Assembly (NCBI GenBank): GCA_027083035.1
Contig: JALWSY010000183.1
Coordinates: forward strand, 1 to 35,187
Direction: 5' to 3'
Length of the DNA stretch: 35,187 bases
Source of the DNA: Sulfurimonas sp.
Lineage (GTDB): Bacteria > Campylobacterota > Campylobacteria > Campylobacterales > Sulfurimonadaceae
The position numbers and the translations under genes are program-made. The notes under the pieces were generated by a model. It saw only the letters and a list, made by a program, of their open reading frames with translations, ran no database searches and had not been told where the DNA came from. Shown here one piece after another: positions 1 to 35,187 of the stretch (its first letter is position 1; the number at the start of each line of letters is the position of its first letter).

Positions 1-843
1 GCGATGGGTAAAACTTCTCTGGTGTTAAATACTGTTAACTCCCTCATTTTACAAGGAAAAGGAGTCGCATTTTTCTCTCTTGAGATGCCAGCAGAGCAGT
101 TGATGCTGCGTCTGCTCTCCATTCAAACCTCCATACCCCTGCAAAAACTGCGAGTGGGGGATATGAATGATGATCAGTGGTCTTCACTCAATGGTGCGAT
201 AGATAGAATGAATAGTGCAAAACTCTTTGTTGATGATCAGGGAAGTATCAATATCAATCAACTCCGCTCAAAACTGCGTAAACTCAAAAATCAGCACCCT
301 GAAATTGAGATAGCTGTGATTGATTATCTGCAGATTATGCAGGGGATTGGCAATCAAGACAGACACCTTCAAGTCTCTGAGATATCGCGTGGGTTGAAGA
401 TGCTTGCGCGTGAGCTAGAGATTCCTATCGTTGCACTCTCTCAGCTCAACCGTGGACTAGAGTCTCGTAATGACAAACGACCGATGCTCAGCGATATTCG
501 TGAGTCTGGATCTATAGAGCAGGATGCTGACATCATCCTTTTTGTCTATCGTGATGATGTCTATCTCTACAAAGAGGAGAAAGAGCGCGAAAAGGCTGCA
601 AAGGCAGAAGGCAAAGAGTTTACTCCGACCTACATAGAAAAAGAGGAGGAGGATGCCGAGATTATCATAGGCAAACAGCGTAACGGTCCAACAGGTCATG
701 TCAAACTCATCTTTCAGAAAAAACTTACCCGCTTTGTTGATGCACCTAGCTACTCTGCAGGTGTAGAGACAGTCTTTGAGAATGTCGATGCAAAATCAGC
801 TACTATAGATATCCCTGACAATATCGACATGCCAACTGTCTAA
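1..843 (+). CDS. dnaB: Replicative DNA helicase DnaB, C-terminal part (5' end outside window)
   Basis: Hexameric replicative helicase that unwinds DNA ahead of the fork. The window opens inside the Walker A loop (AMGKT is what remains), so the N-terminal domain and the start codon lie to the left. Visible RecA-fold motifs follow in order: FFSLEMPAEQL (helicase motif H1a), the Walker B strand IAVIDYLQIM, ALSQLNRGLESR (H3), and the arginine-rich H4 region with DIRESGSIEQDADIILFVYR and KQRNGPTGHVKLIF. The C-terminal tail after about residue 250 is variable, as is normal. The stop at 841-843 is 3 bp before comEC, so the two are probably cotranscribed; Helicobacter has the same pair. The reading frame is open from base 1. 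An internal ATG at 4 is only the Met of the Walker loop and not a start. Confidence 0.97.
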   Translation, partial: AMGKTSLVLNTVNSLILQGKGVAFFSLEMPAEQLMLRLLSIQTSIPLQKLRVGDMNDDQWSSLNGAIDRMNSAKLFVDDQGSININQLRSKLRKLKNQHPEIEIAVIDYLQIMQGIGNQDRHLQVSEISRGLKMLARELEIPIVALSQLNRGLESRNDKRPMLSDIRESGSIEQDADIILFVYRDDVYLYKEEKEREKAAKAEGKEFTPTYIEKEEEDAEIIIGKQRNGPTGHVKLIFQKKLTRFVDAPSYSAGVETVFENVDAKSATIDIPDNIDMPTV

Positions 844-846
844 ATC

Positions 847-2124
847 ATGCTTGAGAGAGTCCCTCTTTTTACCAATAAAAGGGATGTCTTTCACTTTTTT
901 CTACTTGCTTTTACCCTCTTTGCACTCTCACTCTCTTATGAGTTCTACAACTATAAGGAGCTTACCAAGTTTGACTCACAACTCATCGATGCCCTTGTAT
1001 TAAAACAGTACACAAAAACAAAGCTGACTAAAAAGGGAAAAATCAAACACTATCAGGTTCTCAAACTCAAAAGTGATAATGGTTTTACTTTCTACACATC
1101 AGCCTCTTCAAAACTCCCCGATATACGCTATAAAAAAGTTCAGCTTGAAGCATGGGCAGGAGAGATAAGTTTTTATGAGTATCTGCATGGTTTTTATGCC
1201 CACTCCAAAATTCTTCAAATTTATGATACAGACTCTTACAGAGAAAAACTCAACAGAAACATTGACGCACAACATAAAAACAGCGATATTTCCCTGCTCT
1301 ATCAGGCACTCTTTAGTGCAAAGCAGCTCCCCTATGAGTTGCAAAAAAAGTTCTCCAACCTTGGCATCTCCCACCTCATCGCCATTAGTGGTTTTCATCT
1401 GAGCGTCTTAGGAGGCATACTCTTTTTTCTGCTCAAATACCCCTACAAATTTTTACAAAACAGATACTTTCCCTACAGAAGTTACAGAGTGGACTCTTTT
1501 TGGATAGTTGCACTCTCTTTATATGGCTATCTGCTCTTTTTAGATACTCCACCCTCTTTGCTTCGTGCTATTGTAATGCTCATTATCGGGTTTATTCTCT
1601 ACGACAGAGGTGTAGAGATTATCTCTATGCAGACACTCCTGCTTACTGCCGTGCTTATCATCGCTCTTGCACCGAGACTGCTCTTTAGTATTGGCTTTTG
1701 GCTAAGTGTTGCGGGGGTTTTTTATATCTTTTTATTTCTCATATATTTTTGGCATCTTAAAAAACTCATCCAGTTTCTACTCCTGCCTTTTTGGGTCTAT
1801 CTACTTATGTTGCCCTACTCACTTGCACTCTTTGGAAACTTTAGCATCTATCATCCACTCTCTATACTCTGGACATCACTCTTCACACTCTTCTATCCCT
1901 TGGGCATATTTTTACATCTTCTTGGTTTTGGATATCTCTTTGATGATGCACTCTTAGCATTAATAGACTTAGGGGAAGATGCAAAGGTCATACATTTTGA
2001 CAAAATCATACTTGCAGTTGCTATTTTACTCTCATTAGGAGCTGTTTATAAGAGGAGTTTTTTATACTTGCTACTACTTTTTAGCTTCTCTTCTTTTATA
2101 TACGCCATCTATTATGTGACATAG
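847..2124 (+). CDS. comEC: ComEC/Rec2-family DNA-uptake channel protein
   Basis: Inner-membrane channel that brings single-stranded DNA into the cytoplasm in natural transformation. The 425-aa protein has an N-terminal membrane anchor, a soluble OB-like segment (about 50-130), then the competence domain with the family signature SHLIAISGFHLSVLGG (about 177-192) and a second conserved piece, PPSLLRAIVMLIIGF (about 236-250), followed by several hydrophobic helices to the C-terminus. The metallo-beta-lactamase-like domain found at the C-terminus of Bacillus ComEC is absent; short forms like this are usual in Helicobacter and relatives. The start is 3 bp after dnaB. The last 51 bp overlap the convergent YihY-family gene. 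Confidence 0.93.
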   Translation: MLERVPLFTNKRDVFHFFLLAFTLFALSLSYEFYNYKELTKFDSQLIDALVLKQYTKTKLTKKGKIKHYQVLKLKSDNGFTFYTSASSKLPDIRYKKVQLEAWAGEISFYEYLHGFYAHSKILQIYDTDSYREKLNRNIDAQHKNSDISLLYQALFSAKQLPYELQKKFSNLGISHLIAISGFHLSVLGGILFFLLKYPYKFLQNRYFPYRSYRVDSFWIVALSLYGYLLFLDTPPSLLRAIVMLIIGFILYDRGVEIISMQTLLLTAVLIIALAPRLLFSIGFWLSVAGVFYIFLFLIYFWHLKKLIQFLLLPFWVYLLMLPYSLALFGNFSIYHPLSILWTSLFTLFYPLGIFLHLLGFGYLFDDALLALIDLGEDAKVIHFDKIILAVAILLSLGAVYKRSFLYLLLLFSFSSFIYAIYYVT

Positions 2125-2898
2125 TTTCAGACCATAGATAAAGATAATCCATGAGACATATATCCATAAGAACAAAAAGAGCAAAATCGCAAACGAGCCA
2201 TACATGGTTGTGTAGGATTTATTCATAAAGACATAGTAGATAAAGGCATTTTTACTCACACTAAAGACTACAGAGACGATAAATGAGCTGATTAGTGATG
2301 CTTTTGGGTTTACTTTTACATTTGCAGCTATTTGAAAGAGCAAAAAGAAGAGTCCCCAGATGATTAGATAGGGAATAAGCGGGAGTATATCAAGCCCATC
2401 AGTAAATGAGTTTGTCGCCATCAAAGCAGCAATACGCCCCGTGATGTAAAATGATGCACCAAGAGCAATAGGTGTGAGTGTCAGCATCGTCCAATAAGTT
2501 GTGATGCTCTCCCAGAGTGTTCTTGGTTTTGCATGAAAGATTCTATTTGCGATATACTCAAAGTTTTTAAAAAAGAGCAAAGAGGAGATAAGAATAGCGA
2601 TAAAACCTATCATCCCCATCTTTGAGGAGTTTTGTAAAAATCCGTTTATCTGATTCATAACTACCTCAGAGTTTACCGGCATCATATTAGAAAAGATAAA
2701 GTCTTGTATCTTCAAATAGTAGTCTGAAAAACTTGGTAGAGAAGTGAGTAGCGTCATCATAATAAGTAAGAGCGGAATGATAGTAAAAATGGTATAGAAA
2801 CTTAAGCTCGCTGCAAAGAGCGTAAGCTCCTTATCTACAAAACCCTTTACAAAGAAGTGCAGATGCCTGTAGAGTCGGTAAATTTTCTGCTTTATCAT
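2074..2898 (-). CDS. YihY/BrkB-family inner-membrane protein
   Basis: A 274-aa protein of the YihY/virulence factor BrkB family, historically misnamed ribonuclease BN. Six hydrophobic stretches are visible. The N-terminal family motif is LTLFAASLSFYTIFTIIPLLLI (about 26-47), with AASLSFYTIFTIIPLL being the diagnostic part. The C-terminal helices include FLFLWIYVSWIIFIYGLKL. The biochemical role of the family is not settled, so none is assigned. It starts 6 bp after the stop of the GlcD-type gene and probably ends an operon with it. The 3' end runs 51 bp into the 3' end of comEC on the other strand. Confidence 0.9.
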   Translation of the reverse strand: MIKQKIYRLYRHLHFFVKGFVDKELTLFAASLSFYTIFTIIPLLLIMMTLLTSLPSFSDYYLKIQDFIFSNMMPVNSEVVMNQINGFLQNSSKMGMIGFIAILISSLLFFKNFEYIANRIFHAKPRTLWESITTYWTMLTLTPIALGASFYITGRIAALMATNSFTDGLDILPLIPYLIIWGLFFLLFQIAANVKVNPKASLISSFIVSVVFSVSKNAFIYYVFMNKSYTTMYGSFAILLFLFLWIYVSWIIFIYGLKLCHIIDGVYKRREAKK

Positions 2899-2904
2899 GA
2901 TGGG

Positions 2905-4290
2905 CTAGTTCAATCCCATCTTTGCAGGGTTTAAAATATTATTTGGATCAAAAGCCGCTTTAATAGACTTAAAGAGTGCCATCTCTGCATCACTAAATGC
3001 CATACTCATATAGGGAGCTTTTGCAAGTCCTATGCCATGCTCACCTGAGAGTGTTCCACCCAGATCAACCGTCGCCTGAAAGACCTCTTCTATCGCTTTG
3101 TAGGCGATTTTTACCTGCTCAGGGTCACTTCCATCCACCATCACATTTGTATGCACATTGCCATCACCCGTATGCCCAAAGCATGGGATGTTTATCTGAT
3201 ACTTATCCGCTATAGCGTAGAACTTCTCTAAAAGCTCAGGGAGAACCGCACGAGGAACTGTGACATCTTCGTTGAGTTTTTTACTTCCATAGACACTTAA
3301 AGCCGGCGATGCATTTCTACGAGCAAACCAGATATCTTTTGCCTCGGCATCATCTTTTGCACGGCGAAACTCCGAACACCCATTCTCTTTAAAGACCTCT
3401 TCGATTTTACTGAGTTGAAAGTCTAAATCATCCTCAAGATTTCCATCGACATCAGTTACCAATAACGCCCCCGCATCAACAGGCAATCCTTTGTGAAAGG
3501 TCTGCTCAACTGCGCGGATAGTAAGATTGTCTAAAAACTCCATCGCAACAGGTGTAATACCACTTGCCATGGTCTTATAAACTGCCTCCATTGCATCATT
3601 TACCGTTGGGAAAATTCCCATTGCCGTTTTTGTAAGCTTTGGTTTTGGAATGAGTTTGAGTGTTATCTCTGTAAGAACTGCCAAAGTCCCCTCTGAAGCG
3701 ATTAAAATACCGCTGATGTTATAACCGGCAACATCTTTAATTGTTCTCTTCCCTGCTTTTATTACATCACCATTTGGTAAAACTGCGCGCGTTGCCATCA
3801 CATAATCTTTAGTAATGCCATACTTTGCAGCGCGCATACCTCCGGCATTTTCACTTACATTGCCGCCGATAGTTGAGTAGTCTTGACTTGCAGGGTCTGG
3901 CGGATAGAAGAGACCAACCTCCTCGACTGCTCGTTGCAAATCCATATTTATCACACCGGGTTGCACAATGGCTACCATATTTTTCATATCTATCTCAAGA
4001 ATCTTGTTCATATGCTTCTCCATCGCTAAAACGATGCCGCCTGAACTTGGAAGCGCTCCGCCAGTAAAACCTGAACCTGCACCACGAGGGACTATAACTA
4101 TCTTGTGTTCATTACAATACTTCAGAATCTCACTCACATCCTCTTCATTTCGAGGAAAGAGTACAGCATCAGGTTCAAAGTGTTCTCGTGTTGCATCATA
4201 AGAGTAGGCAATAAGGTGTGCCTTATCACTATAGATATTTTCATCGCCTACGATTGCGCGAAAGTGATCTAAATGTTTTGCTTCTATCAT
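2905..4290 (-). CDS. glcD: GlcD-type FAD-linked oxidase (glycolate/D-lactate dehydrogenase-like)
   Basis: Cytoplasmic or membrane-associated flavoprotein that oxidises a 2-hydroxyacid such as glycolate or D-lactate. Its 461 aa fit GlcD. The N-terminal FAD_binding_4 domain shows VPRGAGSGFTGGA (about 67-79) and STIGGNVSENAGGMRAAKYG (about 138-157), both wrapping the FAD pyrophosphate. The C-terminal FAD-oxidase domain shows PCFGHTGDGNVHTNV (about 370) and LSGEHGIGLAKAPYM (about 413-427), the histidine-rich active-site signatures. No GlcE or GlcF partner is present in the window. The start codon overlaps the stop of the PgbA-like gene by one base (TAATG), so translation is coupled. Helicobacter pylori has the same pair (HP0508-HP0509). 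Substrate is inferred from the family only. Confidence 0.92.
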   Translation of the reverse strand: MIEAKHLDHFRAIVGDENIYSDKAHLIAYSYDATREHFEPDAVLFPRNEEDVSEILKYCNEHKIVIVPRGAGSGFTGGALPSSGGIVLAMEKHMNKILEIDMKNMVAIVQPGVINMDLQRAVEEVGLFYPPDPASQDYSTIGGNVSENAGGMRAAKYGITKDYVMATRAVLPNGDVIKAGKRTIKDVAGYNISGILIASEGTLAVLTEITLKLIPKPKLTKTAMGIFPTVNDAMEAVYKTMASGITPVAMEFLDNLTIRAVEQTFHKGLPVDAGALLVTDVDGNLEDDLDFQLSKIEEVFKENGCSEFRRAKDDAEAKDIWFARRNASPALSVYGSKKLNEDVTVPRAVLPELLEKFYAIADKYQINIPCFGHTGDGNVHTNVMVDGSDPEQVKIAYKAIEEVFQATVDLGGTLSGEHGIGLAKAPYMSMAFSDAEMALFKSIKAAFDPNNILNPAKMGLN

Positions 4291-5084
4291 TATCTGTTTC
4301 CTAGTTCAAATTTATCTAACAGAGGATGCAGTTTTACATCACCCTCTTGAATGATTTTATAGAGTGCTTCACTCTTTTTGTTATGCTCTACCAGCAGTTC
4401 ATAGTAATGAGGTGCATACTCTGTAAGCTCCTCACTTCCTGCACCAAACCAGTTTGCATCTATCTCTTCAACTCTTGAGTAAAACGGTAGTTTCACACTA
4501 TCTTGCGTCAACGGTGCATCACTAATGCTCAAAATCGCAAAACTCTTCATATCTACCGTATAGACTCTTTTATCTAAGTAGATAAAGAGAAGCCCTATAC
4601 TCCCCACATCACTCATAGCATCAAAGTCCTCTTTAAGTGGTGTGGGGTGTCCTCTGTAGGAGAGTACTGTAGCAAAAAGGTCAGGGTGTATCCATTGAAT
4701 CTTTACACTTTTAGAAATCCTATGATAAATCTCTTCACTTGGGGCGATAAGAAGTGCGCGAGAGTAGCCAAAAGCTAACTCCACCGTATCCCCGACTTCT
4801 ACTTGCCATTTTCCAGAAGGAAGTGAGTTGTTTTTAAGCGCACTAAATTCGCTCATCTGCAGAGTGGCTATGCGCTTTTGTGCATCGTATGCTATTACTG
4901 TTGCATTTTTTAGGATACTTGTATGCTCTTTTGTAATATGATGCACCACAAATCCACTCACACCTACTTCGACTCTGCCTACCTTTGCCGTGATTCTGTC
5001 GCCATCTACACTCACAATAGGCGCTTTAATGATACCCCCAAAGAGTGAAAATGTCATAAAAATGAGTAAAACTATCTGTTTCAT
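4290..5084 (-). CDS. PgbA N-terminal-domain secreted protein
   Basis: A 264-aa exported protein with a clear signal peptide (MKQIVLLIFMTFSLFGGIIK). It resembles the N-terminal half of Helicobacter PgbA (HP0508, plasminogen-binding). Shared features are the block VELAFGYSRALLIAPSEEIY near 120, a GLLFIYLDKRVYTVDMKSFAIL block near 170, and PFYSRVEEIDANWFG near 206. The long Lys/Glu-rich C-terminal repeat tail of H. pylori PgbA, the part linked to plasminogen binding, is missing here. A host-binding role is therefore doubtful in this presumably free-living organism, and the ancestral function is unknown. The neighbourhood, with glcD downstream and csd3 divergent, matches HP0506-HP0509. A TATAAT lies upstream and an AAGAAG ribosome site precedes the ATG. 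Confidence 0.75.
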   Translation of the reverse strand: MKQIVLLIFMTFSLFGGIIKAPIVSVDGDRITAKVGRVEVGVSGFVVHHITKEHTSILKNATVIAYDAQKRIATLQMSEFSALKNNSLPSGKWQVEVGDTVELAFGYSRALLIAPSEEIYHRISKSVKIQWIHPDLFATVLSYRGHPTPLKEDFDAMSDVGSIGLLFIYLDKRVYTVDMKSFAILSISDAPLTQDSVKLPFYSRVEEIDANWFGAGSEELTEYAPHYYELLVEHNKKSEALYKIIQEGDVKLHPLLDKFELGNR

Positions 5085-5111
5085 ATCGCTTCTTTATAAT
5101 TATTTAGTGCG

Positions 5112-5117
5112 ATTATA
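5112..5117 (-). promoter_or_regulatory. -10 box for the pgbA-like/glcD/yihY operon
   Basis: TATAAT on the minus strand, 27 bp before the PgbA-like ATG, in the short divergent gap to csd3. No -35 is recognisable, which is usual for sigma-70 promoters in Campylobacterota. It would drive the three-gene minus-strand run 5084 to 2074. Confidence 0.55.
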
Positions 5118-5185
5118 TCAAACAAACCTCAGACTAAGCAAAAATTTGATAATGTTTGACATTAATTTACATTAGGTTTAGATTT

Positions 5186-6370
5186 TTGATACGATTTCTC
5201 TTTTTACTTCTTTTTACAACACTCACATTTGCATCATCAGTTGATAGATACCGCTGGGAAAATGGCGAGACCTATCTCGTTTTTTTAGAGAAGAATGCTC
5301 TTCCTATAAGACCCCTTTACTATAACCTTGATAAAGATGACCAAAGGCTTACAGAGGAGATGCGAACAGGTGTTCATTATCAGATACTGCATAGTTCTGA
5401 GGGGGAGATAGAGCAGATTTTACTCCCTCTCAATGATGAGTTGCAGATTCATATCTATAAAAGAGATAATGCTTACAAGTTTGAAGCCATTCCTATCATC
5501 TCTACAACAAAAACAGAGGCATTTGCCACCAAGATAGTCAGCTCACCAAACTACACTATCATGAAAGAGACGGGCAGTCGTAAACTTGCTCAAATATTTA
5601 CAGCAAGTTTTAGAAACTCTCTGAACTTTAAAAATGATATCCGCAAGGGAGATGACCTTGTGATGATTTATGAGCAGAAGTACAGACTAGAGCAACCCTT
5701 CTCCATGCCACAACTCAAAGCAGCAATGATAGAGATGCGTCATAAAAAGCACTATATCTATCTCAATGATGATGAGCGATACTACGATGAGAAGGGGCAT
5801 GAGGTTGAAGGCTTTTTACTTGCCCGTCCTGTGAGAGGAGCGCGAATCTCCTCCTACTTTACCAAAAGAAGATGGCATCCGGTACTACACAAATGGAAAG
5901 CACATCTAGGCATCGACTATGCTGCTAGACGAGGGACTCCTATAGTTGCAGCGGGAAGTGGTACTGTTATCTGGGCTGCTCGTATGGGGAGTTATGGAAA
6001 CCTAGTGAAGATACGCCATAGTGATGGGTATGAGACACGCTATGCACACATGAAATCTTTTCGCCGTGGCATACGCAGAGGAAAGCGCGTAAAAAAGGGT
6101 CAAACCATAGGTTATGTGGGAACAACGGGACGCTCAACGGGTCCACATCTGCACTTTGAGCTTCGCAAACGCGGTCGCGCAGTCAATCCGCTTAGAGTCG
6201 TACAAGTCACCACAAAAAAGCTCAAAGGCAAGAGCTACAAAAAGTTTTTGAAACTTAAAAAAGCGTATGATAAAGAGCTTGATTTTCATCTCAATAGTGC
6301 CACAAAGTTCGTGAAAAAACCAAAGTTTCAAGAGCAATGCTTTATCCACTTCCTAAGTAAAGAGAAATAA
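5186..6370 (+). CDS. csd3: M23 peptidoglycan endopeptidase, Csd3/HdpA-like
   Basis: Periplasmic zinc metallopeptidase that trims peptidoglycan cross-links. In Helicobacter, Csd3/HdpA (HP0506, about 403 aa) sets helical cell shape, and the 394-404 aa length and gene neighbourhood match it. Zinc motifs are visible in the C-terminal LytM domain: HLGIDYAARRGTPI (HxxxD), RYAHM, and GPHLHFELR (HxH). The first half is the inhibitory/prodomain region of this family. No ATG suits the N-terminus. I chose TTG at 5186, which has TTAGG about 9 bp upstream and gives a clean signal peptide (MIRFLFLLLFTTLTFASS). An in-frame TTG at 5156 would add ten residues in front of it. The stop overlaps the Nudix gene start by one base. 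Confidence 0.88.
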   Translation: MIRFLFLLLFTTLTFASSVDRYRWENGETYLVFLEKNALPIRPLYYNLDKDDQRLTEEMRTGVHYQILHSSEGEIEQILLPLNDELQIHIYKRDNAYKFEAIPIISTTKTEAFATKIVSSPNYTIMKETGSRKLAQIFTASFRNSLNFKNDIRKGDDLVMIYEQKYRLEQPFSMPQLKAAMIEMRHKKHYIYLNDDERYYDEKGHEVEGFLLARPVRGARISSYFTKRRWHPVLHKWKAHLGIDYAARRGTPIVAAGSGTVIWAARMGSYGNLVKIRHSDGYETRYAHMKSFRRGIRRGKRVKKGQTIGYVGTTGRSTGPHLHFELRKRGRAVNPLRVVQVTTKKLKGKSYKKFLKLKKAYDKELDFHLNSATKFVKKPKFQEQCFIHFLSKEK

Positions 6371-6951
6371 TGGCAAAGATAACAAAAGTCTCAGAACTTC
6401 AAAATCCCAAATTTGTCAAACCAATTGCTTTAGAGTATGAGGAGTCTGGAGAGATTAAGCAGTGGGAAGCTGTACTCTCCCATGACTCAGTAAGTATTTT
6501 ACTCTACAATGAGAGCAGAGATGCCTTTGTAGTTGTCAAACAACTTCGTCCTGCCGTACTCAATGCCACAAAAAAAGATGGCTATATGTATGAGCTGTGT
6601 GCTGGCATCATAGATAAAGAACTCACACCAAAAGAGATAGCACGAGAAGAGGTACTAGAAGAGTGTGGCTATGACATCCCACTCGAGTGCATTGAAGAGG
6701 TAACAACATTTTTTACAAGTGTAGGCATCTCAGGAGCTTCACAAAGGCTCTATTATGCTACTATAGATGACAATATGATAGTAAATAGTGGAGGTGGTTT
6801 AGCTGAAGAGTCTATAGAAGTTATCTACATTCCAAGAGCAGAGGCAAAAGCGTTTTTATTTGATGCAAGTTTTCAAAAAACCCCGGGAATGATGTTTGCG
6901 TTTTATTGGTTTTTTGATAATTGGAGGGGTGGTCAGCCCCTCGGTTTATAA
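6370..6951 (+). CDS. Nudix hydrolase, NUDT14-like (UDP-sugar or ADP-ribose diphosphatase)
   Basis: A 193-aa Nudix-fold protein likely to cleave a nucleoside-diphosphate sugar. The box reads CAGIIDKELTPKEIAREEVLEECGY (about 76-100): the metal-binding VLEECGY end is intact, but the first Glu and the Arg of the textbook box are replaced. The same style of box preceded by YELCAG and followed by TTFFTSVGISGASQRLYYA is typical of the NUDT14/UDP-glucose pyrophosphatase group, so I favour that over generic ADP-ribose pyrophosphatase. It is coupled by a one-base overlap to csd3, which suggests a role in clearing sugar nucleotides of envelope synthesis (inference). An inverted repeat GAGGGG/CCCCTC lies in its last codons. 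Confidence 0.85.
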   Translation: MAKITKVSELQNPKFVKPIALEYEESGEIKQWEAVLSHDSVSILLYNESRDAFVVVKQLRPAVLNATKKDGYMYELCAGIIDKELTPKEIAREEVLEECGYDIPLECIEEVTTFFTSVGISGASQRLYYATIDDNMIVNSGGGLAEESIEVIYIPRAEAKAFLFDASFQKTPGMMFAFYWFFDNWRGGQPLGL

Positions 6952-7005
6952 TAGTCTCGTAAAATATCCTGCTATTATAAGTAAGACGACAAGTCTTAAA
7001 AGCAT
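6946..7005 (-). CDS. Candidate 19-aa hydrophobic peptide (possible type I toxin-like)
   Basis: A minus-strand ORF of 19 codons encoding MLLRLVVLLIIAGYFTRLL, preceded by a good ribosome site (AGAGAGG, 8 bp before ATG). The peptide is one short membrane-spanning stretch with an Arg near each end, and looks like the 18-19 aa Ibs toxins of Enterobacteria (short, an Arg or Lys near the N-terminus, then a run of L/I/V). It also resembles small accessory subunits such as KdpF, but no kdp genes are nearby. Its stop overlaps the Nudix stop. A perfect inverted repeat TTATAATAG/CTATTATAA (6946-6954 and 6972-6980) lies inside it. It sits just downstream of the candidate small RNA and its terminator. Expression is unproven. 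Confidence 0.35.
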   Translation of the reverse strand: MLLRLVVLLIIAGYFTRLL

Positions 7006-7064
7006 TTCAGAACCTCTCTAGTGGCACTCCCACCCAACACTACCCACTAAGCCAAAAATTTGGC

Positions 7065-7105
7065 AAAAAAAAAGCCCTGCCACTCATTAAAGAGTAACAG
7101 GGCTT
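7065..7105 (-). terminator. Intrinsic terminator
   Basis: On the minus strand an outer stem AAGCCCTG/CAGGGCTT (arms 7098-7105 and 7072-7079) encloses an inner stem ACTC/GAGT with a six-base loop. It is followed by nine T (7065-7073 read as A on the plus strand). It terminates either priA transcripts or the candidate small RNA that starts near 7156. The stem is symmetric, but the plus strand has no T-run after it. Confidence 0.85.
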
Positions 7106-7156
7106 CAGTAACCACTATCAGGTGACCAAACCTAACAAAGGCCAAAAATGCTTTAC
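7065..7156 (-). ncRNA. Candidate small RNA or terminator leader, about 90 nt
   Basis: Between priA and the small ORF the minus strand has a consensus TATAAT (7163-7168), a start about 7 bp later (near 7156), about 50 nt without an ORF, and then a strong intrinsic terminator ending near 7065. This is the layout of an independent small RNA. It could instead be a leader whose terminator controls read-through into the 19-codon ORF at 6946-7005. I compared it by eye with SRP RNA, tmRNA, 6S and common riboswitches and found no conserved core of any of them. Internal short inverted repeats include GGT/ACC and AGT/ACT pairs upstream of the terminator. Confidence 0.4.
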
Positions 7157-7162
7157 GAGAAA

Positions 7163-7168
7163 ATTATA
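7163..7168 (-). promoter_or_regulatory. -10 box for candidate small RNA
   Basis: Perfect TATAAT on the minus strand, 16-21 bp beyond the priA stop, in an AT-rich stretch. The only things it can drive are the candidate small RNA (7156-7065) and the 19-codon ORF beyond the terminator. Confidence 0.5.
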
Positions 7169-7183
7169 ACATAAATTTTGAAA

Positions 7184-9031
7184 TTATCCAAACTCAATAG
7201 GATCCATATCTATCTCTGCCAAGGCTACTTTAGAGGCTTTTATGGCTTTTATTAGTGCGGTGCTTTTATCTGAACGCAATAGTATCTCAAAGCGGTACTT
7301 GTTTGCCACTCTCTCTATAGCACACTTCTTTGCACTCACTATCTCAACATCTGTGAAGTGTTGCAATCGAGCCTCCATCTCCCGCATAGACTCTTGTGCT
7401 TTACTTCCGTTTTTATGTGAAAAGAGAATCCGGCAGAGCTTTTTGTAGGGTGGATAAAGCTCTACTCTAAACTCCTTTTCAGACTCTAAAAATGCTTCAT
7501 AGTTCTCAAGATACTCACTAAAGAAGCTCTCATTAAAACTCTGTACCAACACAAGCGCATCCTTTGCGCGTCCACTTCTTCCAGCTACCTGAATAAGTGC
7601 AGAGAGTGCCTTCTCTCTTGCTCTGTAGTCACTCATATTGAGCATATTATCCATACCTAACACGACTGCTAAAGTCACCCCATGATAATCATGCCCTTTT
7701 GAGAGCATCTGTGTCCCGACTAAGATATCGCTCTCTTTATCATTAAATCGCTTGAGTGCTTTTTTCAGTTTACTCGCCGTTGTTATGACATCTCTGTCAA
7801 ACTGCTCTACTCGTGCCTCTGGAAACTGCTTCTCTATCTCTAGAACTGCCTCAGCAGTTCCAAGCCTAGCACTACTAAGATGCGAGCCTCCACACTCGGG
7901 GCAGATTTGAGGAATGGCCTGAGAGAAGTTACAGTAGTGACACTTCAGCGCCCTGCTCTTTTGATGCACACTCAATCCTACACTACAAAAAGCACACTTA
8001 AAATCATGCCCGCACTCTTGACAGATAAGGTACTTAAAATTTGCCCGTGTTGGCAGAAAAACTATAGACTGCTCTTTTGCTTTAAGCCGCTTCTCTAAAG
8101 CATTCATCACCAAAGGAGAGAGTGACTCAACACTTCGCTCATAGATAAACTGCTTTGAGGAGCTAAAGTGTCCCCCTTTGAGTCGTATGTGTGGAAACTT
8201 CACATAGGAGGTAAGTGAGGGTGTAGCACTTCCTAATACAACAGGAATATCATAGAGTTGTCCCATATAGATAGCGATATCACGAGCATTGTATCGTGGT
8301 CTTGATGCAGATTTGTAGCTATCATCATGCTCCTCATCTACAACAATCAGTCCTAAATCTCTGATGGGCAAAAAGAGTGCTGAACGGGGTCCTGCTATGA
8401 TTTTTGCTCTGCCACTTAAAAGCTTCTCTTGAGCAACTTTTTTCTGTTTTGGTGTAAGTTTTGAGTGCCACATTACTACCCCATCACCAAAATGCTCCTC
8501 AAGGCGCTGTGCCATCTGTGGGGTAAGGGAGATCTCAGGCATCAAAAAGATACTCCGCTTTCCCTCTGCTATCATCTGCTCAAAGAGCTTCATATATATC
8601 TCTGTTTTTCCACTTCCGGTATCACCAAAAAGCAGCCCTACTTTTTGTTTTTGTAAAAAGTTACAAGCCTCTTGTTGTTTGTTTGAGAGTTCTATTTTGG
8701 ATGGAGTAGAAGCTTTTTGCATCAAAATCTGTGGAGTTTGCTCTTTTTGAAATGGGGTTAAAAGTGCGTATGCATCACCAAGGGAGCAGATGTAGTATGA
8801 AGCGATAAATTTTGCTAATGCTCTTTGTTTTGAAGAGAAATAAAAGTCACTTACACTCTCTATAAAAAGCGTTTCAAACTCCGGCTCTTCTTCCTTTGAG
8901 AGAATAACACCTCTCTTCTCTTTTTTGTTGAGATAGATACATACTTGAGAGCCTAGTAAAAGTTCTTGTGAAAATTTGTAGGAGAGAGGCTCCAAAGGGG
9001 AGCCTATGATAGAGACCGCGTAGTAGTGCAA
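7184..9031 (-). CDS. priA: Primosomal helicase PriA
   Basis: ATP-dependent 3'-to-5' helicase that reloads DnaB at stalled forks. The 615-aa protein carries Walker A GDTGSGKTEIY (about 135-145), the DEAH-like box VVDEEHDDSYK (about 233-243), GSATPS (about 268), and a zinc-binding insert with eight cysteines (CQECGHDFKC, CSVGL, CHYC, CPECGG, about 338-382). The helicase motifs GTQMLSKGHDYHGV and QVAGRSGRA follow. It is shorter at the N-terminus than E. coli PriA (732 aa), as usual for Campylobacterota. The best start is TTG at 9031, because no ATG or strong ribosome site fits. It lies 17 bp after the pilin-like gene and may be read from that transcript. Confidence 0.95.
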   Translation of the reverse strand: MHYYAVSIIGSPLEPLSYKFSQELLLGSQVCIYLNKKEKRGVILSKEEEPEFETLFIESVSDFYFSSKQRALAKFIASYYICSLGDAYALLTPFQKEQTPQILMQKASTPSKIELSNKQQEACNFLQKQKVGLLFGDTGSGKTEIYMKLFEQMIAEGKRSIFLMPEISLTPQMAQRLEEHFGDGVVMWHSKLTPKQKKVAQEKLLSGRAKIIAGPRSALFLPIRDLGLIVVDEEHDDSYKSASRPRYNARDIAIYMGQLYDIPVVLGSATPSLTSYVKFPHIRLKGGHFSSSKQFIYERSVESLSPLVMNALEKRLKAKEQSIVFLPTRANFKYLICQECGHDFKCAFCSVGLSVHQKSRALKCHYCNFSQAIPQICPECGGSHLSSARLGTAEAVLEIEKQFPEARVEQFDRDVITTASKLKKALKRFNDKESDILVGTQMLSKGHDYHGVTLAVVLGMDNMLNMSDYRAREKALSALIQVAGRSGRAKDALVLVQSFNESFFSEYLENYEAFLESEKEFRVELYPPYKKLCRILFSHKNGSKAQESMREMEARLQHFTDVEIVSAKKCAIERVANKYRFEILLRSDKSTALIKAIKASKVALAEIDMDPIEFG

Positions 9032-9048
9032 AGAAACAAGGTAGTTTT

Positions 9049-9474
9049 TTAATTCACAAGCTTAGCGCAGGTTGAGTTTGTAGTGTCACAAGTAAACTTT
9101 CCATTTGAACGAGTATATGTAAAAAGAACAGAGGTCGTTCCAGTTTTGAACTTATACTTATTTAGTGCTGCAGACTCTGAAACTTTATGCCAGCCACCAT
9201 TATCTGTGCTATCTTTGACGCCATATCCCAAAACACCACCAAAAAGACCTCCACTATTTAACGCTGTTCCGGAGATATACTTAGAATCACCTTTAATAAG
9301 ACGATTTTGGCGCTCTGTTATGATACCTGAACGGATAGAAGCTACATCAGCTTTTCCTTTAGCTATAGTTGCATCAGCCTTGGAGGCAGAAAATCTAGGA
9401 ACTGCTACAGAAGCAAGGATACCAAGCACGACGATAACAAATATCATCTCTAACATTGTAAATGCATTTTTCAT
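9049..9474 (-). CDS. Type IV pilin/type II pseudopilin-like protein
   Basis: A 141-aa prepilin-like protein. Its N-terminus (MKNAFTMLEMIFVIVVLGIL) is a very short leader followed by the methylated-Phe hydrophobic helix with Glu5, the hallmark of type IV pilins and pseudopilins cleaved by PilD. The residue before the cleavage site is Ala rather than the usual Gly, which PilD-type peptidases tolerate. The C-terminal TCDTTNSTCAK could form a small disulfide loop. Ribosome site AAGGA lies upstream of the ATG. It sits between the second pilin-like gene, separated by a terminator, and priA. Likely part of a DNA-uptake or secretion pseudopilus. Confidence 0.88.
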   Translation of the reverse strand: MKNAFTMLEMIFVIVVLGILASVAVPRFSASKADATIAKGKADVASIRSGIITERQNRLIKGDSKYISGTALNSGGLFGGVLGYGVKDSTDNGGWHKVSESAALNKYKFKTGTTSVLFTYTRSNGKFTCDTTNSTCAKLVN

Positions 9475-9510
9475 ATTTTTTCCTTCGCTGCGGAATCTAA
9501 ATGGGCAGAA

Positions 9511-9547
9511 TAAAAAGAGTAAGAGGAGGTTGCAACTCCTTCTTACT
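9511..9547 (-). terminator. Intrinsic terminator between the two pilin-like genes
   Basis: An inverted repeat of about 15 bp with one mismatch and two wobble pairs (AGTAAGAGGAGGTTG against CAACTCCTTCTTACT, 9518-9547) is followed on the minus strand by CTTTTTATT. It ends the 9882-9589 pilin-like transcript, giving high or separate expression of that gene relative to the downstream pilin and priA. Confidence 0.75.
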
Positions 9548-9588
9548 TAGAAAGAGTTGCAGCTAACATGGAACAAACTGACTAGCGA

Positions 9589-9882
9589 TTAGTCCATATG
9601 TTTCACATCACCATTTGGTAATGTAACTGTCGTTGCAGTTGCAGCAGTTACACCACTACATCCCTCAAAAGTTTTTACTTTAGTAAGAGAATTCACAGTA
9701 TTTGGATCATTAAAGTATGCACCTCTCAACCCTTGAATACAAGTCTGTGAGTCTTGATCTTTTTTAGCATTCTCAGCATCTGCTTTTGATTGTGTTAATC
9801 TTGGAACCGCAACTGCAGCCAAAATACCTAAAATAACGATAACGAAGACCAATTCGATCATAGTAAAACCAGCTCTTTTCAT
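9589..9882 (-). CDS. Type IV pilin/pseudopilin-like protein, short
   Basis: A 97-aa prepilin-like protein starting MKRAGFTMIELVFVIVILGILAAVAVPR: the leader ends in Gly, then the FTMIEL helix with Glu5, the canonical PilD site. I chose ATG at 9882 because AAGGAG lies 6 bp upstream; an in-frame start at 9918 would add twelve residues in front of the leader. The globular part has two cysteines (SQTCIQGL and FEGCSG), probably a disulfide-closed loop. It is short for a major pilin. A CATAAT sequence about 50 bp upstream may be its -10, and a strong terminator follows, so it is probably its own transcript. Confidence 0.87.
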   Translation of the reverse strand: MKRAGFTMIELVFVIVILGILAAVAVPRLTQSKADAENAKKDQDSQTCIQGLRGAYFNDPNTVNSLTKVKTFEGCSGVTAATATTVTLPNGDVKHMD

Positions 9883-10040
9883 AAAGAACTCCTTAATTGA
9901 AATATTTGGATTACACAAGTAATCTTAAGTGTCATTATGAGCCTAATTTGTTTAAAGTTTGCTTAAATCTACTCTTTTTAGCTCATTTTATTTAAAATTT
10001 CAAATAAACCTATCATAATATTCACTTATATTATAAAATG

Positions 10041-10096
10041 ATGTAATCACTTTGTCACTTAAAGGAAATAGAGCTGTAATCTCTCTGTTTTATACT
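10041..10096 (+). promoter_or_regulatory. Pho-box-like direct repeats before the lipoprotein gene
   Basis: Four half-sites on one 11-bp grid: ATGTAAT (10041), TTGTCAC (10052), then one skipped turn, CTGTAAT (10074) and CTGTTTT (10085). PhoB binds 7-bp CTGTCAT-like half-sites repeated every 11 bp, so this looks like two adjacent Pho boxes. TATACT (10091-10096) is a possible -10, about 30 bp before the lipoprotein ATG at 10127. The exact promoter is not certain because the last half-site touches it. Confidence 0.6.
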
Positions 10097-10126
10097 TCGC
10101 CAAATTTAAATACGGAGTTATTCAAC

Positions 10127-11254
10127 ATGACAAAATCAGTAAAGCAAATCGTTCCAAGTCTTTTAGTAGCAGCACTCGTTGCATCATTTACAGGGTGTGG
10201 AGGAAGTAATGACTCTAGTTCACCAGCTACATCGACTACACAAACAGAAACTACTTCTGCAACCACAACGACAGAGACTACAACAACAGATAATAAAGTA
10301 GCACTCTCTGGAGAGATAGTAGCAGACAAAACACTTACAGCAGACAAGGTATGGGTTATTCATGGTATGGTAACTGTCAAAAATGGTGCTACACTTACTA
10401 TTGAACCGGGGACTACCATTCTTGGAAAAGCTGGAACGGGTGCGAACTCTTCTTATATGGTTATAGATAAAGGCGCGAAAATCATGGCAGAGGGTACAGC
10501 CGACAAGCACATCCTTTTTACTTCAGAGACTGCTTATGACACAGGTGTAGAGGCTGCTGGTCAATGGGGTTCTTTAGTTATCATCGGAAATGCTGCAAAT
10601 GCACAGGTTGAGCCTTATGAAGTAAATCCTGACTTTGTTGCAGGTGAGTCAAATATGGCAGATAACTCTGGTGTATTAAAGTATGTAGATCTTTATAACT
10701 CAGGAATTACTATAGAGGAGAACAAAGAGCTCAATGGTCTCTCTTTAGTTGGTGTTGGTTCAGGGACTACTATTGATAACTTGAGAGTTGAGAGATCTGA
10801 TGATGACTGTGTTGAAATCTGGGGTGGTACTGTAAACTTAAGCAATGTTACTGTTGCTGGCTGTACAGATGATCAGTTTGATATTGATGATGGTTTCTCT
10901 GGAACTGTCACTAACCTTACGATTAATCAAACTACTGGAAATGCTGGTATTGAGATGAGTGGTGAAACGCATGCTACCTTTGATGGATTTACTATCAATG
11001 TAAGTGAGTCTGTAAAAGAGGGTGGCATTTACTTCAAAAAAGATGGTATCGGTGGTATCTTTAAAAATGGTACAATCAACTACAATACTCCTGAAAATGG
11101 GTATGGTGCTATCCACTCAAAAGGAACATTTGACTCTGCAAATACCTCTTTTACAAATGTAACTTTAGCTGGTTCTAATCCTGATAAATTTACTGGTGCT
11201 TCTGCAAGTGGACTAGAGACTGCTTTTACTGCAGGAAGTGGAAATAAAAAATAG
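10127..11254 (+). CDS. Beta-helix lipoprotein preceding TonB operon
   Basis: A 375-aa lipoprotein. The signal peptide ends in lipobox FTGC with Cys24, followed by a Thr/Ser-rich linker (about 28-55) and then a domain rich in G-A-T-L-T-I-E-P-G-T motifs typical of right-handed parallel beta-helices (VHGMVTVKNGATLTIEPGTT-like start near 80). The repeated turns with Asn/Asp/Gly run to the C-terminus. I chose ATG 10127, which has CGGAG about 9 bp upstream; an in-frame start at 10052 would bury the signal peptide. Pho-box-like repeats lie just upstream and the TonB system follows, so a substrate-capturing surface role under phosphate limitation is plausible. No enzymatic motif is recognised. Confidence 0.8.
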   Translation: MTKSVKQIVPSLLVAALVASFTGCGGSNDSSSPATSTTQTETTSATTTTETTTTDNKVALSGEIVADKTLTADKVWVIHGMVTVKNGATLTIEPGTTILGKAGTGANSSYMVIDKGAKIMAEGTADKHILFTSETAYDTGVEAAGQWGSLVIIGNAANAQVEPYEVNPDFVAGESNMADNSGVLKYVDLYNSGITIEENKELNGLSLVGVGSGTTIDNLRVERSDDDCVEIWGGTVNLSNVTVAGCTDDQFDIDDGFSGTVTNLTINQTTGNAGIEMSGETHATFDGFTINVSESVKEGGIYFKKDGIGGIFKNGTINYNTPENGYGAIHSKGTFDSANTSFTNVTLAGSNPDKFTGASASGLETAFTAGSGNKK

Positions 11255-11288
11255 TACGCTAAGTTAGGTTTCTACCTAACTTACAACT

Positions 11289-11337
11289 CTGTAACACAAA
11301 ATGTTACCTTGTCACCTTTTTGTAACTTTTATGTAAT
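11289..11337 (+). promoter_or_regulatory. Pho-box-like repeats before the TonB operon
   Basis: Five TGT-containing half-sites: CTGTAAC (11289), ATGTTAC (11301), TTGTCAC (11309), TTGTAAC (11320) and ATGTAAT (11331). The last three are exactly 11 bp apart, as in PhoB boxes, and the first two are 12 and 8 bp apart. TATATC (11357-11362) is a possible -10 before the DUF3450 ATG at 11393. A perfect hairpin (AAGTTAGG/CCTAACTT, 11261-11282) separates it from the lipoprotein gene, but it has no T-run. Confidence 0.6.
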
Positions 11338-11392
11338 CCTTCTAAAACCTCCCTTTTATATCATTTCACCATATATACCAAATGGAGAAATA

Positions 11393-12166
11393 ATGATTGT
11401 CAATCCCACAAAGATAACAACTGCCCTGCTTTTAAGTGCTACTTTATACTCACCCCTGTCCGCATCTAATACAAATGAAGAGCTTGTAAACTCTATTATC
11501 GCCCTGAGAGGAGATGTTGAAAATCTCTACACAGATATCAAGGAGAACAAGCAGAGATATAACGCACAGATGAAATCACTCTCTATGCAGATCACAGACT
11601 CCCAAGCGCAAATAAATAGAAAAACAACAACTATCAAACTTGCTAAAAATGAGCTAGAAAAAATCAAACTAAAAATAGAAGAGACAGCTACTGGAAACTC
11701 AGAGATGAGACCTCTTGTTATGAATGCGCTTTCACTTTTAGAGACAAGTATCAAAGAGGGTATTCCTTTTATGGTAGAGCAGAGAGTTGCAGACCTACAT
11801 AAAATAGAGTCGGACTTAAAAGCTGGTGTGATTACAAATGAGAAAGCACTTGCGCTTACTTGGGCAAGTTATGATGACCTCATCCGTCTTACAAAAGAGA
11901 TAGGTATCTTTAAACAGCAGATAGAGTTTGGAGGTAAAAAAGTTTTAGCGAAGGTTGCAAAGCTTGGTTCTGTTGCTCTTTTCTTCTCTACTCCAAATGA
12001 AGCAGTTGGTTTTGTGGTTAAAGAGGGAAACACTTACGCATACAAACATATAACAGATCCAGAAGATAGTAAAAAAATAGTAGCACTCTTTGATGCACTA
12101 CAAAAACAGATTCGTACAGGCTACTTTGAACTACCAAATGCCCTAGTTTTACAGGAGAGTAAATAA
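11393..12166 (+). CDS. DUF3450 family periplasmic protein
   Basis: A 257-aa exported protein with a signal peptide (MIVNPTKITTALLLSATLYS) and a long coiled-coil region (about 30-105). The body resembles DUF3450, with segments such as RPLVMNALSLLETSIKEGIPFM and RVADLHKIESDLKAG. In marine gammaproteobacteria DUF3450 is the first gene of TonB2-type clusters ahead of the long ExbB (TtpC-like), ExbB, ExbD, TonB and a TPR protein; the same order follows here. The role is probably periplasmic, helping the energy-transducing complex. I chose ATG 11393 with GGAG upstream, since a start at 11309 would place about 28 odd residues before the signal peptide. The stop overlaps the next ATG (TAATG). Confidence 0.82.
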   Translation: MIVNPTKITTALLLSATLYSPLSASNTNEELVNSIIALRGDVENLYTDIKENKQRYNAQMKSLSMQITDSQAQINRKTTTIKLAKNELEKIKLKIEETATGNSEMRPLVMNALSLLETSIKEGIPFMVEQRVADLHKIESDLKAGVITNEKALALTWASYDDLIRLTKEIGIFKQQIEFGGKKVLAKVAKLGSVALFFSTPNEAVGFVVKEGNTYAYKHITDPEDSKKIVALFDALQKQIRTGYFELPNALVLQESK

Positions 12167-13476
12167 TGCAAAAAATTCTAATCACATTTCTACTACTAAT
12201 GAGTACACTTTTAAGTGCTGATGAACTTTACAATGCTTACCAAAAAGAGTTTACATTTTTAAAAGCACAAAAATCAGAACTGCAAAAAAGAGCAGCCAAA
12301 GAGAAAGCTTTTCAAACAAAAGAACTCGCAAAAGCAAAAGCGAAAGTACAGCGTCTTCAAAACAGACTTGTAGAGCTTTCACAAACAAACCAAAATATCC
12401 AGAAGCAGATAGAGAAGTCTGGTGTAATGCTTGATGATAAAAAATCAAACAAAGAGATCTCTGCAAGTGTTCTTATTCAAGCTGCTTCACTACTTGGTGA
12501 TTACAAGATTCATGTAGATGACTCAAAAAATGCAGACATTATCGCAGTCATGCAACAAGCTTTTGAAGATGCATCACAACTCTATAAAAAACTCTCTTCA
12601 CGACAAGTGGTAGATGGAAAATTTTATCTCATAGATGGAACAACGGCTGAGGGGAAGATAGTCAAAATTGGCAATATCGCAGCCTATGGTATCTCAAAAA
12701 ATGTCGCTGGCACTCTTGCTCCCGCAGGAAATGGTGAGTATAAAATTTGGAACAAAGATACAACTGCAGATGCCCAAGCGATGTTAGCAGGAAAGAAGAC
12801 AAAAGAGTTAAAAATATTTATCTATGAAAACTTAGATAAAGATGTAGAATATACAAAAGAGAAAACACTTCAAGATACACTTGATGGTGGGGGAACTATT
12901 GGGTATATCATCTTAGCACTTGGAGCTTTAGGTCTGCTTCTAATTTTGCTAAGAGTTATACTGCTTACACTTGCAGGTTCAAATGTCAAAAAGATTACTG
13001 ATATTGTAATCAAAAAAGTGGAGAGTGGCAAAGCCAATGAAGCACTTGATGCAGTAAAAGGCTTTAAAGGTGCTACTGCTCGTGTTATCAAAGCGACACT
13101 AAGAAATATAGACAGAGATAGAGATCATATTGAAGATATCGTAACAGAGAACATCTTAAATGAGAGCTCGAACATCGATAGATTTGGTAACTTTGTACTT
13201 GTTCTTGCCGCTGTTGCGCCACTTCTAGGTCTGCTTGGAACGGTAACGGGTATGATCGCTACTTTTGATATCATCACTACGCATGGTACGGGAGATCCGA
13301 AGCTTTTAAGTGGTGGTATCTCTGAAGCGCTAGTAACTACAATGCTTGGTCTTATCGTTGCAATTCCTCTACTTCTTTTAGGAAACTTACTGAGTGGTTG
13401 GGCGCAGAGTATTAAAGACTCTATGGAGCAGAGTGCGCTTCATATCGTAAACCTTTTTGAGATAAACAAAGCATAA
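12166..13476 (+). CDS. TtpC-like long MotA/TolQ/ExbB proton-channel protein
   Basis: A 436-aa protein with a signal peptide (ends about residue 18), a periplasmic coiled-coil domain rich in Lys/Ala/Gln (about 20-90), a further periplasmic domain, and then a MotA/TolQ/ExbB channel domain from about 240. In that domain the hallmark helices APLLGLLGTVTGMIATFD (about 350-367) and EALVTTMLGLIVAIPLLLLGN are visible. Vibrio TonB2 systems need the same extra ExbB-like subunit (TtpC) alongside a normal ExbB, which follows here with a one-base overlap. Likely sits in the inner membrane and couples the TonB motor to the periplasmic partner DUF3450. Confidence 0.9.
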   Translation: MQKILITFLLLMSTLLSADELYNAYQKEFTFLKAQKSELQKRAAKEKAFQTKELAKAKAKVQRLQNRLVELSQTNQNIQKQIEKSGVMLDDKKSNKEISASVLIQAASLLGDYKIHVDDSKNADIIAVMQQAFEDASQLYKKLSSRQVVDGKFYLIDGTTAEGKIVKIGNIAAYGISKNVAGTLAPAGNGEYKIWNKDTTADAQAMLAGKKTKELKIFIYENLDKDVEYTKEKTLQDTLDGGGTIGYIILALGALGLLLILLRVILLTLAGSNVKKITDIVIKKVESGKANEALDAVKGFKGATARVIKATLRNIDRDRDHIEDIVTENILNESSNIDRFGNFVLVLAAVAPLLGLLGTVTGMIATFDIITTHGTGDPKLLSGGISEALVTTMLGLIVAIPLLLLGNLLSGWAQSIKDSMEQSALHIVNLFEINKA

Positions 13477-14081
13477 TGGAAGCACTACTCATCTACTGGG
13501 GGCAGTTCTTACACTTTATGAACTCTGGGGGAGCTATCATGTGGGTACTTTTTATCTTAAACCTTTTTCTTTGGTATGGATTAGGGTACAGATACCTCAC
13601 ACTCAAGCGTGGAACACAGGGAAATGTACGAAGACTTATAGAGAAACATGAAAAAAGAGGCGATAAAAAAGTCTATAAGGGTCTGCTTGATTTTGCAGTC
13701 CATGATGCACTGCAAGCTGCGAAGGTAGCGAAGTCCATAGGGGAAAAACCAAGAGAGTATATTTATGATGTACTCTTTGTTTACATGAGAGTTACCTCAA
13801 AGTACTCTACTTTGGTAAAAACCATAGTGATGCTCGCACCACTTGTCGGGTTACTAGGAACAGTTATAGGGATGATAGAGACATTTGATGCACTCCAATC
13901 AAGTGCGATGTTCTCTCAAGGTGATTCAATTGCCGGTGGTATTTCAAAGGCACTCTTTACAACAGAACTTGGTTTAGTTGTAGCCGTTCCCGGGTTAATC
14001 TTTGGAAAAATACTCGATAGACAAGAAAATCAGTACGACTTAGAGTTTGAACAGATAGTGGACATTATAAGTACAAAATAG
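13476..14081 (+). CDS. exbB: Biopolymer transport protein ExbB
   Basis: A 201-aa inner-membrane proton channel subunit of the TonB motor. Three transmembrane helices are visible (about 18-38, 108-130 and 158-178) with the signature APLVGLLGTVIGMIETFDAL (about 121-140) and the last helix ISKALFTTELGLVVAVPGLIFG. Length and topology fit ExbB2 of TonB2-type clusters rather than TolQ, since ExbD and TonB follow and no TolA/B/Pal does. Start overlaps the TtpC-like stop by one base. Confidence 0.92.
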   Translation: MEALLIYWGQFLHFMNSGGAIMWVLFILNLFLWYGLGYRYLTLKRGTQGNVRRLIEKHEKRGDKKVYKGLLDFAVHDALQAAKVAKSIGEKPREYIYDVLFVYMRVTSKYSTLVKTIVMLAPLVGLLGTVIGMIETFDALQSSAMFSQGDSIAGGISKALFTTELGLVVAVPGLIFGKILDRQENQYDLEFEQIVDIISTK

Positions 14082-14095
14082 ATAAAGGATAAAAA

Positions 14096-14500
14096 ATGAG
14101 ATTTAGACAAAAGCAACAAAATGTAGATACGGTGGATGTTTCGCCACTCATAGATATGGTTTTTATTCTCCTTATCTTTTTTATGGTGACAACAACCTTT
14201 GTCAAAGATATGCAACTTGAACTCAACCGTCCCTCAGCGGCTTCTGCATCACTGGCTTCAACAAAAGTTCTTCGTGTTTACATTGATAACACAAGTGAGA
14301 TCTACATAGATAACCAAGCTCTGAAACTTTGGGCGATTCAGAGTAAACTCAGAGACCTACTCAAAACATCTACTGAAAAATCTGTTCTTGTTATCACAGA
14401 TGGTGACATCCCTGTAAATGTACTTATAGATGTAATAGATGAAGTGAAAATGAGCGGTGCCAAAGATGTAGCCGTTTCAACCACTAAAGAGATGGGATAA
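14096..14500 (+). CDS. exbD: Biopolymer transport protein ExbD
   Basis: A 134-aa ExbD. Short cytoplasmic N-terminus, then one transmembrane helix with the proton-carrying Asp in SPLIDMVFILLIFFMVTTTF (Asp20), and a periplasmic domain with the DGDIPVNVLIDVIDEVKMSGA segment near the C-terminus. Ribosome site AAAGGA is 6 bp upstream of the ATG. The stop overlaps the tonB start by one base. Confidence 0.93.
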   Translation: MRFRQKQQNVDTVDVSPLIDMVFILLIFFMVTTTFVKDMQLELNRPSAASASLASTKVLRVYIDNTSEIYIDNQALKLWAIQSKLRDLLKTSTEKSVLVITDGDIPVNVLIDVIDEVKMSGAKDVAVSTTKEMG

Positions 14501-15126
14501 TGAAATACAGCACAAAAGGAAGAGCTTTTGGAGCACTCTTAAGTATGCTTTTTGGAGCACTTTTGATGATAGTTTTAGTTATCTCTTTTAACAAAAGCGT
14601 CCAAGAGAAAGAGCCAAAGGTAAAAAAAGAGGTTCGTACTATGAAGGCGGCAAAGACGCACAAAAAAGCAAACAAGCCCAAACCAAAGCCGAAGCCAAAA
14701 CCAAAAAAAGCACAGCCAAAAGCACCACTACCAAATATGAACTCGCTTCTTGGTGGTGTGGCGATGCAAATACCTGAGTTTGAGACAGAAGATATTGCAG
14801 GGGATTCAAGTAAATTACTTGAGAGTATCGCTGAAGATGCCATCATGAATGAGAACACAGTAGATGTAAAACCAAAAGTACTATCTCGCTCACCTCTAGA
14901 GTATCCCCAAGCTGCCCTCAAAGATGGCATCAAGGGGTATGTAATTATTAATATTTTAATCGCTAAAGATGGAAGCGTAGAGTTAGCAAAAGTTTTAGAC
15001 GCACAACCAAGTGGTGTGTTTGATGCAGCAGCACTGGGTGCTGTTCGTTCGTGGAGATTCTCTCCTGCTATGTATAAAGCGAAGCCTGTTAAGATGTGGG
15101 CAAAACAAAAAATTAAATTTCAGTAG
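14500..15126 (+). CDS. tonB: Energy transducer TonB
   Basis: A 208-aa TonB. One N-terminal transmembrane helix (about 10-30), a periplasmic Lys/Pro-rich spacer with five Lys-Pro pairs (about 58-75), and a C-terminal TonB domain (about 125-208) with PLEYPQAALKDGIKGYVIIN, DGSVELAKVLDAQPSGVFD and AVRSWRFSPAM. This domain contacts the TonB box of receptors. The spacer is shorter than in E. coli TonB, a trait of TonB2-type proteins, whose reach is thought to be aided by extra partners such as TtpC. Confidence 0.93.
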   Translation: MKYSTKGRAFGALLSMLFGALLMIVLVISFNKSVQEKEPKVKKEVRTMKAAKTHKKANKPKPKPKPKPKKAQPKAPLPNMNSLLGGVAMQIPEFETEDIAGDSSKLLESIAEDAIMNENTVDVKPKVLSRSPLEYPQAALKDGIKGYVIINILIAKDGSVELAKVLDAQPSGVFDAAALGAVRSWRFSPAMYKAKPVKMWAKQKIKFQ

Positions 15127-15134
15127 GGATAGAG

Positions 15135-16406
15135 ATGATAAAAAATATACTACTTACACTTTCACTCCTTCTTTTGATGCAGAGTTCACTCTTTGCTCAA
15201 AAGCAGAGTGAAGATATGGTTGACCACCTCGCTCTGGCAACACTTATGATATATGATGCAAGATATGACAAAGCGCAAGAGGAGTTAGCCCTTGTAAACA
15301 AAAAGAGTCCAAAGTTTGATGCTGCGAAATACTACTCTGTTGCAGCGGTCTTTTACTCCGAACAAAAAGAGACAAAAAAAGCGATAACATCATATAAAAA
15401 AGCGATAGAAGCAACAAAGGTTAAAAAATTTGTAGCACCAAAGATAGAGACAAAAGAGAAGTATCTCTTCTCTATCGCAAGTGATACACAAGAGAAGCAA
15501 AAAGTAGCTCCTTTTGATGCACAAAAGAAACGCCAAGAGAAACTCTCAGAACTCTATATGTTTATAACACAGGAGTACTACAGACTCAAAGATTATAAAA
15601 ACACAGTCGCTTCACTTGAGGCTGCACAAGAGAGGGGAAAGAGTCGTGCAGGACTCTTTACACTTCGTGCTGAGTGTTACTATAAACTTAAGGAGTACTC
15701 CCAAGCAATAGAAGCACTTAACGATGGTATCACAAGATTTCCTGATGATGCGACACTTCTCAAGCAGAAGTTCTACTACTTTGCAGATCTCAAACTCTAC
15801 CAAGCAGCTATTGATGCTGCGAAGGTTTATATGGCTAAGGTTGGTGTGAGTTCTGCTGAGTATATTGCTCTTTCACAAATGCTTATCAGTGCAAACCAGA
15901 TAGAGAGTGCCATCAAACTTTTAGAGGAGTCTAAACTCAAGTTTCCTAGTGATGCAAAGATTGGCATTTTACTCGGACACATGTACCTCAAAAAAGGGAT
16001 GAAAAATACAACTGCGCATCTTTTTGAAGAGAGTTCATACTACGATAAAGAGTACTTAAAGGATGCAGTGGAGATGAACAGACGCGCTGGAAATAATCTA
16101 CACGCTCTGTATCTCAATGCACAAAATATTGACAAGGTAGAGAAACTCAAACAAAAAATAGCTATCTACCTCAACGCTGAGGAGTATAGAAAAATTATTG
16201 GCTTACAAAAAGCACTCAAGCGCTACAAGATGCTCGATGATGATAACCTACGCTATGCCCTCGCCTACTCTTACTATATGGCAGGTGATTATACAAATGC
16301 AGAGAATCAACTCAAGTTTATCTCCGACAGTGAGCTCTTCTCAAAAGCAACAGTCATTCGTAAAAATATAGAAAAATGTACTAATAATACGCTGGAGTGT
16401 CTCTAA
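15135..16406 (+). CDS. Exported TPR-repeat protein of TonB2-type operon
   Basis: A 423-aa protein with a signal peptide (MIKNILLTLSLLLLMQSSLFA) and multiple TPR-like helical pairs, for example RYDKAQEELALVNKKSP (about 38-54), EYSQAIEALNDGITRFPDD (about 190-208) and an incomplete set near the C-terminus around AYSYYMAGDYTNAENQLKFI. A TPR protein commonly closes DUF3450/TtpC/ExbB/ExbD/TonB clusters and probably scaffolds periplasmic contacts. GGGAT lies upstream of the ATG. Its stop overlaps the receptor start. Confidence 0.85.
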   Translation: MIKNILLTLSLLLLMQSSLFAQKQSEDMVDHLALATLMIYDARYDKAQEELALVNKKSPKFDAAKYYSVAAVFYSEQKETKKAITSYKKAIEATKVKKFVAPKIETKEKYLFSIASDTQEKQKVAPFDAQKKRQEKLSELYMFITQEYYRLKDYKNTVASLEAAQERGKSRAGLFTLRAECYYKLKEYSQAIEALNDGITRFPDDATLLKQKFYYFADLKLYQAAIDAAKVYMAKVGVSSAEYIALSQMLISANQIESAIKLLEESKLKFPSDAKIGILLGHMYLKKGMKNTTAHLFEESSYYDKEYLKDAVEMNRRAGNNLHALYLNAQNIDKVEKLKQKIAIYLNAEEYRKIIGLQKALKRYKMLDDDNLRYALAYSYYMAGDYTNAENQLKFISDSELFSKATVIRKNIEKCTNNTLECL

Positions 16407-19400
16407 TGAAACAACTACTAAAACTACTCACTCTACTCTTTTTACTTAGTAGTGGAGTCCAAGCTGAAGATACAGGTTCGGCTTCTATATTTTCATTTTT
16501 TAATGGAATCGCTTTGGAGAACAATGAAGTGCTTGTTGATGGTGAAGATAAATACTTTACCGATGAGGATGGATGTGCTGAGATTATCTTAGAGGTTGGG
16601 AAACATCAAGTAGAGATATTTGCTAAAGATGCAGAGGGACATAATCTCGGTTATGCCAAAAAGAGCATAGAGATTAAAGACTCTCGTGATACACAGTTTA
16701 TCGCTACTTTTAATGACAAAAGTGCTGTTCCTTATATAGAAGTCGATACACCTATTGGTGAGGGAGATGTAAACTTAGATGATACTCAAAGAGTAGGAAC
16801 ACTAAATGGTCTTATCTTGACATCGGATAAGTCGCTACCTATTGCCAATGCAAGGATTTTTGTAAAGGGAAGCTCTCTTGAGGCAAGAAGTGATGCAGAG
16901 GGAAAATTTACTATTGAGATTCCCGCAGAGCGAAATATTAGTATTTCTGTTGTTCATTCAGAGTATAGTGCACAAAATGTTGAGAACTTAATAGTAAGCA
17001 CTAATGCAGTCATAAACACTACTGTAAAACTAACACCTGCAAGTATGGAACTTGAAGAGTTTATCGTTTTAGCACCAAAAGTAAAAGGCTCCATCGCTAG
17101 TATCATGGCAGAAGAGAAGGCGACTAGTGCCATTACAAACATAGTCGGTGCAGCGGAAATGTCTAAGAAGGGTGACTCAACTGCTGCTGGAGCACTCAGA
17201 CGTGTAACGGGTGTAACACTTGTTGGAGGTAGAGATATCTATGTGCGTGGTTTGGGTGGTCGTTACTCAAACATAGAGATGAACTCAATGCCTCTTCCAT
17301 CTCCTGATCCACAAAGAAGAACTGTGCCTCTTGATATCTTTCCTGCAGCTGTTATTGGCTCGATGAAAGTACAAAAGAGTGCTACTGCTGACATCCCTGC
17401 ATCATTTGGTGGGGGATATGTTGACATTAGAACAAAAGATAAATCAGAAGAGAACTATTTTAAAGTAACTACTGAGCTTAAAGCAAACTCATTTACAGGC
17501 AAAGAGGTAAACTCTTATGCTGGAAGTTCTACTGACTACTTAGGGAGTGATGATGGGTATAGAGCTATTCCGGCTCAGATTATGAATGATGCAAAGATTG
17601 TTGTGGGAGAGAGTGTACCTAGTTTTGACCCTGCAAATAATGAGGCCTATACCAAAGCCATCACAAACAGACTCTTTACAACAACAAAAGAAAATCTACC
17701 AGTCGGTGGAAAATTTACTCTTGAAGGTGCCTATAACCTAAAGATTGCAGAGAAACATGAACTCTCATTTTTTGCAAACTATGCCTATGGTCAAAATCAT
17801 ATCGCTAGAGAGGAGGAGTACTTCACTTATGACTACAACAAAGAGATAGACTCTCTCTACAAAGACCCTGAACAGTTTGGTGACAACTATACAACACTCA
17901 ACAGATACACCAATGCGGGTATTTTTAATGTTCACTATAACTATGCCGATGTTTTTAATCTCAAGTTTACAAAACTCTACTCGAAGATATCTGAAAAAGT
18001 TACAAAAATCTCTGATGGTATAGCCAACTCTGATGATGATTGGAAGATACGCTATGACTTAAACTGGGAAGAGAGAACTCTTGATGCCAATCAGCTCAAT
18101 GGTGATACAAAGTTTGCAATAGCAAACTTTGAGAACTTTTTACACTTTGGTGCTGAATATGCCACAGCAGACCTTGACCAACCTGCAAACTATAAATATG
18201 CTTATCTCAGAGATATTCGTTTTGATGGTGTGGTGCGCGGAGAGCCATATCTTGATAGATTCTCACCCAATGCTTTTTTAAATCTTACTTCAGAGGATAC
18301 AATGATGGCATTTTATCTCAAAAACAGAACCATGCTTGCACTCTTTCATGAAAAGGATTACTTTGAGATAGGTATGAGTGGGAGTACAAAAGAGAGAGCA
18401 TCTCGATATAACAAGTTTATGATGCAAAAAACAACATCTGATACAGGGGAGAACAAACTCACAGATGATATTGATACAATTTATAATACACATATCCGAA
18501 ACAACTATGATGCAACATTTCGACTTGACATCGCCTTTCAACCTGCTTACTGGTATGATGCAGCAGTAGATGAGAGTAGTTATTATGCCAAACTATTTCT
18601 CAATCCTACAAAAGAGCTAGAGATTTTACTCGGTGCAAGGCAGACAAACTTTCAACAAACAGTATACCAGTACACAAACAATGACAATGCACTCTCTCCT
18701 ATACAGAGAGTACCTGAGTCACTCTCATTTAACCAGCTCCTTCCTGATGTAGGGTTAAAATATAAATTTGACAGAGATAATCAAATCAATTTTGCATTTT
18801 CTCAGACCTATATTGTTCCAGATTTACGCGAGTTTACAAGTGCTGAATATTTTCACCCCTATGAAGTGGCAACAGTAAAAGGAAACCCTAATCTTCTCAA
18901 TACAGACATTATGAACTATGACTTAAAATACTCTCACTACTTCTCAGCGAGTGAAAATATAAATGCAGGTCTCTTTTATAAGTACCTCGATAAACCCATA
19001 GAGGATGTGATGCTCCCCTCCTCCTCTCTGCCGAGATATGGATATGATAATGCAGATAATGCGGTTTTATATGGTTTTGAAATAGATGGCAGAAAAAATC
19101 TTGACTTTATAAATAAGGGACTCAAAAACTACTACATCGGTGGAAATTTCTCCTATACTAAGTCTGAAGTAACACTCAGACAAGAGCAAGAAAAGCTCTA
19201 TACAAACAACTATAGAGAGCTACAAGGACTCTCGCCAATCGTCATAAATATCTCTACAGGCTATGAGTCCAAAGGGAGAAATGTAACACTCTCTTATAAT
19301 AAAATGGGAGAGAGAATCCGTAAAGTCGGCATGATAGATGGCAATGATGAGTATCCTGACTACTACGAAATACCACCACAGATTTTAGACTTTGTCTGGA

Positions 19401-19552
19401 TAGAGAGTTTTGAAAATGGATTAAGCTTTAAACTGAAACTACAAAACCTGCTTGATGAAGAAACCATCTGGTATCAGGGAAGCAAAGAGAATATCACCAA
19501 TAGATTTAGAGTTGGAAGATTTTACTCTTTGGCTGCATCTTACAAGTTCTAG
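16406..19552 (+). CDS. TonB-dependent outer-membrane receptor
   Basis: A 1048-aa outer-membrane transporter. It has a signal peptide (ends near residue 21), a beta-sandwich segment (about 30-105), a CarboxypepD_reg-like domain (about 130-215, VGTLNGLILTSDKSLPIANARI...), a possible TonB box LEEFIVLAP (about 218), a plug domain (TSAITNIVGAAEMSKKGDSTAAGALRRVTGVTLVGGRDIYVRGLGGRYSN begins it) and a 22-strand-type barrel that ends in aromatic YSLAASYKF. I chose ATG 16406, which overlaps the TPR stop (TAATG) and has GGAG 8 bp upstream; a GTG at 16397 would add three residues. It likely imports a phosphorus compound, inferred only from the regulation. Confidence 0.9.
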   Translation: MKQLLKLLTLLFLLSSGVQAEDTGSASIFSFFNGIALENNEVLVDGEDKYFTDEDGCAEIILEVGKHQVEIFAKDAEGHNLGYAKKSIEIKDSRDTQFIATFNDKSAVPYIEVDTPIGEGDVNLDDTQRVGTLNGLILTSDKSLPIANARIFVKGSSLEARSDAEGKFTIEIPAERNISISVVHSEYSAQNVENLIVSTNAVINTTVKLTPASMELEEFIVLAPKVKGSIASIMAEEKATSAITNIVGAAEMSKKGDSTAAGALRRVTGVTLVGGRDIYVRGLGGRYSNIEMNSMPLPSPDPQRRTVPLDIFPAAVIGSMKVQKSATADIPASFGGGYVDIRTKDKSEENYFKVTTELKANSFTGKEVNSYAGSSTDYLGSDDGYRAIPAQIMNDAKIVVGESVPSFDPANNEAYTKAITNRLFTTTKENLPVGGKFTLEGAYNLKIAEKHELSFFANYAYGQNHIAREEEYFTYDYNKEIDSLYKDPEQFGDNYTTLNRYTNAGIFNVHYNYADVFNLKFTKLYSKISEKVTKISDGIANSDDDWKIRYDLNWEERTLDANQLNGDTKFAIANFENFLHFGAEYATADLDQPANYKYAYLRDIRFDGVVRGEPYLDRFSPNAFLNLTSEDTMMAFYLKNRTMLALFHEKDYFEIGMSGSTKERASRYNKFMMQKTTSDTGENKLTDDIDTIYNTHIRNNYDATFRLDIAFQPAYWYDAAVDESSYYAKLFLNPTKELEILLGARQTNFQQTVYQYTNNDNALSPIQRVPESLSFNQLLPDVGLKYKFDRDNQINFAFSQTYIVPDLREFTSAEYFHPYEVATVKGNPNLLNTDIMNYDLKYSHYFSASENINAGLFYKYLDKPIEDVMLPSSSLPRYGYDNADNAVLYGFEIDGRKNLDFINKGLKNYYIGGNFSYTKSEVTLRQEQEKLYTNNYRELQGLSPIVINISTGYESKGRNVTLSYNKMGERIRKVGMIDGNDEYPDYYEIPPQILDFVWIESFENGLSFKLKLQNLLDEETIWYQGSKENITNRFRVGRFYSLAASYKF

Positions 19553-19553
19553 T

Positions 19554-19587
19554 TTGTAATCAAAAAGTAACCTGATGTACCTATAAT
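19554..19587 (+). promoter_or_regulatory. Pho-box-like promoter of first response regulator
   Basis: Half-sites TTGTAAT (19554) and AAGTAAC (19565) lie 11 bp apart. A perfect TATAAT (19582-19587) follows 10 bp after the second, the classic Pho promoter spacing in which the box replaces the -35. Six bases separate TATAAT from ATG 19594, so the predicted transcript starts at that ATG and is leaderless. It supports self-regulation by the PhoB-type gene. Confidence 0.65.
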
Positions 19588-19593
19588 ATGCCT

Positions 19594-20268
19594 ATGAATA
19601 ATAAAATAATAGTTATAGAAGATGAAGAGGATTTGCTCGACTTACTGGAGTACAACCTGAGTAAAGAGGGGTTTGATGTTGTTGGCTTTTTACATACTAA
19701 TACAGCTTCCAAAATACTCGAAGAGGAGGAGATTGACCTCATTATCATGGATAGAAATCTACCGGGGGTAGAGGGGAGTGAGTATATCAAAGAGTTACGA
19801 GAAGATGGCATACAGATACCCGTCATCTATCTCACAGCAAAAGATAAAGAGCGTGAAATAGAGGAGGGATTTTTAAGTGGTGGTGATGACTATATGACAA
19901 AACCCTTTAACATGAGAGAACTTATACTGCGTATAAAATCTATTCTCAAACGCACAAAACGCATTTTAAATGAAGGTTCTCTTCGCCATCGTGATCTGCT
20001 CTTAGATTTAGGCTCTCGAACACTGCAGATAGAGAAACAAAGTGTATCTATAACAAAACTAGAGTTTGACCTTTTACATGAGTTCATTCGTAATAAAAAT
20101 AGTATCTTAGATAGAGATTATCTCCTAGAGAATGTGTGGCAAGATGTGCAAGAGAGAGAATACAAAACAGTCAATGTAGCCATTACACGACTCAAAGTGA
20201 AGATAGATCCAAAGAAAACAAAAAATTATATCCAGACTATTCGTGGAGTCGGTTATAAACTTTCCTAA
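19594..20268 (+). CDS. PhoB/OmpR-type response regulator 1
   Basis: A 224-aa two-component regulator. Receiver domain (1-120) has the acidic pair E9-D10, phosphorylation site D53 in LIIMDRNLPG, Thr in YLTAKD and Lys in MTKPF. The C-terminal winged-helix DNA-binding domain (about 130-224) ends TVNVAITRLKVKIDP...TIRGVGYKLS, typical of OmpR/PhoB. I chose ATG 19594 over 19588: 19588 directly abuts TATAAT, and 19594 aligns with residue 1 of the next gene, giving D53 in both. A leaderless mRNA with Pho box is predicted. No histidine kinase is adjacent. Probably controls the TonB operon upstream. Confidence 0.92.
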   Translation: MNNKIIVIEDEEDLLDLLEYNLSKEGFDVVGFLHTNTASKILEEEEIDLIIMDRNLPGVEGSEYIKELREDGIQIPVIYLTAKDKEREIEEGFLSGGDDYMTKPFNMRELILRIKSILKRTKRILNEGSLRHRDLLLDLGSRTLQIEKQSVSITKLEFDLLHEFIRNKNSILDRDYLLENVWQDVQEREYKTVNVAITRLKVKIDPKKTKNYIQTIRGVGYKLS

Positions 20269-20277
20269 AGGGATACA

Positions 20278-20958
20278 ATGAAAGAACAGATACTCATCAT
20301 AGATGATGATAGTGATATTTTAGAACTGCTTGAGTATAACCTCAGTGATGCAGGATATGATGTACTTGGATTTTTAAGTACAAAAAATGTACGCACCGCT
20401 CTGCTACAAGAGGATATACGCCTTATCATCATAGATAGAAATTTGCCTGATATTGAGGGGAGTTACTATATCGAGATGCTTCGTAGTAAAAATATCAATA
20501 CACCTGTCATTATGCTCTCTGCAAAAAACTCTATAGAGGAGATACGAGAGGGGTTTGTCAAAGGTGCTGATGATTACATCACGAAACCTTTTGATATGCA
20601 AGAGCTTATCTTACGAGTAAAAGCTATTTTAAAAAGAAGTGGCTCTGAGCAAAAAGAGCTTGTAGAAAATATAAGTTACAGAGATTTAAAGCTTGACTTA
20701 AATATGCATACAGTGACCATTAATACTAAAGAGATTACCCTTACAAACCTAGAAACTACCCTCCTTCAGATTCTACTACTTAACAAAGGGAAAGTGCTTG
20801 ATAGAGAGTTTTTACTCCAACATGTCTGGAGAGACACACACTCTATTCACCATAAAACTGTCAATGTAGCTATAAAAAGGCTCAAGGAGAAAATAGACCC
20901 ACACAAAGAGAAAGAGTATATAAAAACTATTCGAGGTGTTGGGTATTTAGTAGCATAA
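20278..20958 (+). CDS. PhoB/OmpR-type response regulator 2 (tandem paralogue)
   Basis: A 226-aa two-component regulator, clearly a duplicate of the preceding gene: same length, same LLEYNLS motif near residue 20, D53 in LIIIDRNLPD, MLSAKN, ITKPFDMQELILRVK, and the winged helix ending TVNVAIKRLKEKIDP...TIRGVGYLVA. It lies 9 bp after the first, with AAAGGGAT as ribosome site, so both are cotranscribed. The two may bind related sites or form different partners. No kinase is encoded next to them; the sensor must be elsewhere, or they act without one. Confidence 0.92.
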   Translation: MKEQILIIDDDSDILELLEYNLSDAGYDVLGFLSTKNVRTALLQEDIRLIIIDRNLPDIEGSYYIEMLRSKNINTPVIMLSAKNSIEEIREGFVKGADDYITKPFDMQELILRVKAILKRSGSEQKELVENISYRDLKLDLNMHTVTINTKEITLTNLETTLLQILLLNKGKVLDREFLLQHVWRDTHSIHHKTVNVAIKRLKEKIDPHKEKEYIKTIRGVGYLVA

Positions 20959-20972
20959 AAGAAAAATACGTG

Positions 20973-20978
20973 TATAAT
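20973..20978 (+). promoter_or_regulatory. -10 box of the 552-aa gene
   Basis: TATAAT 30 bp before the ATG at 21008, between the second regulator stop and the unknown gene. It implies separate transcription from the Pho-type island; no Pho-like repeats are seen beside it. Confidence 0.5.
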
Positions 20979-21007
20979 AATAAGAAATTTTATCACAAAG
21001 AAATAAA

Positions 21008-22666
21008 ATGGCACATAGACTCACTCATACTTTCAAGTTTACAACACAATCTACAGAGGATGTGAACACAACACTTTACAATATTATCTATATTAGTGAA
21101 GAGGATGAAAAAAAACACTTTGTGCAATATATACAGTATGAACTAGTTGATGAAAAGTATATTATGCTTTCTCAAGTTAATGTTAAAGTTGATAGAGCTT
21201 ACTATTTAGAAATCGCAAATATATGCTTAGATGAGCGAGAGAGACGACGCTACCTCTTCTCCATACTTGGTAAACGTCGTTTTGGCGCAAATAGCAGAAG
21301 ATATGACTACTATCTTCTCCACAAAAAGCATACCCCAGAAGAGCTAGAAGAGGAGTATGAAACTTTTAGTGATGCAAACTCCTTCAAGCCTTGCTATACT
21401 GAAAAAACTGACTACTCTCTCAATGAATACCGTGTTCATTCCATTAAAAAAGAGACATCTTACATTCTATTTTTAGATCAGATAAATACTACTCAAAGAA
21501 AAAGACTACATAAAATATTTTGTGTAGAACTATCGCTTGAAGATTATAACTACTTTGCAAAAATCGAAAAAGGCAAAAAGAGAGTAAACTACCTTTTTAA
21601 CAAAATAGGAAAAATCTACTTCAAGTCTTTACAAAAAGAACAACTCGCACTCAAAGAACCACTTACCTCTCATGAGGAGTTAGCACTCTCTAAGCTTGTC
21701 ACCTCTGCGCAAGCACTTGAGAAGAGTTCAAGAGTAAATGATAATACTACTTTTAGAAAACTTCAAGAGAAAGAGGATGTTCTCTGTAATGGCGATTTAT
21801 GCCTCCATACAAGCTGTTTTTCACTTATGAACAACCCATCAGATACCCAAACTATAAAACTTTTTCAGAGTGCTTTAGATGTATTTATTCTACATACCAA
21901 AGGTATGTCGCAACTCGATGAGATTATCACCTATTTTCAAAAAATAAATGAACTTGTAGAGGCTGGTACAATCGCCTATCTACTCGCAAAAAATGATAAT
22001 GATATAAAAGATATATTTCTCTATATGCTAGAATCTTTTACAGCTTGGAATGATGCACTCTATCATACTAAAGATGAAGATGTTAAAGCCTTCAATACTG
22101 CCACAATTGACTTAGCAGACTCTCTGCGATACCTTGTAGATGTCTGTTATAAATTCAAACACGAGTACAAATGTATAGAGGTTGAAAAAGAGCAAGAACT
22201 CAAGCAGGAAAATACCTATGTTATCACCTCTGCGAAAGACTATTTTGATGATGTTGAAATTGATTCAGAGATATATGATGAGCTTCACGAATTGGAGCGA
22301 GAGGTAGATATACTCAACTATTCAGAGAGTTACACCTATGAACTTCACGAGAAATTGATTCGATTTTTTGACGGATATACAAGCGCTCTCAATCCACTCT
22401 TTGAGTTCAAAGACTTAAGTTACTCACTAATGCTACTGAGTCAAAAACTCTCCGAGTACGAGATTGAAGAGAACTCAGCCATCTTACTAGAACTTATGCG
22501 AGGACTAGTATCTGATTTGATGGAGTGGAAAAAGAGTGTTTTAGTAGAGCAGAGTGCCGAAGATATTCATTATATGGACAAATCTTTCTACTCAAACATA
22601 GCACAAATCGAGATGTCCATAGAGCATAGTGAATTTGTAGATGATGATGCAATAGAGTTTTTTTAA
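21008..22666 (+). CDS. Unrecognised 552-aa protein
   Basis: I do not recognise this protein. It has no signal peptide or transmembrane helix, so it is probably cytoplasmic. The N-terminal half (1-260) is mixed charged, with basic clusters (ERERRRYLFSILGKRRFGANSRR near 76-98) and a pair of Cys-containing segments (DVLCNGDLCLHTSCFS near 258-273, three cysteines). The second half (about 280-552) is almost all helical and strongly acidic, with three long helical bundles ending DDDAIEFF; such helical layouts occur in signalling scaffold or HPt-like proteins, but no phospho-His motif is identified. It has its own promoter. It lies after the regulators, convergent with the omp gene, 3 bp apart. Confidence 0.85.
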   Translation: MAHRLTHTFKFTTQSTEDVNTTLYNIIYISEEDEKKHFVQYIQYELVDEKYIMLSQVNVKVDRAYYLEIANICLDERERRRYLFSILGKRRFGANSRRYDYYLLHKKHTPEELEEEYETFSDANSFKPCYTEKTDYSLNEYRVHSIKKETSYILFLDQINTTQRKRLHKIFCVELSLEDYNYFAKIEKGKKRVNYLFNKIGKIYFKSLQKEQLALKEPLTSHEELALSKLVTSAQALEKSSRVNDNTTFRKLQEKEDVLCNGDLCLHTSCFSLMNNPSDTQTIKLFQSALDVFILHTKGMSQLDEIITYFQKINELVEAGTIAYLLAKNDNDIKDIFLYMLESFTAWNDALYHTKDEDVKAFNTATIDLADSLRYLVDVCYKFKHEYKCIEVEKEQELKQENTYVITSAKDYFDDVEIDSEIYDELHELEREVDILNYSESYTYELHEKLIRFFDGYTSALNPLFEFKDLSYSLMLLSQKLSEYEIEENSAILLELMRGLVSDLMEWKKSVLVEQSAEDIHYMDKSFYSNIAQIEMSIEHSEFVDDDAIEFF

Positions 22667-22669
22667 ACC

Positions 22670-23260
22670 CTAATCCATCTGCCATTTAAAAATGATACTC
22701 GCATAACCACTAACCATATTACCCATACGATAAGTGACGCTATTTTTTGTATTTTCTGCTTGGATGCTCATCACACGCGCACCGATTTCTAAATCTGCAG
22801 CATCACCTAAATGAATGTTTGTTCCCACATCACCACCTACATAGTAATCACGGATAGTTCTTGAAAACGTCTCTCCCGAAGCACGAAACTTCATATTTGC
22901 TATACCACCATTAGCCCCAATAAAAAAGTTCATAACATCAAAAGCATTCATTTTATACTGAAGTTCCGCACCAAAAGTACTAATATAGTCATAAGAACTC
23001 TCACCCGTATAATATCGTCCGCTTAAAAATGCTCTAAAATCTTCCGTCTCTGCACCAATTTTAAGTCCAGCATGTCCTACTTTTGCACTATACTGTTCAT
23101 TGTTAGCACTCGTACCATTCTCATATCCAAGTGTATTGTAACCACCCTCAATCCCTACTAACGACTTTGTCTGAAACTCATACTTTGAGATATCTGCCAT
23201 TAAAGATGATGCAGCCAAAAGCACACCAAAAGCAGCAAGTTTTAATCTACTATTTATCAT
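22670..23260 (-). CDS. Small outer-membrane beta-barrel protein
   Basis: A 196-aa exported protein: signal peptide (MINSRLKLAAFGVLLAASSLMA), then alternating hydrophobic/polar strands with aromatic girdle residues, such as DFRAFLSGRYYT, FGAELQYKM, NFFIGANGGIANMKFRA, RDYYVGGDVGTNIHLG and SGYASIIFKWQMD. That fits an 8-strand OmpA/OmpW-like barrel, though the last residue is Asp rather than Phe. It follows the lipoprotein gene by 12 bp with AAAGGAA as ribosome site, so the two form an operon. Function unknown; a surface pair with the lipoprotein is likely. Confidence 0.75.
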   Translation of the reverse strand: MINSRLKLAAFGVLLAASSLMADISKYEFQTKSLVGIEGGYNTLGYENGTSANNEQYSAKVGHAGLKIGAETEDFRAFLSGRYYTGESSYDYISTFGAELQYKMNAFDVMNFFIGANGGIANMKFRASGETFSRTIRDYYVGGDVGTNIHLGDAADLEIGARVMSIQAENTKNSVTYRMGNMVSGYASIIFKWQMD

Positions 23261-23272
23261 TTTTTTCCTTTT

Positions 23273-25057
23273 TTAGAATTCACTACCCACTAACAGATCA
23301 GTTATCGTAATCGTACCACCATCACCACCATTGGTAATTTTGATATCTACATATCCAACACCATTATATACGCATGATGTTATATCATGATCACTCATAG
23401 AATCTCCTGCATACTCCCATGAGACACCATCACCTACTACTTGAGCAACATATCCAAAATTAGCATTTTGATAAAATTCAGAAGAGTCTTTAATAGAGAT
23501 ATCAAATCGTACAGTTCCTGTAAAACCAGCTGCAAAAGCATAAGTAGAAGTTGTTAATCCAGTTCCTCTGAGCGTAATTTTCTCGGCATACCCAATACGA
23601 GCTGTTTTCTTATTATGCTCTCCTAAGAAATTTGCCCACAGCATCACATCTTTTCCCACAAGATAGGAGTCATACTCTACCAAAATATCCATACTACCAT
23701 AATCTTTTAATCTATTATCACCATCAGGCGTATATACATTAGCTACAACAGGCGTACCAGAGCAGGTCTCATTTCTAAAGTTATGCCCAACTGCAAAACC
23801 AAGTCCTGAAGTATCTGTTCCATTATAATCATCCAAAAGAGAGAGTGTATTTCCAGAAACTACTGCATCTATATCCCATTTCCCTGCGGCATTAAAGGTA
23901 TAACCCTCTCCAAAAAGAACCAACTTATCATTCACTAAATCCACATTAGAAAAGACATCTTCTTGCGCAACAAAAATGTCTGGTGAACTATTTTTCAGTG
24001 TGCCACCTGCCAAAGGTTCTGCATCTGACTTTTGTCCATAATAGAGATAACCTGCTACATTCTTAGGCGTTGCTGATGTTTGTGCATATCCTGTTATCAG
24101 ACCTGTAGAGATGACAGGATTTGTATTGACACGGTTATTGTAAGAGTCCGTAACGGTTAAAACCCAACGCTCTACAAATTTGTTTGTCGTTGTATTTTTA
24201 TCTGTTCCAGCGTATGTAAAGCTCATAGCTGTTGGAGGTCCAGAGAATACGACAACACCAAAGGTCTCTTTGATTGTTCTGTTGACATCATTATAGTCTC
24301 TAAAAGAGGCTTCTACCTCGATGTCCACTAATCCAGAGAGGCGCTTCGTATCAATGTTAACAGACATACTATTTTTATTTTTAAGTGTTATGGAACTTCC
24401 CGAGACACCAAAGCTATCGGAAAGTGTTGCTATGTCTGCATTTTTTGATGTGATTTTTATTGAGTGTATATTTTCATCTGGTAGTGCTACATTGTCTGCA
24501 TCATAAATAGTATAAGAGACAGATTCGCTACTGTTAAGATTCATACTGAGTCCCGGCGCACTTGTCTTTAAAAAATAATCTGTCAAGACAACTTGTTTCG
24601 ATTCATTAGTATCTATTTTTACAGTAAAAGTCTTTGCAGTCGAGATATTAGAGTCATGATAAAATGAAAATTCCAACTCACTATAGTCAAGACTCTTTAA
24701 ATCTTTTGGACCAGTATATACAAAGGAGGCTACTCCATTTACTATCTCAGCACTATTTTTATCAAAAGTTCCGACATCTTTCCCTTGAAGTACCAAATCA
24801 GGATTAATTCGCTTTACAGTTCCTGTTTCATAAGGGTTATTTGTAGCATCATATACATAGACATCTATACCTACTGTCTGACTATTTGTCGTAAGTGTAA
24901 CACTATTTGTCGGCAATACAACTATCGCCTTTGAGCTGTTTGTATCTTCTACAACAGGCACATCACCAGCTGATTGCGGATCACTATTGTTTCCTTGACA
25001 TCCACTCAATGAAAAAAGCAGAAGTGCTGAGAGTAAAAAAAGTTTAAAATTTTGCAT
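23273..25057 (-). CDS. Surface lipoprotein with Ig-like repeats
   Basis: A 594-aa lipoprotein: signal peptide with lipobox LSGC (Cys20), an Asn/Asp/Ser-rich linker to about residue 45, then beta-rich Ig-like/Big-type segments (for example VTLTTNSQTVGIDVYVYDATNN at about 53, and PGLSMNLNSSESVSYTIYDADN at about 168). A different C-terminal beta-rich domain (about 470-594) contains few Cys (SCVYNGVG). No catalytic motif is seen. It is probably a cell-surface or periplasmic structural protein. ATG at 25057 has AAGGA upstream, and a TATAAT lies at 25090-25095. It pairs with the barrel protein downstream. Confidence 0.72.
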   Translation of the reverse strand: MQNFKLFLLSALLLFSLSGCQGNNSDPQSAGDVPVVEDTNSSKAIVVLPTNSVTLTTNSQTVGIDVYVYDATNNPYETGTVKRINPDLVLQGKDVGTFDKNSAEIVNGVASFVYTGPKDLKSLDYSELEFSFYHDSNISTAKTFTVKIDTNESKQVVLTDYFLKTSAPGLSMNLNSSESVSYTIYDADNVALPDENIHSIKITSKNADIATLSDSFGVSGSSITLKNKNSMSVNIDTKRLSGLVDIEVEASFRDYNDVNRTIKETFGVVVFSGPPTAMSFTYAGTDKNTTTNKFVERWVLTVTDSYNNRVNTNPVISTGLITGYAQTSATPKNVAGYLYYGQKSDAEPLAGGTLKNSSPDIFVAQEDVFSNVDLVNDKLVLFGEGYTFNAAGKWDIDAVVSGNTLSLLDDYNGTDTSGLGFAVGHNFRNETCSGTPVVANVYTPDGDNRLKDYGSMDILVEYDSYLVGKDVMLWANFLGEHNKKTARIGYAEKITLRGTGLTTSTYAFAAGFTGTVRFDISIKDSSEFYQNANFGYVAQVVGDGVSWEYAGDSMSDHDITSCVYNGVGYVDIKITNGGDGGTITITDLLVGSEF

Positions 25058-25089
25058 AAGAATCCTTAATAATATTACTTTAGTTGATA

Positions 25090-25120
25090 ATTATAGCCTC
25101 TATGATATAAAGTTAACTTT
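25090..25120 (-). promoter_or_regulatory. Promoter of the lipoprotein-omp pair with palindrome
   Basis: Minus-strand TATAAT (25090-25095) about 33 bp before the ATG. A perfect 12-bp palindrome AAAGTTAACTTT (25109-25120) covers the expected -35 position. Such a palindrome could be an operator for a dimeric regulator, but a palindrome this AT-rich can occur by chance. Confidence 0.45.
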
Positions 25121-25128
25121 AAATAGCA

Positions 25129-26268
25129 CTACTTAATAGATTTTGCACATACATATGCACTACTAAATGCCCATTGAAAATTATAACCACCAAGTTCTCC
25201 CGTTATATCGGCAACTTCTCCAATAAAATAAAGCCCTTTTACTTTTTTTATCTCTAAACTTTTACTCTCTAACTCATCTACGACTACGCCACCTCTGCTT
25301 ACTTCAGCTTTTGTGAAGCCAAAAGTCCCTGCTGGTGCGAGTTTGTACTCTTTTAATAGCAAGAGCTTTACTCTCTCCTCTTTAGAGAGTTTATAGCACT
25401 CTTTATCTTCTACATCTACTGCATTTAAAAGTGCTTTTGCCAATCTTTTTGGAAGTTGCATCGCTGAAGTTACTAATTTTTTACCACTAAGCAGTTCATT
25501 GAGGTTTTTATCTGGAAAAAAATCAATAGCGATATCCCCACTCCTCCAATAGAGTGATGCAGAGAGAACAGCCGGTCCACTAATGCCTTTATGTGCAAAG
25601 AGCATCTCCTCTTTGAGCAATCTATCTCCCACTTTTATATGTACATAGCAGCTCAAACCACTCAGCTCTTTCATCCAAAACTGCTCTTTTTGTAGCGTGA
25701 GGCCAACGAGTGCAGGCGTAAACTTTTTTGTTTGGATGGCAAAACTTTTTGCTATTTCAAGTCCGATATCACTCGCACCTAAAGAGGCAAAACTTTTCCC
25801 TCCTGTTGCTACAACAAGATTTTTACCTCTAAATTCTCCCCTATCACTCTTTACTATAAAAGTATCTCCCTCTTTTATAGCCCCCTCCACTCTGGTTTGT
25901 AAAAATAAATCACACCAATCACTATTTTTTTTAAGTACACTAATAATAGCTTCAGAACCCTCTTTACAAAAGTAGTATCGCTCTTTTCTAAGCTCCAAAT
26001 CAATCCTGTTGCGCTCTAAAAATCGTAAAAGGCTATTTTTGGAAAATCGTTTGAGTGTGGCGTGTAGTAACTCTGCATCACCGTCAAAATTTTCTACTTT
26101 TACACTTGCATTTGTAATATTACACTTCCCTCCACCAGAGATTTTAAGCTTTTTGGCAACCTTGTCACTTCCCTCTAGTATAGCTACACTTTTTTTTCTA
26201 CTCAGATTGCTAGCACACATAAGCCCACTTGCCCCTGCACCAAGAATTATTACATCATATATTTTCAT
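25129..26268 (-). CDS. BaiN/HI0933-family NAD(P)/FAD flavoprotein
   Basis: A 379-aa flavoprotein of the HI0933/YhiN (BaiN) group, role unknown for most members. N-terminal FAD-binding fold DVIILGAGASGLMCASN (about 5-21) and KISGGGKCNITN (about 44-55) are the family signatures. VVATGGKSFASLGASDIG (about 150-167) and, at the C-terminus, KGLYFIGEVADITGELGGYNFQWAFSSAY (begins about 343) complete it. I chose ATG 26268 rather than the upstream start at 26328, because the Rossmann motif sits five residues in. A TATAAT (26275-26280) ends 6 bp before this ATG with no ribosome site, so the mRNA is probably leaderless. Confidence 0.9.
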   Translation of the reverse strand: MKIYDVIILGAGASGLMCASNLSRKKSVAILEGSDKVAKKLKISGGGKCNITNASVKVENFDGDAELLHATLKRFSKNSLLRFLERNRIDLELRKERYYFCKEGSEAIISVLKKNSDWCDLFLQTRVEGAIKEGDTFIVKSDRGEFRGKNLVVATGGKSFASLGASDIGLEIAKSFAIQTKKFTPALVGLTLQKEQFWMKELSGLSCYVHIKVGDRLLKEEMLFAHKGISGPAVLSASLYWRSGDIAIDFFPDKNLNELLSGKKLVTSAMQLPKRLAKALLNAVDVEDKECYKLSKEERVKLLLLKEYKLAPAGTFGFTKAEVSRGGVVVDELESKSLEIKKVKGLYFIGEVADITGELGGYNFQWAFSSAYVCAKSIK

Positions 26269-26274
26269 CTTTGA

Positions 26275-26289
26275 ATTATACGATATAAT
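26275..26289. promoter_or_regulatory. Back-to-back -10 boxes between the flavoprotein gene and rimO
   Basis: Minus-strand TATAAT at 26275-26280 serves the flavoprotein gene; plus-strand TATAAT at 26284-26289 lies 21 bp before the rimO ATG at 26311. The two boxes are only 3 bp apart, so polymerases would compete. The minus transcript should begin at or next to the ATG; the plus leader would be about 15 nt. Confidence 0.55.
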
Positions 26290-26310
26290 TACATAAAAAA
26301 AAGAAGTAAC

Positions 26311-27633
26311 ATGAGCAACAAACTCCATATCGTCTCTCTAGGATGTACGAAAAACCTTGTAGATACAGAAGTAATGATGGGAAAACTCCAAAATTTTGAA
26401 CTTACAGACAATAATGAAGAGGCAGATGTCATCATCGTAAATACCTGCGGTTTCATCGATGCAGCAAAAGAGGAGTCTGTAAATACTGTTTTAACTCTCC
26501 ATGATGCAAGAAAAGAGGACTCTCTTTTGGTTATGGCAGGGTGTCTCTCTGAGCGTTATCAAGATGAGTTGATGACACAGATTCCAGAGGTTGATATCTT
26601 TACCGGTGTAGGTGATTATGACAAGATAGATGAACTTTTAGTAGAGAAAAAGAGCCGCTTCTCAGAAGAGGTCTTTTTGATAGATGGAGCTGAGCGTGTC
26701 GTAACGGGTTCCTCGTATCATGCCTACATCAAACTCTCTGAGGGGTGTAACCAAAGCTGTAGTTTCTGTGCGATTCCCTCATTTAAAGGTAAGCTTCACT
26801 CTCGTGATTTGGACTCTATCGCTAAAGAGGTAGAAGGACTTGTAAAAAAGGGGTATTATGATTTTTCTTTTGTCTCTCAAGACTCCAGCTCTTATCTGCG
26901 TGATCAAAACATAAAAGATGGACTCTCTTTGCTTATTCAGAGAATAGAGCTGATAGAGGGTGTCAAAAGTGCGCGTATTCTCTACCTTTATCCATCTACA
27001 ACATCTCTAGCGCTGCTAAAAAACATTGCAAAGAGTGAAATTTTCCATAACTACTTCGATATGCCTATCCAGCATATAAATGATGATATGCTGCGCATGA
27101 TGAAACGTGGTTTTGGAAAAGAGAAGACTATAGAGCTTTTAAAGTTTATGCGCTCACTCCCTAACTCTTTTGTGAGAACAAGCTTTATAGTTGGGCATCC
27201 TCATGAGACAGAAGAGATGTTTGAGGAGATGTGTGACTTTGCGGCATCCTTTGGTTTTGACCGCATCAATGTCTTCTCCTACTCTGATGAGGAGACAACA
27301 CCTGCCTATGAGATGGAGGATAAAATCTCCGATGCGACAAAAGCAAAACGAGCGCAAATTCTTGGTGACATAGCAGCCGAGTGTACACAAAAGTCACTCA
27401 AAGCAGAGATAGGCAAAAGAGTACAAATTGTTATTGATGGGGAGAGTGATGCACATGAGTATCTACTAAGTGCGAGAAAACTGCTTTGGGCGCCTGAGAT
27501 AGATGGTGAAATCTATGTAAATGACCGAACAGATGATGATGCAGAGTTGGAGTTCTTTAAAATCTATGATGCAAAGATAACAGACATCGTTGGAGATATC
27601 TTAACTGCAACAGTTGATAATGCTCAAAAATAG
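26311..27633 (+). CDS. rimO: Ribosomal protein S12 methylthiotransferase RimO
   Basis: Radical-SAM enzyme that adds a methylthio group to an Asp of ribosomal protein S12. The 440-aa protein has the three-Cys N-terminal cluster site (SLGCTKNLVD, NTCGFIDAAKEES and MAGCLSERY), the radical-SAM motif EGCNQSCSFCAIPSFKGKLHSR (begins about 145), and a C-terminal TRAM domain. The GFIDAAKEES and KGKLHSR sequences distinguish RimO from MiaB, which is also present in the window (32526-33827). The gene overlaps tilS. Confidence 0.96.
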   Translation: MSNKLHIVSLGCTKNLVDTEVMMGKLQNFELTDNNEEADVIIVNTCGFIDAAKEESVNTVLTLHDARKEDSLLVMAGCLSERYQDELMTQIPEVDIFTGVGDYDKIDELLVEKKSRFSEEVFLIDGAERVVTGSSYHAYIKLSEGCNQSCSFCAIPSFKGKLHSRDLDSIAKEVEGLVKKGYYDFSFVSQDSSSYLRDQNIKDGLSLLIQRIELIEGVKSARILYLYPSTTSLALLKNIAKSEIFHNYFDMPIQHINDDMLRMMKRGFGKEKTIELLKFMRSLPNSFVRTSFIVGHPHETEEMFEEMCDFAASFGFDRINVFSYSDEETTPAYEMEDKISDATKAKRAQILGDIAAECTQKSLKAEIGKRVQIVIDGESDAHEYLLSARKLLWAPEIDGEIYVNDRTDDDAELEFFKIYDAKITDIVGDILTATVDNAQK

Positions 27634-28606
27634 AGAACTTCTTCAAAACTCCAAAAATCTTCTAGCCTTTTCGGCTGGAGTAGATTCTACTGCACTTTTT
27701 TTCCTTCTTTTAGAGCATAATATTCCTTTTGATATCGCCATAGTAAACTACCATCTTCGCCCTGCAGCCAAAGAGGAAGTAGCATATGCCAAAAAGTTAG
27801 CAAAGAGATTTAATTTAAAATGCTACGTCTATGATGCACCTAAGATAGAGAAAAATTTTGAAGCGAAGGCAAGAGAGATTCGCTACAATTTTTTTGAGCA
27901 GATAGTAGAACAGTACAGCTACACTACACTCCTTACAGCGCATCACCTAGGTGATAGATTTGAGTGGATGTTGATGCAGTTTTGCAAAGGAGCTGGATGC
28001 GTGGAACTCTCAGGAATGCAAAATATCGAAAAAAGAGGCTCTTACACTCTAGTACGCCCTCTACTACATCTTGATAAACAAGAACTTTTAGCATATCTTC
28101 ATACAAAAGATATCAAATATTTTCATGATGCATCAAATGATGATACAAAATACAGAAGAAATGAATTTCGACACAAACACGCAAATCCACTTTTACAGCA
28201 GTACCGTAAAGGGATACAGAAAAGCTTTGAGTACCTTGATGCAGATATAGATTTACTTATAGATGATGTGCAGATAGAAAAATGCAATCAACTCATCTAC
28301 TTTAAAAGAAGTGACTCAATTCGCTCAGATATAAAAGCCATAGACAACTACTTCAAATCACAAGGCAAAGTGCTAAGTGCAAATGAAAGAGTGCTTATAC
28401 AGAAGAGTTCTGAGAGTATTATCGCCCGTAAATTTGTTGTCTGGAAAGAGACTCACTACATCTTTATAGCACCTTATGTAGCAGCAAAAAATCTTCCTAA
28501 AACACTTAAAGAGAAGTTTCGACTCTTACAAATTGCACCAAAACTTCGAGGCTACTTAGCCTCAGATGCTGAAGCGGTCGTGTTACTCTCTTTGTTGTTA
28601 GAGTAA
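27620..28606 (+). CDS. tilS: tRNA(Ile)-lysidine synthase TilS
   Basis: Converts C34 of the CAU-anticodon tRNA-Ile to lysidine so that it reads AUA. The PP-loop ATPase motif is FSAGVDSTALFF (about 18-29, SAGVDS instead of SGGxDS), with VNYHLRP (about 46), ALLTAHHLGDRFEWML-type motif near 110 and NDDTKYRRNEFRH (about 175). It is 328 aa and lacks the long C-terminal domains of E. coli TilS, as in Helicobacter. I chose ATG 27620 over TTG 27614. It begins inside the rimO 3' end, and its last 55 bp overlap the convergent PilO-like gene. Confidence 0.93.
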   Translation: MLKNRELLQNSKNLLAFSAGVDSTALFFLLLEHNIPFDIAIVNYHLRPAAKEEVAYAKKLAKRFNLKCYVYDAPKIEKNFEAKAREIRYNFFEQIVEQYSYTTLLTAHHLGDRFEWMLMQFCKGAGCVELSGMQNIEKRGSYTLVRPLLHLDKQELLAYLHTKDIKYFHDASNDDTKYRRNEFRHKHANPLLQQYRKGIQKSFEYLDADIDLLIDDVQIEKCNQLIYFKRSDSIRSDIKAIDNYFKSQGKVLSANERVLIQKSSESIIARKFVVWKETHYIFIAPYVAAKNLPKTLKEKFRLLQIAPKLRGYLASDAEAVVLLSLLLE

Positions 28607-29109
28607 ACTTTCATCGTAAAAGAGGAGCGTATCATATCTCCGCTTCGTTTAAAATCTATGGGAAAATTCACCTCAATAATCCAGTCGCTCTTATTAACCG
28701 CATCTAAAAAGTCATAAAAATTTGTCGGAGAGTTGATTTTAGAGCTGGTGTTTACCTCATAGATGGCAAACTCCTCCTCTACATTCGCAAAGTTAACAGA
28801 TGTCACACGCAGAGTAGAAAAAAACTTTTTATTTTCTCGCTCAAACTTTTTTGGATTAAAGGTTGCATCAAAAGAGGTAATAATACGTCTGTTTGTATGT
28901 TGTAACTCTTTGAGACTCTCAAGAGTCTCTGCATGAAAGTTTTCATACTCTCGTAACTCTTGTGCTACTTTTTTCATCTCAAATCGTTTCACACGATACT
29001 CTTGTCCGGCAGGAATAAGCACTAAAAAAGAGAAGAGCAATACAAATATAAAAAGAGCAAGTGATGCAACTATAAGATAAATTTGCTGTCGTGAAATGCT
29101 ACTTTTCAT
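28552..29109 (-). CDS. PilO-like pilus/pseudopilus assembly protein
   Basis: A 185-aa bitopic membrane protein: short cytoplasmic N-terminus, one transmembrane helix (about 12-34), coiled coil (about 40-75) and a small periplasmic alpha/beta domain. It follows PilM- and PilN-like genes and matches PilO in size and layout, although sequence similarity is weak to the eye. I chose ATG 29109, with AGGAGA 9 bp upstream, over a start at 29280 that would extend into the PilN-like gene. It overlaps the PilN-like stop by 11 bp, and its 3' end overlaps tilS by 55 bp on the opposite strand. Confidence 0.7.
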   Translation of the reverse strand: MKSSISRQQIYLIVASLALFIFVLLFSFLVLIPAGQEYRVKRFEMKKVAQELREYENFHAETLESLKELQHTNRRIITSFDATFNPKKFERENKKFFSTLRVTSVNFANVEEEFAIYEVNTSSKINSPTNFYDFLDAVNKSDWIIEVNFPIDFKRSGDMIRSSFTMKVYSNNKESNTTASASEAK

Positions 29110-29626
29110 CTGAGTAACTCTCCTCATCATCCATGTAGTTTGTCGAGACAAAATGTAACCAACCATTTGCAGTAGGGTAAAAACTACTATATGTTCTGTG
29201 AAAGATAGAGCGTAGTGGTGCTTGAAGCATAAAGTTATAGACATCTTTGTTTGGTGTAATACCATAGAGTATAAGACCATTTTTCAATAATTTTGCCTCT
29301 GAGAGTGTTATTCGAGAGGGAACCAAATCAAAAAGATTTTTAATAGACTCTTTTAAAACCATATTTTGCGTAAAAACTTTCTCACTAATCTCCTTTTGAT
29401 GTTCTATAAAGGTTATACTCTGCTCTATTGACGCTACAGATTTCTCAAGTTTTGCTTGTTCAGCGAGCATATCTTCTTTATCAACCACAAAAGCGTAATT
29501 TTTATAGACTAAAAAGAAGTATGTAAGTAGTAACATTCCAATGGTGACAGCAAAAAAACTGATAAGTAACTGCATATCCTCTGTTAAAGCACTCTTTTTA
29601 CGAGGAGCTATATAGCTGTACTTCAT
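29099..29626 (-). CDS. PilN-like pilus/pseudopilus assembly protein
   Basis: A 175-aa bitopic inner-membrane protein with a cytoplasmic tail (1-18), one transmembrane helix (about 19-42), a coiled coil (about 50-88) and a ferredoxin-like periplasmic part (SRITLSEAKLLKNGLILYGITPN near 104). The VPSRITLSEAKL segment is the recognisable PilN block. Start overlaps the PilM-like stop by 4 bp (ATGA). It would link PilM to PilO in a type IV pilus or competence machine. Confidence 0.75.
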   Translation of the reverse strand: MKYSYIAPRKKSALTEDMQLLISFFAVTIGMLLLTYFFLVYKNYAFVVDKEDMLAEQAKLEKSVASIEQSITFIEHQKEISEKVFTQNMVLKESIKNLFDLVPSRITLSEAKLLKNGLILYGITPNKDVYNFMLQAPLRSIFHRTYSSFYPTANGWLHFVSTNYMDDEESYSDEK

Positions 29627-30648
29627 AACACTAACTCCATTTTAGTTACTTCGCAAAGCTCCATAGGAAGATTAATATGTCGAATATAGACATTTAAGAA
29701 CATCTCTTCTTCCAAATAGCGCTTCAAATCACCGCTTACTCCAATGCCATCAGCTATATAAACTGTCTCAATAAATTCACTTTTATAACGGGTATCATTA
29801 TAAAAATGTCCTATGGAAGTATTTATAAGAGAAAATCGTTGGTAATCCTCATTAAAATTAGTGTCGTTATGCTCTTGCTCTTCAGGCTCTTGCACTTCAA
29901 GTAATTCCTCTTCAAGATCTTTATCCTCATCGAACTCATCTATCTCCTCTAGTGAATCTAAATCTTCGATATCTCCAAAATCATCTATGCCCTCTATATC
30001 ATCCATAACATCTACATCTTCAAGGTCAATATTTAACTCACTATCTATATCTACTGCATCATCACCCATGCCAGAGGAGAGTAGATCCGCCTCCTGCTCT
30101 ATTGCACTATCCATATCCAAATATTCGGCATATAGGAGTTCACCATGCTCAAAGACAGTAAGACTCATGGCATCTTCTTCTATAAGAATATACATTGCCA
30201 TCTTCGCATCTATTTTGTCCTTAAAAAAGTGTGAAAGTAACACAAAAGGGGAAAATATAAAATCGACACCTATCTCTTTAAAGTGCTTCTCTATCTCATA
30301 AATATCACTCTTTGAAGTATAGTAAGTCCATTTTCCTTCATAGCACTTATACTCGCTTGCACTCAAGTCATGATAGAATGAGAGTCTGTTTTTAGTACAA
30401 GTTGGAATAGCACCCTGTTCTTTGGAAAAGTCTAAAAGAGCTATGTAATAATAGGGAGACTCTTGAATATAATGATTAATAAAGTTGACTACCTGTGCAT
30501 CTAATGTTCTTGTTTGAAAACTTTTTGAAGTATGATCGATAACACTCTTTTTGGAATAAATCTCAACATATACATCTAAGGAGACACGCTTCATTACAAT
30601 ATTGATAATAACTTTATTGTACAAAGATTCTAATAATCTATTGAGCAC
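29623..30648 (-). CDS. PilM-like cytoplasmic protein with acidic insertion
   Basis: A 341-aa protein in the PilM position, before PilN- and PilO-like genes. Patterns such as YYYIALLDFSKEQGA (about 66) and AMYILIEEDAMSLTVFEHGELLYAEYLD (about 151-178) resemble the actin-like strands of PilM/GspL proteins. ETVYIADGIGVSGDLKRYLEEEM near the end matches their C-terminal subdomain. Residues about 183-262 are an unusual run of Asp/Glu with only one basic residue. I chose GTG 30648, with GGAG 8 bp upstream and overlapping the recombinase stop (TAGTG), over ATG 30594, which has no ribosome site. Confidence in PilM is moderate because the similarity is seen only by pattern. Confidence 0.65.
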   Translation of the reverse strand: MLNRLLESLYNKVIINIVMKRVSLDVYVEIYSKKSVIDHTSKSFQTRTLDAQVVNFINHYIQESPYYYIALLDFSKEQGAIPTCTKNRLSFYHDLSASEYKCYEGKWTYYTSKSDIYEIEKHFKEIGVDFIFSPFVLLSHFFKDKIDAKMAMYILIEEDAMSLTVFEHGELLYAEYLDMDSAIEQEADLLSSGMGDDAVDIDSELNIDLEDVDVMDDIEGIDDFGDIEDLDSLEEIDEFDEDKDLEEELLEVQEPEEQEHNDTNFNEDYQRFSLINTSIGHFYNDTRYKSEFIETVYIADGIGVSGDLKRYLEEEMFLNVYIRHINLPMELCEVTKMELVL

Positions 30649-31505
30649 TACTCATCTCCAGAGCAAAGAGGATGTGCCTTGTTATAGTTTTGTCTCTTCA
30701 AAGCACTCCCCAGTTTTGTATATATTTGCGTTGTCGCCATTGATGTATGTCCAAGCAACTCACTCACATCTACAATCGGTGCGCCACCATTTAAGAGTGC
30801 TGTTGCATAAGAGTGTCGTAGTTGGTGTGGTGTTACTTTGAGACCTACATCATTAAAGACTTTGTTAACCAAGTATCTTAAACTATTTTCGCTTAATTTT
30901 TCGCCTTTTTTTTCAAAAAGAAACTTTTTTGGTGCAAATGTTTGTAAATACTCCTCTAAAACTCTCTTCGTACTCCCCAAAAGAGGGATATCTCGCATTT
31001 TTGACCCCTTCCCCACTACCCGTATCCACTCCTCTGAAATATCCTCAAGGCGTATCGATGCAAGTTCAGAAATTCTCAAACCTAAAGTATAAAGTAGTAC
31101 CACTATGGTTTTGTTGTAGAGTTCTGTATGTTCTATTGCTTCGAGTATATGTTCATGGGAGATTGGCTTTGGAAGTGTTTTGGCTGTTTTCACACTCTCA
31201 TCAGCTTGCAGTGTTACAGAGAAAGCGTTTTCATTGAGGTAGTTCACAAAACCGCGAATAGCACTCAACTTTTTACTGATTGTTTTTGCATTCAGCCCAG
31301 ATATATGGATACGATAAGGCATCAGATTAAAGATATATCCATCATCCTCTTGTGTTATCTCAATATATAAGAGTGCCTCTTGGATTGATTCATCATAACT
31401 TTTAAGTGTCAAGTCAGAGTATCCTCGTACCTTCTCAAGATAATTTAGATAGGCTTTACGCTCTTTATCGAGTAACTTTTTCAAGGAGTTTCTCAAATTT
31501 TTCAT
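30648..31505 (-). CDS. Xer-type tyrosine recombinase
   Basis: Site-specific recombinase of the XerC/D/H fold, 285 aa. All catalytic residues are visible: Arg in LGLRISELASI, Lys in GKGSKMRDIPLL, HxxR in HQLRHSYATALL, His in LLGHTSMATTQ and the nucleophile Tyr in IYTKLGSALK. The N-terminal core-binding domain has YLNYLEKVRGYSDLTLKSYDESI. Campylobacterota resolve chromosome dimers with one enzyme, XerH, but XerH of Helicobacter and Campylobacter is about 70 residues longer, so this may be XerH of this lineage or another Xer. I chose ATG 31505; TTG 31529 would extend it. No dif-like site is recognised nearby. Confidence 0.85.
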   Translation of the reverse strand: MKNLRNSLKKLLDKERKAYLNYLEKVRGYSDLTLKSYDESIQEALLYIEITQEDDGYIFNLMPYRIHISGLNAKTISKKLSAIRGFVNYLNENAFSVTLQADESVKTAKTLPKPISHEHILEAIEHTELYNKTIVVLLYTLGLRISELASIRLEDISEEWIRVVGKGSKMRDIPLLGSTKRVLEEYLQTFAPKKFLFEKKGEKLSENSLRYLVNKVFNDVGLKVTPHQLRHSYATALLNGGAPIVDVSELLGHTSMATTQIYTKLGSALKRQNYNKAHPLCSGDE

Positions 31506-31920
31506 GATACTTTGCTGCCTCTTGCACAAGTGCTTTGTCTGTAATCACACTCGGAGCAAGTTTGACATATCCACCAACAACAATCTCACTCATCAGCTTA
31601 ATACGCGCTCTATCTGCATCAGAGAGTGTCTCATGTGTCGCAATCTTATTAATCTCTTGAAGATAACTCTTTGCCTCATTAATATACTTCACATACTTCA
31701 GAGATGTTTTAGACTGTGCCATTATCGTTGCTGCCATACGGTTGTAGATATCCAGACTAAAGGCTTCGTTTGCTAGTTCATACGCCTCTTCATACTCACC
31801 TATCTCATAAAAGTATTTTGCTTCTAATGATTTTGCGTATGAGGGGTGTACTACAAAGTAGATAACCATAATCAAAATGAGAACAAGTGCTGTAAATGGA
31901 AAAAAGAGTTTACTCTGCAT
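31465..31920 (-). CDS. Small membrane-anchored TPR-like protein
   Basis: A 151-aa protein with an N-terminal membrane helix (about 4-26) and a helical periplasmic part with a TPR-like pair (EAKYFYEIGEYEEAYELANEAFSLDIYNR, about 33-61) and further helices to the C-terminus. No function is assigned. Its 3' end overlaps the recombinase start by about 40 bp in another frame, and its start overlaps the acyltransferase stop by 11 bp. The layout suggests one minus-strand operon from miaB onward. Confidence 0.75.
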   Translation of the reverse strand: MQSKLFFPFTALVLILIMVIYFVVHPSYAKSLEAKYFYEIGEYEEAYELANEAFSLDIYNRMAATIMAQSKTSLKYVKYINEAKSYLQEINKIATHETLSDADRARIKLMSEIVVGGYVKLAPSVITDKALVQEAAKYHEKFEKLLEKVTR

Positions 31921-32533
31921 GTGCTAGTAATCCTTGTCTTATAAATTCTCGTGCCTCTTCCATCTCCATCCCCTTCACATCTAACTCTGGCGTGGAGTAG
32001 AAGTGCAAGGTACCAAACGGCTTTGGAATGATAAATCTATCCCATGAGTTGAGCTTCCAGTAAGATGTCGGCTTAATTTCGACTAGAACTATCTTCGCAT
32101 CGGTCTTTTGTGCCATAACTATAATGCCATCGGCCACCTCTCTTCGAGGCCCTTTTGGTCCATCAGGAGTAATACCAATGTCATACCCCTCTTTTATGGT
32201 TTTCATCGCCTGAATTAAGACACGCGCAGCATTTCTGTTGGTAGAGCCTGCGAGTGTTCCAAGGCCGAAATATTTGATAGTGCGTGAGATGAGTTCTCCA
32301 TCAAAGTGATTAGAGATAAGTACCTTTGCGTGTGGTCTCTTACGGTAGTGCGAATAGAGGTAGGGAAGCATAAGCAACTCACCATGCCAGCAGGCAAAGA
32401 TGATGGGGTTTTCAGAGAGACTCTCTGGGGAGTGAAAAACTTTTCTGTTAGTGGCATAGAGCAAGCGAATAAAAAGAGAACCCACAAATGGCAGTAAAAC
32501 CAGAGCAAGTGAGCGAAATATCTTTTTACTCAA
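31910..32533 (-). CDS. DUF374 lysophospholipid acyltransferase-like protein
   Basis: A 207-aa DUF374-family protein with an N-terminal hydrophobic helix and features of glycerolipid/lipid A-type acyltransferases. The [11 protein letters not shown] segment (about 48) places the conserved His, followed by [13 protein letters not shown] and the family signature [17 protein letters not shown] (about 119-135). It probably acylates a lipid precursor at the inner membrane. In Helicobacter the same gene lies beside miaB (HP0269-HP0270). It begins 8 bp within the miaB 3' end. Confidence 0.85.
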
Positions 32534-33827
32534 GAATCTCGCCTGTGAGTATTGTTCTACCGATTGCAGTGATTTTTACATCTCTGAACTCGCCAAGAAG
32601 CTCCTCAGAGCCTTTTACCTTTACAACAAGATTACTATCTGTTCTGCCTGAGACATAGTTGTCAGCATTGAGATCTTCAAAATAGACACGATAGACTCTG
32701 CCCATCTGCTGCGCATTTTTTTCATCGAGTATCTGTGTGTGAAGTGCTTGCAGATAAGAGAGCCTGTCAGAAGCTACCTCTGGGTCAACAATGTTCGTGT
32801 AGTGTTCTGCTTCTGTCTCGGGACGCGGGGAGTATTTAAAAGAGAATATCTGATCAAAACGCACCTTTTTCATGACATCTATAGTATCTTCAAAATCTGC
32901 ATCACTCTCACCCGGAAAAGCCACGATGATATCTGTACTTATGGAGACTTCAGGACACTCCGCGCGCAACTTCTCTACACGGTTAATAAACCACTCTTTC
33001 GTGTAACCGCGTTTCATATCTTTAAGCACCTTTGTGCTTCCACTCTGCAGAGGCATATGCATAGATTTACAGATTTTCGGATTTTTGGCAAACTCCTCTA
33101 TAAATGCATCATCCATGTGAAAAGGGTGTGGGGAAGTAAAGCGGATGCGCTCTAGCTTCTCTATCTTTGAGAGGCGTCTTAGCAGCTCTGTAAAATTTAC
33201 TTTCTCCTGATCACCGGAGAATCTACGACCGTAGTTGTTAACATTTTGTCCAAGGAGAAATATCTCTTTTGCTCCTGCATCAACAGCCTTTTGTGCTTCT
33301 TGGATAATGAGATTATCAGGTATGGATATCTCCTCACCACGAGTCTTTGGAACGATGCAGAAGGTACACTGCTTGTCACATCCTATGGAGATATTTATGT
33401 ATGCTTTGTAAGGAGAGGTACGAAAATCATCAAAAGCGAACTCGCTCTCATCATAGTTTATATCTACCTCTACTGCTCTGTCTTTGTGCAAAACCTCACT
33501 TATCTTGGAGACATTTCTTGCCCCTAAAACAAAGTTCACATAGGGAGCGCGTTTAATAATCTCTTCGCCGAGATGTGAAGCTGTACAGCCACACACACCT
33601 ATCTTAGCACCCTCTTTTTTCTTCTTGTTAAAGACACCAAGCTCAGAGAAGAGTTTGGCTACGGGCTTCTCTCTAACTGAACAGGTATTTATCAAAATCA
33701 AATCAGCGGCTTTGAGGTCATCAGTCGTCTCATAACCCTCTCTCTCATGTAACTGCGCAATCATATGCTCCGAGTCACGAGAGTTCATCGCACAACCCAA
33801 TGTTTCAATAAATAGCTTTTTACTCAT
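32526..33827 (-). CDS. miaB: tRNA methylthiotransferase MiaB
   Basis: Radical-SAM enzyme that adds a methylthio group to i6A37 of tRNAs that read UNN codons. The 433-aa protein has N-terminal cluster Cys ([23 protein letters not shown] and GVCGCTASH), the SAM motif [18 protein letters not shown] (begins about 149), [11 protein letters not shown] (about 195) and a C-terminal TRAM domain. GQNVNNYG and KTRGEE separate MiaB from RimO. It starts 13 bp after the HP0268-like stop and overlaps the next gene by 8 bp. Confidence 0.97.
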
Positions 33828-33840
33828 TAACAGCTCTTCT

Positions 33841-34086
33841 CTAGCTCATAATGTGAACTTGGTACATATAGTCATTATCCGCCATACCAAACTTCACTTC
33901 ACTCATGTAAAAACTTTTCCCTTTTGCTTCAAAGTGATCTTGCAGCGCTAAGAGGTCTTTATGAGAATTTTCTCTATCAAAATAGAAAATTACACTCTCC
34001 TCTTTCTCTACAGTAGCCTCTATCTTTGATAAATCTACCTTTTTAGGTTTCTCATTTAACTCTTTTCTTGCAAACTTTAATTCCAT
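33841..34086 (-). CDS. HP0268-like small protein (putative nuclease)
   Basis: An 81-aa protein that looks like HP0268 of H. pylori, for which nicking DNase and RNase activity has been reported; the same neighbour, miaB, supports it. Shared features include the [24 protein letters not shown] segment (begins about 33), near-identical in layout, and the C-terminal acidic/aromatic [13 protein letters not shown] has GAAGGA upstream. Activity here is inferred from the family. Confidence 0.75.
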
Positions 34087-34101
34087 CAGTTTTCCTTCAA
34101 T

Positions 34102-34124
34102 ATTATAATAATTTTTGCATTATA
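34102..34124 (-). promoter_or_regulatory. Two candidate -10 boxes upstream of HP0268-like gene
   Basis: Minus-strand TATAAT occurs at 34119-34124 and again at 34102-34107. The first would start RNA about 25 nt before the ATG and keep the GAAGGA ribosome site intact. The second would start within that site and is less likely. These could drive the operon with miaB. Confidence 0.5.
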
Positions 34125-34174
34125 GTAAAAAAGTCATAAAGGTTTGGTTAAAGCTTCTTTTTAGTCCATTTGTG

Positions 34175-34180
34175 TATAAT
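34175..34180 (+). promoter_or_regulatory. -10 box of nusA
   Basis: TATAAT in the 175-bp divergent gap. It predicts a start near 34187 and a leader of about 75 nt to ATG 34262, with an inverted repeat in it. Confidence 0.6.
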
Positions 34181-34204
34181 TACACTCTTAAAAGAGAAAA
34201 ATCC

Positions 34205-34260
34205 CCCAATTACACTTACTACTGTCAACAACAAATTGGGAACAATAAAAAGGGAACAAT
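34205..34260 (+). other. nusA leader hairpin and duplicated GGGAACAAT
   Basis: Inverted repeat CCCAATT (34205-34211) and AATTGGG (34234-34240) with a 22-base loop. It is followed by a repeated nonamer GGGAACAAT (34238-34246 and 34252-34260); the second copy provides the ribosome site and the first overlaps the hairpin. No T-run follows, so it is not a terminator. Confidence 0.45.
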
Positions 34261-34261
34261 T

Positions 34262-35187
34262 ATGGAAAAAATATTAGATATAGCTGAGGCTATTGCACAC
34301 GAAAAAGGGCTGCAGCCAGAAAAAGTATTAGAGAGTTTAAAAACTGCCTTTGTACAAACAGCCAAAAGAGTTATCAATAAAAACTTCGCATTTGTAGCAG
34401 AGGTTGATGAAGAGACAAAAAGTATAAAAATTATTCAAACAATTACTGTCGTTGCTGATGACGATGAGAGGCTCCAAGATGAGGAGCTTGCACCGGCATA
34501 TATTCCTATCAGTGAAGCACGCGAGTATGATGATCAAGTGGAGCTTGATGACCAACTTCAGATTGATCATAACCTAGAGGATTTCGGTCGCACAGGTGCA
34601 TCACAGCTACATCGTGAGATAGAGTATCATATCCAAAGACTTGTTGAAGATGAAATCTATAACAAGTACAAAGCAAAAGTCGGAACACTTGTGAGTGGGC
34701 GTGTAACGCGTGTTGATGCAAACAATGCTACCTATATAGAGGTCGATGAGATTCGTGCTGTGCTTCCTATGAAGAGCCGTATCAAAGGAGAGTTCTTTAA
34801 TGTAGGTGACCATATCAAAGCAGTAGTGCGCCGTGTAAATATGGATAAAGAGAATGGTATCCAGATAGAACTCTCTCGTACCTCTCCAAAATTTTTAGAA
34901 GAGCTACTCGCTCTTGAAGTTCCTGAGATCATGGATGGAAGCGTTGTGATTGAAAAGTCTGCGCGTATTCCCGGAGAGCGTGCAAAGATTGCAATCTTAA
35001 GTACACACCCACAAGTTGATGCAGTCGGCGCTACAGTCGGCGTAAAAGGTGTGCGTATCAATGCAGTAAGTGAAGAACTTATCGGAGAGAATATTGACTG
35101 TATTGAGTACACAACTATTCCTGAGCTTTTTGTCTCTCGAACAATGAGTCCTGCTATCATCTCTCATGTAGAGATTGTAAAAAATGA
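34262..35187 (+). CDS. nusA: Transcription factor NusA, N-terminal part (3' end outside window)
   Basis: RNA polymerase-binding pausing/antitermination factor. The frame is open from ATG 34262 to the end of the window (308 codons and two bases). An N-terminal domain starts MEKILDIAEAIAHEKGLQP. From about residue 144 an S1 domain follows (VSGRVTRVDANNATYIEVDEIRAVLP). From about 200 there is the first KH domain, with SRTSPKFLEELLALEVPEI and VGATVGVKGVRINAVSEELIGENIDC, the latter the NusA KH1 signature. AAGGGAAC is the ribosome site. The end of the gene lies to the right. Confidence 0.96.
   Translation, partial: MEKILDIAEAIAHEKGLQPEKVLESLKTAFVQTAKRVINKNFAFVAEVDEETKSIKIIQTITVVADDDERLQDEELAPAYIPISEAREYDDQVELDDQLQIDHNLEDFGRTGASQLHREIEYHIQRLVEDEIYNKYKAKVGTLVSGRVTRVDANNATYIEVDEIRAVLPMKSRIKGEFFNVGDHIKAVVRRVNMDKENGIQIELSRTSPKFLEELLALEVPEIMDGSVVIEKSARIPGERAKIAILSTHPQVDAVGATVGVKGVRINAVSEELIGENIDCIEYTTIPELFVSRTMSPAIISHVEIVKN

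Follow-up and report, generated by a model that had tools for sequence, protein, structure and literature searches.

A candidate phosphate-controlled TonB2-type acquisition island with orphan PhoB paralogs in Sulfurimonas

Introduction

Little is understood of how phosphorus compounds whose size or scarcity puts them out of reach of porins cross the outer membrane of Gram-negative bacteria. In the sulfur-oxidising Sulfurimonas sp. studied here, ten neighbouring genes on the forward strand (positions 10127-20958 of the window, meaning the whole 35,187-nt stretch of DNA that was analysed) form a complete powered candidate for this task in one block: motor, receptor, surface protein and regulators. 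The question raised by this locus is whether it belongs to the phosphate-starvation response and, if so, what it carries. The evidence presented below favours a Pho-regulon outer-membrane acquisition system, with a probability of about 0.75 for the account as a whole.

Results and Discussion

Organization of the island

Gene identities were assigned from Pfam and NCBIfam profile matches, and the features are as follows.

10042..10096, +, Pho-box array before the lipoprotein gene (TGTAAT 10042, TGTCAC 10053, TGTAAT 10075; 16.7 bits)
10127..11254, +, lipoprotein of 375 aa, predicted right-handed beta-helix, assigned to the ElpS/FI type (lipobox FTGC; AF2 pLDDT 89.6)
11260..11283, +, 10-bp hairpin without a T-run, between the lipoprotein and DUF3450 genes (-14 kcal/mol, z -4.05)
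11310..11364, +, Pho-box array before the DUF3450 gene (TGTCAC 11310, TGTAAC 11321, TGTAAT 11332, TAAAAC 11343; 16.1 bits)
11393..12166, +, DUF3450 protein, TtpB (PF11932, 1.9e-25)
12166..13476, +, TtpC-like ExbB with a long periplasmic N-terminal domain (MotA_ExbB, 5.3e-28, residues 304-421)
13476..14081, +, ExbB (MotA_ExbB, 1.7e-22)
14096..14500, +, ExbD (PF02472, 1.2e-27)
14500..15126, +, TonB (PF03544, 2.2e-19)
15135..16406, +, TPR protein, TtpD (TPR families)
16406..19552, +, TonB-dependent receptor (TBDT) with a CarboxypepD_reg domain and a plug (Plug 5.2e-10, CarbopepD_reg_2 1.1e-9)
19555..19587, +, Pho box before regulator 1 (TGTAAT 19555, AGTAAC 19566; 15.1 bits)
19588..20268, +, regulator 1 (RR1), orphan PhoB paralog (PhoB TIGR02154, 184 bits)
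20278..20958, +, regulator 2 (RR2), orphan PhoB paralog (PhoB, 172 bits)

The original prediction placed a lipoprotein, DUF3450, a TtpC-like ExbB, ExbB, ExbD, TonB, a TPR protein, a large receptor and two PhoB-type regulators in this order on one strand with tight junctions, and the ORF coordinates and profile matches bear this out. The receptor measures 1048 aa. The DUF3450/ttpC, ttpC/exbB, exbD/tonB and TPR/TBDT pairs overlap by 1 nt, and the remaining gaps from DUF3450 through regulator 2 measure 8-41 nt. Rfam and tRNA scans of the whole window gave no matches.

The motor has the composition that defines the TonB2 type, in which TtpC, ExbB, ExbD and TonB are accompanied in one operon by TtpB (DUF3450) and TtpD (TPR). 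In Vibrio, the available part of one account identifies TtpB2 as a DUF3450 protein and TtpD2 as a TPR protein, and the six-part motors of TonB2 and TonB3 match that of the island (PMC6957404). Vibrio TonB2 has iron siderophores as its cargo, and that part of the source describes neither a beta-helix lipoprotein nor PhoB genes with TonB2 or TonB3. The DUF3450 gene is the only copy in the Sulfurimonas genome, while the TonB is one of three TonB_C proteins.

The receptor gene lies in the same operon as the motor genes, and the motif EEFIVLAP is a possible TonB box. A PDB sequence search with the receptor returned no match, and its predicted structure (AF2 pLDDT 85.3) matches solved TBDTs. Because these are only generic iron, heme, B12 and PQQ receptors, the model is silent on cargo.

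The putative surface lipoprotein

The lipoprotein gene likely begins at ATG 10127, correcting an earlier start at TTG 10052, and the translation places the lipobox FTGC within the signal MTKSVKQIVPSLLVAALVASFTGC. Neither Pfam nor a PDB sequence search gave a match for this protein. Its AF2 model matches beta-helix structures with Z of about 20-24, and comparison of this predicted model places alginate epimerases, polygalacturonases and lyases among the closest folds. Across 62 beta-helix sequences, eight acidic residues do not vary: E165, E201, D226, D227, E230, D248, D249 and D252. The second DD motif follows the first at a distance of 22 residues, roughly one coil. The gene is paired with a TBDT gene in the window, in relatives and in plasmid homologs; in the window the six motor genes lie between the two, all within one island.

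While the role of the lipoprotein was left open in the original prediction, it can now be narrowed to that of an ElpS/FI-type phosphate-starvation lipoprotein, an assignment set by the lipobox, the predicted beta-helix and the TBDT pairing. Caulobacter crescentus ElpS (CC_0170) is described, in the part of the study available, as a surface lipoprotein made in phosphate starvation and encoded beside the TBDT CC_0171 (PMC2996285). The island resembles it in its lipoprotein-TBDT pair and in its probable link to phosphate starvation. However, ElpS is tied to a type II secretion system (T2SS), and a dedicated TonB motor and extra PhoB copies are not described in that part of the source. A Sphingomonas homolog of the window's lipoprotein (35% over 268 aa) lies in the same lipoprotein-TBDT-T2SS arrangement as ElpS.

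In Flavobacterium johnsoniae, phosphate depletion strongly induces PUSIII, which comprises the FI lipoprotein Fjoh_3856 and the TBDT Fjoh_3857 (PMC8115612). PUSIII shares with the island a polygalacturonase-like lipoprotein and a TBDT with Plug and CarbopepD_reg_2 domains; it differs in possessing a sigma factor/FecR pair, and a TtpB-TtpC-ExbBD-TonB-TtpD operon is not listed for it (PMC8115612). In the PusCD (SusCD-like) systems of Flavobacterium, too, a surface lipoprotein accompanies a phosphate-induced TBDT (PMC8115612), but that lipoprotein is of the SusD type. A SusCD/PusCD-type system was considered for the island and rejected, the lipoprotein being a predicted beta-helix with neither a SusD nor any other Pfam match.

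Since a strong hairpin and a second box stand between it and DUF3450, the lipoprotein gene is probably transcribed separately. The hairpin itself is a possible processing or attenuation site.

Pho boxes and promoter geometry

The three sites of 11-bp period originally noticed before the lipoprotein, DUF3450 and regulator 1 genes are real, and score 15-17 bits with an independent weighted motif model trained on pst and porin promoters only (shuffle rate at most 0.5%). A -10 element, TATACT (10091-10096), can be read 10 bp past the last half-site of the lipoprotein promoter, in the 11-bp register. The DUF3450 promoter has a -10-like TATCAT (11359-11364) and flanking, overlapping box matches of 12.9 and 13.0 bits, and that of regulator 1 has TATAAT (19582-19587); both hexamers stand at the same 10-bp distance from their last half-site, again in the 11-bp register. 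No box precedes regulator 2, which scores -5.6 bits with the same model. Within this genome, the box recurs in the pstS, porin and pstC promoters. A strict search for TGTMAY-N5-TGTMAY gave 17 matches in the 2.29-Mb genome versus 5 for the reversed control; of the 17, the island accounts for three and the pst locus for two.

The spacing of 10 bp from box to -10 element is that of E. coli PhoB promoters. Among relatives, a -10-like hexamer lies at exactly this distance at all 13 regulator sites and at 20 of 27 pst/porin sites. A generic sigma-70 scan remained at shuffle level, as expected if PhoB stands in for the -35 element. The marks of the Pho regulon, namely 11-bp direct repeats, a -10 about 10 bp downstream and the same box before the genome's pstS and pstC, are all present.

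The finding named beforehand as one that would speak against this, relatives with the cluster but no conserved repeats, was sought and not encountered. In deduplicated relatives the box is kept upstream of 58% of lipoprotein, 54% of DUF3450 and 43% of TBDT-following regulator genes, against 82% for pst/porin genes and 5% for others, the last mostly porins, phosphatase/phosphoesterase or EAL genes. About 40-45% of the relatives' lipoprotein and DUF3450 genes lack a box above threshold. The regulator promoters of 15 relatives have the -10-like hexamer 10 bp past the box, and the second half-site matches the consensus in only one of them. The strict hexamer pair occurs in 1 of 35 regulator promoters, a low figure owing to the 50-bp gap filter applied and to this degenerate half-site.

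Orphan PhoB paralogs

Both regulators possess Response_reg and Trans_reg_C domains and have PhoB as their best NCBIfam match. Their TIGR02154 scores lie below the equivalog cut-off of 296 bits, as does that of the genome's pst-linked PhoB (171 bits). Regulator 1 is 52% identical to this PhoB; its more likely start is ATG 19594, and its transcript is perhaps leaderless. The recognition segment of regulator 2, KTVNVAIKRLKE, is identical to PhoB's. In the tree, RR1, RR2 and the pst/phoU/phoR-linked PhoB form one clade (48 rows, support 100/100) that excludes other OmpR-type regulators. Regulator 2 is the more widespread of the two, with a clade of 21 rows (support 100/99).

At least two PhoB-clade genes are present in 24 of the 25 genus genomes with the TBDT versus 3 of the 65 without it (Fisher p about 1.6e-17, uncorrected for kinship). 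PhoR gave a single match in 9 of 11 genomes, the other two having an additional partial or split match, and is essentially single despite the extra PhoB copies. Self-control of regulator 1, as originally proposed, gains support from its conserved box and -10 element, read at the sequence level. A bolder proposal, to which we give slightly less than even odds, is that of two tiers, in which the orphan paralogs share the lone PhoR and the boxes with the resident PhoB, control their own promoter through the systematically weakened second half-site and are inherited across the genus together with the TonB system as a single scavenging unit.

Conservation in relatives

Relatives have the seven-gene order uninterrupted in 62 loci, in 49 of which the lipoprotein lies directly upstream. 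The cassette is kept in many Campylobacterota, with parts in three other groups, and its neighbours include pstSCAB/phoU, porins, OlsF (ornithine-lipid synthase), PhoX and PHO4. PhoX or phosphoesterase genes lie near some of these loci. In Halothiobacillaceae-type loci the cassette continues into PstS-lipoprotein-pstC-pstA-pstB, and many Sulfurovum loci have it without a regulator gene. Phosphate control of the island, as first suggested, is very well supported on genomic grounds by several independent lines: the boxes common to pst/porin promoters, these neighbourhoods, the PhoB paralogy and the co-inheritance.

A proposed mechanism and its alternatives

Most likely, the island scavenges phosphorus compounds once phosphate is exhausted. 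Scarce phosphate would lead PhoR to activate PhoB, which would bind the direct repeats of 11-bp period (TGTAAY), these substituting for a -35 element, and induce three units: the lipoprotein, the operon running from TtpB to the TBDT, and regulator 1, with regulator 2 expressed by read-through. The lipoprotein would reach the cell surface and capture or process phosphorus-containing molecules, the TtpB-TtpC-ExbB-ExbD-TonB-TtpD motor would energise the receptor, and the receptor would bring the cargo into the periplasm, where PstS would then take phosphate. Regulators 1 and 2 would read the same boxes as PhoB, probably sharing PhoR, as a self-reinforcing second tier. One observation sits uneasily with a Pho-regulon account: the Caulobacter partner TBDT gene is reported, in the portion of that paper available, to be expressed in rich and poor media alike (PMC2996285).

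With no phosphatase gene, the window's island shows no sign of organic-phosphorus processing. This absence lends weight to a cargo of inorganic phosphate, polyphosphate or metal-phosphate complexes instead of organic phosphorus esters, under the same regulation, with a metal ion held by the stacked acidic residues of the lipoprotein. Their invariance, the spacing of the DD motifs and, in Halothiobacillaceae-type loci, an operon that joins the cassette directly to pstSCAB point the same way; yet the sugar-active enzymes among the closest folds typically bear acidic clusters on their beta-helices too, and phosphatase-type genes do occur near some relatives. We consider an inorganic cargo unlikely, if by no means negligible.

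The predicted resemblance to epimerases, polygalacturonases and lyases would also suit a lipoprotein and receptor that release or display a surface protein, or use glycans, in phosphate stress, without importing phosphorus. The available parts of two studies offer parallels: Caulobacter releases ElpS from its surface, and the protein accompanies extracellular phosphatase activity (PMC2996285), and secretion of the Myxococcus protease PopC requires a TBDT (PMC6434023). However, a dedicated motor and receptor in the Pho regulon, joined in some relatives to a pstSCAB operon, fit import better, and such a role seems improbable. Far less credible still, and rejected here, is an iron or siderophore system that lies near phosphate genes by chance. 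Six-protein TonB2 systems do serve iron-siderophore uptake in Vibrio, although the same partial source shows through TonB3 that such motors need not serve iron (PMC6957404). Iron and heme receptors make up most of the solved structures nearest to the receptor, but the boxes shared with pst/porin promoters and the phosphate genes nearby oppose this reading, and the Flavobacterium lipoprotein-TBDT pair is induced under phosphate depletion only (PMC8115612).

Relation to described systems

No earlier description emerged from literature searches that linked TonB to phosphate in Sulfurimonas, TtpC to phosphate limitation, or TonB3 to PhoB. Two elements are new: a complete TonB2-type motor combined, in Campylobacterota, with the lipoprotein-TBDT pair, and the co-inheritance of orphan PhoB paralogs with the TonB system. 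The island ties the orphan phosphate-starvation lipoproteins ElpS and FI to a receptor and motor, and supplies testable promoters. With extra PhoB copies coupled to one transporter, it also offers a clear case for paralogous response regulators sharing a kinase and binding sites.

Nevertheless, the combination is less unprecedented than originally claimed, because the lipoprotein-TBDT pair was already linked to phosphate in Caulobacter and Flavobacterium and a similar Alteromonas cassette adjoins phoBR. On the Alteromonas macleodii plasmid pBGP9, the order is phoB-phoR-PstS-lipoprotein-TBDT-DUF3450-ExbB-ExbB-ExbD. This cluster differs from the island in gene order, in a receptor that is only 27% identical and in pairing phoB with phoR in place of orphan paralogs, but it has the same modules, with a box-like site (20.1 bits) ahead of its lipoprotein gene.

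Gene content of the island

Ten plus-strand genes span positions 10127-20958 of the window, which is contig 183 of a 2.29-Mb draft genome, and gene calls and profile searches bear out the single-strand order of the original prediction. The profile searches recognised DUF3450, a long TtpC-like ExbB, ExbB, ExbD, TonB and a TPR protein, CarbopepD_reg and Plug domains in the TonB-dependent receptor (TBDT), and two OmpR-family regulators (RR1 and RR2), for both of which PhoB is the top NCBIfam model. Since the Vibrio vulnificus TonB2 motor requires TtpB2 (DUF3450) and TtpD2 (a TPR protein) (PMC6957404), the six island motor genes make up a complete TonB2-type set. Two further TonB_C proteins and three further Plug proteins are encoded elsewhere in the genome; not every receptor has to depend on the island motor, therefore. 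Immediately before the island, on the minus strand (9049-9918), lie two small type IV pilin-like or pseudopilin-like proteins with FTMxE motifs. Directly 3' of RR2 (21008-22666) lies a 552-aa protein without a Pfam match, a 54% homolog of which sits between pstS and pstC in one fetched locus (L088).

Pho boxes in the source genome

The island is very probably under phosphate-starvation control (probability about 0.93). The genome contains 17 matches to the direct repeat TGTMAY-N5-TGTMAY, 12 of them on the forward and 5 on the reverse strand, versus 5 to the reversed pattern; three fall within the island and two within the pst locus on contig 8, whose translations comprise pstS, an outer-membrane porin, pstC, pstA, pstB, phoU, phoB and phoR. 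A 25-bp weight matrix, trained on 17 pst/porin upstream sites of relatives only and then run on the island, scored 16.7 bits upstream of the lipoprotein, 16.1 upstream of DUF3450 and 15.1 upstream of regulator 1, bearing out the 11-bp-period sites proposed before these genes; the same matrix found no box upstream of regulator 2. Hexamer pairs 5' of the cassette genes show sharp spacing peaks at 11 and 22 bp.

Pho-type repeats read from the window
10042/10053/10075 (half-sites), plus strand: array before the lipoprotein, TATACT at 10091
11310/11321/11332/11343 (half-sites), plus strand: array before DUF3450, TATCAT at 11359
19555/19566 (half-sites), plus strand: box before regulator 1, TATAAT at 19582

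The lipoprotein and DUF3450 genes are separated by a 10-bp hairpin (z -4.05) plus a separate box, and the remaining genes, judged by their overlaps, form one operon. Regulator 1 has its own predicted promoter very near its start, and its message would be nearly leaderless if translation begins at ATG 19594.

Conservation in relatives

A lipoprotein-alignment scan of 84,980 species genomes confirmed 382 relatives, from which 77 loci were fetched, and a receptor search placed the receptor in 26 of 149 genomes, source genome included. By search design the lipoprotein or receptor was present in each locus, the other genes not being preselected. The predicted gene order recurs in these relatives: seven genes are unbroken in 62 loci, with the lipoprotein immediately upstream in 49. 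The fetched stretches carry pst/phoU, OlsF, PhoX or PHO4 genes in 25 of 80 loci, rising to 50 of 80 when porins and PhoB-clade regulators are included; by rough estimate, a few percent of random 20-kb stretches would be expected to do so. Two Halothiobacillaceae-type loci have PstS, the lipoprotein, pstC, pstA and pstB after the cassette, all on a single strand. Several Sulfurovum and related loci have as their divergent neighbour OlsF, whose product is a phosphorus-free ornithine lipid. OlsF-type bifunctional ornithine lipid synthases lie divergent to the lipoprotein at L099:6805-8517 and L106:7842-9551 (NCBIfam) and near pst and RR2 at L194:8835-10553 (Pfam domains).

The repeats are conserved as well. 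At a threshold of 10 bits or more, with duplicate genomes removed, the share of genes preceded by a box is 58% for the lipoprotein, 54% for DUF3450, 43% for regulators that follow a TBDT and 82% for pst/porin; it is 5% for other genes from the same loci, where the hits are mostly porins, phosphatases/phosphoesterases and EAL-domain genes, and dinucleotide shuffles reach at most 0.5%. The second half-site is followed at exactly 10 bp by a -10-like hexamer at 13/13 regulator sites, 20/27 pst/porin sites and 9/15 of the others; for lipoprotein and DUF3450 sites, such a hexamer at +10 or +21 (10+11) occurs in 15/46 and 15/38, respectively. E. coli PhoB promoters share this layout, with the -10 element 10 bp past the box. 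In regulator promoters the second half-site is systematically degenerate (TGATAT, TGAAAT, AGTAAC; consensus in 1/15), which is compatible with a weaker, later-firing site.

Three EAL or GGDEF-EAL proteins (L080:15001-16824, L121:3260-5026, L159:1942-2709) have a Pho-type box of 12-15 bits upstream, and a fourth (L194:10575-12398), from a genome that lacks the receptor, adjoins RR2 and an OlsF-like gene close to pst. These cases hint that phosphate starvation is tied to c-di-GMP in this group.

The two PhoB-type regulators

The island's RR1 and RR2 share 50-54% identity with each other and with the PhoB of the genome, compared with about 26-35% to its other regulators, and all three form a single clade with the phoU/phoR-linked PhoBs of relatives (support 100/100). 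In RR1 and RR2 the Asp that accepts the phosphoryl group is retained, as are the acidic and Lys residues of the active site; RR2 and PhoB have the same recognition segment, KTVNVAIKRLKE, which is nearly identical in RR1. Among 90 genus genomes, two or three PhoB-clade genes occur in 24/25 with the receptor versus 3/65 without (p about 1.6e-17, not corrected for kinship). Two of the three receptor-less exceptions retain the RR2 type beside Pho genes, one with OlsF-like and GGDEF-EAL genes near pst (G001), the other with PhoX (G013). Because a single PhoR match was found in 9 of 11 genomes examined (the remaining two having an extra partial or split match) and the island holds no kinase gene, RR1 and RR2 are apparently orphans that may share PhoR. 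That the PhoB paralogs form a second regulatory tier is a tentative proposal, the odds lying slightly against it.

Cargo, lipoprotein and known counterparts

The receptor probably imports a phosphorus-containing cargo, which may be organic phosphorus or else phosphate, polyphosphate or metal complexes. Several Caulobacter TBDTs are controlled by PhoB (PMC11208175). One known counterpart of the island lipoprotein is ElpS, a Caulobacter surface lipoprotein produced under phosphate starvation from a gene beside TBDT CC_0171 (PMC2996285). Another is FI of Flavobacterium, whose gene adjoins an induced TBDT; phosphate depletion induces FI more strongly than any other gene, and no exoprotein is more abundant under that condition. 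FI-FIII are reported to be related to the Caulobacter low-phosphate lipoprotein (PMC8115612); the FI-associated TBDT has the same domains as the island receptor.

Every island module has a known counterpart, and a similar cassette exists in Alteromonadales: plasmid clusters with similar modules read phoB-phoR-PstS-lipoprotein-TBDT-DUF3450-ExbB-ExbB-ExbD in Alteromonas and DUF3450-ExbB-ExbB-ExbD-TonB-TPR-lipoprotein-TBDT in Pseudoalteromonas. In the open-access library searched, no earlier description was found of the full combination in Campylobacterota or of co-inherited orphan PhoB copies, and earlier reports elsewhere are possible.

The lipoprotein carries a lipobox and is confidently predicted to be a right-handed beta-helix (pLDDT 89.6). 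Among solved structures, those of alginate epimerases, lyases, tailspikes and further beta-helices come closest (Z 20-24), a likeness of fold only. E165, E201, D226, D227, E230, W232, D248, D249 and D252 are invariant in 62 sequences, and the two DD motifs, about one coil apart, suggest a metal- or ligand-binding face. Relatives carry one to three tandem beta-helix domains per protein; in L070:1174-4266 and L073:1136-4243 the three copies are near-identical. Three genomes have a lone lipoprotein homolog at a site apart from the TonB cassette (L200:7945, L201:8679, L202:8118).

On the source genome's pst contig, the region L066:2467-5846 is convergent to pstS and encodes another TonB-dependent receptor, of 683 aa, together with a protein that by eye resembles a PepSY-type membrane protein; the pstC product (L066:8311-9303) carries, close to its N-terminus, an insert that is acidic and repetitive (DDDDAMIADEDDMMLEDEDDMMLDDEDDE).
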